Of a stretch of 43,034 bases of DNA, positions 1-43,034 are shown piece by piece. Position 1 is the stretch's first letter, and the number at the start of each line of letters is the position of its first letter. Position numbers and translations under genes: made by a program. Below the pieces are notes generated by a model that did not search any database, was not told the origin of the DNA, and was given only the letters and a program-made list of their open reading frames with translations. The stretch comes from an uncultured Pelagibacteraceae bacterium (GTDB taxonomy: Bacteria; Pseudomonadota; Alphaproteobacteria; Pelagibacterales; Pelagibacteraceae), in the NCBI GenBank assembly GCA_902536385.1, contig CACAWY010000008.1, positions 1-43,034 of the forward strand, given 5' to 3'.

Positions 1-32
1 ATTAGGTCAGGTCAAGTTAATTTCATAATCTC

Positions 33-1262
33 ATGCAAAATTTAAGATATGTAGGTAAAAATTTATTTGTTGAGAAACTCTCAATTAAGAATATTTTAAA
101 AAAAAATAAGACACCTTTTTATATTTATTCAGAAAATCAAATTGCATTCAATTTTCTAAAGTTTGCTAACACATTTAAAAAAACTGATCCTTTAATTTGT
201 TTTGCTGCAAAATCTAATAGTAATTTAAACATACTTCGTGTACTTGGAAAATTAGGTGCTGGAACTGATGTGGTTTCAGGTGGTGAACTATTAAAAGCTT
301 TAAAGGCAGGTATCAGACCCAACAAAATTGTTTTTTCTGGGGTTGGAAAAACAGAAGATGAGTTAAAAATTGCAATTAGTAAGAAAATTTTATTAATCAA
401 TTGCGAATCTGAAAGTGAAGCTAAATTAGTAAATAATTTGGCCAAAAAAATAAGAAAAAAAGTTTCAATTGGTTTTAGGTTAAATCCTAATGTTGACGCG
501 AAAACACATAAAAACATATCAACTGGTAAAGCTGAAAATAAATTTGGCTTATCGATTAAAAATTTTAAAGTTTTCCTAAAAACTTTAAAATCTTTTAAAA
601 ATGTAAAATTAGATGCATTAAGTGTGCATATTGGTAGTCAAATTTTAAACGATGCCCCTTTTAGAAAAACTCTAAATGTAATGGGTAAATTAATAAAAGA
701 ATTAAAACTGAATTTAAAATATGTCGATTTGGGCGGTGGTTTCGGTATTAATTATACTGATAAAGAAAAACCAATTAATTTAAGTAAATATTCTAAACTT
801 GTACATAATTTTTCTAAAAAGTTAAATTGTAGAATAATTTTTGAACCAGGTAGATCTATTATTGGTAATACTGGACTACTAATTAGTAAAATACAATTTA
901 TTAAAAAAGGCACTAATAAGAACTTTGTTATATTAGATGCTGGTATGAATGATTTTATGCGTCCTGCTTTGTATGAAGCTTTTCATAAAATTATTCCAAT
1001 TTCAAAAAAATCATCAAGAATGAAAGGTAAAATAGAATTTGTAGGACCTATATGTGAAAGTACTTGTAAATTTGGAGTTTATAAAAACTATCCTAAAATA
1101 GATGAAAATGAGTTTGTTGCTATAACTAATGTTGGAGCATACGGTTCTTCATTGTCATCAAATTATAATACTAGACCATTAGTTGCTGAAATTTTAATTA
1201 ATAAAAATAAACTTAGATATATTAGAAAGAGACAAAATTTACTTAAATTGATAAATTCTTAA
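33..1262 (+). CDS. lysA: Diaminopimelate decarboxylase
   Basis: Cytoplasmic PLP enzyme that decarboxylates meso-diaminopimelate to L-lysine, the last step of lysine synthesis. The 409-residue protein has the usual family length and the fold-type III alanine-racemase/ODC-like layout. The PLP-lysine motif FAAKSN places Lys at residue 60. HIGSQ lies at 199-203, the phosphate-binding GGGFG at 234-238 and EPGR at 271-274. CEST at 341-344 carries the catalytic Cys supplied across the dimer interface, and GAYG sits at 368-371. The ATG at 33 is the first start in frame; no clear Shine-Dalgarno sequence precedes it. Its stop overlaps the plsC start by one base, so the two are probably co-transcribed. 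Asd, an earlier enzyme of the same pathway, is encoded at 37698-38690. Confidence 0.96.
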   Translation: MQNLRYVGKNLFVEKLSIKNILKKNKTPFYIYSENQIAFNFLKFANTFKKTDPLICFAAKSNSNLNILRVLGKLGAGTDVVSGGELLKALKAGIRPNKIVFSGVGKTEDELKIAISKKILLINCESESEAKLVNNLAKKIRKKVSIGFRLNPNVDAKTHKNISTGKAENKFGLSIKNFKVFLKTLKSFKNVKLDALSVHIGSQILNDAPFRKTLNVMGKLIKELKLNLKYVDLGGGFGINYTDKEKPINLSKYSKLVHNFSKKLNCRIIFEPGRSIIGNTGLLISKIQFIKKGTNKNFVILDAGMNDFMRPALYEAFHKIIPISKKSSRMKGKIEFVGPICESTCKFGVYKNYPKIDENEFVAITNVGAYGSSLSSNYNTRPLVAEILINKNKLRYIRKRQNLLKLINS

Positions 1263-1969
1263 TGCAATTTATTAGATCATTAATCTTTAATATATTTTTA
1301 TATGTTGGTTTGGTAGCAATTTTCATTTTTGCTATACCAACATTAGTTTTACCAAGTAAATATACAATTTTTTTTGGTAGATTATCAGCAAAATATATAG
1401 TGCTTATTTTAAGACTTATTTTAAATACAAAAGTAATATTTCATGGAGTTGAAAATCTTAAAAAGGAGGAGAATTTTTTTGTTGCTTCAGCTCATCAATC
1501 AATGTTTGAAACTTTTGCTCTTCAAATACCATTAGATGGTCCAATTTTTATATTAAAAAAGGAACTTCTTAGTATTCCATTATTTGGATGGTATTTGAAA
1601 AAAATAGGTGCAATAGCAATAGTTAGAGAAACAACCACAAAAGAAAATTTAAATTTTTTTGAAAAAGTAAAAGAAAGAATTGAAAAAAGTAGAAGACCGC
1701 TTCTAATATTCCCACAAGGAACAAGGGTAAAGCTTGATGAACAGCCTCCATTTAAGAAAGGGGTTGGTAGAATTTACAATGCTCTAGATTTACCTTGTAT
1801 TCCTGTAGCTTTAAACACTGGAAAAGTGTGGCCAAAAAATAGTTTTATGAAATATCCTGGAGACATTCATATTTCGTTTTTGGAACCAATCGTTTCGGGT
1901 AAAGAAAGTGAAGAGTTTATTAAAGATATAGAAAATCAAATCTACACTGAAATAAAAAAGTTCCCTTAA
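1262..1969 (+). CDS. plsC: 1-acyl-sn-glycerol-3-phosphate acyltransferase
   Basis: Inner-membrane acyltransferase that converts lysophosphatidic acid to phosphatidic acid in phospholipid synthesis. The N-terminus (about residues 5-30) is a hydrophobic membrane segment. The acyltransferase motif I appears as AHQSMFET, with His78 and an acidic residue at 83 that is Glu rather than the textbook Asp. Motif III appears as FPQGTR (150-155), with Gln where many homologues have Glu. A PPFKKGVGR segment follows at 162-170. At 235 residues the length suits a bacterial PlsC. The ATG overlaps the lysA stop by one base. Its own stop abuts the stop of the convergent tyrA with no base between them. The family is clear; the acyl donor (CoA or ACP) cannot be read from the sequence. 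Confidence 0.92.
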   Translation: MQFIRSLIFNIFLYVGLVAIFIFAIPTLVLPSKYTIFFGRLSAKYIVLILRLILNTKVIFHGVENLKKEENFFVASAHQSMFETFALQIPLDGPIFILKKELLSIPLFGWYLKKIGAIAIVRETTTKENLNFFEKVKERIEKSRRPLLIFPQGTRVKLDEQPPFKKGVGRIYNALDLPCIPVALNTGKVWPKNSFMKYPGDIHISFLEPIVSGKESEEFIKDIENQIYTEIKKFP

Positions 1970-2866
1970 TTATTTTCTTCCAAAACCTGGTTTGCCTGTA
2001 TCTTGACCAGCTTCAATAATTTCTTTTCTTACTTTTTTAGTAGAAGAAAAAATTTCTAGAAGTTTTTTGCTATCCTTATTTTTAATAGCTTCTTTTATTT
2101 CATTAAGATTCTTGTAGTAATTATCTAAAACTTTAAGAATATTTTCACTGTTATCAATAAATATATCTTTCCACATTAAAGGGTCTGATGCTGCTATCCT
2201 TGTAAAATCTCTAAGACCACCTGCACTGTATTGTATGACGTCATCTTTAAATTTATCCTCATTGTTTATAGCTGTTTTAACTATACTGTAAGCTACAGCA
2301 TGTGGTAGGTGACTCGTAAGAGATAAAACATAATCATGATCTTCAAATGACATGATTTTTGTCTTACAGCCAAGTTTAATCCAAAAGTTTTCTAGAGCTT
2401 TTATTTTATCTTTAGTAGCTTTCTCGTCAGCAGATAAGATACACCATCTATTTTGAAATAAACTTGAAAAACCTGCTTCGGGACCACTATATTCAGTTCC
2501 AGCTATAGGATGTGATGCAATCCAATTTATATCTTTAAGATTAAGATTGCTAATAATTTTATTTACTTCCTTTTTTGCAGAACCTGTATCTGTTAAAATG
2601 GTATTCTTTTTTAAGTCAGATTGAATAGAAAGAAGTATTTCTTTATAACTACTCAAAGGAGAAGCTATTATTACCAAATCAGAGTCCTTCACTACGTCAG
2701 AAATATTTATACAGATTTCAGCTGAAAAATTTTTTTTCAAATAATTAGTTACGCTCAAGGACTTATCGTAAGCACTTATTTTAATTGCTAGTTTTTTTTC
2801 TTCTACAGCTCTTAAGATAGAAGATCCAATTAAACCACAACCGATTATACTTACTTTATTAAACAT
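1970..2866 (-). CDS. tyrA: Prephenate/arogenate (cyclohexadienyl) dehydrogenase
   Basis: NAD(P)-dependent enzyme of tyrosine synthesis that oxidatively decarboxylates prephenate or arogenate. The Rossmann nucleotide-binding motif GCGLIG is at residues 9-14, straight after the first beta strand. The motifs TDTGSAKK and ASHPIAGTE further on are typical of the TyrA family, and TSHLPHA is the conserved helical segment. At 298 residues there is no chorismate mutase or ACT domain, so this is a monofunctional, probably tyrosine-unregulated form. The start overlaps the end of hisC by 8 nt, which indicates one transcript read hisC then tyrA. HisC-type enzymes can transaminate aromatic keto acids, so the pair may act together in tyrosine synthesis; this is an inference. 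Confidence 0.93.
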   Translation of the reverse strand: MFNKVSIIGCGLIGSSILRAVEEKKLAIKISAYDKSLSVTNYLKKNFSAEICINISDVVKDSDLVIIASPLSSYKEILLSIQSDLKKNTILTDTGSAKKEVNKIISNLNLKDINWIASHPIAGTEYSGPEAGFSSLFQNRWCILSADEKATKDKIKALENFWIKLGCKTKIMSFEDHDYVLSLTSHLPHAVAYSIVKTAINNEDKFKDDVIQYSAGGLRDFTRIAASDPLMWKDIFIDNSENILKVLDNYYKNLNEIKEAIKNKDSKKLLEIFSSTKKVRKEIIEAGQDTGKPGFGRK

Positions 2867-3941
2867 TTAATATTTTTTTCATTTTAGAAATTAATTTTCT
2901 ATTTTCGTTGCTTTTTCCAATTGTAATTCTCAATGAATTCTTAATACCATATACATCCATTTTACGAACTAGAATTCCAGTTTTAGCTAAAAACTTAAAA
3001 ACTTTTGATGAATTAATTTTTACTCTATCAAAATTAACTAATAAAAAATTACTATAACTTTTATTTGTTTCAATTTTCATTTTTTTAAATTCATCAAACA
3101 TTTTTTTATTCCATGCATTCACATGCTTAATTTCTTTATTTAACCAATTGTTATCTTTAATTGCTGCAGATGCAGCAAATAAAGCTGGTCTGCTTACGTT
3201 GAACGGTGGTTTAACTTTATTTAAAGCATTAATTATTTCTTTTGAACCGTAACCCCAGCCAACTCTTAATCCTGCCAACCCGTAAATTTTTGAGAATGTT
3301 CTTGTCATTACAACATTCTTATAATTTTTAAAAATTTTTAAGCCTGAAAGATAGTCTTTTTGTTTTACATATTCAAAATAAGCATCATCAACAACTAAAA
3401 GAATATTACTTCTTAGTTTTCTTCTTAATAAAAGTAAATCTTTTTTTTCAATATAAGTGCCAGTTGGATTATTAGGATTTGCTAAAAAAACAATTTTAGT
3501 TTTTTTAGAAACTTTTTTTAAGATTTCCTTTACTGAAACTTTAAAATTATTTTCTCTTGAATAAATTACTTTGGCACCGTTCATTTTACTGTAAATCCTG
3601 TAAATTATAAAACTATATTTAGGTACAATAACTTCATCCCCTTTTTTTAAAAAACATTTACAGATTAGTTCAAAAATTTGGTCTGATCCTGATCCTAAGA
3701 TAATTCTATTTCTATCTAATTTAAATTTATTAGATAAAGTTTTTCTTAAAAAGGTTCCATCTGAGTCAGGATATCTTAAGAAACTATTAGACACTTTAAT
3801 GTATTCTTTTTTGGCTTTAGGACTCGGTCCTAGAGCTGACTCATTAGCTGATAATTTTATTTTAGCCAGCTTGCTTTTAAATAAACTCATTCCAGCTACG
3901 TACTTTTCAGCTACAATATTGTTTGGTTTAGGCAATGTCAT
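2859..3941 (-). CDS. hisC: Histidinol-phosphate / aromatic aminotransferase
   Basis: Class I/II PLP aminotransferase that converts imidazole-acetol phosphate to histidinol phosphate; many relatives also act on aromatic keto acids. The 360-residue protein carries SANESALGPSP near 31-41, NPNNPTG at 155-161, the cofactor Asp/Tyr in DDAYFEY (185-191) and the Schiff-base Lys218 in TFSKIYGLAGLRVGW. A C-terminal Arg lies in SLRITIGK. It is the first gene of a two-gene operon with tyrA and is divergent from the riboswitch-controlled metX. It is not with other his genes here, so a main role in tyrosine/phenylalanine synthesis is possible. I saw no convincing minus-strand promoter in the 3942-4034 gap. 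Confidence 0.93.
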   Translation of the reverse strand: MTLPKPNNIVAEKYVAGMSLFKSKLAKIKLSANESALGPSPKAKKEYIKVSNSFLRYPDSDGTFLRKTLSNKFKLDRNRIILGSGSDQIFELICKCFLKKGDEVIVPKYSFIIYRIYSKMNGAKVIYSRENNFKVSVKEILKKVSKKTKIVFLANPNNPTGTYIEKKDLLLLRRKLRSNILLVVDDAYFEYVKQKDYLSGLKIFKNYKNVVMTRTFSKIYGLAGLRVGWGYGSKEIINALNKVKPPFNVSRPALFAASAAIKDNNWLNKEIKHVNAWNKKMFDEFKKMKIETNKSYSNFLLVNFDRVKINSSKVFKFLAKTGILVRKMDVYGIKNSLRITIGKSNENRKLISKMKKILNV

Positions 3942-4001
3942 TTTATTAAAGTATTATCTAAATTGTTAGAGTTTTTCTATAAGTCTTTATCTTATATAAA
4001 A

Positions 4002-4030
4002 TTGACAAGTTTATGATGATCTAGTAAAAA
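4002..4030 (+). promoter_or_regulatory. Probable sigma70-type promoter of the metX transcript
   Basis: TTGACA, a perfect -35, lies at 4002-4007. After a 17-nt spacer comes TAAAAA at 4025-4030, a 4/6 match to the -10. The expected start of transcription falls at about 4035-4038, exactly at the 5' edge of the SAM-II aptamer, which is what a riboswitch-first leader needs. The assignment rests on motif matches only, and AT-rich DNA produces such matches by chance. Confidence 0.55.
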
Positions 4031-4034
4031 TACA

Positions 4035-4086
4035 TCGCGCTGATTTAACCATATTGCAAGCGCATAATAAATGTAGCTAAAAAGGG
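4035..4086 (+). promoter_or_regulatory. SAM-II riboswitch aptamer ahead of metX
   Basis: The sequence closely resembles the SAM-II class known upstream of metX in alphaproteobacteria and marine metagenomes. P1 is formed by GCGCT (4037-4041) and AGCGC (4059-4063). The pseudoknot stem P2a is TGCA (4055-4058) with TGTA (4072-4075). CC at 4049-4050 can pair with GG at 4084-4085 to close P2b. The conserved strings TGATTTAACC, TTGCAAGCGC and ATGTAGCTAAAAAGGG are present in order. It binds S-adenosylmethionine and should lower expression of the methionine genes downstream. The 3' strand also takes part in an alternative antiterminator hairpin (see the terminator entry). Confidence 0.93.
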
Positions 4087-4089
4087 GAT

Positions 4090-4115
4090 GCCCAGTTTAG
4101 CTGGGCTTTTTTTTT
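4090..4115 (+). terminator. Intrinsic terminator, the likely expression platform of the SAM-II riboswitch
   Basis: A 6-bp GC-rich stem GCCCAG (4090-4095) / CTGGGC (4101-4106) with a 5-nt loop is followed by nine T residues (4107-4115), only three bases after the aptamer and directly before the metX start. AGCTAAA (4075-4081), part of the aptamer's 3' strand, is perfectly complementary to TTTAGCT (4096-4102) in the terminator loop and 3' arm. GGG (4085-4087) can also pair with CCC (4091-4093). The antiterminator and the SAM-bound pseudoknot therefore exclude each other. The inference is that high SAM favours termination and low SAM allows read-through. Confidence 0.85.
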
Positions 4116-4117
4116 GG

Positions 4118-5257
4118 ATGAATGTAAAAATTGAAAATATAAAGAAATTAAATGTTATAAAATCACTTAAACTTGATTGTGGAAAAACTATAAGCAATTT
4201 TCCGCTAGCTTATGAAACTTACGGTACACTAAATCAAAACAAGGACAACGCTATTCTTGTTTTTCACGCACTTACAGGAGATCAATTTGTTACAGGAACT
4301 AATCCTATAACAAAAAAAGAAGGTTGGTGGATTACAGCTGTTGGTCCCGACAAAGCTATAGATACAAATAAATATTTTGTTATTTGTGCGAACGTTATAG
4401 GTGGTTGCATGGGTTCTCTAGGTCCAAAAAATATAAATCCAGAAACAAAAGTTCCTTATGGACTAGATTTCCCAGTTATTACTATTAAAGATATGATAAG
4501 AGCTCAAGAATCTTTGCTTGAGCATCTTGGTATAAAAAAACTTTTATGTGCAACTGGTGGATCAATGGGTGGAATGCAACTTTTACAATTTTGCACGACA
4601 TTTCCTGATAAAACTTTTTCGGCAGTTCCAATAGCTTGTAGTTCTAGTCATAGCGCTCAAAATATCGCTTTGAATGAATTAGCGCGACAAGCGATAATGG
4701 CTGATCCCGTTTGGGACAATGGTAAGTATGTTTTAAAAGATGCTCAGCCGAAAAATGGATTAGCTGTTGCAAGAATGGTCGGTCACATAAGTTATTTATC
4801 TGAAAAAGGTATGCAGGAAAAATTTGGCAGAAAGTTGCAAGAAAAAGCAGACTATGAATTTAGTTTTAATGCAGATTTTCAAGTAGAAAGTTATTTAAGA
4901 CATCAAGGTTATGCGTTTACAGAAAGATTTGATGCAAATTCTATACTATATATAACGAGAGCTATGGATTATTTTGATCTTTCAAAACAATTTAAGGGTG
5001 GTTTAATTGAAGCTTTTAAAAACCAAAAAACAAAATTTTTAATAATATCTTTTTCTTCAGATTGGCTTTATACAACAAAGGAGAATAAAGACATAGTTAT
5101 AGCATTGAATGCGTCAGGAGCAGATGTTTCATATTCAGAAATTATAACTGATAAAGGTCACGACTCTTTTTTACTCAATGAACCTGAATTTTTAAAAACC
5201 CTAAAAAGTTTTATAGACTCAATGTATGAGAAATTTAAAAATGAAAAAAGAATTTAA
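4118..5257 (+). CDS. metX: Homoserine O-acetyltransferase
   Basis: Alpha/beta-hydrolase-fold enzyme that activates homoserine by acylation (acetyl, or in some members succinyl) for methionine synthesis. In the 379-residue form, the nucleophile elbow GGSMGG puts Ser at 149. SSDWLY gives Asp315 and KGHDSF gives His348, completing the triad. HALTGD near residues 50-55 is the oxyanion-loop region. An in-frame ATG at 4088 would add ten residues translated through the riboswitch terminator hairpin. I reject it because it abuts GGGG with no spacer and adds an unfamily-like segment; residues from 4118 (MNVKIEN) look like a normal N-terminus. Expression is probably SAM-controlled. The gene overlaps metW. 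Confidence 0.93.
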   Translation: MNVKIENIKKLNVIKSLKLDCGKTISNFPLAYETYGTLNQNKDNAILVFHALTGDQFVTGTNPITKKEGWWITAVGPDKAIDTNKYFVICANVIGGCMGSLGPKNINPETKVPYGLDFPVITIKDMIRAQESLLEHLGIKKLLCATGGSMGGMQLLQFCTTFPDKTFSAVPIACSSSHSAQNIALNELARQAIMADPVWDNGKYVLKDAQPKNGLAVARMVGHISYLSEKGMQEKFGRKLQEKADYEFSFNADFQVESYLRHQGYAFTERFDANSILYITRAMDYFDLSKQFKGGLIEAFKNQKTKFLIISFSSDWLYTTKENKDIVIALNASGADVSYSEIITDKGHDSFLLNEPEFLKTLKSFIDSMYEKFKNEKRI

Positions 5258-5834
5258 AGTTATTGCAGATTTATTATCAAATAATACTAGAGTTCTTGAT
5301 GTAGGCTGTGGAGACGGTTCTTTAATGAGTCTTCTTAAAAAAGAAAAGAACATAGAAGTTCGTGGTTTGGAACTTAGCCAGGAAAATGTACAACAATGTA
5401 TTCACAAAGGTCTACCAGTAATTCAAGGAAATGCAGAAACAGAGTTACATCAATTTCCTGATCAATCTTTTGATTATGTTGTTCTTAGTCAAACACTGCA
5501 AGCTTTTTATGAACCTGAGAAAGTTTTAAAAGATTTATTAAGGATTGGAAAATCAGTTATAGTTTCAATACCAAATTTTGGTTATTGGAAAGTAAGAACA
5601 AAACTTTTATTTTTTGGTAAAATGCCGGTTACGAAAACACTTCCAAATACATGGTATAACACACCAAACTTACATATGTGTACAATTAAAGATTTATTTA
5701 ATTTTTGTGATGAAAAAAATATAAATATTAAAAAAGTTGTTGGAGTCAATGAAGATAAAACATCTTTAATCTATAAAAATAATTTAGAAATTAAAAATCT
5801 TTTTTCAAAACTAGGCATCTTTTTAATCGGATAA
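5226..5834 (+). CDS. metW: Methionine biosynthesis protein MetW, methyltransferase fold
   Basis: Small protein, paired with metX in alphaproteobacteria, that has a class I SAM-dependent methyltransferase fold; its role in methionine synthesis is generally assigned as a partner of MetX. The SAM motif VLDVGCGDGSL lies near residues 19-29 of the long form. It is followed by EVRGLELS (acidic residue after strand 2) and DYVVLSQTLQAF. SIPNFGYWKVR is typical of MetW. At 202 residues the length is normal. The start at 5226 overlaps the metX end by 32 nt; an alternative ATG at 5241 (MKKEFKV) overlaps by 17 nt and begins closer to the conserved domain, so either may be used. Confidence 0.9.
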   Translation: MRNLKMKKEFKVIADLLSNNTRVLDVGCGDGSLMSLLKKEKNIEVRGLELSQENVQQCIHKGLPVIQGNAETELHQFPDQSFDYVVLSQTLQAFYEPEKVLKDLLRIGKSVIVSIPNFGYWKVRTKLLFFGKMPVTKTLPNTWYNTPNLHMCTIKDLFNFCDEKNINIKKVVGVNEDKTSLIYKNNLEIKNLFSKLGIFLIG

Positions 5835-5835
5835 A

Positions 5836-6594
5836 ATGATAGTAGAAATTATTCCATGTTTAAGTGACAATTACAGCTATGTTATTAGAGAAAAAGAGAC
5901 CAATACAGTCTCATTAGTAGACCCTTCTGAATTTGAGGCTTGTGATAAGGTAATTAATAAATACAAAAAGCTCGATTTTATTTTAAATACTCATCATCAT
6001 GCCGATCATGTTGGCGCAAACTTAGAACTTAAAAAAAAATATAATTCAAAAATTTTAGGTTCAAACTTAGATAAAGATCGTATTCCAGGTATAGATATAT
6101 TTCTTAAAGAAAATCAAAAGCAAAGAATTGGAAATTTGGAATTTGAGGTAATTTTTATTCCAGGCCATACAAAAGGGCATATTGCTTTTTTCTTTAGTAA
6201 GGAAAAAATTGCTTTTACAGGAGATACATTGTTTTCTTTGGGATGTGGTAGAGTTTTTGAGGGAACTCATGAAGAAATGTTTAAATCTTTAAATAAAATT
6301 AAAAATCTTCCACTTGATACAAAAATTTATTGTGGGCATGAGTACACAAAAACAAATTTAGATTTCTGTTTAGCTTACGACTCTAAAAACACCTTTTTAA
6401 AAGAGAGGGAAATCAATGTTTTAAAAAAATTAAATTCTAATCAACCAACGGTTCCTTCTACTTTAGGTCAAGAGATAAAAACAAATATATTTTTACGGTG
6501 TGATGACCCTGAAATTAAGTATGCTTTGGGCCTTAAAGATTCATCTGAAGTTGAAGTTTTTTCAAAATTACGACATTTAAAGGATTCTTTTTAG
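5836..6594 (+). CDS. gloB: Hydroxyacylglutathione hydrolase (glyoxalase II)
   Basis: Metallo-beta-lactamase-fold enzyme that hydrolyses S-lactoylglutathione to D-lactate and glutathione, the second step of methylglyoxal detoxification. The binuclear metal motif THHHADH is at residues 52-58, supplying His53, His55, Asp57 and His58. GHTKGH, FTGDTLFSLGCGR and CGHEYT supply the other ligands and the substrate-site residues. At 252 residues the length is normal, including the C-terminal helical glutathione-binding domain. The ATG lies one base after the metW stop, so the gene is the third member of the riboswitch-controlled unit unless it has its own promoter. In several alphaproteobacteria gloB also lies near metW/hisC. 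Confidence 0.92.
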   Translation: MIVEIIPCLSDNYSYVIREKETNTVSLVDPSEFEACDKVINKYKKLDFILNTHHHADHVGANLELKKKYNSKILGSNLDKDRIPGIDIFLKENQKQRIGNLEFEVIFIPGHTKGHIAFFFSKEKIAFTGDTLFSLGCGRVFEGTHEEMFKSLNKIKNLPLDTKIYCGHEYTKTNLDFCLAYDSKNTFLKEREINVLKKLNSNQPTVPSTLGQEIKTNIFLRCDDPEIKYALGLKDSSEVEVFSKLRHLKDSF

Positions 6595-6605
6595 TTGTAA
6601 TAATC

Positions 6606-6633
6606 TTGACTTGCTAGTGATGGAGGCTATATT
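6606..6633 (+). promoter_or_regulatory. Probable sigma70-type promoter of the rplU-rpmA-obgE operon
   Basis: TTGACT (6606-6611, 5/6) and TATATT (6628-6633, 5/6) are separated by 16 nt, the best-formed promoter in the window. Transcription should start near 6640, leaving a leader of about 20 nt that contains an uninterrupted run of eleven A (6645-6655) and no Shine-Dalgarno sequence before the rplU ATG at 6660. It lies in the 65-nt gap after gloB, where a new operon is expected. Confidence 0.6.
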
Positions 6634-6659
6634 GCGTAAAAATTAAAAAAAAAAATTTT

Positions 6660-7067
6660 ATGTCATTTGCTATAATTGAAACAGGTGGAAAACAGTACAA
6701 AGTAACTGCGAGTAAAATATTAGAAATTGAAAAACTTAATGCTAAAGTTGGAGAAACTGTAAAATTTGATAATGTTTTACTTTTAAATGATGACAAAGGT
6801 ACGGAAGTTGGAAGTCCAAAAGTTGAGGGTGCCATAGTAGAAGCTAAACTTTTAGATAATGTTAAAGATCGAACTGTGCTTATTTTTCATAAAAGAAGAA
6901 GAAAACATTCAAGAAAAAAAAATGGTCATAGACAACGTCATTCTAAAATACAAATCACAAAAATTTTAGCAAAAGGTGGAAAAGTTGTAGGTGAAGCGAA
7001 AATAGTAGAAAAAAAGAAACCAACAAAAGACGAAAAAAAGGTAATAAAAAAGGAATCAAATAAATAG
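6660..7067 (+). CDS. rplU: 50S ribosomal protein L21
   Basis: Large-subunit ribosomal protein that binds 23S rRNA near L20. The start MSFAIIETGGKQYKV is the standard L21 N-terminus, and the rRNA-binding segment HKRRRKHSRKKNGHRQRH is characteristic. The protein has 135 residues against roughly 100-105 for the usual family. The excess is a lysine/glutamate-rich tail from about residue 103 (EAKIVEKKKPT...), probably disordered. The order rplU-rpmA-obgE is widely conserved in bacteria. The gene is preceded by its own promoter and an A-tract rather than a Shine-Dalgarno sequence. Confidence 0.96.
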   Translation: MSFAIIETGGKQYKVTASKILEIEKLNAKVGETVKFDNVLLLNDDKGTEVGSPKVEGAIVEAKLLDNVKDRTVLIFHKRRRKHSRKKNGHRQRHSKIQITKILAKGGKVVGEAKIVEKKKPTKDEKKVIKKESNK

Positions 7068-7075
7068 GAAACTAA

Positions 7076-7330
7076 ATGGCAACAAAAAAAGCAGGTGGAT
7101 CATCGAAAAACGGCCGAGATAGTAAAGGCAGACGCCTTGGAGTCAAAAAATATGGTGACCAAATTGTAATACCTGGAAATATCATAGTTCGACAAAGAGG
7201 AACTAAAATCCATCCTGGTGATAATGTTGGCATGGGTAAAGACCACTCGATTTTTTCTTTGATAAAAGGAAAAGTAAAATTTAAAAAATCTAAACTAAAC
7301 AGAACTTTTGTTTCTGTAATCCCCAATTAA
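7076..7330 (+). CDS. rpmA: 50S ribosomal protein L27
   Basis: Large-subunit protein whose N-terminal arm reaches the peptidyl-transferase centre. The 84-residue protein begins [16 protein letters not shown], the canonical form without the cleaved Firmicutes-type leader. [21 protein letters not shown] and [11 protein letters not shown] are diagnostic. It starts eight nt after the rplU stop. The 40-nt gap before obgE holds only a weak AT hairpin. Confidence 0.97.
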
Positions 7331-7370
7331 ATCTATATAAATAACTAAAGTTATTTGTATTATAATAAGT

Positions 7371-8354
7371 ATGAAATTTTTAGATCAAGCAAAGATTTAC
7401 ATAAAAGCTGGAAATGGCGGGTCAGGATCTGCAAGCTTCAGAAGAGAAAAGTTTGTAGAGTACGGTGGACCAGATGGTGGTGATGGCGGAGACGGTGGAT
7501 CTATAATTGTGCAATCTGATAGAAATCTTAATACATTAATTGATTTCAGATATGCACAACATTTTAAAGCTCAACATGGAAAGCCTGGAAGTAAAAGAAA
7601 TAAGACTGGAGCTAATGGTGAGGATTTGATTTTAAAAGTTCCATTGGGTACTCAAGTATATGAAGAGGATAACAATACTTTGATTTATGATTTTACAAAA
7701 AATAAAGAAAAATACCTCGTGGCTTCCGGTGGTAAAGGTGGTCTTGGAAATGTAAGATTTAAGAGTTCCACTAATAGAGCTCCAAGGAAAAAAACAAATG
7801 GAAAATTGGGAGAAGAATTTTGGATTTGGCTTCAATTAAAAGTAATTGCAGATATTGGAATCATAGGAAAGCCAAATGCTGGTAAATCTAGTTTACTCGC
7901 AGCATTGACAAGAGCTAGGCCAAAAATAGCTAATTATCCTTTTACAACAATAAATCCAAACTTAGGAGTAACTTACTATGGAGGCAAAGAGATTACTTTA
8001 GCTGATATTCCTGGTTTAGTAGAAGGTGCACATAAAGGTATTGGTCTTGGAGATAAATTCTTAAGACATATAGAAAGATGTAAAATTTTACTTCACTTGA
8101 TAGACCTATCAGAAGAAGATTTGATTAATTCTTATAAAAAAATTAAATCAGAGCTATCTAATTATGATAAAAATTTAATTAAAAAAAAAGAAATTATTTT
8201 TTTTAATAAGTCGGATTTATTGGAGAATAAGAAGATAAATGAAAAATTAAAGGAGTTTAAAAAAAAAATTAAAACTAAATTTGAAATAATTTCTGTTTAT
8301 TCTACTAAAGATATTCAAAAGATAAAAAAAATATTGATTAAATATGCTAATTAA
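7371..8354 (+). CDS. obgE: GTPase ObgE/CgtA, ribosome assembly factor
   Basis: Essential GTPase that binds the 50S subunit late in assembly. The glycine-rich Obg domain occupies residues 1 to about 158 (GNGGSGSASFRREK, GGPDGGDGGDGG). The G domain follows, with P-loop GKPNAGKS at 166-173, the switch-I segment YPFTTINPN (189-197), DIPG at 212-215 and NKSD at 279-282. At 327 residues it ends soon after the G domain, so the C-terminal OCT extension of some Gram-positive homologues is absent, as is common in alphaproteobacteria. Its end overlaps proB by 11 nt. Confidence 0.95.
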   Translation: MKFLDQAKIYIKAGNGGSGSASFRREKFVEYGGPDGGDGGDGGSIIVQSDRNLNTLIDFRYAQHFKAQHGKPGSKRNKTGANGEDLILKVPLGTQVYEEDNNTLIYDFTKNKEKYLVASGGKGGLGNVRFKSSTNRAPRKKTNGKLGEEFWIWLQLKVIADIGIIGKPNAGKSSLLAALTRARPKIANYPFTTINPNLGVTYYGGKEITLADIPGLVEGAHKGIGLGDKFLRHIERCKILLHLIDLSEEDLINSYKKIKSELSNYDKNLIKKKEIIFFNKSDLLENKKINEKLKEFKKKIKTKFEIISVYSTKDIQKIKKILIKYAN

Positions 8355-9435
8355 AAATGCAAAAAAAATAGTTTTAAAACTTGGATCTGCTACTGTAGTT
8401 GATAGTAAGGGTGTTTTTAAAAAGAAGTGGGTAACTTCTCTTATAAAAGATATAAAAAAACACGGAAAAGGGAAAAACTTCGTTATTGTTTCTTCAGGAG
8501 CAATTGCTCTTGGACAAAAGTATCTAAAAATTAAAAAAGGGAAAATTAAATTAGAAATGAGCCAAGCTATTGCAGCAGTTGGCCAAATTCATTTGGCAGG
8601 AGAATTTCAGAAACTATTCGATAAGTATAAGATTAAAACTGGTCAAATATTAATTAGTCCTGATGACACAGAGCAAAGAAGGAGAGCTATTAATGTAAGA
8701 AGAACTTTTGATAATTTATTTAAGCTAAAAGCTATTCCTGTAGTAAATGAAAATGACTCCACAGCAACAAGTGAAATAAAATATGGAGATAACGATAGAT
8801 TAGCCGCTAGAGTTGCACAAATAATTGGAGCTGACATGTTGATATTGTTTTCTGATGTTGATGGACTATATGATAAGTCTAAAGATAAAGAAATCATAAA
8901 AGAGGTTTCCACAATTAATGATAAAATATTATCACTTATAGATAATAAAAAAAATAAATTTGGTTCAGGCGGAATAGTGACAAAATTAGACGCTGCTAAG
9001 ATTTGTATGAATTCAGGTAGTCACATGTTCATTGCAAATGGTAAAGTAAATAATCCAATTTTAAATATGATTAAAAATAAAAAATATACTCATTTCTTGC
9101 CAAAAATTTCTACTTTAGATGCAAGAAAAAAATGGATTGTTGGTTCACTTAATTACAATGGAACTATATATATTGATAGTGGAGCAGCTAAAGCTTTAGC
9201 AAATGGTAAAAGTTTGCTCGCTGCAGGTATAACTAAGATTAATGGAAATTTCAAAAAGGGAGAAAATGTAATAATTTTAGATCAAAATAATTTTCAGCTA
9301 GCTCGAGGATTATCTTCTTTCAGTTCTTCTGAAATTGATAAAATCAAAGGTAAACAAAGTAAAGAGATCGAAACAATTCTTGGTTATCTTAGTAAAACTG
9401 AGGTAATTCACAAAGATGATATGGTATTATTATAA
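8344..9435 (+). CDS. proB: Glutamate 5-kinase
   Basis: Phosphorylates L-glutamate to gamma-glutamyl phosphate, the first step of proline synthesis. The amino-acid-kinase domain covers about residues 1-255, with KLGSATV and SSGAIALG near the N-terminus and NENDSTA, GDNDRLAARVA and SDVDGLYD in the substrate and nucleotide sites. GSGGIVTKLDAA follows. A C-terminal PUA domain begins near residue 265 (KKWIVGSLNYNGT, then IDSGAAKAL) and ends at 363, the normal two-domain length. The gene overlaps the obgE end by 11 nt and stands directly before proA. Confidence 0.95.
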   Translation: MLIKNAKKIVLKLGSATVVDSKGVFKKKWVTSLIKDIKKHGKGKNFVIVSSGAIALGQKYLKIKKGKIKLEMSQAIAAVGQIHLAGEFQKLFDKYKIKTGQILISPDDTEQRRRAINVRRTFDNLFKLKAIPVVNENDSTATSEIKYGDNDRLAARVAQIIGADMLILFSDVDGLYDKSKDKEIIKEVSTINDKILSLIDNKKNKFGSGGIVTKLDAAKICMNSGSHMFIANGKVNNPILNMIKNKKYTHFLPKISTLDARKKWIVGSLNYNGTIYIDSGAAKALANGKSLLAAGITKINGNFKKGENVIILDQNNFQLARGLSSFSSSEIDKIKGKQSKEIETILGYLSKTEVIHKDDMVLL

Positions 9436-10677
9436 ATGAAATATTTAGAATCGATTGGAAGAAACGCAAGAAAAGCTTTTGAAGATTTAAAAACCGTCAA
9501 ACATAAAAAGATTAAAAAAGTTTTAGAGAATTTTAATCAATCACTTTTAAAAAATACCAATATAATAATCAAAGAAAATTTGAAAGATGTAAAAAATGTA
9601 AAAAGAAAAAATTTAGTTGATAGACTAATTTTAAATAAGAATAGAATTGAAGGAATTAGACATTCAATTAATGAGATAGCAAAGTTTAAAGATCCAATTG
9701 GAAAAGTTATGGAAACATGGAGGAGGCCGAATAACTTAACAATTAAAAAAGTAACCACACCGATTGGTGTTATTGGAGTAATATATGAAAGCAGACCCAA
9801 TGTAACTGCTGATGTTGCAGCATTATGTTTAAAATCGGGTAATTGTTCTATTTTAAGAGGTGGGTCTGAAGCATTTAATTCAAACAGATTGTTAGCAAGT
9901 TTGTTCAGAGATAATTTAAAAAAAAACAATATCAATCAAAACTGTGTTCAATTCATTGAGAATAAAAATAGAAAAATAGTTGATCAACTATTATCAAAAA
10001 TGAGTGCTTACATTGATGTGATTGTCCCAAGAGGAGGGAAAGGACTTGTAGCAAAAGTACAAAAATTTTCTAATGTACATGTAATTGGCCACCTTGAAGG
10101 ATTATGCCACATTTATGTTGATAAAACTGCAAACATAAAAATGGCAAAAGATTTAATCTTAAATGCAAAAATGAGAAGAACAAGTATTTGTGGAGCAGTT
10201 GAAACTCTTCTGATTGAAGAAAAAGCTTTAAATTCACATGCTAAAGAAATAATTAATGCTCTTTTAAATTCAGGCTGTGAAGTTAGAGCTGATAAAAAAG
10301 TTAACAAAATTTTTAATGGAAAACTAAAAAAAACAATAGAAAAAGATTGGAGGACAGAATATTTGGATGCAATAATTTCAATTAAAGCGGTCAAAAATGT
10401 AGATTATGCTGTCGAACATATTTTGAAATATGGAACGATGCATACAGATAGTATTATTACTGAAAGCAAAAAAAATGCTGAAATTTTTTTAAATGGTGTA
10501 AATAGTTCAATAGCAATGCATAATGTTTCAACTCAATTTGCTGATGGTGGAGAATTTGGTTTTGGAGGTGAGATCGGTATCTCTACTAATAAACTTCCGC
10601 CAAGAGGCCCTGTGGGAATAAATCAGTTAACATCGTACAAATATTTTGTTTCTGGAAAAGGTATAGTTAGACCATAG
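9436..10677 (+). CDS. proA: Gamma-glutamyl phosphate reductase (glutamate-5-semialdehyde dehydrogenase)
   Basis: NADPH-dependent reduction of gamma-glutamyl phosphate to glutamate semialdehyde, the second step of proline synthesis. It belongs to the aldehyde-dehydrogenase superfamily. The catalytic Cys252 lies in RRTSICGAVETLL. GVIGVIYESRPNVTADVAALCLKSGN is split across residues 111-136 and contains the family signature. VPRGGKGL (198-205) is the nucleotide-site loop, and FGFGGEIGIST lies near the C-terminus. At 413 residues the length is normal. The ATG begins at the base after the proB stop, so translational coupling is likely. Confidence 0.95.
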   Translation: MKYLESIGRNARKAFEDLKTVKHKKIKKVLENFNQSLLKNTNIIIKENLKDVKNVKRKNLVDRLILNKNRIEGIRHSINEIAKFKDPIGKVMETWRRPNNLTIKKVTTPIGVIGVIYESRPNVTADVAALCLKSGNCSILRGGSEAFNSNRLLASLFRDNLKKNNINQNCVQFIENKNRKIVDQLLSKMSAYIDVIVPRGGKGLVAKVQKFSNVHVIGHLEGLCHIYVDKTANIKMAKDLILNAKMRRTSICGAVETLLIEEKALNSHAKEIINALLNSGCEVRADKKVNKIFNGKLKKTIEKDWRTEYLDAIISIKAVKNVDYAVEHILKYGTMHTDSIITESKKNAEIFLNGVNSSIAMHNVSTQFADGGEFGFGGEIGISTNKLPPRGPVGINQLTSYKYFVSGKGIVRP

Positions 10678-10680
10678 TTA

Positions 10681-11220
10681 ATGGCAGGTATCTCAAAAAA
10701 ATATATAGGTTTATTAGGTGGCAGTTTTGATCCTGCGCACAAAGGGCATTTAGGTATATCAAAAATTGCAGTTAAAAAATTAAAATTAAAAAAAATTTAT
10801 TGGGTAATCACAAAAAAAAATCCCTTCAAAAATAAACCTTTTTATTCTTTGGATGAGAGATTAAATTATGCGAGAAAATTATCAAAAGCTCAAAATAAAA
10901 TCAAAACTATCTATATAGATGATATAATAAAATCCTCCAGAATGATTGACGTAATTAAATACTTTATAAAAAAAAAGAAAATTAAAAATATTTTCTTTAT
11001 AATTGGATCTGATAATTTAGTAGAATTTCACAAGTGGAAAAGCTGGAAAAAAATTGTAAAATTAGTAAAATTAATAGTTTTTTCTAGAAAAGGATATGAT
11101 AGAAAGGGAGTCAAATCAACTGTGGCTAAAAATTATAAAAATAGAATTATCTTCATAAAAAATAAACCAATACCTGTATCATCAACAGATTTAAAAAGAC
11201 GAGCTAAATTAAATATTTAA
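10681..11220 (+). CDS. nadD: Nicotinate-nucleotide adenylyltransferase
   Basis: Adenylates nicotinate mononucleotide to deamido-NAD in NAD synthesis. GSFDPAHKGH at residues 14-23 is the nucleotidyl-transferase motif with the HxGH signature. IPVSSTDLKRR near residues 164-174 is the second conserved motif (SSTxxR). At 179 residues it is on the short side for the family but retains both motifs. Very lysine-rich, as expected at this base composition. It lies three nt after proA and overlaps rsfS by one base (TAATG). The order obgE-proB-proA-nadD-rsfS is standard for alphaproteobacteria. Confidence 0.93.
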   Translation: MAGISKKYIGLLGGSFDPAHKGHLGISKIAVKKLKLKKIYWVITKKNPFKNKPFYSLDERLNYARKLSKAQNKIKTIYIDDIIKSSRMIDVIKYFIKKKKIKNIFFIIGSDNLVEFHKWKSWKKIVKLVKLIVFSRKGYDRKGVKSTVAKNYKNRIIFIKNKPIPVSSTDLKRRAKLNI

Positions 11221-11567
11221 TGGTAATCATAGATATTAAAAATAATATTGAAAAAATATTAGATGATAATAAGGCTAAGAATATAAAGTGCATTAACTTA
11301 AAAAATAAATCATTCATTGCTGATTATATGGTCATAGCCTCTGGTACTTCTTCTAGACATCTTCAAGCATTATCAGAAATATTAGTAGCTGAACTTAAAA
11401 AGATAGGCTTAGAGAATTGCAGGATAGAAGGTAAAGAAAGCAATGATTGGAAACTTGTTGATGCACAAGATGTGATAGTACATATTTTTCATCCAGAAAA
11501 AAGGGAGTTTTATGATTTAGAAAAAATGTGGTCAGAAGAAATTCCTAAAGAAAAGGCTATGATATGA
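11220..11567 (+). CDS. rsfS: Ribosomal silencing factor RsfS (YbeB/DUF143)
   Basis: Binds ribosomal protein L14 and blocks subunit joining under starvation. The 115-residue protein contains the hallmark segments SFIADYMVIASGTSSRH, GKESNDWKLVDAQDVIVHIF and REFYDLEKMW. The start overlaps nadD by one base. The end overlaps the ctpA start in an ATGA arrangement, a 4-nt overlap. In many alphaproteobacteria rlmH and a murein-hydrolase activator gene lie between rsfS and ctpA; both are absent here. Confidence 0.94.
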   Translation: MVIIDIKNNIEKILDDNKAKNIKCINLKNKSFIADYMVIASGTSSRHLQALSEILVAELKKIGLENCRIEGKESNDWKLVDAQDVIVHIFHPEKREFYDLEKMWSEEIPKEKAMI

Positions 11568-12697
11568 AAAAAATTTTTATCATTTTCTTTATCGCTACAA
11601 CTTTTTTTTCTAATAAACTTTACTCTAAGAATGATCTTTATGAAAAAATAGATTTATTTGGGGAGGTCTTAGAAAATATAAAAAAGGATTACGTGGATGA
11701 TGTTGACCAATCTGAAATGATGGACTCAGCTATTAACGGCGTACTTCAATCTTTGGATCCTTATTCAGCTTATATGAGCCCTGAACTTTTTAATGAAATG
11801 CAAACTGATACCAAAGGCGAATTTGGTGGATTAGGAATAGAAATAGGTATGGAGTCTGGTGTAGTAAAAGTAATTTCCCCAATAGACGATACTCCTGCAG
11901 CTAAGGCAGGTATTAAAGCAGGCGATTACATCGTAAAAATAGGTAAAGAGCAGGTTCAAGGAAAATCTCTTCTCGAAGCAGTGAAATTAATGAGAGGCCC
12001 AGTTGGAAGTTCAATTGATCTTACTGTGAGAAGAAAAAATGTAAAAAAACCTTTGGAGTTTAAAATTGTAAGAAAAATAATCGAAGTTCAATCGGTGAGC
12101 TCCAAAAAAATTGGTGATCAGAAAAATTTAGGCTACATAAGATTAAAATCATTTAATGAAAACAGCGATAAACAGTTTTTAAAATCTGTAAAAGAGTTCG
12201 AAAAATCTAAAATTAAAGGCTATGTACTTGATCTTAGAAATAACCCTGGAGGATTATTAACTCAAGCTATAAATATTACTGATTTTTTTTTAGAGGATGG
12301 AGAAATAGTATCGACAAAGGGAAGAAAAGTTTCAGAAACAAGAAAGTTTTTTGCAAGAAGGGGTGATGAGGTTAAGGGAAAGCCAATAGTCGTATTGATT
12401 AATAATGGTTCTGCTTCTGCTTCAGAAATTTTTGCAGGTGCGCTTAAAGATCATAAAAGAGCAATAATTCTTGGTGAGAATTCTTATGGCAAAGGTTCGG
12501 TGCAATCTATTATACCTTTAAGGAATGGTGGCGGTATGCGATTAACTATATCCAAATATTATTTACCCTCTGGTAAATCAATTTCGGAAGTTGGAGTAAC
12601 ACCTGATATATTAGTTGAAGAAGCCGGAGATAATTTCCTTATAAATTCAGATAAAGATAATCAATTAAATTACGCCATAAAACTTTTTAATTCTTAA
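11564..12697 (+). CDS. ctpA: Carboxy-terminal processing protease, S41 family
   Basis: Periplasmic serine protease with a Ser/Lys dyad that trims C-termini of envelope proteins or controls peptidoglycan hydrolases. An N-terminal signal peptide (KKIFIIFFIATTFFS, about residues 2-16) ends near residue 20. GEFGGLGIEIG (85-95) opens the PDZ domain, which runs to about 170. The S41 catalytic segment holds NGSASASE (Ser285) and SYGKGSVQ (Lys310); the 25-residue spacing matches known Prc/Ctp dyads. NNPGG lies at 226-230. At 377 residues it is a short form with a trimmed C-terminus. It overlaps rsfS by 4 nt. Confidence 0.93.
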   Translation: MKKIFIIFFIATTFFSNKLYSKNDLYEKIDLFGEVLENIKKDYVDDVDQSEMMDSAINGVLQSLDPYSAYMSPELFNEMQTDTKGEFGGLGIEIGMESGVVKVISPIDDTPAAKAGIKAGDYIVKIGKEQVQGKSLLEAVKLMRGPVGSSIDLTVRRKNVKKPLEFKIVRKIIEVQSVSSKKIGDQKNLGYIRLKSFNENSDKQFLKSVKEFEKSKIKGYVLDLRNNPGGLLTQAINITDFFLEDGEIVSTKGRKVSETRKFFARRGDEVKGKPIVVLINNGSASASEIFAGALKDHKRAIILGENSYGKGSVQSIIPLRNGGGMRLTISKYYLPSGKSISEVGVTPDILVEEAGDNFLINSDKDNQLNYAIKLFNS

Positions 12698-12701
12698 TTA
12701 T

Positions 12702-13172
12702 ATGATTATTAAAAAACTTCCAATGCGATCTGGCGTTGGGGTAGTTATCTTAAATAGCGAAGATAAAGTTTTTGTGGGAAAAAGAAAGGATAACCCTATA
12801 AATAAGTGGCAGATGCCACAGGGTGGTTTAGACTTTGATGAAGATCACCTATCAGCAATGAAGAGGGAACTTTTGGAAGAAACTAGTATTAAAAATATTG
12901 AAATTTTAAAGGAAATAGAAAAATTTTATGAATATGAGCTCCCAAAAGAGTTGGTTGGAATTATCTGGAAAGGCAAATATAGAGGTCAAAAGCAAAAATG
13001 GTTTATTGTAAGATTTACAGGAAGTGAAAGTGAAATAAATTTAAAAACTAAAAATCCAGAATTTATTGAATGGAAATGGATCACGCCAGACGAACTTCCT
13101 AATGTAATAGTTAAATTCAAAAAAAAAATGTATCTTGAGTTATTAAAAGATATTAAAGAAGTTATCGGCTAA
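12702..13172 (+). CDS. rppH: RNA 5'-pyrophosphohydrolase (Nudix)
   Basis: Removes pyrophosphate from 5'-triphosphorylated mRNA and so starts 5'-dependent decay; some relatives hydrolyse dinucleoside polyphosphates. RSGVGVVILN near the N-terminus, WQMPQGGLDFDED and the Nudix box at about residues 41-63 (RELLEE core at 55-60) identify it. The box has Ser where the consensus has Gly after EE-x. WFIVRF, FIEWKWITPDELP and VIVKFKKKMY match RppH. At 156 residues the length is normal. Its end overlaps the convergent atpC stop by 11 nt, leaving no room for a terminator. Confidence 0.9.
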   Translation: MIIKKLPMRSGVGVVILNSEDKVFVGKRKDNPINKWQMPQGGLDFDEDHLSAMKRELLEETSIKNIEILKEIEKFYEYELPKELVGIIWKGKYRGQKQKWFIVRFTGSESEINLKTKNPEFIEWKWITPDELPNVIVKFKKKMYLELLKDIKEVIG

Positions 13173-13550
13173 TCTTTTTTAAAACGTCTATTTTATGCGA
13201 CAACAAGTACATTTCTTTGTCTGTAATTTTATTACTTCCAATTTTTTTTTCAGCATCTCGTATTAGAGTTTCTAAAGAGGCTTTATTATTAGCTGGTATC
13301 TCCAATGCAGTAGAAGTTAAAATTAAAAGATTATTTTCAGCAAATTCTACTGTCCCTTCCTCGACAAAAAATTTTTTCTCAGTTTTATCTTTTATCTTAA
13401 TTATTCCAGGTCTTAAAAATGTAATAAGGGGTATATGATCTTTCAAAATCCCCATTTCACCTTCATAGGAAGGTAAAATTACTTCGGATGTTTCTGACTT
13501 TAAAATCGATTTATCAGGTGATATAATTTCAACTAAAAATTTTTCAGACA

Positions 13551-13551
<1 letters not shown>
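13162..13551 (-). CDS. atpC: ATP synthase F1 subunit epsilon
   Basis: Central-stalk subunit that couples the c-ring to F1 and can inhibit ATP hydrolysis. The N-terminal beta-sandwich is recognisable from FLVEIISPDKSIL, LPSYEGEMGILKDHIPLIT and LRPGIIKI. The C-terminal helices cover about residues 85-129. At 129 residues it is typical for alphaproteobacteria. It is the last gene of the atpHAGDC operon, with a one-base overlap with atpD. Subunits of F0 are not in this window; a separate F0 operon is the usual alphaproteobacterial arrangement. Confidence 0.95.
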
Positions 13552-15849
<2,298 letters not shown>

Positions 15850-15850
<1 letters not shown>

Positions 15851-17379
15851 TAATTCACCTCTTTTTTATAATCTTCAATGATCTTTATTAGAAGTTTTTC
15901 GGTATTTTCCTCAAGCTTGCCGGATAATTGTATATCATCTATTATTTCTGGTTTTTCCGACTTTATTTTTTCTAAAACGTCTTTCTCGAATTTTTTTATT
16001 TTTCCTAGATCAAGATCATCTAGATAACCTTTTACTCCAGAATATACAGATATAACTTGCTCGGCTACAGTCATAGGCGAGTATTGATCTTGTTTTAAAA
16101 GTTCAGTTAATTTTGCACCACGATTAAGCAATTGTTGTGTCGAAGCATCCAAATCTGAACCAAATTGAGCGAAGGCTGCCATTTCTCTATATTGAGCTAA
16201 TTCCAACTTTATTGAACCAGCAACTTTTTTCATTGCTTTTGTTTGAGCAGCCGAACCAACTCTAGATACAGATAAACCTACATTTACTGCTGGTCGTATT
16301 CCTTGGTTAAATAATTCAGTTTCTAAAAATATCTGCCCATCTGTTATAGAAATAACGTTTGTTGGAATATAGGCTGAAACATCTCCAGCCTGTGTTTCGA
16401 TTATTGGTAAAGCAGTCAATGAACCTCCACCACTCTTATCATTAAGTTTTGCTGCACGTTCTAATAATCTACTGTGTAAATAAAAAACATCACCAGGATA
16501 AGCTTCTCTACCCGGAGGTCTTCTTAATAACAATGACATTTGTCTGTAAGCCACAGCTTGTTTTGATAAATCATCATAGACTATTAATGCATGCATTCCA
16601 TTGTCTCTAAAATATTCTCCTATTGTGCAACCAGTGTATGGAGCTAAGAATTGTAGAGGTGCTGAGTCTGAGGCTGTAGCTGCAACTATAGTAGTATAGT
16701 TTAATGCACCAGCCTCCTCTAGTGTTTTTGTTATTTGGGCAACAGTCGAACGTTTTTGTCCAATTGCTACATAGACACAATATAATTTTTTCTTTTCATC
16801 AGATGACTCGTTTATTTTCTTTTGATTGATAATTGCATCTATTGCTACAGCAGTTTTCCCTGTCTGCCTATCACCAATAATAAGTTCTCTCTGACCTCTT
16901 CCAATTGGTATCAATGAGTCAATAGATTTTAATCCTGTTTGCATTGGTTCGTTAACAGATTGTCTTGGAATAATACCAGGTGCTTTAACTTCGACACGCT
17001 TTCTATTTTTAACAGAAAGAGTGCCTTTGCCGTCAATTGGATTTCCTAATCCATCAACCACTCTTCCTAAAAGTTCTTTTCCAACTGGGACGTCAACAAT
17101 TGCATTTGTTCTTTTTAATGTATCTCCCTCTTTTATGTTTCTATCGTCTCCAAAAATTACTACTCCAACATTATCGTTTTCTAAGTTCAACGCCATCCCT
17201 TTTGAACCATCTTCAAACTCAACCATTTCTCCAGCTTGAACATTGTCAAGTCCATAAACACGCGCAATACCGTCTCCCACAGACAAAACTTTTCCTATTT
17301 CGGAAACTTCAGCTTTTTCACCAAAGTTTTTTATCTGATCTTTTAAAAGTTTTGTTACTTCAGATGGATTAATTGCCAT
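15850..17379 (-). CDS. atpA: ATP synthase F1 subunit alpha
   Basis: Non-catalytic nucleotide-binding subunit of F1. The P-loop GDRQTGKT is at residues 169-176. [17 protein letters not shown] and [20 protein letters not shown] are family signatures, and [17 protein letters not shown] holds the arginine finger. The 509-residue length matches the family. It starts one nt after atpH. The start [13 protein letters not shown] is typical of alphaproteobacterial AtpA. Confidence 0.98.
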
Positions 17380-17380
17380 T

Positions 17381-17938
17381 TTAGTCCTCTAACATTGCTT
17401 GTTCGTATTTTTTAAGCTTATTCTTGATTGATGTATCTATCATAATACTCCCTAATTGAAGTTTTAAACCTCCAATTAATTCTTTGTCCACTTTAAAGTC
17501 AAATTTTAAATTTAAACCCATTGATGCTGATAATTCTTTACTTATTTTCTCAAGTTCAGATGGTAATAATTCCTTTGAAGAAATTAGAGAAGCATTTACT
17601 TCGCCTCTTTTTCTTGAACACAATTTCAAAAAACTCTCGAAAATTTTGTTAACAAAAAAAATTCTTCTCTTTTCTACGAGAAGTAAAAGAAAATTTTTTA
17701 GGTTTTTTGAAAAATAAAGTTTTGTCGCGAATAAATTGATTGCTTTATTTTGTTGACTGATGCTTTGAGTTGGATCCTTAAAAAAGTTTTTAATTTCTAA
17801 ATTAGAGTTTATTAAATTTTTAAAATTTTTAATATCCATTTCTATTTTATTTAATTCGCCAGATTCTTCTGAAATTTCAAATAAAGCACGCGAGTACCTT
17901 TCTGAAGCTTCAGTTGAGAAAGATTTGTTTACACTCAT
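17381..17938 (-). CDS. atpH: ATP synthase F1 subunit delta
   Basis: Peripheral-stalk subunit that holds F1 to the b subunits. It is a poorly conserved family, recognised from position as the first gene of atpHAGDC, from [16 protein letters not shown] at the N-terminus, from [19 protein letters not shown] in the middle and from the C-terminal [26 protein letters not shown] read in pieces. At 185 residues it has normal length. An 83-nt gap upstream, after the start of the priA region, holds a possible promoter. Confidence 0.93.
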
Positions 17939-17984
17939 TTTTTGTTGTTTGAATTAAAACGTGAAAATATGTTGTGGTCGTACC

Positions 17985-18013
17985 ATAAGAGTTTAGCTTG
18001 ATCAAGTTGCCAA
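17985..18013 (-). promoter_or_regulatory. Possible promoter of the atpHAGDC operon
   Basis: On the minus strand TTGGCA (18013-18008, 5/6) and TCTTAT (17990-17985, 4/6) are 17 nt apart, placing a start about 40 nt before the atpH ATG. The spacer contains a perfect 10-bp palindrome CTTGATCAAG (17997-18006), which could be an operator or chance. This is the only gap over 40 nt in the minus-strand run between lpdA and atpC, so a promoter is plausible here. Motif match only. Confidence 0.35.
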
Positions 18014-18021
18014 TTTAGAGA

Positions 18022-19965
18022 TTATGTAAAATTGATTGGATCGACATCAACTGTAAGTTTAATTTTTGATGAGATTTTTAGCCCATTTAGAACGTTTGTG
18101 ATTTTTTTTTGCATTAGAGTTTGATTGTTAAACCTAATCAACAATCTTGATCTAAAATTTTTTTTAATTTTTAATAAAGGAGAGTCAACCGGGCCTAAAA
18201 CCTCAAGATTATTTATTTGTTTTAATTTAACTTTGATTTCTCTTGCTCCCTGCAAGCTTAAACTTCGATCTCTTGAAGATATGATAATACCTATAAGCCT
18301 TGTGAACGGAGGTAGTTGGTTCCTTTCTCTTGATAAAAGTTCACTTCTTAATAATTCTTCTGATCTATTTTCAATTAATTCATTAAGGGTTCTATTTTGA
18401 GGCGTCAATGTTTGATAAATTATTAAAGACTCTGAACTAAACCTTCCAGCTCTTCCACTTAATTGGTGATACAGCTGAATATTTTTTTCGGTAGCTCTTA
18501 AATCATAACCTCTACCGGAAAAGTCAGCGTCAATTACTACTATACAGTTTAATTTTGGAAAATTAAATCCTTTTGAAATCATTTGAGTGCCTATTAAAAC
18601 ATTTACTTTATTTTCTTTTATATTTTTAAATAGTTCTTTCGTGCTTTCTTTTTTTGTTAGATAATCACTTGAAAATATATTTATCTTTTTGTCTGGAAAA
18701 ATTTCTTTTGTTTCATCAAATATTTTTTCAACGCCAGGTCCATACATAATAAAATCACAGTAATTTTCTGACTTGCATTTAGTCATAATTTCTTTTTCAA
18801 ATGAACAATGATGACAAACAGCTTTTTTTTTTAATTTGTGATAGGTCAGGTACAATGAACAATTTGAACAAACTATTTTATATCCACATTTTTTACAAAT
18901 TAAGTATGGAGCAAAACCTCTTCTATTAATAAAAAAAAGAACTTGATCACCTTTATCTAAAAATTTTCTTACTAATTCTACTGTTTCAGTTGCAATAAAT
19001 CTTTTTTTAAGTTTTTTAAGATTTAAATTTATTATTTTTGTCTTAGGCAACGGGTAATTTTCAAACCTATTTATAATTTTTACGTTCCTATATTTTTTTT
19101 TGCAAATATTATTATAGGTTTCTATTGAGGGAACTGAGGTGACTAAGTGTATGGGGATATTTTCAAAATTTGCTCTTGAGATAGCCATGTCTCTTGCGTT
19201 GTAAATGACCCCCTCATCTTGTTTATAAGAAACATCATGTTCTTCATCTACAACTATTAGTCCAAGTTTTTTGAAAGGTAAGAGTAATGCTGATCTCGCT
19301 CCAATTAAAATTTTAATTTCGTTACTTATTATCCCTTTCCAAATTAATCTTTTTTGTTTTGGAGTTATTTTGGAATGCCAAATCGCTGGTTCAAAACCAA
19401 AATAATCTTCAAACCTCGATTTGAAATCATTAGTTAAAAATATTTCTGGTAACAAGACTAACACCTGTCTATCTTTATTAATAATCTTTTTTATGCGCTC
19501 AAAATAAACCAGAGTTTTTCCTGAGCCTGTTGTGCCTTGTAAAACTGACACATCGAATTTGTCATCTACTTTTTCTAAGAATTTTAATGCATTTAGCTGT
19601 TCTGTATTTAATTGAAAGTTTTTTGTTTTGGTTTTTTTAATTTTTATCTTTTTATCATTAATTTTTGAAAATTTAAGAGAACCTCCAATTACCATTTTTA
19701 AAACAAGACCTATTGGCACTATATTATAAGACGAAAACCACTCTATAAAATTTATCAATTTTTTATCTAATTTATATTGTGTTTTTTTTGCAATATTCTT
19801 TAGTTTGATATTCTTTGGTTCAGAAAAGTTATTTTTCCAAATTACCCCAATTTCATTTTTTGAGCCAAATGGTACTTCCACTAGATTTCCAAGCTCGTTC
19901 TTTGAATTAGAATTATAAGTAAATGGAAAATTAAAAATTTTAGGCAACAAAACTTGTGCTTTCAT
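18022..19965 (-). CDS. priA: Primosomal protein N' (replication restart helicase PriA)
   Basis: Superfamily 2 helicase that reloads the replisome at collapsed forks. The P-loop GTTGSGKT is at residues 144-151 and the DEEH box at 240-243. The Zn-binding insertion has CKKC (357-360), CSNC (366-369) and CHHC (384-387). The eighth ligand is altered: where CPSC is expected the sequence is CKSE (397-400), with a Cys three residues later at 403. GTQMISKGFNFP and SGRAGR are helicase motifs V and VI. At 647 residues it is shorter than the roughly 730 of E. coli, mainly in the N-terminal DNA-binding part. Adjacent to atpH, as in other alphaproteobacteria. Confidence 0.93.
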   Translation of the reverse strand: MKAQVLLPKIFNFPFTYNSNSKNELGNLVEVPFGSKNEIGVIWKNNFSEPKNIKLKNIAKKTQYKLDKKLINFIEWFSSYNIVPIGLVLKMVIGGSLKFSKINDKKIKIKKTKTKNFQLNTEQLNALKFLEKVDDKFDVSVLQGTTGSGKTLVYFERIKKIINKDRQVLVLLPEIFLTNDFKSRFEDYFGFEPAIWHSKITPKQKRLIWKGIISNEIKILIGARSALLLPFKKLGLIVVDEEHDVSYKQDEGVIYNARDMAISRANFENIPIHLVTSVPSIETYNNICKKKYRNVKIINRFENYPLPKTKIINLNLKKLKKRFIATETVELVRKFLDKGDQVLFFINRRGFAPYLICKKCGYKIVCSNCSLYLTYHKLKKKAVCHHCSFEKEIMTKCKSENYCDFIMYGPGVEKIFDETKEIFPDKKINIFSSDYLTKKESTKELFKNIKENKVNVLIGTQMISKGFNFPKLNCIVVIDADFSGRGYDLRATEKNIQLYHQLSGRAGRFSSESLIIYQTLTPQNRTLNELIENRSEELLRSELLSRERNQLPPFTRLIGIIISSRDRSLSLQGAREIKVKLKQINNLEVLGPVDSPLLKIKKNFRSRLLIRFNNQTLMQKKITNVLNGLKISSKIKLTVDVDPINFT

Positions 19966-19994
19966 AAAACAATAGTATTAGAATTATTTTTTTA

Positions 19995-21395
19995 TTAAAA
20001 ATGAATTGGTCTTTTATCAACAGCTAAAGCTGCCTCTTTAATTGCTTCCGTGTGCGTTGGGTGTGCGTGACAAGTTCTTGCAATATCTTCTGCACTTGCT
20101 CCAAATTCCATAGCTAGAGCCATTTCTGCGATCATGTCACCACAATGTGGTCCGATTATGTGAACGCCTAAAACTTTATCAGTTTTGCTATCAGCTAGAA
20201 TTTTAACAAAGCCTTCTGTTTCATTATTCACTTTAGCCCTTGAATTCGCTAAAAAGGGAAACTTACCAACTTTATATGAAGTATTAGAATTTTTAAGTTG
20301 TTCTTCTGTTTTACCAACAGTTGCAACTTCGGGAGAAGTATAAATCACTCCAGGAATAACATCGTAATTCACGTGGCCAGCTTGACCAGCTAAAATTTCA
20401 GCTACAGCTATTCCTTCTTCCTCGGCTTTATGTGCTAGCATAGGTCCTTTAATAACATCACCAATTGCATAAATATTTTTTATTGATGTCTGTAATTTTT
20501 CATTAACCTCAATTCTTCCTTTATTATCTTTCTTGACTCCGACTTTTGAAAGATTAAGTCCTTCCGTGTAAGGTTTTCTTCCTACTGAAACCAGAACCTT
20601 ATCTGCTTCTAATGTTTCATTTTTTGAATTTTTTGTGTCAGTATAATTTATTAAAACACCTGAGCCTTTGTCTTGAATAGACTCAACTTTTGAGCCCATT
20701 TTAAATTTAATACCTTGTTTCATTAAAATTTTCTGAAATTCATTTGAAATTTCTCTGTCCATTCCAGGAGTAATAAAATCTAGGAATTCTATAACTGTGA
20801 CTTCTGAACCTAACCTGGACCATACAGAACCCATTTCAAGACCGATATAACCTCCGCCGATAACTGCTAATTTTTTTGGAACTTTTTTTAAAGATAGTGC
20901 CCCTGTCGAGGAAATTATATTTTTTTCATTTATTTCTATTCCAGGCATAGAAGCTACCGATGATCCCGTAGCAATTACAATATTCTTTGTTTTATAATTT
21001 GTTTTTTTGTTATTTTCATATACCACTACATCGTTTTGAGAAAATAAAACTCCTTTACCTTTAATATAAGTTACTTTATTTTTTTTAAACAAAAACTCTA
21101 CACCTTTGGTAAGTACTTGGATTGATTTATTCTTGTTTGACATCATTTTATCAATATTTAATTTAATGCCCTCAATCTCAATTCCTTGATGATTGAAATC
21201 TTTTTTTGCTTTATGAAAATTTTCAGATAAATTAAGTAAACTTTTTGAGGGAATACAGCCAACGTTTAAACATGTGCCTCCTAACGCTCCTCTGGATTCA
21301 ACACAAGCAGTTTTTAATCCTAATTGTGCGGCTCGTATAGCACAAACGTACCCACCAGGTCCACCACCGATTACTATTAAGTCAAAATTATCCAT
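19995..21395 (-). CDS. lpdA: Dihydrolipoamide dehydrogenase (E3)
   Basis: FAD enzyme that reoxidises the lipoyl groups of 2-oxo-acid dehydrogenases with NAD. The FAD motif GGGPGG is at residues 10-15. The redox-active disulfide is in GGTCLNVGCIPSK, with Cys42 and Cys47. GGGYIGLEMGSVW is the NAD-binding motif, and AHPTHTE near the C-terminus carries the catalytic His/Glu pair. At 466 residues the length is standard. It starts two nt downstream of sucB, so it probably serves the 2-oxoglutarate dehydrogenase complex; it may also be shared with other complexes encoded elsewhere. Confidence 0.97.
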   Translation of the reverse strand: MDNFDLIVIGGGPGGYVCAIRAAQLGLKTACVESRGALGGTCLNVGCIPSKSLLNLSENFHKAKKDFNHQGIEIEGIKLNIDKMMSNKNKSIQVLTKGVEFLFKKNKVTYIKGKGVLFSQNDVVVYENNKKTNYKTKNIVIATGSSVASMPGIEINEKNIISSTGALSLKKVPKKLAVIGGGYIGLEMGSVWSRLGSEVTVIEFLDFITPGMDREISNEFQKILMKQGIKFKMGSKVESIQDKGSGVLINYTDTKNSKNETLEADKVLVSVGRKPYTEGLNLSKVGVKKDNKGRIEVNEKLQTSIKNIYAIGDVIKGPMLAHKAEEEGIAVAEILAGQAGHVNYDVIPGVIYTSPEVATVGKTEEQLKNSNTSYKVGKFPFLANSRAKVNNETEGFVKILADSKTDKVLGVHIIGPHCGDMIAEMALAMEFGASAEDIARTCHAHPTHTEAIKEAALAVDKRPIHF

Positions 21396-21397
21396 TA

Positions 21398-22732
21398 TTA
21401 AATATTTAAAAATAATCTTTTAGGTTGCTCTAAAGATTCTTTAATAATTTTTAGAAAAGAAACAGCTTCTTTTCCATCAATTATTCTATGATCATATGAC
21501 AAAGCTAAATACATTATAGGTCTTACTTCTATGTTGTCATCTACGACAAAAGGTCTTTTAATTATATTATGCATTCCAAGAACTGCTGATTGAGGGGGGT
21601 TTAAAATTGGTGTAGATAGCATAGATCCATATATTCCTCCGTTTGTTATTGTAAAAGTTCCACCCTGTAAATCTTCAATAGTTATTTTTCCATCTCTAGC
21701 TTTTTTACCTAAATCTCCAATATTTTTTTCAATATCTGCAAAGGACATTTCGTCTGTTTCTCTTAAAACTGGAACTACTAATCCCCTGTCAGTACCAACT
21801 GCAATACTAATATTGTAATAATTTTTATAAACTATTTCATCACCTTGAATTTCTGCGTTTATTGATGGATAATTTTTTAATCCAATAACACATGCTTTAA
21901 CAAAGAATGACATAAAACCAAGTTTCACTCCGTAATTTTTTTGAAATTCGTCCTTATATTGATTTCTCATTGCAATGACCTCGCTCATATCTACTTCATT
22001 AAATGTTGTTAACATTGCTGCATTTTCTTGAGCTTCTTTTAGTCTTTTTGCAATTGTTAATCTTAATCTTGTCATCTTAACTCTTTCCTCTGGACCAAAT
22101 TTTATTTTTCTCTCAGAGGGAGAAGGTTTAGATCCCATTAAACCCATTATGTCCTCTTTTAAAATTACACCGTTCTTACCTGTGCCCTCTATTTTATTTA
22201 TATCGACGTTCGCTTCATAAGCCATTTTTCTTGCCGCAGGCGAAATTTTTGTCTCTTTTTTTGTTTGATCTTTTTTCTTAACAGGTTGTTTGTTGCTATC
22301 TTTGTGCACCTCTTCTAAAATTAATGGCATTTCGTCTGTATCTATACTTTCCTCATTTAATTTTAAAATTCTCTCTTCTGGTTTTATCTTCTCAATTTTC
22401 TTAGTTTTTGTAGTTTTATTAATATTTGAGTTATTTTGTTTTTTTGGAGGATTATATTTACTCACTTCATTTGGAATATTTTTATCTTTTGTTAGATTTT
22501 TATTAATGGTACCAAGTAAAGACCCAACATTCACTGTTTCACCCTCTTTAACAGCAATGCTGCCAAGAATTCCATTTGTAGGCGAGGGTACTTCAACGTT
22601 AACTTTATCTGTTTCTAGTTCAACTAGAGGTTCATCAGCGGTAACTTTATCCCCTTGAGATTTAAGCCATTTCGAAACTGTGGCCTCTGTGACTGACTCA
22701 CCTAATGTAGGAACTGTAATTTTTTCTGACAT
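21398..22732 (-). CDS. sucB: Dihydrolipoamide succinyltransferase, E2 of 2-oxoglutarate dehydrogenase
   Basis: Core of the 2-oxoglutarate dehydrogenase complex; it transfers succinyl to CoA. The lipoyl domain occupies residues 1-80, with Lys43 in [11 protein letters not shown] as the lipoylated residue. A Lys/Glu/Asn-rich linker (about 85-160) leads to the peripheral subunit-binding domain (about 162-200, [21 protein letters not shown] in two pieces). The catalytic domain ends with SYDHRIIDG, giving His415 and Asp419. It is 444 residues long and starts one base before the sucA stop. It is placed E1-E2-E3 with sucA and lpdA. Confidence 0.97.
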
Positions 22733-25621
22733 TTAATCTTTAAGTATCTTTTCTAATATTTCTTTTTGTTGTGCAAGATGTTTATTGGCATTTCCAGTCG
22801 CAGTAGAAGAAGAAGCCTTTCTACCTACATATTTTACGTTGATATCTTTAAAATTTATTATTTCAAGTGTTCGGTCAATGTAATTTCTAACAGTATTCCA
22901 TGCTCCCATATTTTTTGGTTCTTCTTGACACCATACAAATTCAGAATTTTTATATCTTTTTAATACATTTGCTAATGTTTTTGCTGGGAAAGGGTATAGT
23001 TGTTCGAGTCTAATAATTACTACTTTATTATTATTAATCTTCTCTCTAGCTTCTATTAGATCATAATAAATTTTTCCAGAGCAAATAACTACCTTTTTAA
23101 TATTTCTATCTTTTTCTATTCGGATGAGTTTATTTTCTTTAAGATAAGCGTCATCTTCTAAAACTCTATGAAAAGAACTTTTAGATGTAAACTCAGAAAT
23201 TTTTGAAACACATCGTTTATGTCTTAATAAAGATTTTGGAGTCATAATCACTAATGGCTTTCTAAACTCTCTGTGCATTTGTCTTCTTAAAACATGAAAA
23301 TAGTTTGAAGGGGTTGTGCAATTTACTACTTGAATATTTTCTCCTGCGCAGAGTTGAAGAAATCTCTCTAATCTAGCTGAAGAGTGCTCTGGGCCTTGAC
23401 CTTCGTATCCATGAGGTAACAACATCACGAGTCCACTTGCTCTTCCCCACTTAGACTCCGAAGATGTAATGAATTGATCAATTATCACTTGACCTCCATT
23501 GGCAAAATCACCGAATTGTGCTTCCCATAGCACTAGTGTTTCTGGCTCTGATAAAGAGTATCCAAATTCAAATCCTAATACTGCTAGCTCTGAAAGTAAG
23601 CTATCAATCACCTCAAATTTCATTTGGTCTTTTTTGATATTATTTACAGGAATATATCTGTCATGATTTTCTTGATTCCTCAAAATTGCATGTCTTTGAC
23701 TAAATGTTCCTCTACCAGAATCCTGACCTGATAACCTTACTGAAAATCCCTCTGTTAATAACGTACCAATAGCTAAGCTTTCTGCAGAAGACCAATCAAT
23801 TTTACCAGATAAAAGCATTTGATTTCTCATTTCAAATATTCTTTCAAGTGTTTTATGAGCTTTAAAATTAGATGGAATATTAAAAATTTTTTTTCCAACT
23901 TTATTTAATTTCTCTACGTCTACACCACTAACACCTCTTTTATCTTTTCCTAGTCCTGGTTTAAATCTTGACCAGGCGCCATCAAACCATTTAAGCTCTG
24001 ATTTGTAATTTTTTGAAGTAACGAATTCTTTTTCTAAAAAATTTTTAAAGTTAATTTTTTCTTTTTGAATTTTTTCATTTGATGTAAGTCCCTCTTTAGA
24101 TAATCTTTTTCCATATAATGATAGTGTTGTAGGATGAGATTTAATCTTTTTATACATTATAGGTTGTGTAAATGAAGGTTCATCTCCTTCATTGTGTCCA
24201 AATCGACGATAACAAACCATATCAATAACAACGTCACGATTAAATTTCTGCCTATATTCAGTTGCAATTTTAGCGCAATGAACTACTGCTTCTGGGTCAT
24301 CACCATTAACATGAAATATAGGTGCTTGGGCAATCTTTGCCACATCTGAAGGGTAAGGTGATGATCTAGCAAATCTAGGTGCTGTTGTGAACCCTATTTG
24401 ATTATTCACAATTATATGAATCGTTCCTCCAATATTGTGACCTGGTAAACCTGACATCGCAAAACACTCTGCAACAATACCTTGGCCAGCAAAAGCTGCA
24501 TCGCCATGCATCAAAACTGGGATAACTTTTTTTCTCTCTTTGTCTTTATGGAAAAACTGTTTAGCTCTTACTTGACCTAAAACTACAGGATTAACTGCTT
24601 CTAAATGAGAAGGATTGTCAGTCAAACTGATGTGAACAGAATTTCCATCAAATTCTCTATTAGAAGACGCACCTAGATGATATTTAACATCACCCTCAAA
24701 GTCTTTACTTGCGCTTACTGATTTTCCAAAAAATTCACTAAAGATCGCTCTAAAAGGCTTTCCCATCACATTTGCCAAAACGTTAAGTCTTCCTCTATGG
24801 GGCATACCAATTTTAATTTCTTTTGCACCTAAATTTCCTCCCCTTTTAATTATTTGCTCTAACGCGGGTATTAATGACTCTCCACCGTCCAAACCAAATC
24901 TTTTTGTTCCTACGAATTTTACATGCAAATATTTTTCAAAACCCTCTGCTTGAATAATTTTATTTAAAATTGCTTTTTTACCATTTTTTGTAAAAGTTAT
25001 ATCTTTTTCAGGACCTTCAATTCTGTTTCTAATCCAAGCTTTCTCATCTGGGTCTCCCATATGCATAAATTCATAACCGATGGTAGAGCAGTAAGTTTTT
25101 TTCAAAATTTTGAGAATTAAATTTAAATTAGCATATTGAAGCCCTAGAACACCATCTAGAAATATCTTTCGGTTAAAATCCTTTTTAGTAAAACCATAAG
25201 TTTCGGGTTTAAGTTCAGGATGTTCTTCTTTTTTTTGAATAGATAAAGGATCTAAGTTGGCAATTAAATGGCCTCTAATTCTATAAGCTCTTATTAACAT
25301 TATAGCTCTGACAGAGTCTTTTGATGCCTCTTTAACAGAGTCTAAATTAACTTCTTTATTTTCTTCGTCTTGATCAGTTTTATCAGTTTTTAAAAAATTT
25401 AAATTTTTAATTTTTTTCTCTGGAGACCAACTTGGACCATTTAGATCATTTAACACTAATTTTTCATCTTCACTTAAACCCTCGAAAAATTTTTTCCAGC
25501 CTTCCGGAAGAGATTTTGGATCAGTTAAAAAATCAGAATAAAATTGATTTATGAATTCTGAGTTTATACCTGATAAAAAAGAGGTTTTTTTAAATGTTAT
25601 ATTATTATCTGAAGAAGACAT
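22733..25621 (-). CDS. sucA: 2-oxoglutarate dehydrogenase E1 component
   Basis: Thiamine-diphosphate enzyme that decarboxylates 2-oxoglutarate and succinylates the E2 lipoyl group. The N-terminal E2-binding segment (FINQFYSDFLTDPKSLPEGW, near residues 23-42) is recognisable. MPHRGRLN is at 273-280, the ThDP/Mg motif GDAAFAGQG starts at 373 and VNNQIGFTT lies at 405-413. The C-terminal half contains RFLQLCAGENIQV and LVIMTPKSLLRHK. At 962 residues it is a full-length member. It is separated from the upstream sucD by 32 nt. Confidence 0.97.
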   Translation of the reverse strand: MSSSDNNITFKKTSFLSGINSEFINQFYSDFLTDPKSLPEGWKKFFEGLSEDEKLVLNDLNGPSWSPEKKIKNLNFLKTDKTDQDEENKEVNLDSVKEASKDSVRAIMLIRAYRIRGHLIANLDPLSIQKKEEHPELKPETYGFTKKDFNRKIFLDGVLGLQYANLNLILKILKKTYCSTIGYEFMHMGDPDEKAWIRNRIEGPEKDITFTKNGKKAILNKIIQAEGFEKYLHVKFVGTKRFGLDGGESLIPALEQIIKRGGNLGAKEIKIGMPHRGRLNVLANVMGKPFRAIFSEFFGKSVSASKDFEGDVKYHLGASSNREFDGNSVHISLTDNPSHLEAVNPVVLGQVRAKQFFHKDKERKKVIPVLMHGDAAFAGQGIVAECFAMSGLPGHNIGGTIHIIVNNQIGFTTAPRFARSSPYPSDVAKIAQAPIFHVNGDDPEAVVHCAKIATEYRQKFNRDVVIDMVCYRRFGHNEGDEPSFTQPIMYKKIKSHPTTLSLYGKRLSKEGLTSNEKIQKEKINFKNFLEKEFVTSKNYKSELKWFDGAWSRFKPGLGKDKRGVSGVDVEKLNKVGKKIFNIPSNFKAHKTLERIFEMRNQMLLSGKIDWSSAESLAIGTLLTEGFSVRLSGQDSGRGTFSQRHAILRNQENHDRYIPVNNIKKDQMKFEVIDSLLSELAVLGFEFGYSLSEPETLVLWEAQFGDFANGGQVIIDQFITSSESKWGRASGLVMLLPHGYEGQGPEHSSARLERFLQLCAGENIQVVNCTTPSNYFHVLRRQMHREFRKPLVIMTPKSLLRHKRCVSKISEFTSKSSFHRVLEDDAYLKENKLIRIEKDRNIKKVVICSGKIYYDLIEAREKINNNKVVIIRLEQLYPFPAKTLANVLKRYKNSEFVWCQEEPKNMGAWNTVRNYIDRTLEIINFKDINVKYVGRKASSSTATGNANKHLAQQKEILEKILKD

Positions 25622-25653
25622 TAATGATTCATTTTAACACAAATAGACAGGAA

Positions 25654-26529
25654 TCAACCACTAAGTTTATTGAACAAAGTTTTGCCAATATCTGCTGGAG
25701 ATTTTGATATAGTTATTCCTGCAGATTTCATTGCTTCAATTTTATCTTCAGCCCCACCTTTGCCTCCTGATATGATTGCTCCGGCATGTCCCATTCTTCT
25801 ACCAGATGGCGCGGTTAAACCTGCAATAAACCCAACTATAGGTTTCTTGATTTTTTGTCTTTTAATAAACTCAGCTGCCTCTTCCTCTGCGGAACCACCT
25901 ATTTCTCCAATCATAACTATAGATTTAGTTTCATCATCTTTTAAAAATAACTCTAAGCAATCAATAAAATTAGTTCCGTTTACAGGATCTCCACCAATTC
26001 CTACGCAAGTTGATTGACCCATTCCACTTGAGGAAGTTTGAGCAACAGCTTCGTAAGTAAGTGTTCCCGATCTAGAAACTATTCCTACAGTTCCCTTCTT
26101 GTGAATATTACCGGGCATGATACCTATTTTACATTCATCAGGAGTAATTATACCAGGACAATTAGGTCCAATTAATCTAGATCTACTGTTTCTTAAATAT
26201 TTCTTGACTTTAAGCATGTCTAGAACAGGAATTCCTTCTGTTATACAAACAATTAATTCCATTTTTGCCTCTATAGCTTCAATTATTGCTGCACCTGCAA
26301 ATTTTGGAGGTACATAAATCATCGTAGCATTTGCTGAAGTTTGATTTTTAGCTTCTTCAACGCTATTAAATACAGGTAGATTTAAATGTTTTTGCCCACC
26401 TTTATTTGGCGTCACACCTCCCACTAATTTTGTACCGTACTTTAATGCTTGTTCTGAGTGAAAAGTTCCATGAGTTCCAGTAAACCCTTGGCAAATTACT
26501 TTTGTTTTTTTGTTTACAAGTATTGACAT
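25654..26529 (-). CDS. sucD: Succinyl-CoA synthetase subunit alpha
   Basis: CoA-binding and phosphohistidine subunit of the enzyme that makes ATP/GTP from succinyl-CoA. [14 protein letters not shown] near residues 16-29 is the CoA-binding Rossmann motif. [13 protein letters not shown] lies mid-protein. The active-site His247 is in [15 protein letters not shown]. The 291-residue length is normal. It directly follows sucC with no spacer, in the standard sucCD order. Confidence 0.97.
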
Positions 26530-27693
26530 TTATTTTATAGCTTCAACGATTTTTTTAGCTGCATCATTAAGATCTGAAGCAGATAATATTTTTAAATTTG
26601 ACTTATCTAATATTTCTTTACCCTCTTCAAAGTTGGTCCCAGCTAATCTTACAACGAGTGGAACTGATAAATTAACTTGTTTAGCAGCTTCCACTACTCC
26701 TAGTGCGAGCACATCACACCTCATTATGCCTCCAAAAATATTAATTAATATTCCTTTCACATTCTTATCAGCTAAAATAAGTTTAAAAGCAGCAGTAACT
26801 TTCTCTTTAGTTGCTCCACCTCCAACATCTAAAAAGTTTGCAGGCTCTTGGCCGTAAAATTTTATAATATCCATTGTGGCCATAGCTAATCCAGCACCGT
26901 TTACCATACATCCTATTGATCCATTAAGTTTTATATATGCTAGATCGTATTTACTAGCTTCAATCTCCGCTGTCTCTTCTTCATTTAAATCTCTTAATTT
27001 TGAAATTTCCGGTCTTCTAAAAATTGCATTATCGTCAAAATTCATCTTTGCATCTAAACATATAATTTTTTCATCTTTTGTTATAATAAGAGGATTTATT
27101 TCAATGAGGCTCGCATCCTTATCCAGTAAAATTTTATAAAGAGATATTATCAACTTCTCAGCCTCTTTTTTTTGAGAATCATTTAATTCAAAAATTGAAA
27201 TAATTTTCTCAATTTCACTCTGATTTGGTCCTTCCTTATTTAAATCTATTTTATTTGTAATTATTTTTTTTGGATTTTCTTTTGCAACTTTCTCTATATC
27301 CATACCTCCCTCAACACTGCTAATGAAAGCAATTTTTGATGTTTCTCTATCTACTAAGCAAGATAAATAAAATTCTTTATGAATTGTAGAGGCTTCCTCG
27401 ACTAAAAGTCTTTTAACTTTTTTTCCTTGAGGTCCTGTCTGATGAGTGATTAGCGTTTTACCAAACATTTTTTTGACTTCATTTATAAGGTTTTCGTCAT
27501 TTTTCAATATTTTAACGCCTCCAGCTTTTCCTCTTCCTCCAGCATGTATCTGCGCCTTTAATACAATATTTTTGCTCTTAATATCTTTAATTTTTTCCTC
27601 GATTTCATTTTCCGAGAAAATTACTACACCTTTGGATACAGGAACTCCATATTCTCTCAAAATATCTTTTGCTTGATGTTCGTGAATATTCAT
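26530..27693 (-). CDS. sucC: Succinyl-CoA synthetase subunit beta
   Basis: Nucleotide-binding ATP-grasp subunit. MNIHEHQAKDILREYGVPV is the canonical N-terminus, and HAGGRGKAGGVK lines the nucleotide site. FLDVGGGATKEKV and NIFGGIMRCDVLA are family signatures near the subunit interface. It is 387 residues long. In many alphaproteobacteria mdh immediately precedes sucC; here the gene upstream is a FkbM-type methyltransferase, three nt away, and mdh is about 4.2 kb distant. Confidence 0.97.
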   Translation of the reverse strand: MNIHEHQAKDILREYGVPVSKGVVIFSENEIEEKIKDIKSKNIVLKAQIHAGGRGKAGGVKILKNDENLINEVKKMFGKTLITHQTGPQGKKVKRLLVEEASTIHKEFYLSCLVDRETSKIAFISSVEGGMDIEKVAKENPKKIITNKIDLNKEGPNQSEIEKIISIFELNDSQKKEAEKLIISLYKILLDKDASLIEINPLIITKDEKIICLDAKMNFDDNAIFRRPEISKLRDLNEEETAEIEASKYDLAYIKLNGSIGCMVNGAGLAMATMDIIKFYGQEPANFLDVGGGATKEKVTAAFKLILADKNVKGILINIFGGIMRCDVLALGVVEAAKQVNLSVPLVVRLAGTNFEEGKEILDKSNLKILSASDLNDAAKKIVEAIK

Positions 27694-27696
27694 AAT

Positions 27697-28401
27697 TTAT
27701 CTTTGTATATATATTCTATCTTCCCATGATGTAAATGGAAACTTAAATACTTTAGTTAAAAAAAAATTATTTTTTAAGATAAATCTATGTATTTTTGAAG
27801 AATGATAATTTTGATAAACTTTGTCTCTTCTGAATTCAATTAAAATTATTTTGAATTTTTTTAAAAATTTTTTGCTTCCCTTAAGAACCTCAAATTCATG
27901 ACCCTCTGTATCAATTTTTACAAAATCTATATCTTTTAATTGAATTTTTTCTAAAAGATAATCTAATTTTTTCACCTTAATTTTCATTTTTTGTTTAATC
28001 ATATTTTTCGATTTTAAACCGAATAATTTTGATTTTAGTCTTAAAAATTTATTTTTATGATTTATTTTATTCAATGATGAGGTTAAATCATGATGATTTA
28101 TATAAAAATTACTTAAGCCATTTTTATTAGAAATAGCATAATTGTAAATTTTAATTTTTTTAAAATTCTTATACTTAAGCTTCAAATATTTATAATATTT
28201 TTTCTGTGGTTCAATTAATATAGCTTTACTTATTTTAAAATTTTTTATGAATAAATCGAAATACTTTCCTTGATGGCATCCAATATCAACTAAATTTGAA
28301 ATATTAATTTTTTTCCTTTTAAGGTAATTTAATATTTTTCTTTGATGATAAAAATCTAAGACATCAAAAAAAAGAATCGCGAAATATTTTAATAAACCCA
28401 T
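27697..28401 (-). CDS. FkbM-family SAM-dependent methyltransferase
   Basis: The 234-residue protein has the class I methyltransferase motif VDIGCHQGKYFD at 38-49, an acidic residue after strand 2 (ILIEP, 61-65) and the FkbM hallmark KIDTEGHEFEVLKG at 162-175. Family members usually methylate sugars, polyketides or lipids, often in surface-glycan clusters; the substrate here cannot be read. It is very Lys/Asn/Ile-rich and its DNA is exceptionally AT-rich (28021-28080 has 8 G/C in 60 by hand count). It lies three nt before sucC on the same strand, so it would head the sucCDAB-lpdA transcript. The start codon sits in a four-copy AAAT repeat. Confidence 0.85.
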   Translation of the reverse strand: MGLLKYFAILFFDVLDFYHQRKILNYLKRKKINISNLVDIGCHQGKYFDLFIKNFKISKAILIEPQKKYYKYLKLKYKNFKKIKIYNYAISNKNGLSNFYINHHDLTSSLNKINHKNKFLRLKSKLFGLKSKNMIKQKMKIKVKKLDYLLEKIQLKDIDFVKIDTEGHEFEVLKGSKKFLKKFKIILIEFRRDKVYQNYHSSKIHRFILKNNFFLTKVFKFPFTSWEDRIYIQR

Positions 28402-28415
28402 TTATTTATTTATTT
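28400..28415 (-). repeat. Four-copy AAAT tetranucleotide tract at the FkbM gene start
   Basis: On the minus strand the bases 28415 down to 28400 read AAAT four times, and the next base G completes the ATG of the FkbM-type methyltransferase. Copy-number change would alter the leader just before the start without shifting the reading frame. Short low-complexity tracts are common at this base composition, so function is uncertain. Confidence 0.7.
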
Positions 28416-28430
28416 GTGATAAAAATAGTT

Positions 28431-28436
28431 TATAAT
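28431..28436 (+). promoter_or_regulatory. Possible -10 element of the 28444 membrane-protein gene
   Basis: A perfect TATAAT lies seven bases before the ATG at 28444 in the 42-nt divergent gap. Transcription from it would start at or within a base of the start codon, giving a leaderless mRNA. No -35 stands at the usual distance; TTGTGA (28414-28419) is only 11 nt away. AT-rich DNA yields such hexamers by chance. Confidence 0.3.
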
Positions 28437-28443
28437 TTTTGTA

Positions 28444-30078
28444 ATGAAGACTATTACTATAAAATTTTTAGATTATTGTCATTACATCTTTTTTATAATT
28501 TTTTCAATAATTGGATTTTATATATATAAAGATTATGGATTTAATATTGACGAAACGTTTACAAGAAAAAGTGGGTTATATTGGTTAAGCTATTTAGCCG
28601 ATATTTTTGGTTTTGATCAAATTTATGAAATATCATTAGGAAAGATCAATTCATCAGACGACTTTACGATACCTTGGAGTAATGCTTATGGGATAATTTT
28701 TGATGTTCCTGCAGCAGCTATCGAAGTTTTATTTTCAATTAACGAACCATTAAAGATTTATGAAATGAGACATATGCTTACATTTGTATATTTTTTAGTC
28801 GGTTTGATTTTTCTTTTCAAAATTTTAATTAACAGATTTAAGAGTAAGTTTTTATCTTTGCTCGGTTGTCTTTTGCTAATTTTAACACCAAGAGTTTTTG
28901 GAGAAATATTTCATAATAATAAAGATATTATATTTTTGGCAGTTTTCATAATAACTATCTATTTTTATTTTAAATTAGTAGATAATGAAAATTATATTAA
29001 TTTAATTTTTTTTTCTCTATTTTCAGCAATAGCAACATCTACAAGAATATTTGGAATTATCATTCCAGTTGTATATGTTTTTTTGTATTTTTTATCAGTA
29101 ATCTCTCAAAAAAAAGATTTAAAAAATATTAAATTTTTAATTCTATATTTGTTTTTATATTTATCATTTTTAGTAATACATTGGCCGTACCTTTGGGAAA
29201 ATCCAATAGATAATTTTCTAGATTATATTTTTAATCTAGATGTATTTGGGCCGAATACAGTTTATTTTTTAGGTAAGTTTTATAAAACCTCTCTTGTGCC
29301 ATTTTCCTATTTACCAATTTGGATATTAATTTCTACTCCAATACTAAATACTGCACTATTTATTTTTGGTTTTTATTCTACAACTAAATTTTTTTTAAAA
29401 AGATTATTTCTTATTGATAAAATAAAGTCAAAATATGACTTTTGGACTAATAATAATGAAAAAAAAGATTTTTTTATCTTAGTGCTTTTTATCGTTTATT
29501 TAGTTGCAAGTATATTTCTGAGCCCAAAACAATATAACGGATGGAGAATTTTTTATTTTTTAAATTTTTTTATAATTTTTTATTCAATTTTTTTTGTTGA
29601 GCGATTTATAAAATACAATTTTTTTAAAAAATATTTTAATTCTATAGTTTGTATTTTAGTTTTTTTGTTAACAATAAATATCTATAAAATTTTTATTTAT
29701 CACCCTTATCAATCATATTATTTTAATGATTTAATCTCTAAAAGTATGAAAAATAAATTTGAAGGAGATTACTCGGGATTGTCAGGAATAGAATTTTTGC
29801 GAGAAATCACAAGTAAAGATAAAAATCTCAATATTAAAATAGCTGTCAATTCATGGTACCCACTTTGGAGAATGCAAGAACTGCTACCTCAATCTGATAA
29901 AAAAAGAATTGAATTTGTTTTTGAGAAAAAAATTAATGCAAACTATATATATTCTAACAAAATATATGATGTAGATATACGAAAAAGTAAAAAATACGAA
30001 TTAGATCCTAGTTTTAAAATTTATAAAAGATATATTGTAGATGGTGTAACTATTTATGAAATTTATAAAAAGGACTAA
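28444..30078 (+). CDS. Polytopic membrane protein, GT-C-like (GT39/PMT-type) glycosyltransferase candidate
   Basis: A 544-residue integral membrane protein with about ten hydrophobic segments. The first is near residues 13-29, and the last group is at about 385-410. An acidic pair (Asp36-Glu37, in FNIDETF) directly after the first membrane helix is the place where GT-C glycosyltransferases such as PMT and ArnT carry their catalytic acid. LTPRVFGEIFHNNKD, HWPYLWENP and HPYQSYYFND are further conserved-looking loops. The C-terminal roughly 130 residues are soluble. GT-C enzymes use polyprenyl-phosphate sugars; donor and acceptor are unknown here. Divergent from the FkbM gene and followed four nt later by a small membrane-anchored protein. 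Confidence 0.65.
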   Translation: MKTITIKFLDYCHYIFFIIFSIIGFYIYKDYGFNIDETFTRKSGLYWLSYLADIFGFDQIYEISLGKINSSDDFTIPWSNAYGIIFDVPAAAIEVLFSINEPLKIYEMRHMLTFVYFLVGLIFLFKILINRFKSKFLSLLGCLLLILTPRVFGEIFHNNKDIIFLAVFIITIYFYFKLVDNENYINLIFFSLFSAIATSTRIFGIIIPVVYVFLYFLSVISQKKDLKNIKFLILYLFLYLSFLVIHWPYLWENPIDNFLDYIFNLDVFGPNTVYFLGKFYKTSLVPFSYLPIWILISTPILNTALFIFGFYSTTKFFLKRLFLIDKIKSKYDFWTNNNEKKDFFILVLFIVYLVASIFLSPKQYNGWRIFYFLNFFIIFYSIFFVERFIKYNFFKKYFNSIVCILVFLLTINIYKIFIYHPYQSYYFNDLISKSMKNKFEGDYSGLSGIEFLREITSKDKNLNIKIAVNSWYPLWRMQELLPQSDKKRIEFVFEKKINANYIYSNKIYDVDIRKSKKYELDPSFKIYKRYIVDGVTIYEIYKKD

Positions 30079-30081
30079 ATA

Positions 30082-30339
30082 ATGAAAATATTTGTTTACA
30101 AAAGTTTGATAGTTTTTTTTCTTGTTTTCTTAGCTTTTCATCTTACATTTAATTATGCACTTAGAAGTCTGGAAAGAAAATTAGTGAATTTCACTTCAAA
30201 AGGGAACATTGAATTTCTTAAAGAAGAATTAAGAAACCAATTAGAGGAGGCGGTTGAGAAAGAGGAACTTATAAAAAAAAGTGATGCTTTATTGTTAAGA
30301 AAATTTTTAGATAAAGTAAAAAAAGAAATCTACAAATAA
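30082..30339 (+). CDS. Small membrane-anchored coiled-coil protein, function unknown
   Basis: I do not recognise the family. The 85-residue product has one hydrophobic segment (about residues 5-27), then an amphipathic, charged helix (about 30-83) rich in Lys, Glu and Leu that may form a coiled coil (KEELRNQLEEAVEKEEL). The N-terminus MKIFVYKS is followed by no signal-peptidase-like site, so it looks like a membrane anchor with a soluble tail. It starts three bases after the preceding gene's stop and so is probably co-expressed with the GT-C-like protein. It is convergent with the next gene. Confidence 0.6.
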   Translation: MKIFVYKSLIVFFLVFLAFHLTFNYALRSLERKLVNFTSKGNIEFLKEELRNQLEEAVEKEELIKKSDALLLRKFLDKVKKEIYK

Positions 30340-30358
30340 AAAACTAAGTTTCAGTTTT
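30340..30358. terminator. Weak AT hairpin between convergent genes
   Basis: AAAACT (30340-30345) and AGTTTT (30353-30358) form a 6-bp stem with a 7-nt loop in the 25-nt gap between two convergent genes. Flanking A and T runs could make it work in both directions, but the stem is AT-rich and no long T tract follows, so termination would be inefficient. Confidence 0.3.
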
Positions 30359-30364
30359 GAAAAA

Positions 30365-31978
30365 TTATAAAGCTTCTTTGCAATTTGAAATATCGAGTTT
30401 AAAAGATATTTCATTTAGTTGTTTTTTAGAAATACAATCTTTTTTCATAAAAAGTCTATCTATATAATTTATTTTGTTTTCTCCTACAACAAAAATCACC
30501 TTTATCTTTTTCCTCTTAATATTTTCAAGAAAAAAATTCTTATAATAATTAAAAAAACTACTGTCCACACTTGGTACACTTAAGTCGTCAAACCACTTAT
30601 TTGGAGCAAATGTTGTAACTCCTGATATTGCTGGCAAAATTTGATAATCTGAGATTATAATTTTAACTTTTTTCTCTTTACTTATATGCTTTTTAACATC
30701 TTTAAGTAAAACAATTTCTTTGTTTGGGTTATTTGGATAATATTTTGTTATCCATTTTAATCCATTGAGCTTTGTGTCCAAAATTTTTCCATCTATTGCT
30801 TGGTTTAAATTAATATTATTTAATTCCATAAATTTTTTATCGACGTTAAATCTAATGTGAAATTTAGTCGTCGAAACTATAAGGATAAAAATCAAAAAAT
30901 AAATAAATCCTTTATTTTTAGAATAATTGATGAAAAAATAATGAGTTAGACCTAAGCAAAAAGGAATTAAAAAAAATATTAAGATTTGATTTTTTGTCAT
31001 AAGTTGAGAGTACAAAAATACTATGATAGAAATTAAAAAAGTAATTAGTATTAAAATATCAATCAAATTTTCATTTTTTTTTATTTTTATCTTTAATAAA
31101 TTTAAAAGCGGAATAGGTATAAGTAATAAGGAAAAATAAATAAATTTAAATTGAAGAAAAACATTGTTTAAATCAAGGTTTAAACTTTCTCCTCTTTCTT
31201 GGCCAATACTTAATGGGTAAAGAATATACTGAATATAAATATTTTTAATTGAAATATTGTTAATATTCACAACAATTAAAATTATAATGATAAAGGATAG
31301 TGATCCTAATAATAAATAAATTAAAAAATTTATATCTTTAAATTTTTTTAAAGATAAATATATAAAAATTACTATAGCAAATAAAATAAAAAAGTATGCT
31401 GACGGAATTTGTTTTGAAAAAAAAGAAATTCCAAGAATTAAAGGAAGTGCGTACCAGTAAAAATTACTATTTTTCTTTAAAGCCAAAATTAAAGTCATTA
31501 GTGCAATCAATGAAAAAATTGATGCATGGTGATCCATGAATGGTGTTCCAGAAGAAGGATATCCAAGAAGACATATGCTTAATGAATAAATTAATGAGTA
31601 GCTTTTTCTTAAACCAATTTGATTAAAGAAAAAAAAGGTTACTAAAGATAATAGAGTGTTAATTATAGCCGCGTGAAAAATATAAGTTTTCCAATTTACT
31701 CCAAAAATACTAAAAAAAATATACTGTATATAATCTAAAAATGGCCCTGTAATAGACCAATAATCTTTAAAAGGATAATAATTGTTAAGCACCTTATAGC
31801 CGGAGTCAAAAATTAGAAAACTATCTATTGGAAATACGCCTCTGAAGCCTGAATAATAATTTACAGAGAAAGATAAAATGATAATTAATAAAATATAGAA
31901 ATTTTTATTATCTACTAAATGTTTAAGTTTATTCAAGATATGGATCAATTTTTTTTGCAGCAATAAAAAGTTCTTCAA
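30365..31978 (-). CDS. Polytopic membrane protein, GT-C-like glycosyltransferase candidate
   Basis: A 537-residue membrane protein with roughly ten hydrophobic segments between residues 27 and 365, then a soluble C-terminal part of about 170 residues. The loop after the first helix, [19 protein letters not shown] (with Asp52 and Asp58), followed by [17 protein letters not shown], resembles the first periplasmic loop of GT-C enzymes. The upstream ATG at 31978 lies inside mdh and overlaps it by 50 nt. A TTG at 31936, residue 15 of this frame, overlaps the mdh stop by only 8 nt and is a possible alternative start. It follows mdh on the same strand, so it may be transcribed from the long sdh-mdh unit. 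Substrate unknown. Confidence 0.62.
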
Positions 31979-32888
31979 CAGCCTTTATAGAGTTTTCGAA
32001 ATCACTTTTCTCTGAGGATGAAAGAGGAATTTCAACGATTTTTTCTACTCCATTTTTTCCAATCACTACTGGGACACCAGCATATAAATCTTTTACATTA
32101 TACTCACCGTTTAAATACGCAGCACAAGGCAGTTGTTTTTTTTGATCGTTCAAGTAACTCTCTGCCATCTCTACTCCTGAGGCGGCAGGAGCATAAAAAG
32201 CTGAGCCTTTTTCAAGAAGTTTTACAATTTCAGCTCCCCCTTTTTTAGTTCTTTCAATGATTTCTTCTAATTTTTCTTTTTTAATTTTTCCCTCTTTTAC
32301 CAAATCATTAATGTTTCTCCCTTCAACCTGAGTAGCTCCTAACATTGCAACCATTGAGTCTCCATGACCGCCAAGTACAAACGATTTAATTTTTTTAACT
32401 GAAACTTTTAGCTCTTGTGAAAGAAAATAAATAAATCTCGAAGAGTCTAAAATTCCTGCCATGCCTACAACTTTGTTTTTTGGTAAATTAGAGTATTTTT
32501 GTAAAGCCATAACTATAACGTCTAATGGATTAGTAATGCATATTACAAAAGCGTTGGGAGAAGTATTTTTTATTCCCTCCGCAACTTGTTTTATAATCTT
32601 AAGATTAATTCCTAATAAATCATCTCTAGTCATTCCTGGTTTTCTAGGTACACCAGCAGTAATTATAATTACATCTGAATTTTTTGTATCTTCATAATTG
32701 TCTGTACCTTTTAAATTTACATTAAATCTATTTACAGGTGATGATTGAGCAATATCTAGTGCTTTACCTTTAGCTACACCCGCTTCAACATCAAATAAGA
32801 CAACATCAGCTAATTCTTTCAAAGCTATTAAATGGGCAAGGGTCCCTCCAATTTGTCCTGCGCCTATTAAAGATATTTTTTTTCTCAT
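31929..32888 (-). CDS. mdh: Malate dehydrogenase
   Basis: NAD-dependent oxidation of malate to oxaloacetate in the TCA cycle; LDH-like MDH type common in alphaproteobacteria. GAGQIGG is at residues 9-15, [17 protein letters not shown] carries the substrate Arg residues, ITNPLDV follows, and [10 protein letters not shown] supplies the catalytic His. The 319-residue length is standard. It starts six nt after the mmsA stop. Its 3' end overlaps the upstream ATG of the adjacent membrane-protein gene. Confidence 0.97.
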
Positions 32889-32894
32889 GAAATC

Positions 32895-34388
32895 CTATTT
32901 CATTGTTGGCATTACAAATTCTGGATCTGACCTGAGTCCAGATGGCCACCTTGATGTTATTGTTTTTAACTTAGTGTAAAATCTAACACCTTCCGGGCCA
33001 TGCATATGTTGATCGCCAAATAAAGATCTCTTCCATCCCCCAAAGCTGTGAAACGCCATAGGTACAGGTATAGGAATATTTATTCCTACCATTCCAATTT
33101 GAGCTTTGTTTGAGAAGGATCGTCCGGAGTCGCCGTCTCTCGTAAAAATGCTTACTCCATTCCCAAATTCATGATCATTAACTAGTTTTAATGCTTCATC
33201 AAAGTCTTTCGCTCTAACTACCGATAAGACTGGGCCAAATATTTCCTCTTTGTAAATCCTCATATCTTTTTTGACATGATCAAACAAACAGCCGCCAATA
33301 AAAAAACCGTTTTCATATCCTTGAATTTTAAAATTTCTACCATCTACAACTAGTTTTGCTCCCTCTTTTTCTCCAACATCAACATATCCCTTTACCTTTT
33401 CTAAATGTTCTTTGGTAACAAGTGGGCCCATCTCAGATTGCTTATCCATACCTGGACCTACTTTTAATGCCTCAACTTTTTTTGCTAAAGAGTCCACTAG
33501 TTTATCACCAATTGATCCAACTGCTACGGCAACGGATTGAGCCATACATCTTTCTCCAGCTGAACCATATGCGGCGCCCATCAATCCATTAACTGCTTGG
33601 TCTAAATCACAATCGGGCATTACTACACAATGATTTTTTGCACCTCCTAAAGCTTGAACTCTTTTCTCATTTTTTGCACAATTTTCATAAATATACTTTG
33701 CTATAGGTGTTGAACCAACAAAACTCATTGCAACCACATCTTTGTTATTAATTAAAGCATCTACCGCTTCTTTGTCTCCGTTGATAACGTTGAAAACACC
33801 ATCCGGCAATCCTGCATCTTTTAGAAGTTCTGCAAGTCTGATTGAACATGAGGGATCTTTTTCTGAAGGCTTTAAAATAAATGTATTTCCGCAAGCTATT
33901 GCCATTGGGAACATCCACATAGGAACCATAGCAGGAAAATTAAATGGAGTAATTCCCGCACAGACTCCTAATGGTTGTCTTACGGACCAGCTATCAACAT
34001 TTGAACCAACATTCTCAGTAAATTCACCTTTTAACATTTGAGGGATACCACATGCATATTCCACAACTTCTAATCCTCTTGTTAAAGATCCCTTGGCATC
34101 TTCAAAAACTTTTCCATGCTCTGAGACTATAATTTTTGTTAGTTCTTCGGAATTTTTTTCTATTAATTCTTTAAATTTAAACATAACTCTTGCTCTTTGA
34201 AGCGGAGGTTTATTTGACCAAGACACAAAAGCTTTTTTTGCAATTGATACAGCTTGATTTATATCTTTAGTAGTCGCTAACTTTACTTGTGCACTTTGCT
34301 CTCCAGTAGCAGGATTATAAACTTTTCCACTTCTTTTTGACTCACCAGAAAAATTTTTACCACCAACAAAATGTTGTATTGTTTTCAT
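32895..34388 (-). CDS. mmsA: Methylmalonate-semialdehyde dehydrogenase (CoA-acylating)
   Basis: Aldehyde-dehydrogenase-superfamily enzyme that converts methylmalonate semialdehyde to propionyl-CoA (and malonate semialdehyde to acetyl-CoA) in valine, thymine, inositol and beta-alanine breakdown. GITPFNFPAMVPMWMFP (145-161) is the MmsA-type signature. SFVGSTPIAKYIYE (222-235) is the nucleotide loop, and the catalytic Cys281 is in SAGERCMAQS. EEIFGPVLSVVRA and GGWKRSLFGDQHMHGPEG near the C-terminus are also typical. It is 497 residues long. It sits between sdhB (23-nt gap) and mdh (6-nt gap), placing a catabolic entry step within the TCA genes. Confidence 0.93.
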   Translation of the reverse strand: MKTIQHFVGGKNFSGESKRSGKVYNPATGEQSAQVKLATTKDINQAVSIAKKAFVSWSNKPPLQRARVMFKFKELIEKNSEELTKIIVSEHGKVFEDAKGSLTRGLEVVEYACGIPQMLKGEFTENVGSNVDSWSVRQPLGVCAGITPFNFPAMVPMWMFPMAIACGNTFILKPSEKDPSCSIRLAELLKDAGLPDGVFNVINGDKEAVDALINNKDVVAMSFVGSTPIAKYIYENCAKNEKRVQALGGAKNHCVVMPDCDLDQAVNGLMGAAYGSAGERCMAQSVAVAVGSIGDKLVDSLAKKVEALKVGPGMDKQSEMGPLVTKEHLEKVKGYVDVGEKEGAKLVVDGRNFKIQGYENGFFIGGCLFDHVKKDMRIYKEEIFGPVLSVVRAKDFDEALKLVNDHEFGNGVSIFTRDGDSGRSFSNKAQIGMVGINIPIPVPMAFHSFGGWKRSLFGDQHMHGPEGVRFYTKLKTITSRWPSGLRSDPEFVMPTMK

Positions 34389-34411
34389 GAGGTAATTGAA
34401 TAAATAAGCTT

Positions 34412-35188
34412 TTAGCTAGTTGCAAGCATTTTTTTTATTGAGCCTATAGCTTTTGCTGGATTAAGGCCTTTGGGACAAGAATTTGTGCAATTCATAATAG
34501 TATGACATCTATACAATTTTAGTTCATCAGCGACTTTTTTTAATCTCTCTTTTTTATCTCCATCTCTGCTATCATTAATCCATCGGTAAGCTTGTAATAA
34601 TACAGCTGGTCCCAAATATTTATCGCCATTCCACCAATAACTTGGGCAAGACGTAGAACAACAAGCACATAAAATGCATTCATAATAACCATCTAATTTT
34701 TCTCTATCTTTTTGAGATTGTTTTAACTCTGTTTTTTCTTGCCCTGTTTGATCTACCTTTAACCATGGTTGAATTGACTCATATTGTTTGTATAAAGTTG
34801 TGAGATCACCAATTAAATCTTTCACAACTTTTAAATGGGGGAGTGGATAAATATTCAAATCTCCTTTGATATCTTCATGTGATTTTATACAAGCTAAACC
34901 ATTCACTCCGTCAATATTCATTGCACAAGATCCACAAACTCCGTGTGCGCAGGATCTTCTAAAGGTAAGAGACGGGTCTATTTCATTTTTGATTTTAAAT
35001 AAAATATCTAAAACTTTTGGGCCACAATTATTCATATCAACTTCAAAAGTATCAACGCATGGATTATTTCCTGTAGATGGGTCCCACCTATAAACGTTGA
35101 CTTTTTTTAAATTTTTTGAATTGGTTTTATCTCTATAGTATTTACCTACCTCTATTTTAGAATTTTGCGGTAGGCTAAATTGAGCCAT
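34412..35188 (-). CDS. sdhB: Succinate dehydrogenase iron-sulfur subunit
   Basis: Carries electrons from SdhA to quinone. The three clusters are visible: the 2Fe-2S cluster from CAHGVCGSC and Cys100 (Cys80, 85, 88, 100), the 4Fe-4S motif [11 protein letters not shown] (171-181), and [11 protein letters not shown] (228-238), which completes the 3Fe-4S site and 4Fe-4S ligation. The 258-residue length is normal. It follows sdhA by two nt in the order sdhCDAB. Confidence 0.98.
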
Positions 35189-35190
35189 TT

Positions 35191-36966
35191 TTAGTAAACT
35201 CTCTCCTTAGGTGGAAAATACTGAACATCGTTAGTTAATGTTCGTGAATGTACGTCTCTATATTTTATCTCCACTTTTTTACCTTTTTGCCATGCTAAAG
35301 TGTGTTTCATAAAATTTTTGTCGTCTCTTTTCACAAAATCTTCCCTAGCATGTGCTCCTCTACTTTCTCTTCTATTATATGCAGAGTCCATAGTTGTCAA
35401 AGCTTGACTTATAAGATTGTCAAATTCTAAAGTTTCTACTAGATCAGTATTGAATAATAAAGATTTATCTTTTACAGATAGATCGCTCATACCCTCATAT
35501 GGTTTTCTAATTTGATCAACGCCCTCTTTAAGAGTTTTCTCTGTTCTAAATACTGCACACTTAGATTGCATTGTTTTTTGCATATTGAGTCTAAGCTCAG
35601 ACGTATTTGTCGAACCATTTGAGTTTCGAATTTTATCAAATCTTTCTAGACATTTATCAGTTTCAGATTTTGAGACTTCTTCATGAGGACTACCTGATTT
35701 TACTAGTTCTGCTGCTCTTTTGGCAGCTGCTCTTCCAAAAACTACTAAATCGATTAAAGAATTTGATCCCAATCTGTTTGCTCCATGAACTGACACACAA
35801 GCCGCCTCACCTATGGCCATTAATCCAGGAACAGTTTTTTCAGAACCATTAAGAGTTAAGACCTCTGCTCTATAATTTGTAGGTATCCCACCCATGTTAT
35901 AATGAACTGTTGGAACAACTGGGATTGGTTCTTTGCTAACATCAACATTAGCAAAAGTTTTTGCTGCTTCAGATATACCGGGTAATCTTTCATCTATAAC
36001 TTTTTTGTCTATGTGATCTAAATGTAGGTTAATATGATCTTTATTTTTTCCCGCTCCTCTTCCCTCGTTTATTTCCATCTCCATAGACCTACTCACAACG
36101 TCTCTTGAAGCTAAATCTTTTGCGTTAGGTGCGTATCTTTCCATAAATCTTTCGCCTTTACCATTAACTAAAAATCCACCTTCTCCTCTAACACCTTCAG
36201 TTATTAAACATCCAACTCCATAAATTCCAGTCGGATGAAATTGAACAAATTCCATGTCTTGCAACGGTAAGCCAGCTCTTAAAACCATTGCATTGCCATC
36301 ACCAGTGCAAGTATGAGCAGATGTAGCTGAATAATAAACTTTTCCATATCCACCAGTTGCAATAATAGTAATATGAGATCTAAATCTATGAATTGTACCA
36401 TCGGTTAAATTCCAAGCGATCACCCCTTTGCACTCACCGTTTTTCATTATTAAATCTAAAGCAAAGTATTCAATAAAAAATTCTGTATTTTGTTTTAATG
36501 CTTGTCCATATAGGGTGTGTAAAATAGCATGACCTGTTCTATCAGCTGCCGCGCATGTTCTTTGAGCAGTACCGTTACCATAATTCTTTGTCATACCACC
36601 AAATGGTCGTTGATAGATTTTACCATCGTCAGTTCTACTAAAAGGTACGCCATATCTCTCCAGTTCAACAACTGCTCTTGGCGCTTCTTTGCAAAGGTAT
36701 TCAATTGCGTCCTGATCTCCAAGCCAATCAGAGCCTTTTACTGTATCATACATATGCCATCTCCAATCATCTTCACCCATATTTCCTAATGCCGCTGAAA
36801 TACCTCCCTGAGCAGCTGATGTGTGACTTCTAGTCGGAAATACTTTTGATATGCAAGCTGTTTTTAAACCTGCCTCTGATAAACCAACAGCAGCCCTTAA
36901 GCCAGATCCGCCGGCTCCAAGAACTACAACATCATACTCGTGATCTATAATTTTATATGCATTCAT
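35191..36966 (-). CDS. sdhA: Succinate dehydrogenase flavoprotein subunit
   Basis: Oxidises succinate to fumarate with covalent [12 protein letters not shown] is at residues 17-25. The flavin-linked His48 is in [10 protein letters not shown], and [14 protein letters not shown] follows. TEGVRGEGG and [14 protein letters not shown] are diagnostic. The Arg/His-rich C-terminal [11 protein letters not shown] is present. The 591-residue length is standard. It abuts sdhD and is two nt from sdhB. Confidence 0.98.
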
Positions 36967-37293
36967 TTATCTAAGATTATATATACCTATAATTGTTATT
37001 AATGGAATCAGTATAGCAAATAAATATAGTACTTTATTTGCGACATTTTTGATTTTCTCAACATGTAAATAGTCCTCAAAAATCTCACTTATTGTTAATG
37101 CCGAAAAAAAGAAAGCTACCACAACAAATATAGAAAATAATATTTTAGAAGGTTGTTCTAAAAAAAAATATAATATTTCAGAGCGATCTTTATCATAAAT
37201 TGAAACAAAATTTATTAAAAACCAAATCATCAAAGGCATTAAAACTAATGAGCTAATTTTAGTAAAAACCCACTTCTTTGTAGATGTATGCAT
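36967..37293 (-). CDS. sdhD: Succinate dehydrogenase membrane anchor subunit
   Basis: Small hydrophobic anchor that, with SdhC, binds heme b and ubiquinone. The 108-residue protein has three predicted membrane helices (about residues 10-30, 48-70 and 82-104). The family is weakly conserved; the call rests on length, topology and position between sdhC and sdhA with no intervening base on either side. EDYLHVE at the second-third helix junction fits the SdhD family. Confidence 0.9.
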   Translation of the reverse strand: MHTSTKKWVFTKISSLVLMPLMIWFLINFVSIYDKDRSEILYFFLEQPSKILFSIFVVVAFFFSALTISEIFEDYLHVEKIKNVANKVLYLFAILIPLITIIGIYNLR

Positions 37294-37677
37294 TTAAAAA
37301 AAATTTCTCCCTAAAATATAAAATAAAATTGTTAAAACAAAAGAGCCAATGAAAGCAAGTATGCCTGTAATTTTTGCTACTTTTAAATCAAATCCGTAAC
37401 CTGCATCCCAGAATAAGTGTCTTAATTCATTTAAGATATGAAAGCTAAAAGTCCAACACAGGGAAATTACTAAAAATTTTCCAAAACTAGAATTTAGAAT
37501 AAAATTTATTACTGAATAATTATTTTGACCAAAAACTATAAACATCGTCCAAATACAAATTAAGATTATAGCAAAAAAATTTATAACGCCGACTATTCTA
37601 TGAGTAATAGATAGTAAAGATGATATTTGCCATTTGTAAATTTGCAGATGTGGACTTAAAGGATTATTATTTTTCAT
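37294..37677 (-). CDS. sdhC: Succinate dehydrogenase cytochrome b556 subunit
   Basis: Membrane anchor with a heme ligand. NPLSPHLQIYKWQ near the start is the SdhC signature, and SSLLSITHRIVGVINF and HILNELRHLFWDAGYG carry conserved His residues. Three membrane helices are seen. I take the ATG at 37677 (MKNNNPLSPHLQIY), giving 127 residues and a 20-nt gap from asd. An upstream ATG at 37719 would add 14 residues and overlap asd by 22 nt, but that extension is not family-like. Confidence 0.93.
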   Translation of the reverse strand: MKNNNPLSPHLQIYKWQISSLLSITHRIVGVINFFAIILICIWTMFIVFGQNNYSVINFILNSSFGKFLVISLCWTFSFHILNELRHLFWDAGYGFDLKVAKITGILAFIGSFVLTILFYILGRNFF

Positions 37678-37697
37678 ATTAGTTTTATAAACCAAAG

Positions 37698-38690
37698 TTA
37701 CATTTTTTTCATTAAACACTCAGCTATTTGTACAGTATTTAAAGCCGCTCCTTTCAATAAATTGTCAGAAACAACCCATAAATTTATAGCTTTAATGTTA
37801 GTATTATCTTTTCTAATCCTAGAAATAAAAGTTGTATTATCATCTTCAGCTTCTATTGGGGTGATATAACCACCATCTTTTCGTTCATCAATTACCTTGC
37901 ATCCGGGAGCTGCTTTAAGAATTTTAATTATATTTTCAAAATCATAAAGATTATCAAATTCAATATTAATAGATTCTGAATGACCTGTTCTCACTGGTAC
38001 TCTTACGCAAGTCGCTGTTACTTCAATTTCGTTGTCCAGAATTTTTTTTGTCTCATTGGTCATTTTCAATTCTTCTTTTGTATATCCATCTCTATCAAAA
38101 TTATCGATGTGAGGAATTAAATTAAAAGCAATTTGTTTTGTAAAATTTTTAGAAATAATTTTCTTTCCTTCTAAAAAATTTTTTGTTTGGTCAAAAAGTT
38201 CATCTGTTGGTGCTTTTCCCGCGCCAGATACTGCTTGGTAAGTAGAAACTACTACTCTTTTAATTTTATATTCATCATGCAAAGGTTTTAATGGCAAAAC
38301 CATTTGCATTGTTGAGCAATTTGGATTTGAAATTATATTATTATGACTGTTAAGAGCTTCAGGATTTACTTCAGGTACAACTAACGGAACATTTTTTTGC
38401 ATTCTAAAGTAACTTGAATTATCAATTACAATTGTTTTTTTTGCTGCTTTTGGAACCCACTCTTTAGCAATCTGACTCCCGGCTGCGAAAAAGGTAATTT
38501 GAGCTTTGGAGAAATCATATTTTTCTAAATTTTCAATTATAATTTCTTTGTTTTTGAATTTAATTTTTTTACCAGCACTTTTAGGTGAAGCCACCAAAAA
38601 AAGATTATCAAAATCTATTTTTGATTTTTCTAAAATCTCTATAGTTTTTCTCCCAACATTTCCTGAGGCACCAATTATTGCAAAATTCAT
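37698..38690 (-). CDS. asd: Aspartate-semialdehyde dehydrogenase
   Basis: NADPH reduction of aspartyl phosphate to aspartate semialdehyde, the branch point to lysine, threonine and methionine. GASGNVGR is at residues 7-14. The catalytic Cys125 is in SNPNCSTMQM. STYQAVSGAGK and RVPVRTGHSESI carry the other substrate-site residues, including the conserved His. It is 330 residues long. It follows leuB by 11 nt, as in several alphaproteobacteria where leuCDB-asd are clustered. Confidence 0.96.
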   Translation of the reverse strand: MNFAIIGASGNVGRKTIEILEKSKIDFDNLFLVASPKSAGKKIKFKNKEIIIENLEKYDFSKAQITFFAAGSQIAKEWVPKAAKKTIVIDNSSYFRMQKNVPLVVPEVNPEALNSHNNIISNPNCSTMQMVLPLKPLHDEYKIKRVVVSTYQAVSGAGKAPTDELFDQTKNFLEGKKIISKNFTKQIAFNLIPHIDNFDRDGYTKEELKMTNETKKILDNEIEVTATCVRVPVRTGHSESINIEFDNLYDFENIIKILKAAPGCKVIDERKDGGYITPIEAEDDNTTFISRIRKDNTNIKAINLWVVSDNLLKGAALNTVQIAECLMKKM

Positions 38691-38701
38691 AATTATCTAC
38701 T

Positions 38702-39805
38702 TTATTTCAATTTTGCGATAATTGCATCACCCATGTCCTTTGTAGAAACCTCTCTCATGTTTTTTGACATTATATCTTTTGTTCTTAATCCCTCATCAAG
38801 AACACTTTGGACTGCTTTATCAATTTGATCTGCCTCTTTTCCAAGATCTAAGGAATATCTTAAAGCCATTGATAAGCTTAAAATAGTAGCTATCGGATTA
38901 GCTATATTTTTACCTTCAATATCTGGAGCTGAACCATGAACTGGTTCGTAAAGTGATCTCACTCTACCGTTTTTATCTTTTGAGCCTAACGAAGCGGAAG
39001 GCAAAAGTCCAAGAGAACCAGTTAACATTGCAGCTTCATCAGATAACATATCTCCAAATAGATTGTCAGCTAATATTACATCAAATTGTTTTGGGTATCT
39101 CAGAAGCTGCATCGCACAGTTGTCAGCCAACATATGATTAAGCTCAACTTTTTTAAACTCTTTATCTCTTATTACTTGAACTTCCTCTCTCCACAACACT
39201 CCTGCTTCCATAACATTTGATTTTTCACATGAAGTAACTTTATTTCCTCTTTTTTTTGCTAAATCAAACGCTACTCTAGCTATTCTATGAATTTCAGATG
39301 TTGTGTAAGTGTGAGTATTTACACCCTTCCTTTGATTATTTTCCATAGGTTCAATACCTCGTGGCTCGCCAAAATAAATACCACCAGTCAATTCTCTTAC
39401 AATCATAATGTCCAGACCAGAAACAATTTCTGGTTTGAGTGTCGATGAGTCAACCAGTTGTTTAAAACAAATAGCTGGTCTTAGGTTTGCAAATAACTTC
39501 AGTTCTTTTCTAAGTTTTAAAAGGGCTCTCTCTGGTTTTTTTGAAAATTCTAAATTGTCCCATTTAGGTCCACCGCAAGCACCTAGTATTACTGCATCAG
39601 ACTCTAATGATTTATAAAAAACTTCATCAGTAATTGGAACTTTATTTGCATCAATAGACGCGCCACCAATTAATTCTTGACTTAAAACAAAATCTAAAGA
39701 TTTTGTTTTATTCATCCATTCTAAAATTTTTTTGACTTCCGCAATTACCTCCGGACCAATACCATCACCAGGTAAAAGCAAAATTTTCCTAGTTTTGCTA
39801 GCCAT
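38702..39805 (-). CDS. leuB: 3-isopropylmalate dehydrogenase
   Basis: NAD-dependent oxidative decarboxylation in leucine synthesis. [11 protein letters not shown] near residues 10-20, [25 protein letters not shown] and [14 protein letters not shown] are all diagnostic of the beta-decarboxylating dehydrogenase family, and the Glu/Leu-rich motif pattern fits LeuB rather than isocitrate dehydrogenase. It is 367 residues long. The start overlaps the leuD end by 8 nt. Confidence 0.97.
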
Positions 39806-40406
39806 TATTTAGAACCCAAGGTTTAGAAGTTTGTAATTTTTTTTCATAATCATCTATTTTAGAAATTTTTTCCATTGAAAGAGCTATGTCATCTAGTCCT
39901 TCCATCAAACATTTCTTTTTAAAAACATCAAGTTCAAATTTTGCAACTTTATTTCCATATTTTATTTCTTGCTTATCTAAAAAAATTTCAATTTCTTCTT
40001 TTCTTTTTGAATAATCTGCCAGTTCTAACACAATTTTTTCATCAGTTTTAATTGGTAGAATTCCATTCTTAAAACAGTTGTTGTAGAAAATATCTGCAAA
40101 GCTAGAGCTTATTACACACTTAATACCAAAATCGGACAAAGCCCATGGAGCGTGCTCTCTGGATGAACCGCATCCGAAATTTTTTCCTGCTAAAAGAATT
40201 TTTGAATTGTTGTATGGTTCATTGTTTAGTATAAAATCTTTGATCTTTTTTCCACTTTCATCATAGCGCATTTCATAGAACAGACTTTTTCCTAAGCCTG
40301 TTCTTTTAATAGTTTTTAAAAACTGCTTAGGAATTATCATATCTGTATCGATATTTTGTAATGATAAATAAGATGGTATTGATTTTAAATTATTAAATTT
40401 TTCCAT
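39798..40406 (-). CDS. leuD: 3-isopropylmalate dehydratase small subunit
   Basis: Swivelling domain of isopropylmalate isomerase. [14 protein letters not shown] lies near residues 18-31, and [19 protein letters not shown] (72-90) is the conserved active-site loop. It is 202 residues long, normal for the proteobacterial type. One base separates it from leuC, and it overlaps leuB. Confidence 0.96.
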
Positions 40407-40407
40407 T

Positions 40408-41805
40408 CTAAATTTCTCTTACGTCTGTTAAATGTCCTTTAATTGCAGCAGCTATAGCCATTCCTGGGCTGACCAAATGCGTTCTTCCTCCTCGACCTTG
40501 CCTACCTTCAAAATTTCTATTTGATGTTGATGCACATCTTTCTTTGGGCTTCAATTGATCAGGGTTCATGCCTAAACACATTGAACAACCTGGTTCTCTC
40601 CACTCAAAGCCAGCGTCTTTAAAAATTTTGTCGATTCCCTCTTTTTCTGCCTGCTCTTTTACTAATCCAGATCCAGGTACGACCATAGCGCTAACATTTT
40701 CAGCAATTTTTTTACCTTTGAGAAGATCAGCAGCCAATCTTAGATCCTCAATTCTTCCATTGGTACAACTTCCTATAAAAATTTTATCAATTTTAATCTC
40801 TGAAATTTTTGTGTTAGCTTTTAATCCCATATAAGCAAGAGATCTTTTCATAGCCATTTTTCTATCCTCATTCTTTTCATTTTCAGGGTCTGGCACAACT
40901 CCAGTCACCGGTGAAACATCTTGAGGAGAAGTTCCCCAAGTGACTAATGGTTCTATATCTTCACCATTAATATTTATCTCTTTATCGAATTTACAGTTCT
41001 TATCGGAATATAAAGTTTTCCAAAATTCTAAGGCTTTTCCCCAATTTTCACCTTTTGGTGACATAGTTTTACCTTTTAAATAATTAAACGTTTTTTCATC
41101 TGGTGCTATTAAACCTGCTCTAGCGCCCGCTTCAATAGTCATATTACAAACGGTCATTCTCTCTTCCATACTTAAGCTTTTGATCACATCCCCTGCAAAT
41201 TCAACTACAAATCCAGTTCCTCCTGCAGTTCCAATAGTGCCTATAATTTTTAGAATAACGTCTTTTGCAGTCACTCCTTTGGGCAAATTGCCGTTGACAT
41301 TAATTCTTAAATTTTTTGATTTTTTTTGCATCAAAGTTTGTGTTGCTAGGACGTGCTCAACCTCGGATGTTCCTATTCCAAACGCTAATGCACCAAATGC
41401 ACCGTGAGTTGCTGTGTGGCTATCACCGCATACAATTACTGTTCCTGGCTGAGTAAAACCTTGTTCTGGCCCAATAATATGTACTATGCCTTGACGTTTG
41501 TCATTTACATCAAACAATTCTACTCCAAAGTCTTTACAATTTTTTCTTAATGTTTCAACTTGTATTCTAGAGTCTTCATCATTTATACCTTTAGATCTAT
41601 CAGTTGTTGGTACGTTATGATCAGGCACTGCAAGAGTTAATTCTGGTCTTCTGACTTTTCTTTTCTGTAATCTAAGTCCCTCAAAAGCTTGCGGGCTTGT
41701 CACTTCATGGACTAAATGTCTGTCAACATAAATTAGTGAAGTGCCGTCGCTTTGCTCATGAACAAGATGGTTTTCCCATATCTTATCGTATAGAGTTTTT
41801 GACAT
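40408..41805 (-). CDS. leuC: 3-isopropylmalate dehydratase large subunit
   Basis: Aconitase-family 4Fe-4S enzyme that isomerises 2- to 3-isopropylmalate. [20 protein letters not shown] starts at residue 126. The cluster ligands are Cys347 in GSCTNGR and Cys407 and Cys410 in [29 protein letters not shown] closes the active site. It is 465 residues long. It starts five nt after the rplS stop, so it is probably read from the translation-gene promoter upstream of this window; no leader peptide or attenuator is present in between. Confidence 0.97.
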
Positions 41806-41810
41806 TTGTT

Positions 41811-42317
41811 TTATTTTTTTTCGCTAGTTGGCTTTTCAGCTTTAGCTTCGACTTTAAGAACTTCTTTTTTAGCTTCTTCTGTTGTCTCTTGCTTAACAGG
41901 CTCAATCGATTCTTTTTTTGGTTCCTCAGGTTTAGCTGAAACATCAACACCAATCTTCTTTTTAATTTTTTCAGCAATCCTAGCTGATTTTCCTTTTCTA
42001 TCTCTTAAATAATAAAGTTTTGCTCTTCTTACCTTTCCTGATCTAATTACTTTTATTGAGTCTACGTTAGGACTGTAAAGCGCAAAAGTTCTCTCTACTC
42101 CCTCACCAAACGAAATTTTTCTTACTGTAAAAGAGGAATTTATATCCCTGTTTTTTTTCGCAATACAAACACCTTCGAAGTATTGAATCCTCTCTCTTTT
42201 TCCCTCTACAATTTTAACACCAACTTTAATTGTATCCCCAGGAAAAAAGTCTGTAATTTTTTTATTAGTAACTATCTTTTTGATTGCTGCTTTATTTATG
42301 TCTTCAATGTTTTTCAT
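41811..42317 (-). CDS. rplS: 50S ribosomal protein L19 with acidic/basic C-terminal tail
   Basis: Ribosomal protein at the 30S/50S interface. The core (residues 1 to about 117) carries [46 protein letters not shown] and the [18 protein letters not shown] signature. A tail of about 50 residues (118-168) rich in Lys, Glu, Pro and Val follows, so the protein is 168 residues against roughly 115-125 in E. coli-like homologues. The tail looks disordered. The start overlaps trmD by 14 nt. Confidence 0.95.
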
Positions 42318-43005
42318 TTTTTTTATCTAAATATTTTTTCCAAAGATCAGGTCTCTGGCGACGTGTTATAGCCTCTGATTGGGACAAACGCCACCCTTTT
42401 ATTTTGGCATGATCACCTGAAAATAAGACCTCTGGTGGGCTTTTACCTTCCCATTCTCTTGGTTTAGTATATTGAGGATATTCTAAAAGGTGATTTTCAA
42501 AACTTTCATCTTTTATAGACTCTTTGTTACCCAACACTCCTGGTAATAGTCTAACCAAAGCATCCACGAAAACAAATGAAGCCGGCTCTCCTCCTGAAAG
42601 GACAAAATCACCTAAACTATATTCCACAATATTTCTTGTCTCTAAGAGTCTTTGATCAACACCCTCAAAATGACCACAGATAAGATTTAAGTTTTTTTCT
42701 TTACTTAAAAATCTAGCGACATTTTGATCAAATTTTTTACCTCTTGGAGATAAGTAAATAATTTTTTCACCTTTTTTTACATTCTCATCAAGCGCTGAAG
42801 CTAATACATCTGGACGTAAAAGCATTCCACTTCCTCCTCCGAAAGGAGTGTCATCTACTGTACCGTGATTATCTTTAGAATAATCCCTGATATTAATTAC
42901 TTTTAAATTCCAAATTTTGTTTTCTTTCGCCTTTTTATAAATCCCCATATCTAAAGGACCAGGAAACAAATCTGGATATAAAGTAAAAATTTTTACCTCT
43001 AACAT
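42304..43005 (-). CDS. trmD: tRNA (guanine-N1-)-methyltransferase
   Basis: SPOUT-fold enzyme that makes m1G37 next to the anticodon and so prevents frameshifting. [16 protein letters not shown] opens the protein. [16 protein letters not shown] (51-66), [15 protein letters not shown] (108-122), [13 protein letters not shown] (130-142) and LLPGVLGN (153-160) form the trefoil knot and SAM site. It is 233 residues long. A Shine-Dalgarno-like AGAGG lies about nine nt before the ATG, inside the end of the upstream frame. The order rimM-trmD-rplS is widely conserved. Confidence 0.96.
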
Positions 43006-43011
43006 CTCTAA

Positions 43012-43034
43012 TTACCTCTTGATTAAGCCTTTTT
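43012..43034 (-). CDS. rimM: Probable 3' end of rimM (16S rRNA processing protein)
   Basis: Only six codons and a stop are in the window. On the minus strand the frame reads KGLIKR and stops at 43014-43012, six nt before trmD. The identity is inferred from the conserved order rimM-trmD-rplS and from a plausible RimM-like C-terminus; the sequence alone is too short to prove it. Confidence 0.35.

Follow-up and report, generated by a model that had tools for sequence, protein, structure and literature searches.

A SAM-II riboswitch that probably attenuates metX transcription in SAR11 bacteria through a strand shared with a predicted antiterminator

SAR11 is one of the most abundant bacterial groups of the ocean. 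In a 43,034-nucleotide stretch of an uncultured Pelagibacteraceae genome (the whole stretch is called the window below) we find a SAM-II aptamer ahead of metX that is followed at once by an intrinsic terminator, and the inside of this terminator is complementary to the 3' strand of the aptamer pseudoknot. We conclude, with a probability of about 0.8, that metX (and metW) is governed by transcription attenuation at this riboswitch. The observations behind this conclusion are the sequence itself, its conservation in the SAR11 family and the predicted folding energies.

Architecture of the metX leader

The source assembly comprises 974 kb in 23 contigs, and contig 8 carries the metX leader. The leader lies between divergent genes and consists of a TTGACA, the SAM-II aptamer, the terminator hairpin, nine T and the start codon. 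P1 begins at 4037, 81 bases ahead of the metX start codon at 4118. The parts of the leader are:

4002..4031, plus strand: promoter-like site, TTGACA at 4002-4007 and a weak -10 element at 4026-4031 (scan); a transcription start near the first base of P1 would be predicted
4035..4086, plus strand: SAM-II aptamer, an H-type pseudoknot; P1 is formed by 4037-4041 with 4059-4063 (predicted fold)
4074..4081, plus strand: UAGCUAAA, 3' strand of P2 and 5' strand of the antiterminator; its complement is 4096-4102 plus a U-G pair
4084..4086, plus strand: GGG, part of P2b and, in the antiterminator, partner of CCC 4091-4093 (minimum free energy (MFE) fold of transcripts ending at 4093-4114)
4088..4090, plus strand: in-frame AUG upstream of 4118; the longest ORF begins here, but it is probably not the start codon
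4090..4106, plus strand: intrinsic terminator hairpin GCCCAG-UUUAG-CUGGGC (1 found against a mean of 0.1 in shuffles)
4091..4103, plus strand: 3' side of the antiterminator inside the terminator, CCC 4091-4093 and UUUAGCUG 4096-4103
4107..4115, plus strand: U tract of nine U (sequence)
4118..5257, plus strand: metX, homoserine O-acetyltransferase (NF001209, 501.6 bits, above cut-off), starting two bases past the U tract
5226..5834, plus strand: metW, overlapping the end of metX (TIGR02081, 237.2 bits, above cut-off)

Two assignments follow the 2QWY numbering (position n being 4034+n): the 5' bases of P2 are presumably about 4049-4057, and U4078 would be the SAM-contacting U44. The initial annotation had described a GC stem within three bases of the aptamer and nine T behind it, and these coordinates are exact (gap 4087-4089, stem 4090-4106, T 4107-4115). 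Promoter-like sites number 5 in the region against 2.2 expected. Among relatives with the same kind of terminator (types A and B, see below), TTGAC(A/T) stands upstream of the P1 GCGC in 49 of 49 rows, at a distance of 35 bases in 42 and of 39 bases in seven.

Placement of the metX start is backed by tblastn: of the 33 unique type A/B leaders, 32 align with the window protein from its residue 1 onwards and one from residue 15. Translation from AUG 4088 was considered and rejected: no ATG stands there in 22 of these 33 leaders, nor at the equivalent position in 45 of the 116 leaders among the terminator matches listed. The idea that the terminator belongs to an upstream gene was likewise dismissed; ORFs of at least 90 amino acids within 2 kb upstream lie on the minus strand, so that it serves no known upstream transcript. 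An Rfam search of the window region found no SAM-V before metX.

Identity of the aptamer

The assignment to SAM-II is firm as far as sequence can tell and rests on likeness to a laboratory RNA: the window aptamer agrees at 49 of 52 bases with SAM-II-WT as its sequence is printed in PMC8494917. The differences fall at positions 17, 30 and 32. These positions lie outside the SAM contacts of the crystal structure, and we take SAM-II-WT to be the RNA of the 2QWY crystal, the SAM-II of a Sargasso Sea metX. The core of the class is present, namely P1 with a GAUUU loop, UUGCA, the GCUAAA tail and the GG-CC pairing, and the core columns are invariant in 30 leaders. The placement before a methionine/SAM gene holds as well, with metX followed by metW. 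Judged by these features, the window aptamer would be expected to bind SAM.

The Rfam covariance model RF00521 (SAM_alpha) does match at the aptamer (4027-4101, E 5.8e-4 in 351 bases), but its 25.9 bits stay below the gathering score of 36, and the whole window contains no hit to any Rfam family at or above gathering score. Across the SAR11 family the model matches at E ≤0.05 in 149 of 197 genomes and at the gathering score in none; the threshold looks too strict for this family. At E ≤0.05 two of 14 control genomes also match, and the E-value alone is therefore no proof of SAM-II. With 0 of 197 genomes at the gathering score, SAM-II probably goes unnoticed when SAR11-family genomes are annotated automatically.

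One strand for two predicted structures

The initial annotation had pointed out that AGCTAAA (4075-4081) is the exact complement of TTTAGCT (4096-4102), and we confirm this. It had further proposed an extension by GGG-CCC pairing; CCC 4091-4093 indeed pairs, but in the best ViennaRNA fold its partner is GGG 4084-4086 across a GAUG loop and not GGG 4085-4087 across an AUG loop. This best fold comprises 8+3 pairs, including the additional U4074-G4103, and the helix 4074-4103 is worth -13.0 kcal/mol compared to -9.4 kcal/mol for the AUG-loop register with its seven pairs (both ViennaRNA). The 5' bases 4076-4081 and 4084-4085 of this antiterminator are, again by 2QWY numbering, P2 bases of the SAM-bound pseudoknot, so that SAM binding and antitermination would be mutually exclusive.

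When both folds are compared over 4073-4106, ViennaRNA assigns -13.8 kcal/mol to the antiterminator and -10.8 kcal/mol to the terminator. With P1 included, all transcripts with 3' ends at 4100-4114 have the antiterminator as their ligand-free MFE structure (as low as -21.5 kcal/mol). For the complete leader with its full U tract the MFE structure is the terminator fold (-22.2 kcal/mol) even without ligand, and ligand-free read-through would therefore have to be kinetic.

To gauge chance, 4088-4106 was shuffled, which gave a 7-base complement to 4070-4087 in 85 of 20000 cases; with the stem kept as it is, two of the 1024 five-base loops give one. Only 10 other hairpins were available as controls in the fetched loci, which is too few, and 400 kb of the window's own genome were added. 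The resulting 443 kb, made up of the window and 20 other stretches, contain 31 hairpin-plus-T5 candidates, and only two of these include TTTAG(C/T); both stand behind the two best SAM-II matches of the genome.

Conservation of the predicted antiterminator in the SAR11 family

SAR11 loci were chosen by their aptamer and not by downstream sequence, taking 130 loci down the match list and leaving weaker matches out. A regular expression recovered 124 aptamers in the rows L001-L140, the window leader (L001) included and the other leader of its genome counted twice (L002, L009). Of these, 82 are followed by a hairpin and at least T6, and TTTAGC, TTTAGT or CTTAGC occurs inside the hairpin in 76 of the 82 (75 of 81 without the duplicate). 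TTTAGC accounts for 54 hairpins, TTTAGT for 15 and CTTAGC for seven, and in the six exceptions a partial complement remains, for example CTCTAGC or CGCTTT. The 82 rows divide into 48 of type A/B, 33 of type C and one other, taken as L121 (type A/B with a stem lacking the last C). Among the 42 aptamers to which our rule assigns no terminator are 30 unique type D leaders as well as leaders with weak hairpins.

The two terminators are unrelated in sequence. Type A/B (48 rows and L121) reads GCCC(A/G)G(T/C)TTAGCTGGGC and always stands before metX. Type C (33 rows) reads CCACCGCTTTAGYCGGTGG and has metX within 900 bases in 0 of 33 cases; in those rows that were read further downstream a SAM-V-like element follows, recognized by eye and confirmed by Rfam in the window's own genome only. 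In type C a GCG follows GCUAAA and a CGC precedes UUUAGC, which lengthens the antiterminator to GCUAAAGCG/CGCUUUAGC.

Both antiterminators are kept in register. In an alignment of 30 type A/B leaders 92.4% of the antiterminator cells are paired, compared to 18-62% when one strand is slid; the corresponding values for 31 type C leaders are 97.5% and 23-53%, and there the linker between the strands varies while the loop does not. The type A/B alignment was drawn from the 33 unique leaders minus L029, L062, L082 and L130, which a key ignoring sequence past the hairpin left out, plus L121. In it the five pairs of GCUAA with UUAGC form in 30 of 30 leaders, as does G4085-C4092, with the flanking pairs present in 22 and 21 of 30; all cells of the terminator are paired. 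Predicted stability of the antiterminator equals or exceeds that of the terminator in 24 of these leaders (17 of 20 in type A, seven of 10 in type B) and falls below it in six, for example in L058 with -9.9 against -11.0 kcal/mol. In the unconstrained MFE fold, five or more of the six bases of GCUAAA are paired in 30 of 31 type C leaders and in 20 of 30 type A/B leaders, one of the latter (L023) being anchored at a wrong GCTAAA.

The expectation that the complement would be retained in relatives is thus borne out for the genus, but the covariation that the initial annotation had thought of is absent: in the type A/B and type C alignments no pair has changed on both sides. The complement is kept without covarying because the aptamer strand is invariant.

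Scans of genomes agree with the alignments. With three loop bases left open, the pattern matches in 108 of the 151 genomes of the genus and in 11 of the 12 that are at least 90% complete; the 43 genomes without it include many incomplete ones. The listed open-loop matches all read TTTAGC apart from three rows (G177, G114, G669). When the terminator alone was searched for in the genome collection, 116 of the 119 matches listed stood 5-16 bases behind a SAM-II core. These 116 represent 80 distinct leaders, and 115 of them have exactly nine T. The three other matches listed lie elsewhere, one in a Paraperlucidibaca MAG. In IMG/VR neither terminator pattern has an exact match that would indicate viral copies.

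Other leader types in the SAR11 family

Further SAR11 leaders are built differently. The metX leaders of genus g4 (L091; alignment of 23 leaders) have no terminator hairpin by our rule. Behind GCUAAA they have 6-9 T in a row and the conserved motif CTC(A/T)CAATTC, which is nearly complementary to GAATTGCGAG of the aptamer; the latter is present in 30 of 30 unique leaders, themselves chosen by the downstream motif. The single fold examined shows an A-run/U-run pairing. These leaders would constitute a different, anti-aptamer platform, with the pseudoknot itself perhaps lying next to the U tract. A third platform is seen in L067, L074, L075, L104 and L139 (at least some of genus g5), whose weak A/T-rich hairpins lack TTTAGC and take forms such as CACTTYAAAGTG followed by T6 and CCTAAATTAGG followed by T7.

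RF00521 also matches a different element in L073, L076, L078, L096, L100, L101 and L134 (and L041). It reads AGTCCTGATTTAG..AACTCTACTTGCTGGGACTTTAAAC..AACGCTAAAGGAGGCAAATG, stands before a short ORF and looks like a SAM-II/SAM-V-like pseudoknot with a clear SD; it is possibly a separate translational SAM switch. Several of the loci without the SAM-II core motif are of this kind.

Proposed mechanism and alternative explanations

We infer termination, its dependence on SAM and the exchange of strands to work as follows. At low SAM, GGG 4084-4086 would pair with CCC 4091-4093 as RNA polymerase passes, and the helix would zip on by pairing UAGCUAAA 4074-4081 with UUUAGCUG 4096-4103. As this takes bases from both arms of the terminator, transcription would continue into metX. 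At high SAM the pseudoknot would be locked, holding in its P2 3' strand the bases (4076-4081, 4084-4085) that form the 5' strand of the antiterminator; GCCCAG/CUGGGC could then form before the nine U and stop transcription just ahead of the start codon.

An intrinsic terminator before the ORF is evident from sequence and conservation, and an exclusive antiterminator that shares the aptamer strand from the predicted fold and conservation. The competition for one strand that had been proposed from the window sequence is thereby supported, by the anatomy of the leader, by the near-balanced energies of both folds and by conservation, across the genus as well as in another terminator of unrelated type. 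A related observation comes from Gluconobacter, where the RNA-seq data described in PMC5756330 give a coverage of the SAM-II 5'UTR 20-fold above that of its ORF. Several results count against attenuation: the RF00521 score is below gathering, no pair has changed on both sides, six of 30 type A/B antiterminators are predicted to be weaker than the terminator, the unconstrained fold pairs GCUAAA in only 20 of these 30, the ligand-free MFE of the complete leader is the terminator fold, 43 of the 151 genomes of the genus are without the pattern, and in another genus, g4, most metX leaders lack a terminator hairpin.

The hairpin could also mark a constitutive terminator or small RNA and always stop most transcripts regardless of SAM, with the complementarity a by-product. 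The ligand-free MFE of the complete leader, which is the terminator fold, agrees with this, as does the S. meliloti metA terminator, predicted to be unaffected by SAM in the metA passages of PMC9373788. However, a TTTAG loop has no role in a plain terminator and is nevertheless kept in two unrelated ones, and it is absent from all 44 hairpins outside the family, whose genomes look richer in G+C. We regard this explanation as very unlikely.

A purely translational switch, in which SAM hides the ribosome-binding site directly and the hairpin is incidental, would fit the 2024 review PMC10907184, whose discussion of direct occlusion uses the metX SAM-II RNA as its example. In the type A/B leaders, however, a hairpin and T9 follow directly after the aptamer and just before the start codon, and no AUG at SD distance is conserved. 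In the window GGGG ends at 4087, which is 30 bases from the start at 4118, and the adjacent AUG 4088 is not conserved. This explanation appears equally improbable.

More room is left for dual control, a possible though rather doubtful arrangement in which attenuation is combined with an SD-like AAAAAGGGG (4079-4087) that recruits ribosomes for AUG 4118 and is hidden by SAM. In it the folded hairpin would shorten the distance between SD and AUG 4118; an arrangement of this kind is reported for S. meliloti metA. The same order of parts is described in the metA passages of PMC9373788, and the window has AUG1 4088 and AUG2 4118 in frame with the terminator between them; one of the two GG positions does not vary across the 30 leaders. 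On the other side, P2b and antiterminator pairing already account for the GG, 22 of the 33 unique type A/B leaders have no AUG1, and SD use seems rare in this genome, an SD-like 4-mer preceding only 44 of 312 ORFs (first-ATG ORFs of at least 200 amino acids in 443 kb; 15 bases ending 4 before the start). Given the SD 30 bases away, the unconserved intermediate AUG and the rarity of SD-like 4-mers, we think that occlusion would be at most a second layer on top of attenuation, similar to S. meliloti metA.

The laboratory RNA in its native context

The laboratory SAM-II RNA itself occurs exactly in two genomes (L018 and L019, the same loci as L281 and L308). It ends at GGG, whereas both native genomes continue with GATGCCCAGTTTAGCTGGGC, T9 and GGATG. 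The textbook ribosome-masking RNA is thus natively followed by the terminator discussed here, which is apparently new; an earlier account might stand in Poiata 2009, Gilbert 2008 or Haller 2011. As PMC10907184 portrays it, the metX SAM-II RNA serves structural and single-molecule studies as the standard example of ribosome-site masking; the natural job of this model may have been misread. In the native context the decision probably falls during transcription, so that what should matter is how fast the RNA folds and not its binding at equilibrium.

The SAM-II/SAM-V tandem of Pelagibacter bhmT

The results on the full-length SAM-II/SAM-V RNA of P. ubique bhmT given in PMC11508383 (2024) are that its SAM-II hardly responds to SAM and that downstream sequence is responsible, a behaviour termed 'somewhat puzzling' there. 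In the genome taken to be that of HTCC1062, the leader at the bhmT coordinates of PMC2704228 fits the numbering of PMC11508383 at the positions named there (A20-U22, U46, A47, A49, U82-U90). In this numbering CUAAAGCG (45-52) is complementary to CGCUUUAG (66-73), and the free fold with this pairing reaches -15.5 kcal/mol compared to -7.2 kcal/mol for the hairpin when the aptamer strand is blocked. In this model P2 would be occupied at equilibrium, so that only nascent RNA could bind SAM. The same pairing may therefore explain the SAM-II silence in the tandem, and it makes the puzzle of PMC11508383 directly testable. A difficulty is that primer 3 of PMC11508383 restored SAM-II while covering U83-U90 and beyond and not 66-73, which simple pairing does not predict.

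A comparable arrangement is found on contig 4 of the window's own genome, where a SAM-II (93424-93499, minus strand) with a type C terminator is followed by a SAM-V (93322-93386, minus strand), as in Pelagibacter bhmT. With 74.3 bits this SAM-V is the only one above the cut-off in the genome. The gene behind the tandem is probably metY, judged by eye from L133 with its similar downstream sequence. L108 (g4) has a SAM-II before an ORF resembling BhmT (by eye), with neither a terminator nor an evident SAM-V, and might be an intermediate.

Taken together, we find it somewhat probable that the best-studied ribosome-masking RNA is a natural attenuator, that its SAM-contact strand serves SAR11 as antiterminator with two unrelated terminators, and that this accounts for the SAM-II silence in the tandem.

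Comparison with known SAM-II systems

Terminators behind SAM-II are not new in themselves. The initial annotation had mentioned earlier suggestions of them, and this is borne out by the relevant passages of Corbino 2005 (PMC1273637) and Barrick & Breaker 2007 (PMC2258182), where SAM-II often has terminators; with these systems the window shares the aptamer class, the methionine gene and the OFF logic. The alphaproteobacterial SAM-II RNAs with terminators presented there also share a promoter just before P1 and a terminator between P2 and the ORF. An effect of SAM-II on transcription is noted in PMC5069961, which places the element before P. ubique bhmT and metX, and the metX position is also given in Meyer 2009.

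Two further systems resemble the window leader. In S. meliloti metA, as laid out in PMC9373788, the SD lies inside the riboswitch with the start 74 nt downstream and a terminator separating AUG1 from AUG2. SAM-II is followed by a terminator in both metZ and metA of this species, and in metA the order is AUG1, terminator, in-frame AUG2; metA differs in that the authors state there that they were unable to predict a SAM-II-driven antiterminator. The bhmT tandem of 'Ca. Pelagibacter ubique' shares SAM-II, a terminator hairpin, nine U and the antiterminator logic as described in the tandem sections of PMC11508383 and PMC9481103, the latter adding that SAM-II always precedes a terminator stem in the tandem. 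It differs by another terminator sequence and by the SAM-V behind it, which the window metX lacks. The Sargasso Sea metX laboratory model described above is another close system.

Other alphaproteobacterial families present a contrast. There, matches in 183 of 385 genomes yielded 90 mostly high-scoring SAM-II loci, of which 44 have a terminator, 39 have none within 130 bases, six lack the anchor and one overlaps. In none of the 44 terminators does the hairpin contain TTTAG or CTTAGC; their G+C content appears to be higher, which alone would make TTTAG less likely. Of these terminators, 20 can form a helix of five or more Watson-Crick pairs with the aptamer tail, in each case chiefly through the strand behind GCUAAA (P2b, for example GGUCGGG), and 24 have no helix of this length. 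SAM-II attenuation itself is old and known, and the antiterminator made from the SAM-contact strand appears, as far as sampled, to be a SAR11 variant. Its use in SAR11 is apparently new, with an earlier account possible in Poiata 2009, Gilbert 2008 or Haller 2011. Where other families have a helix on the P2b side or none, in SAR11 the strand that contacts SAM would itself be the antiterminator.
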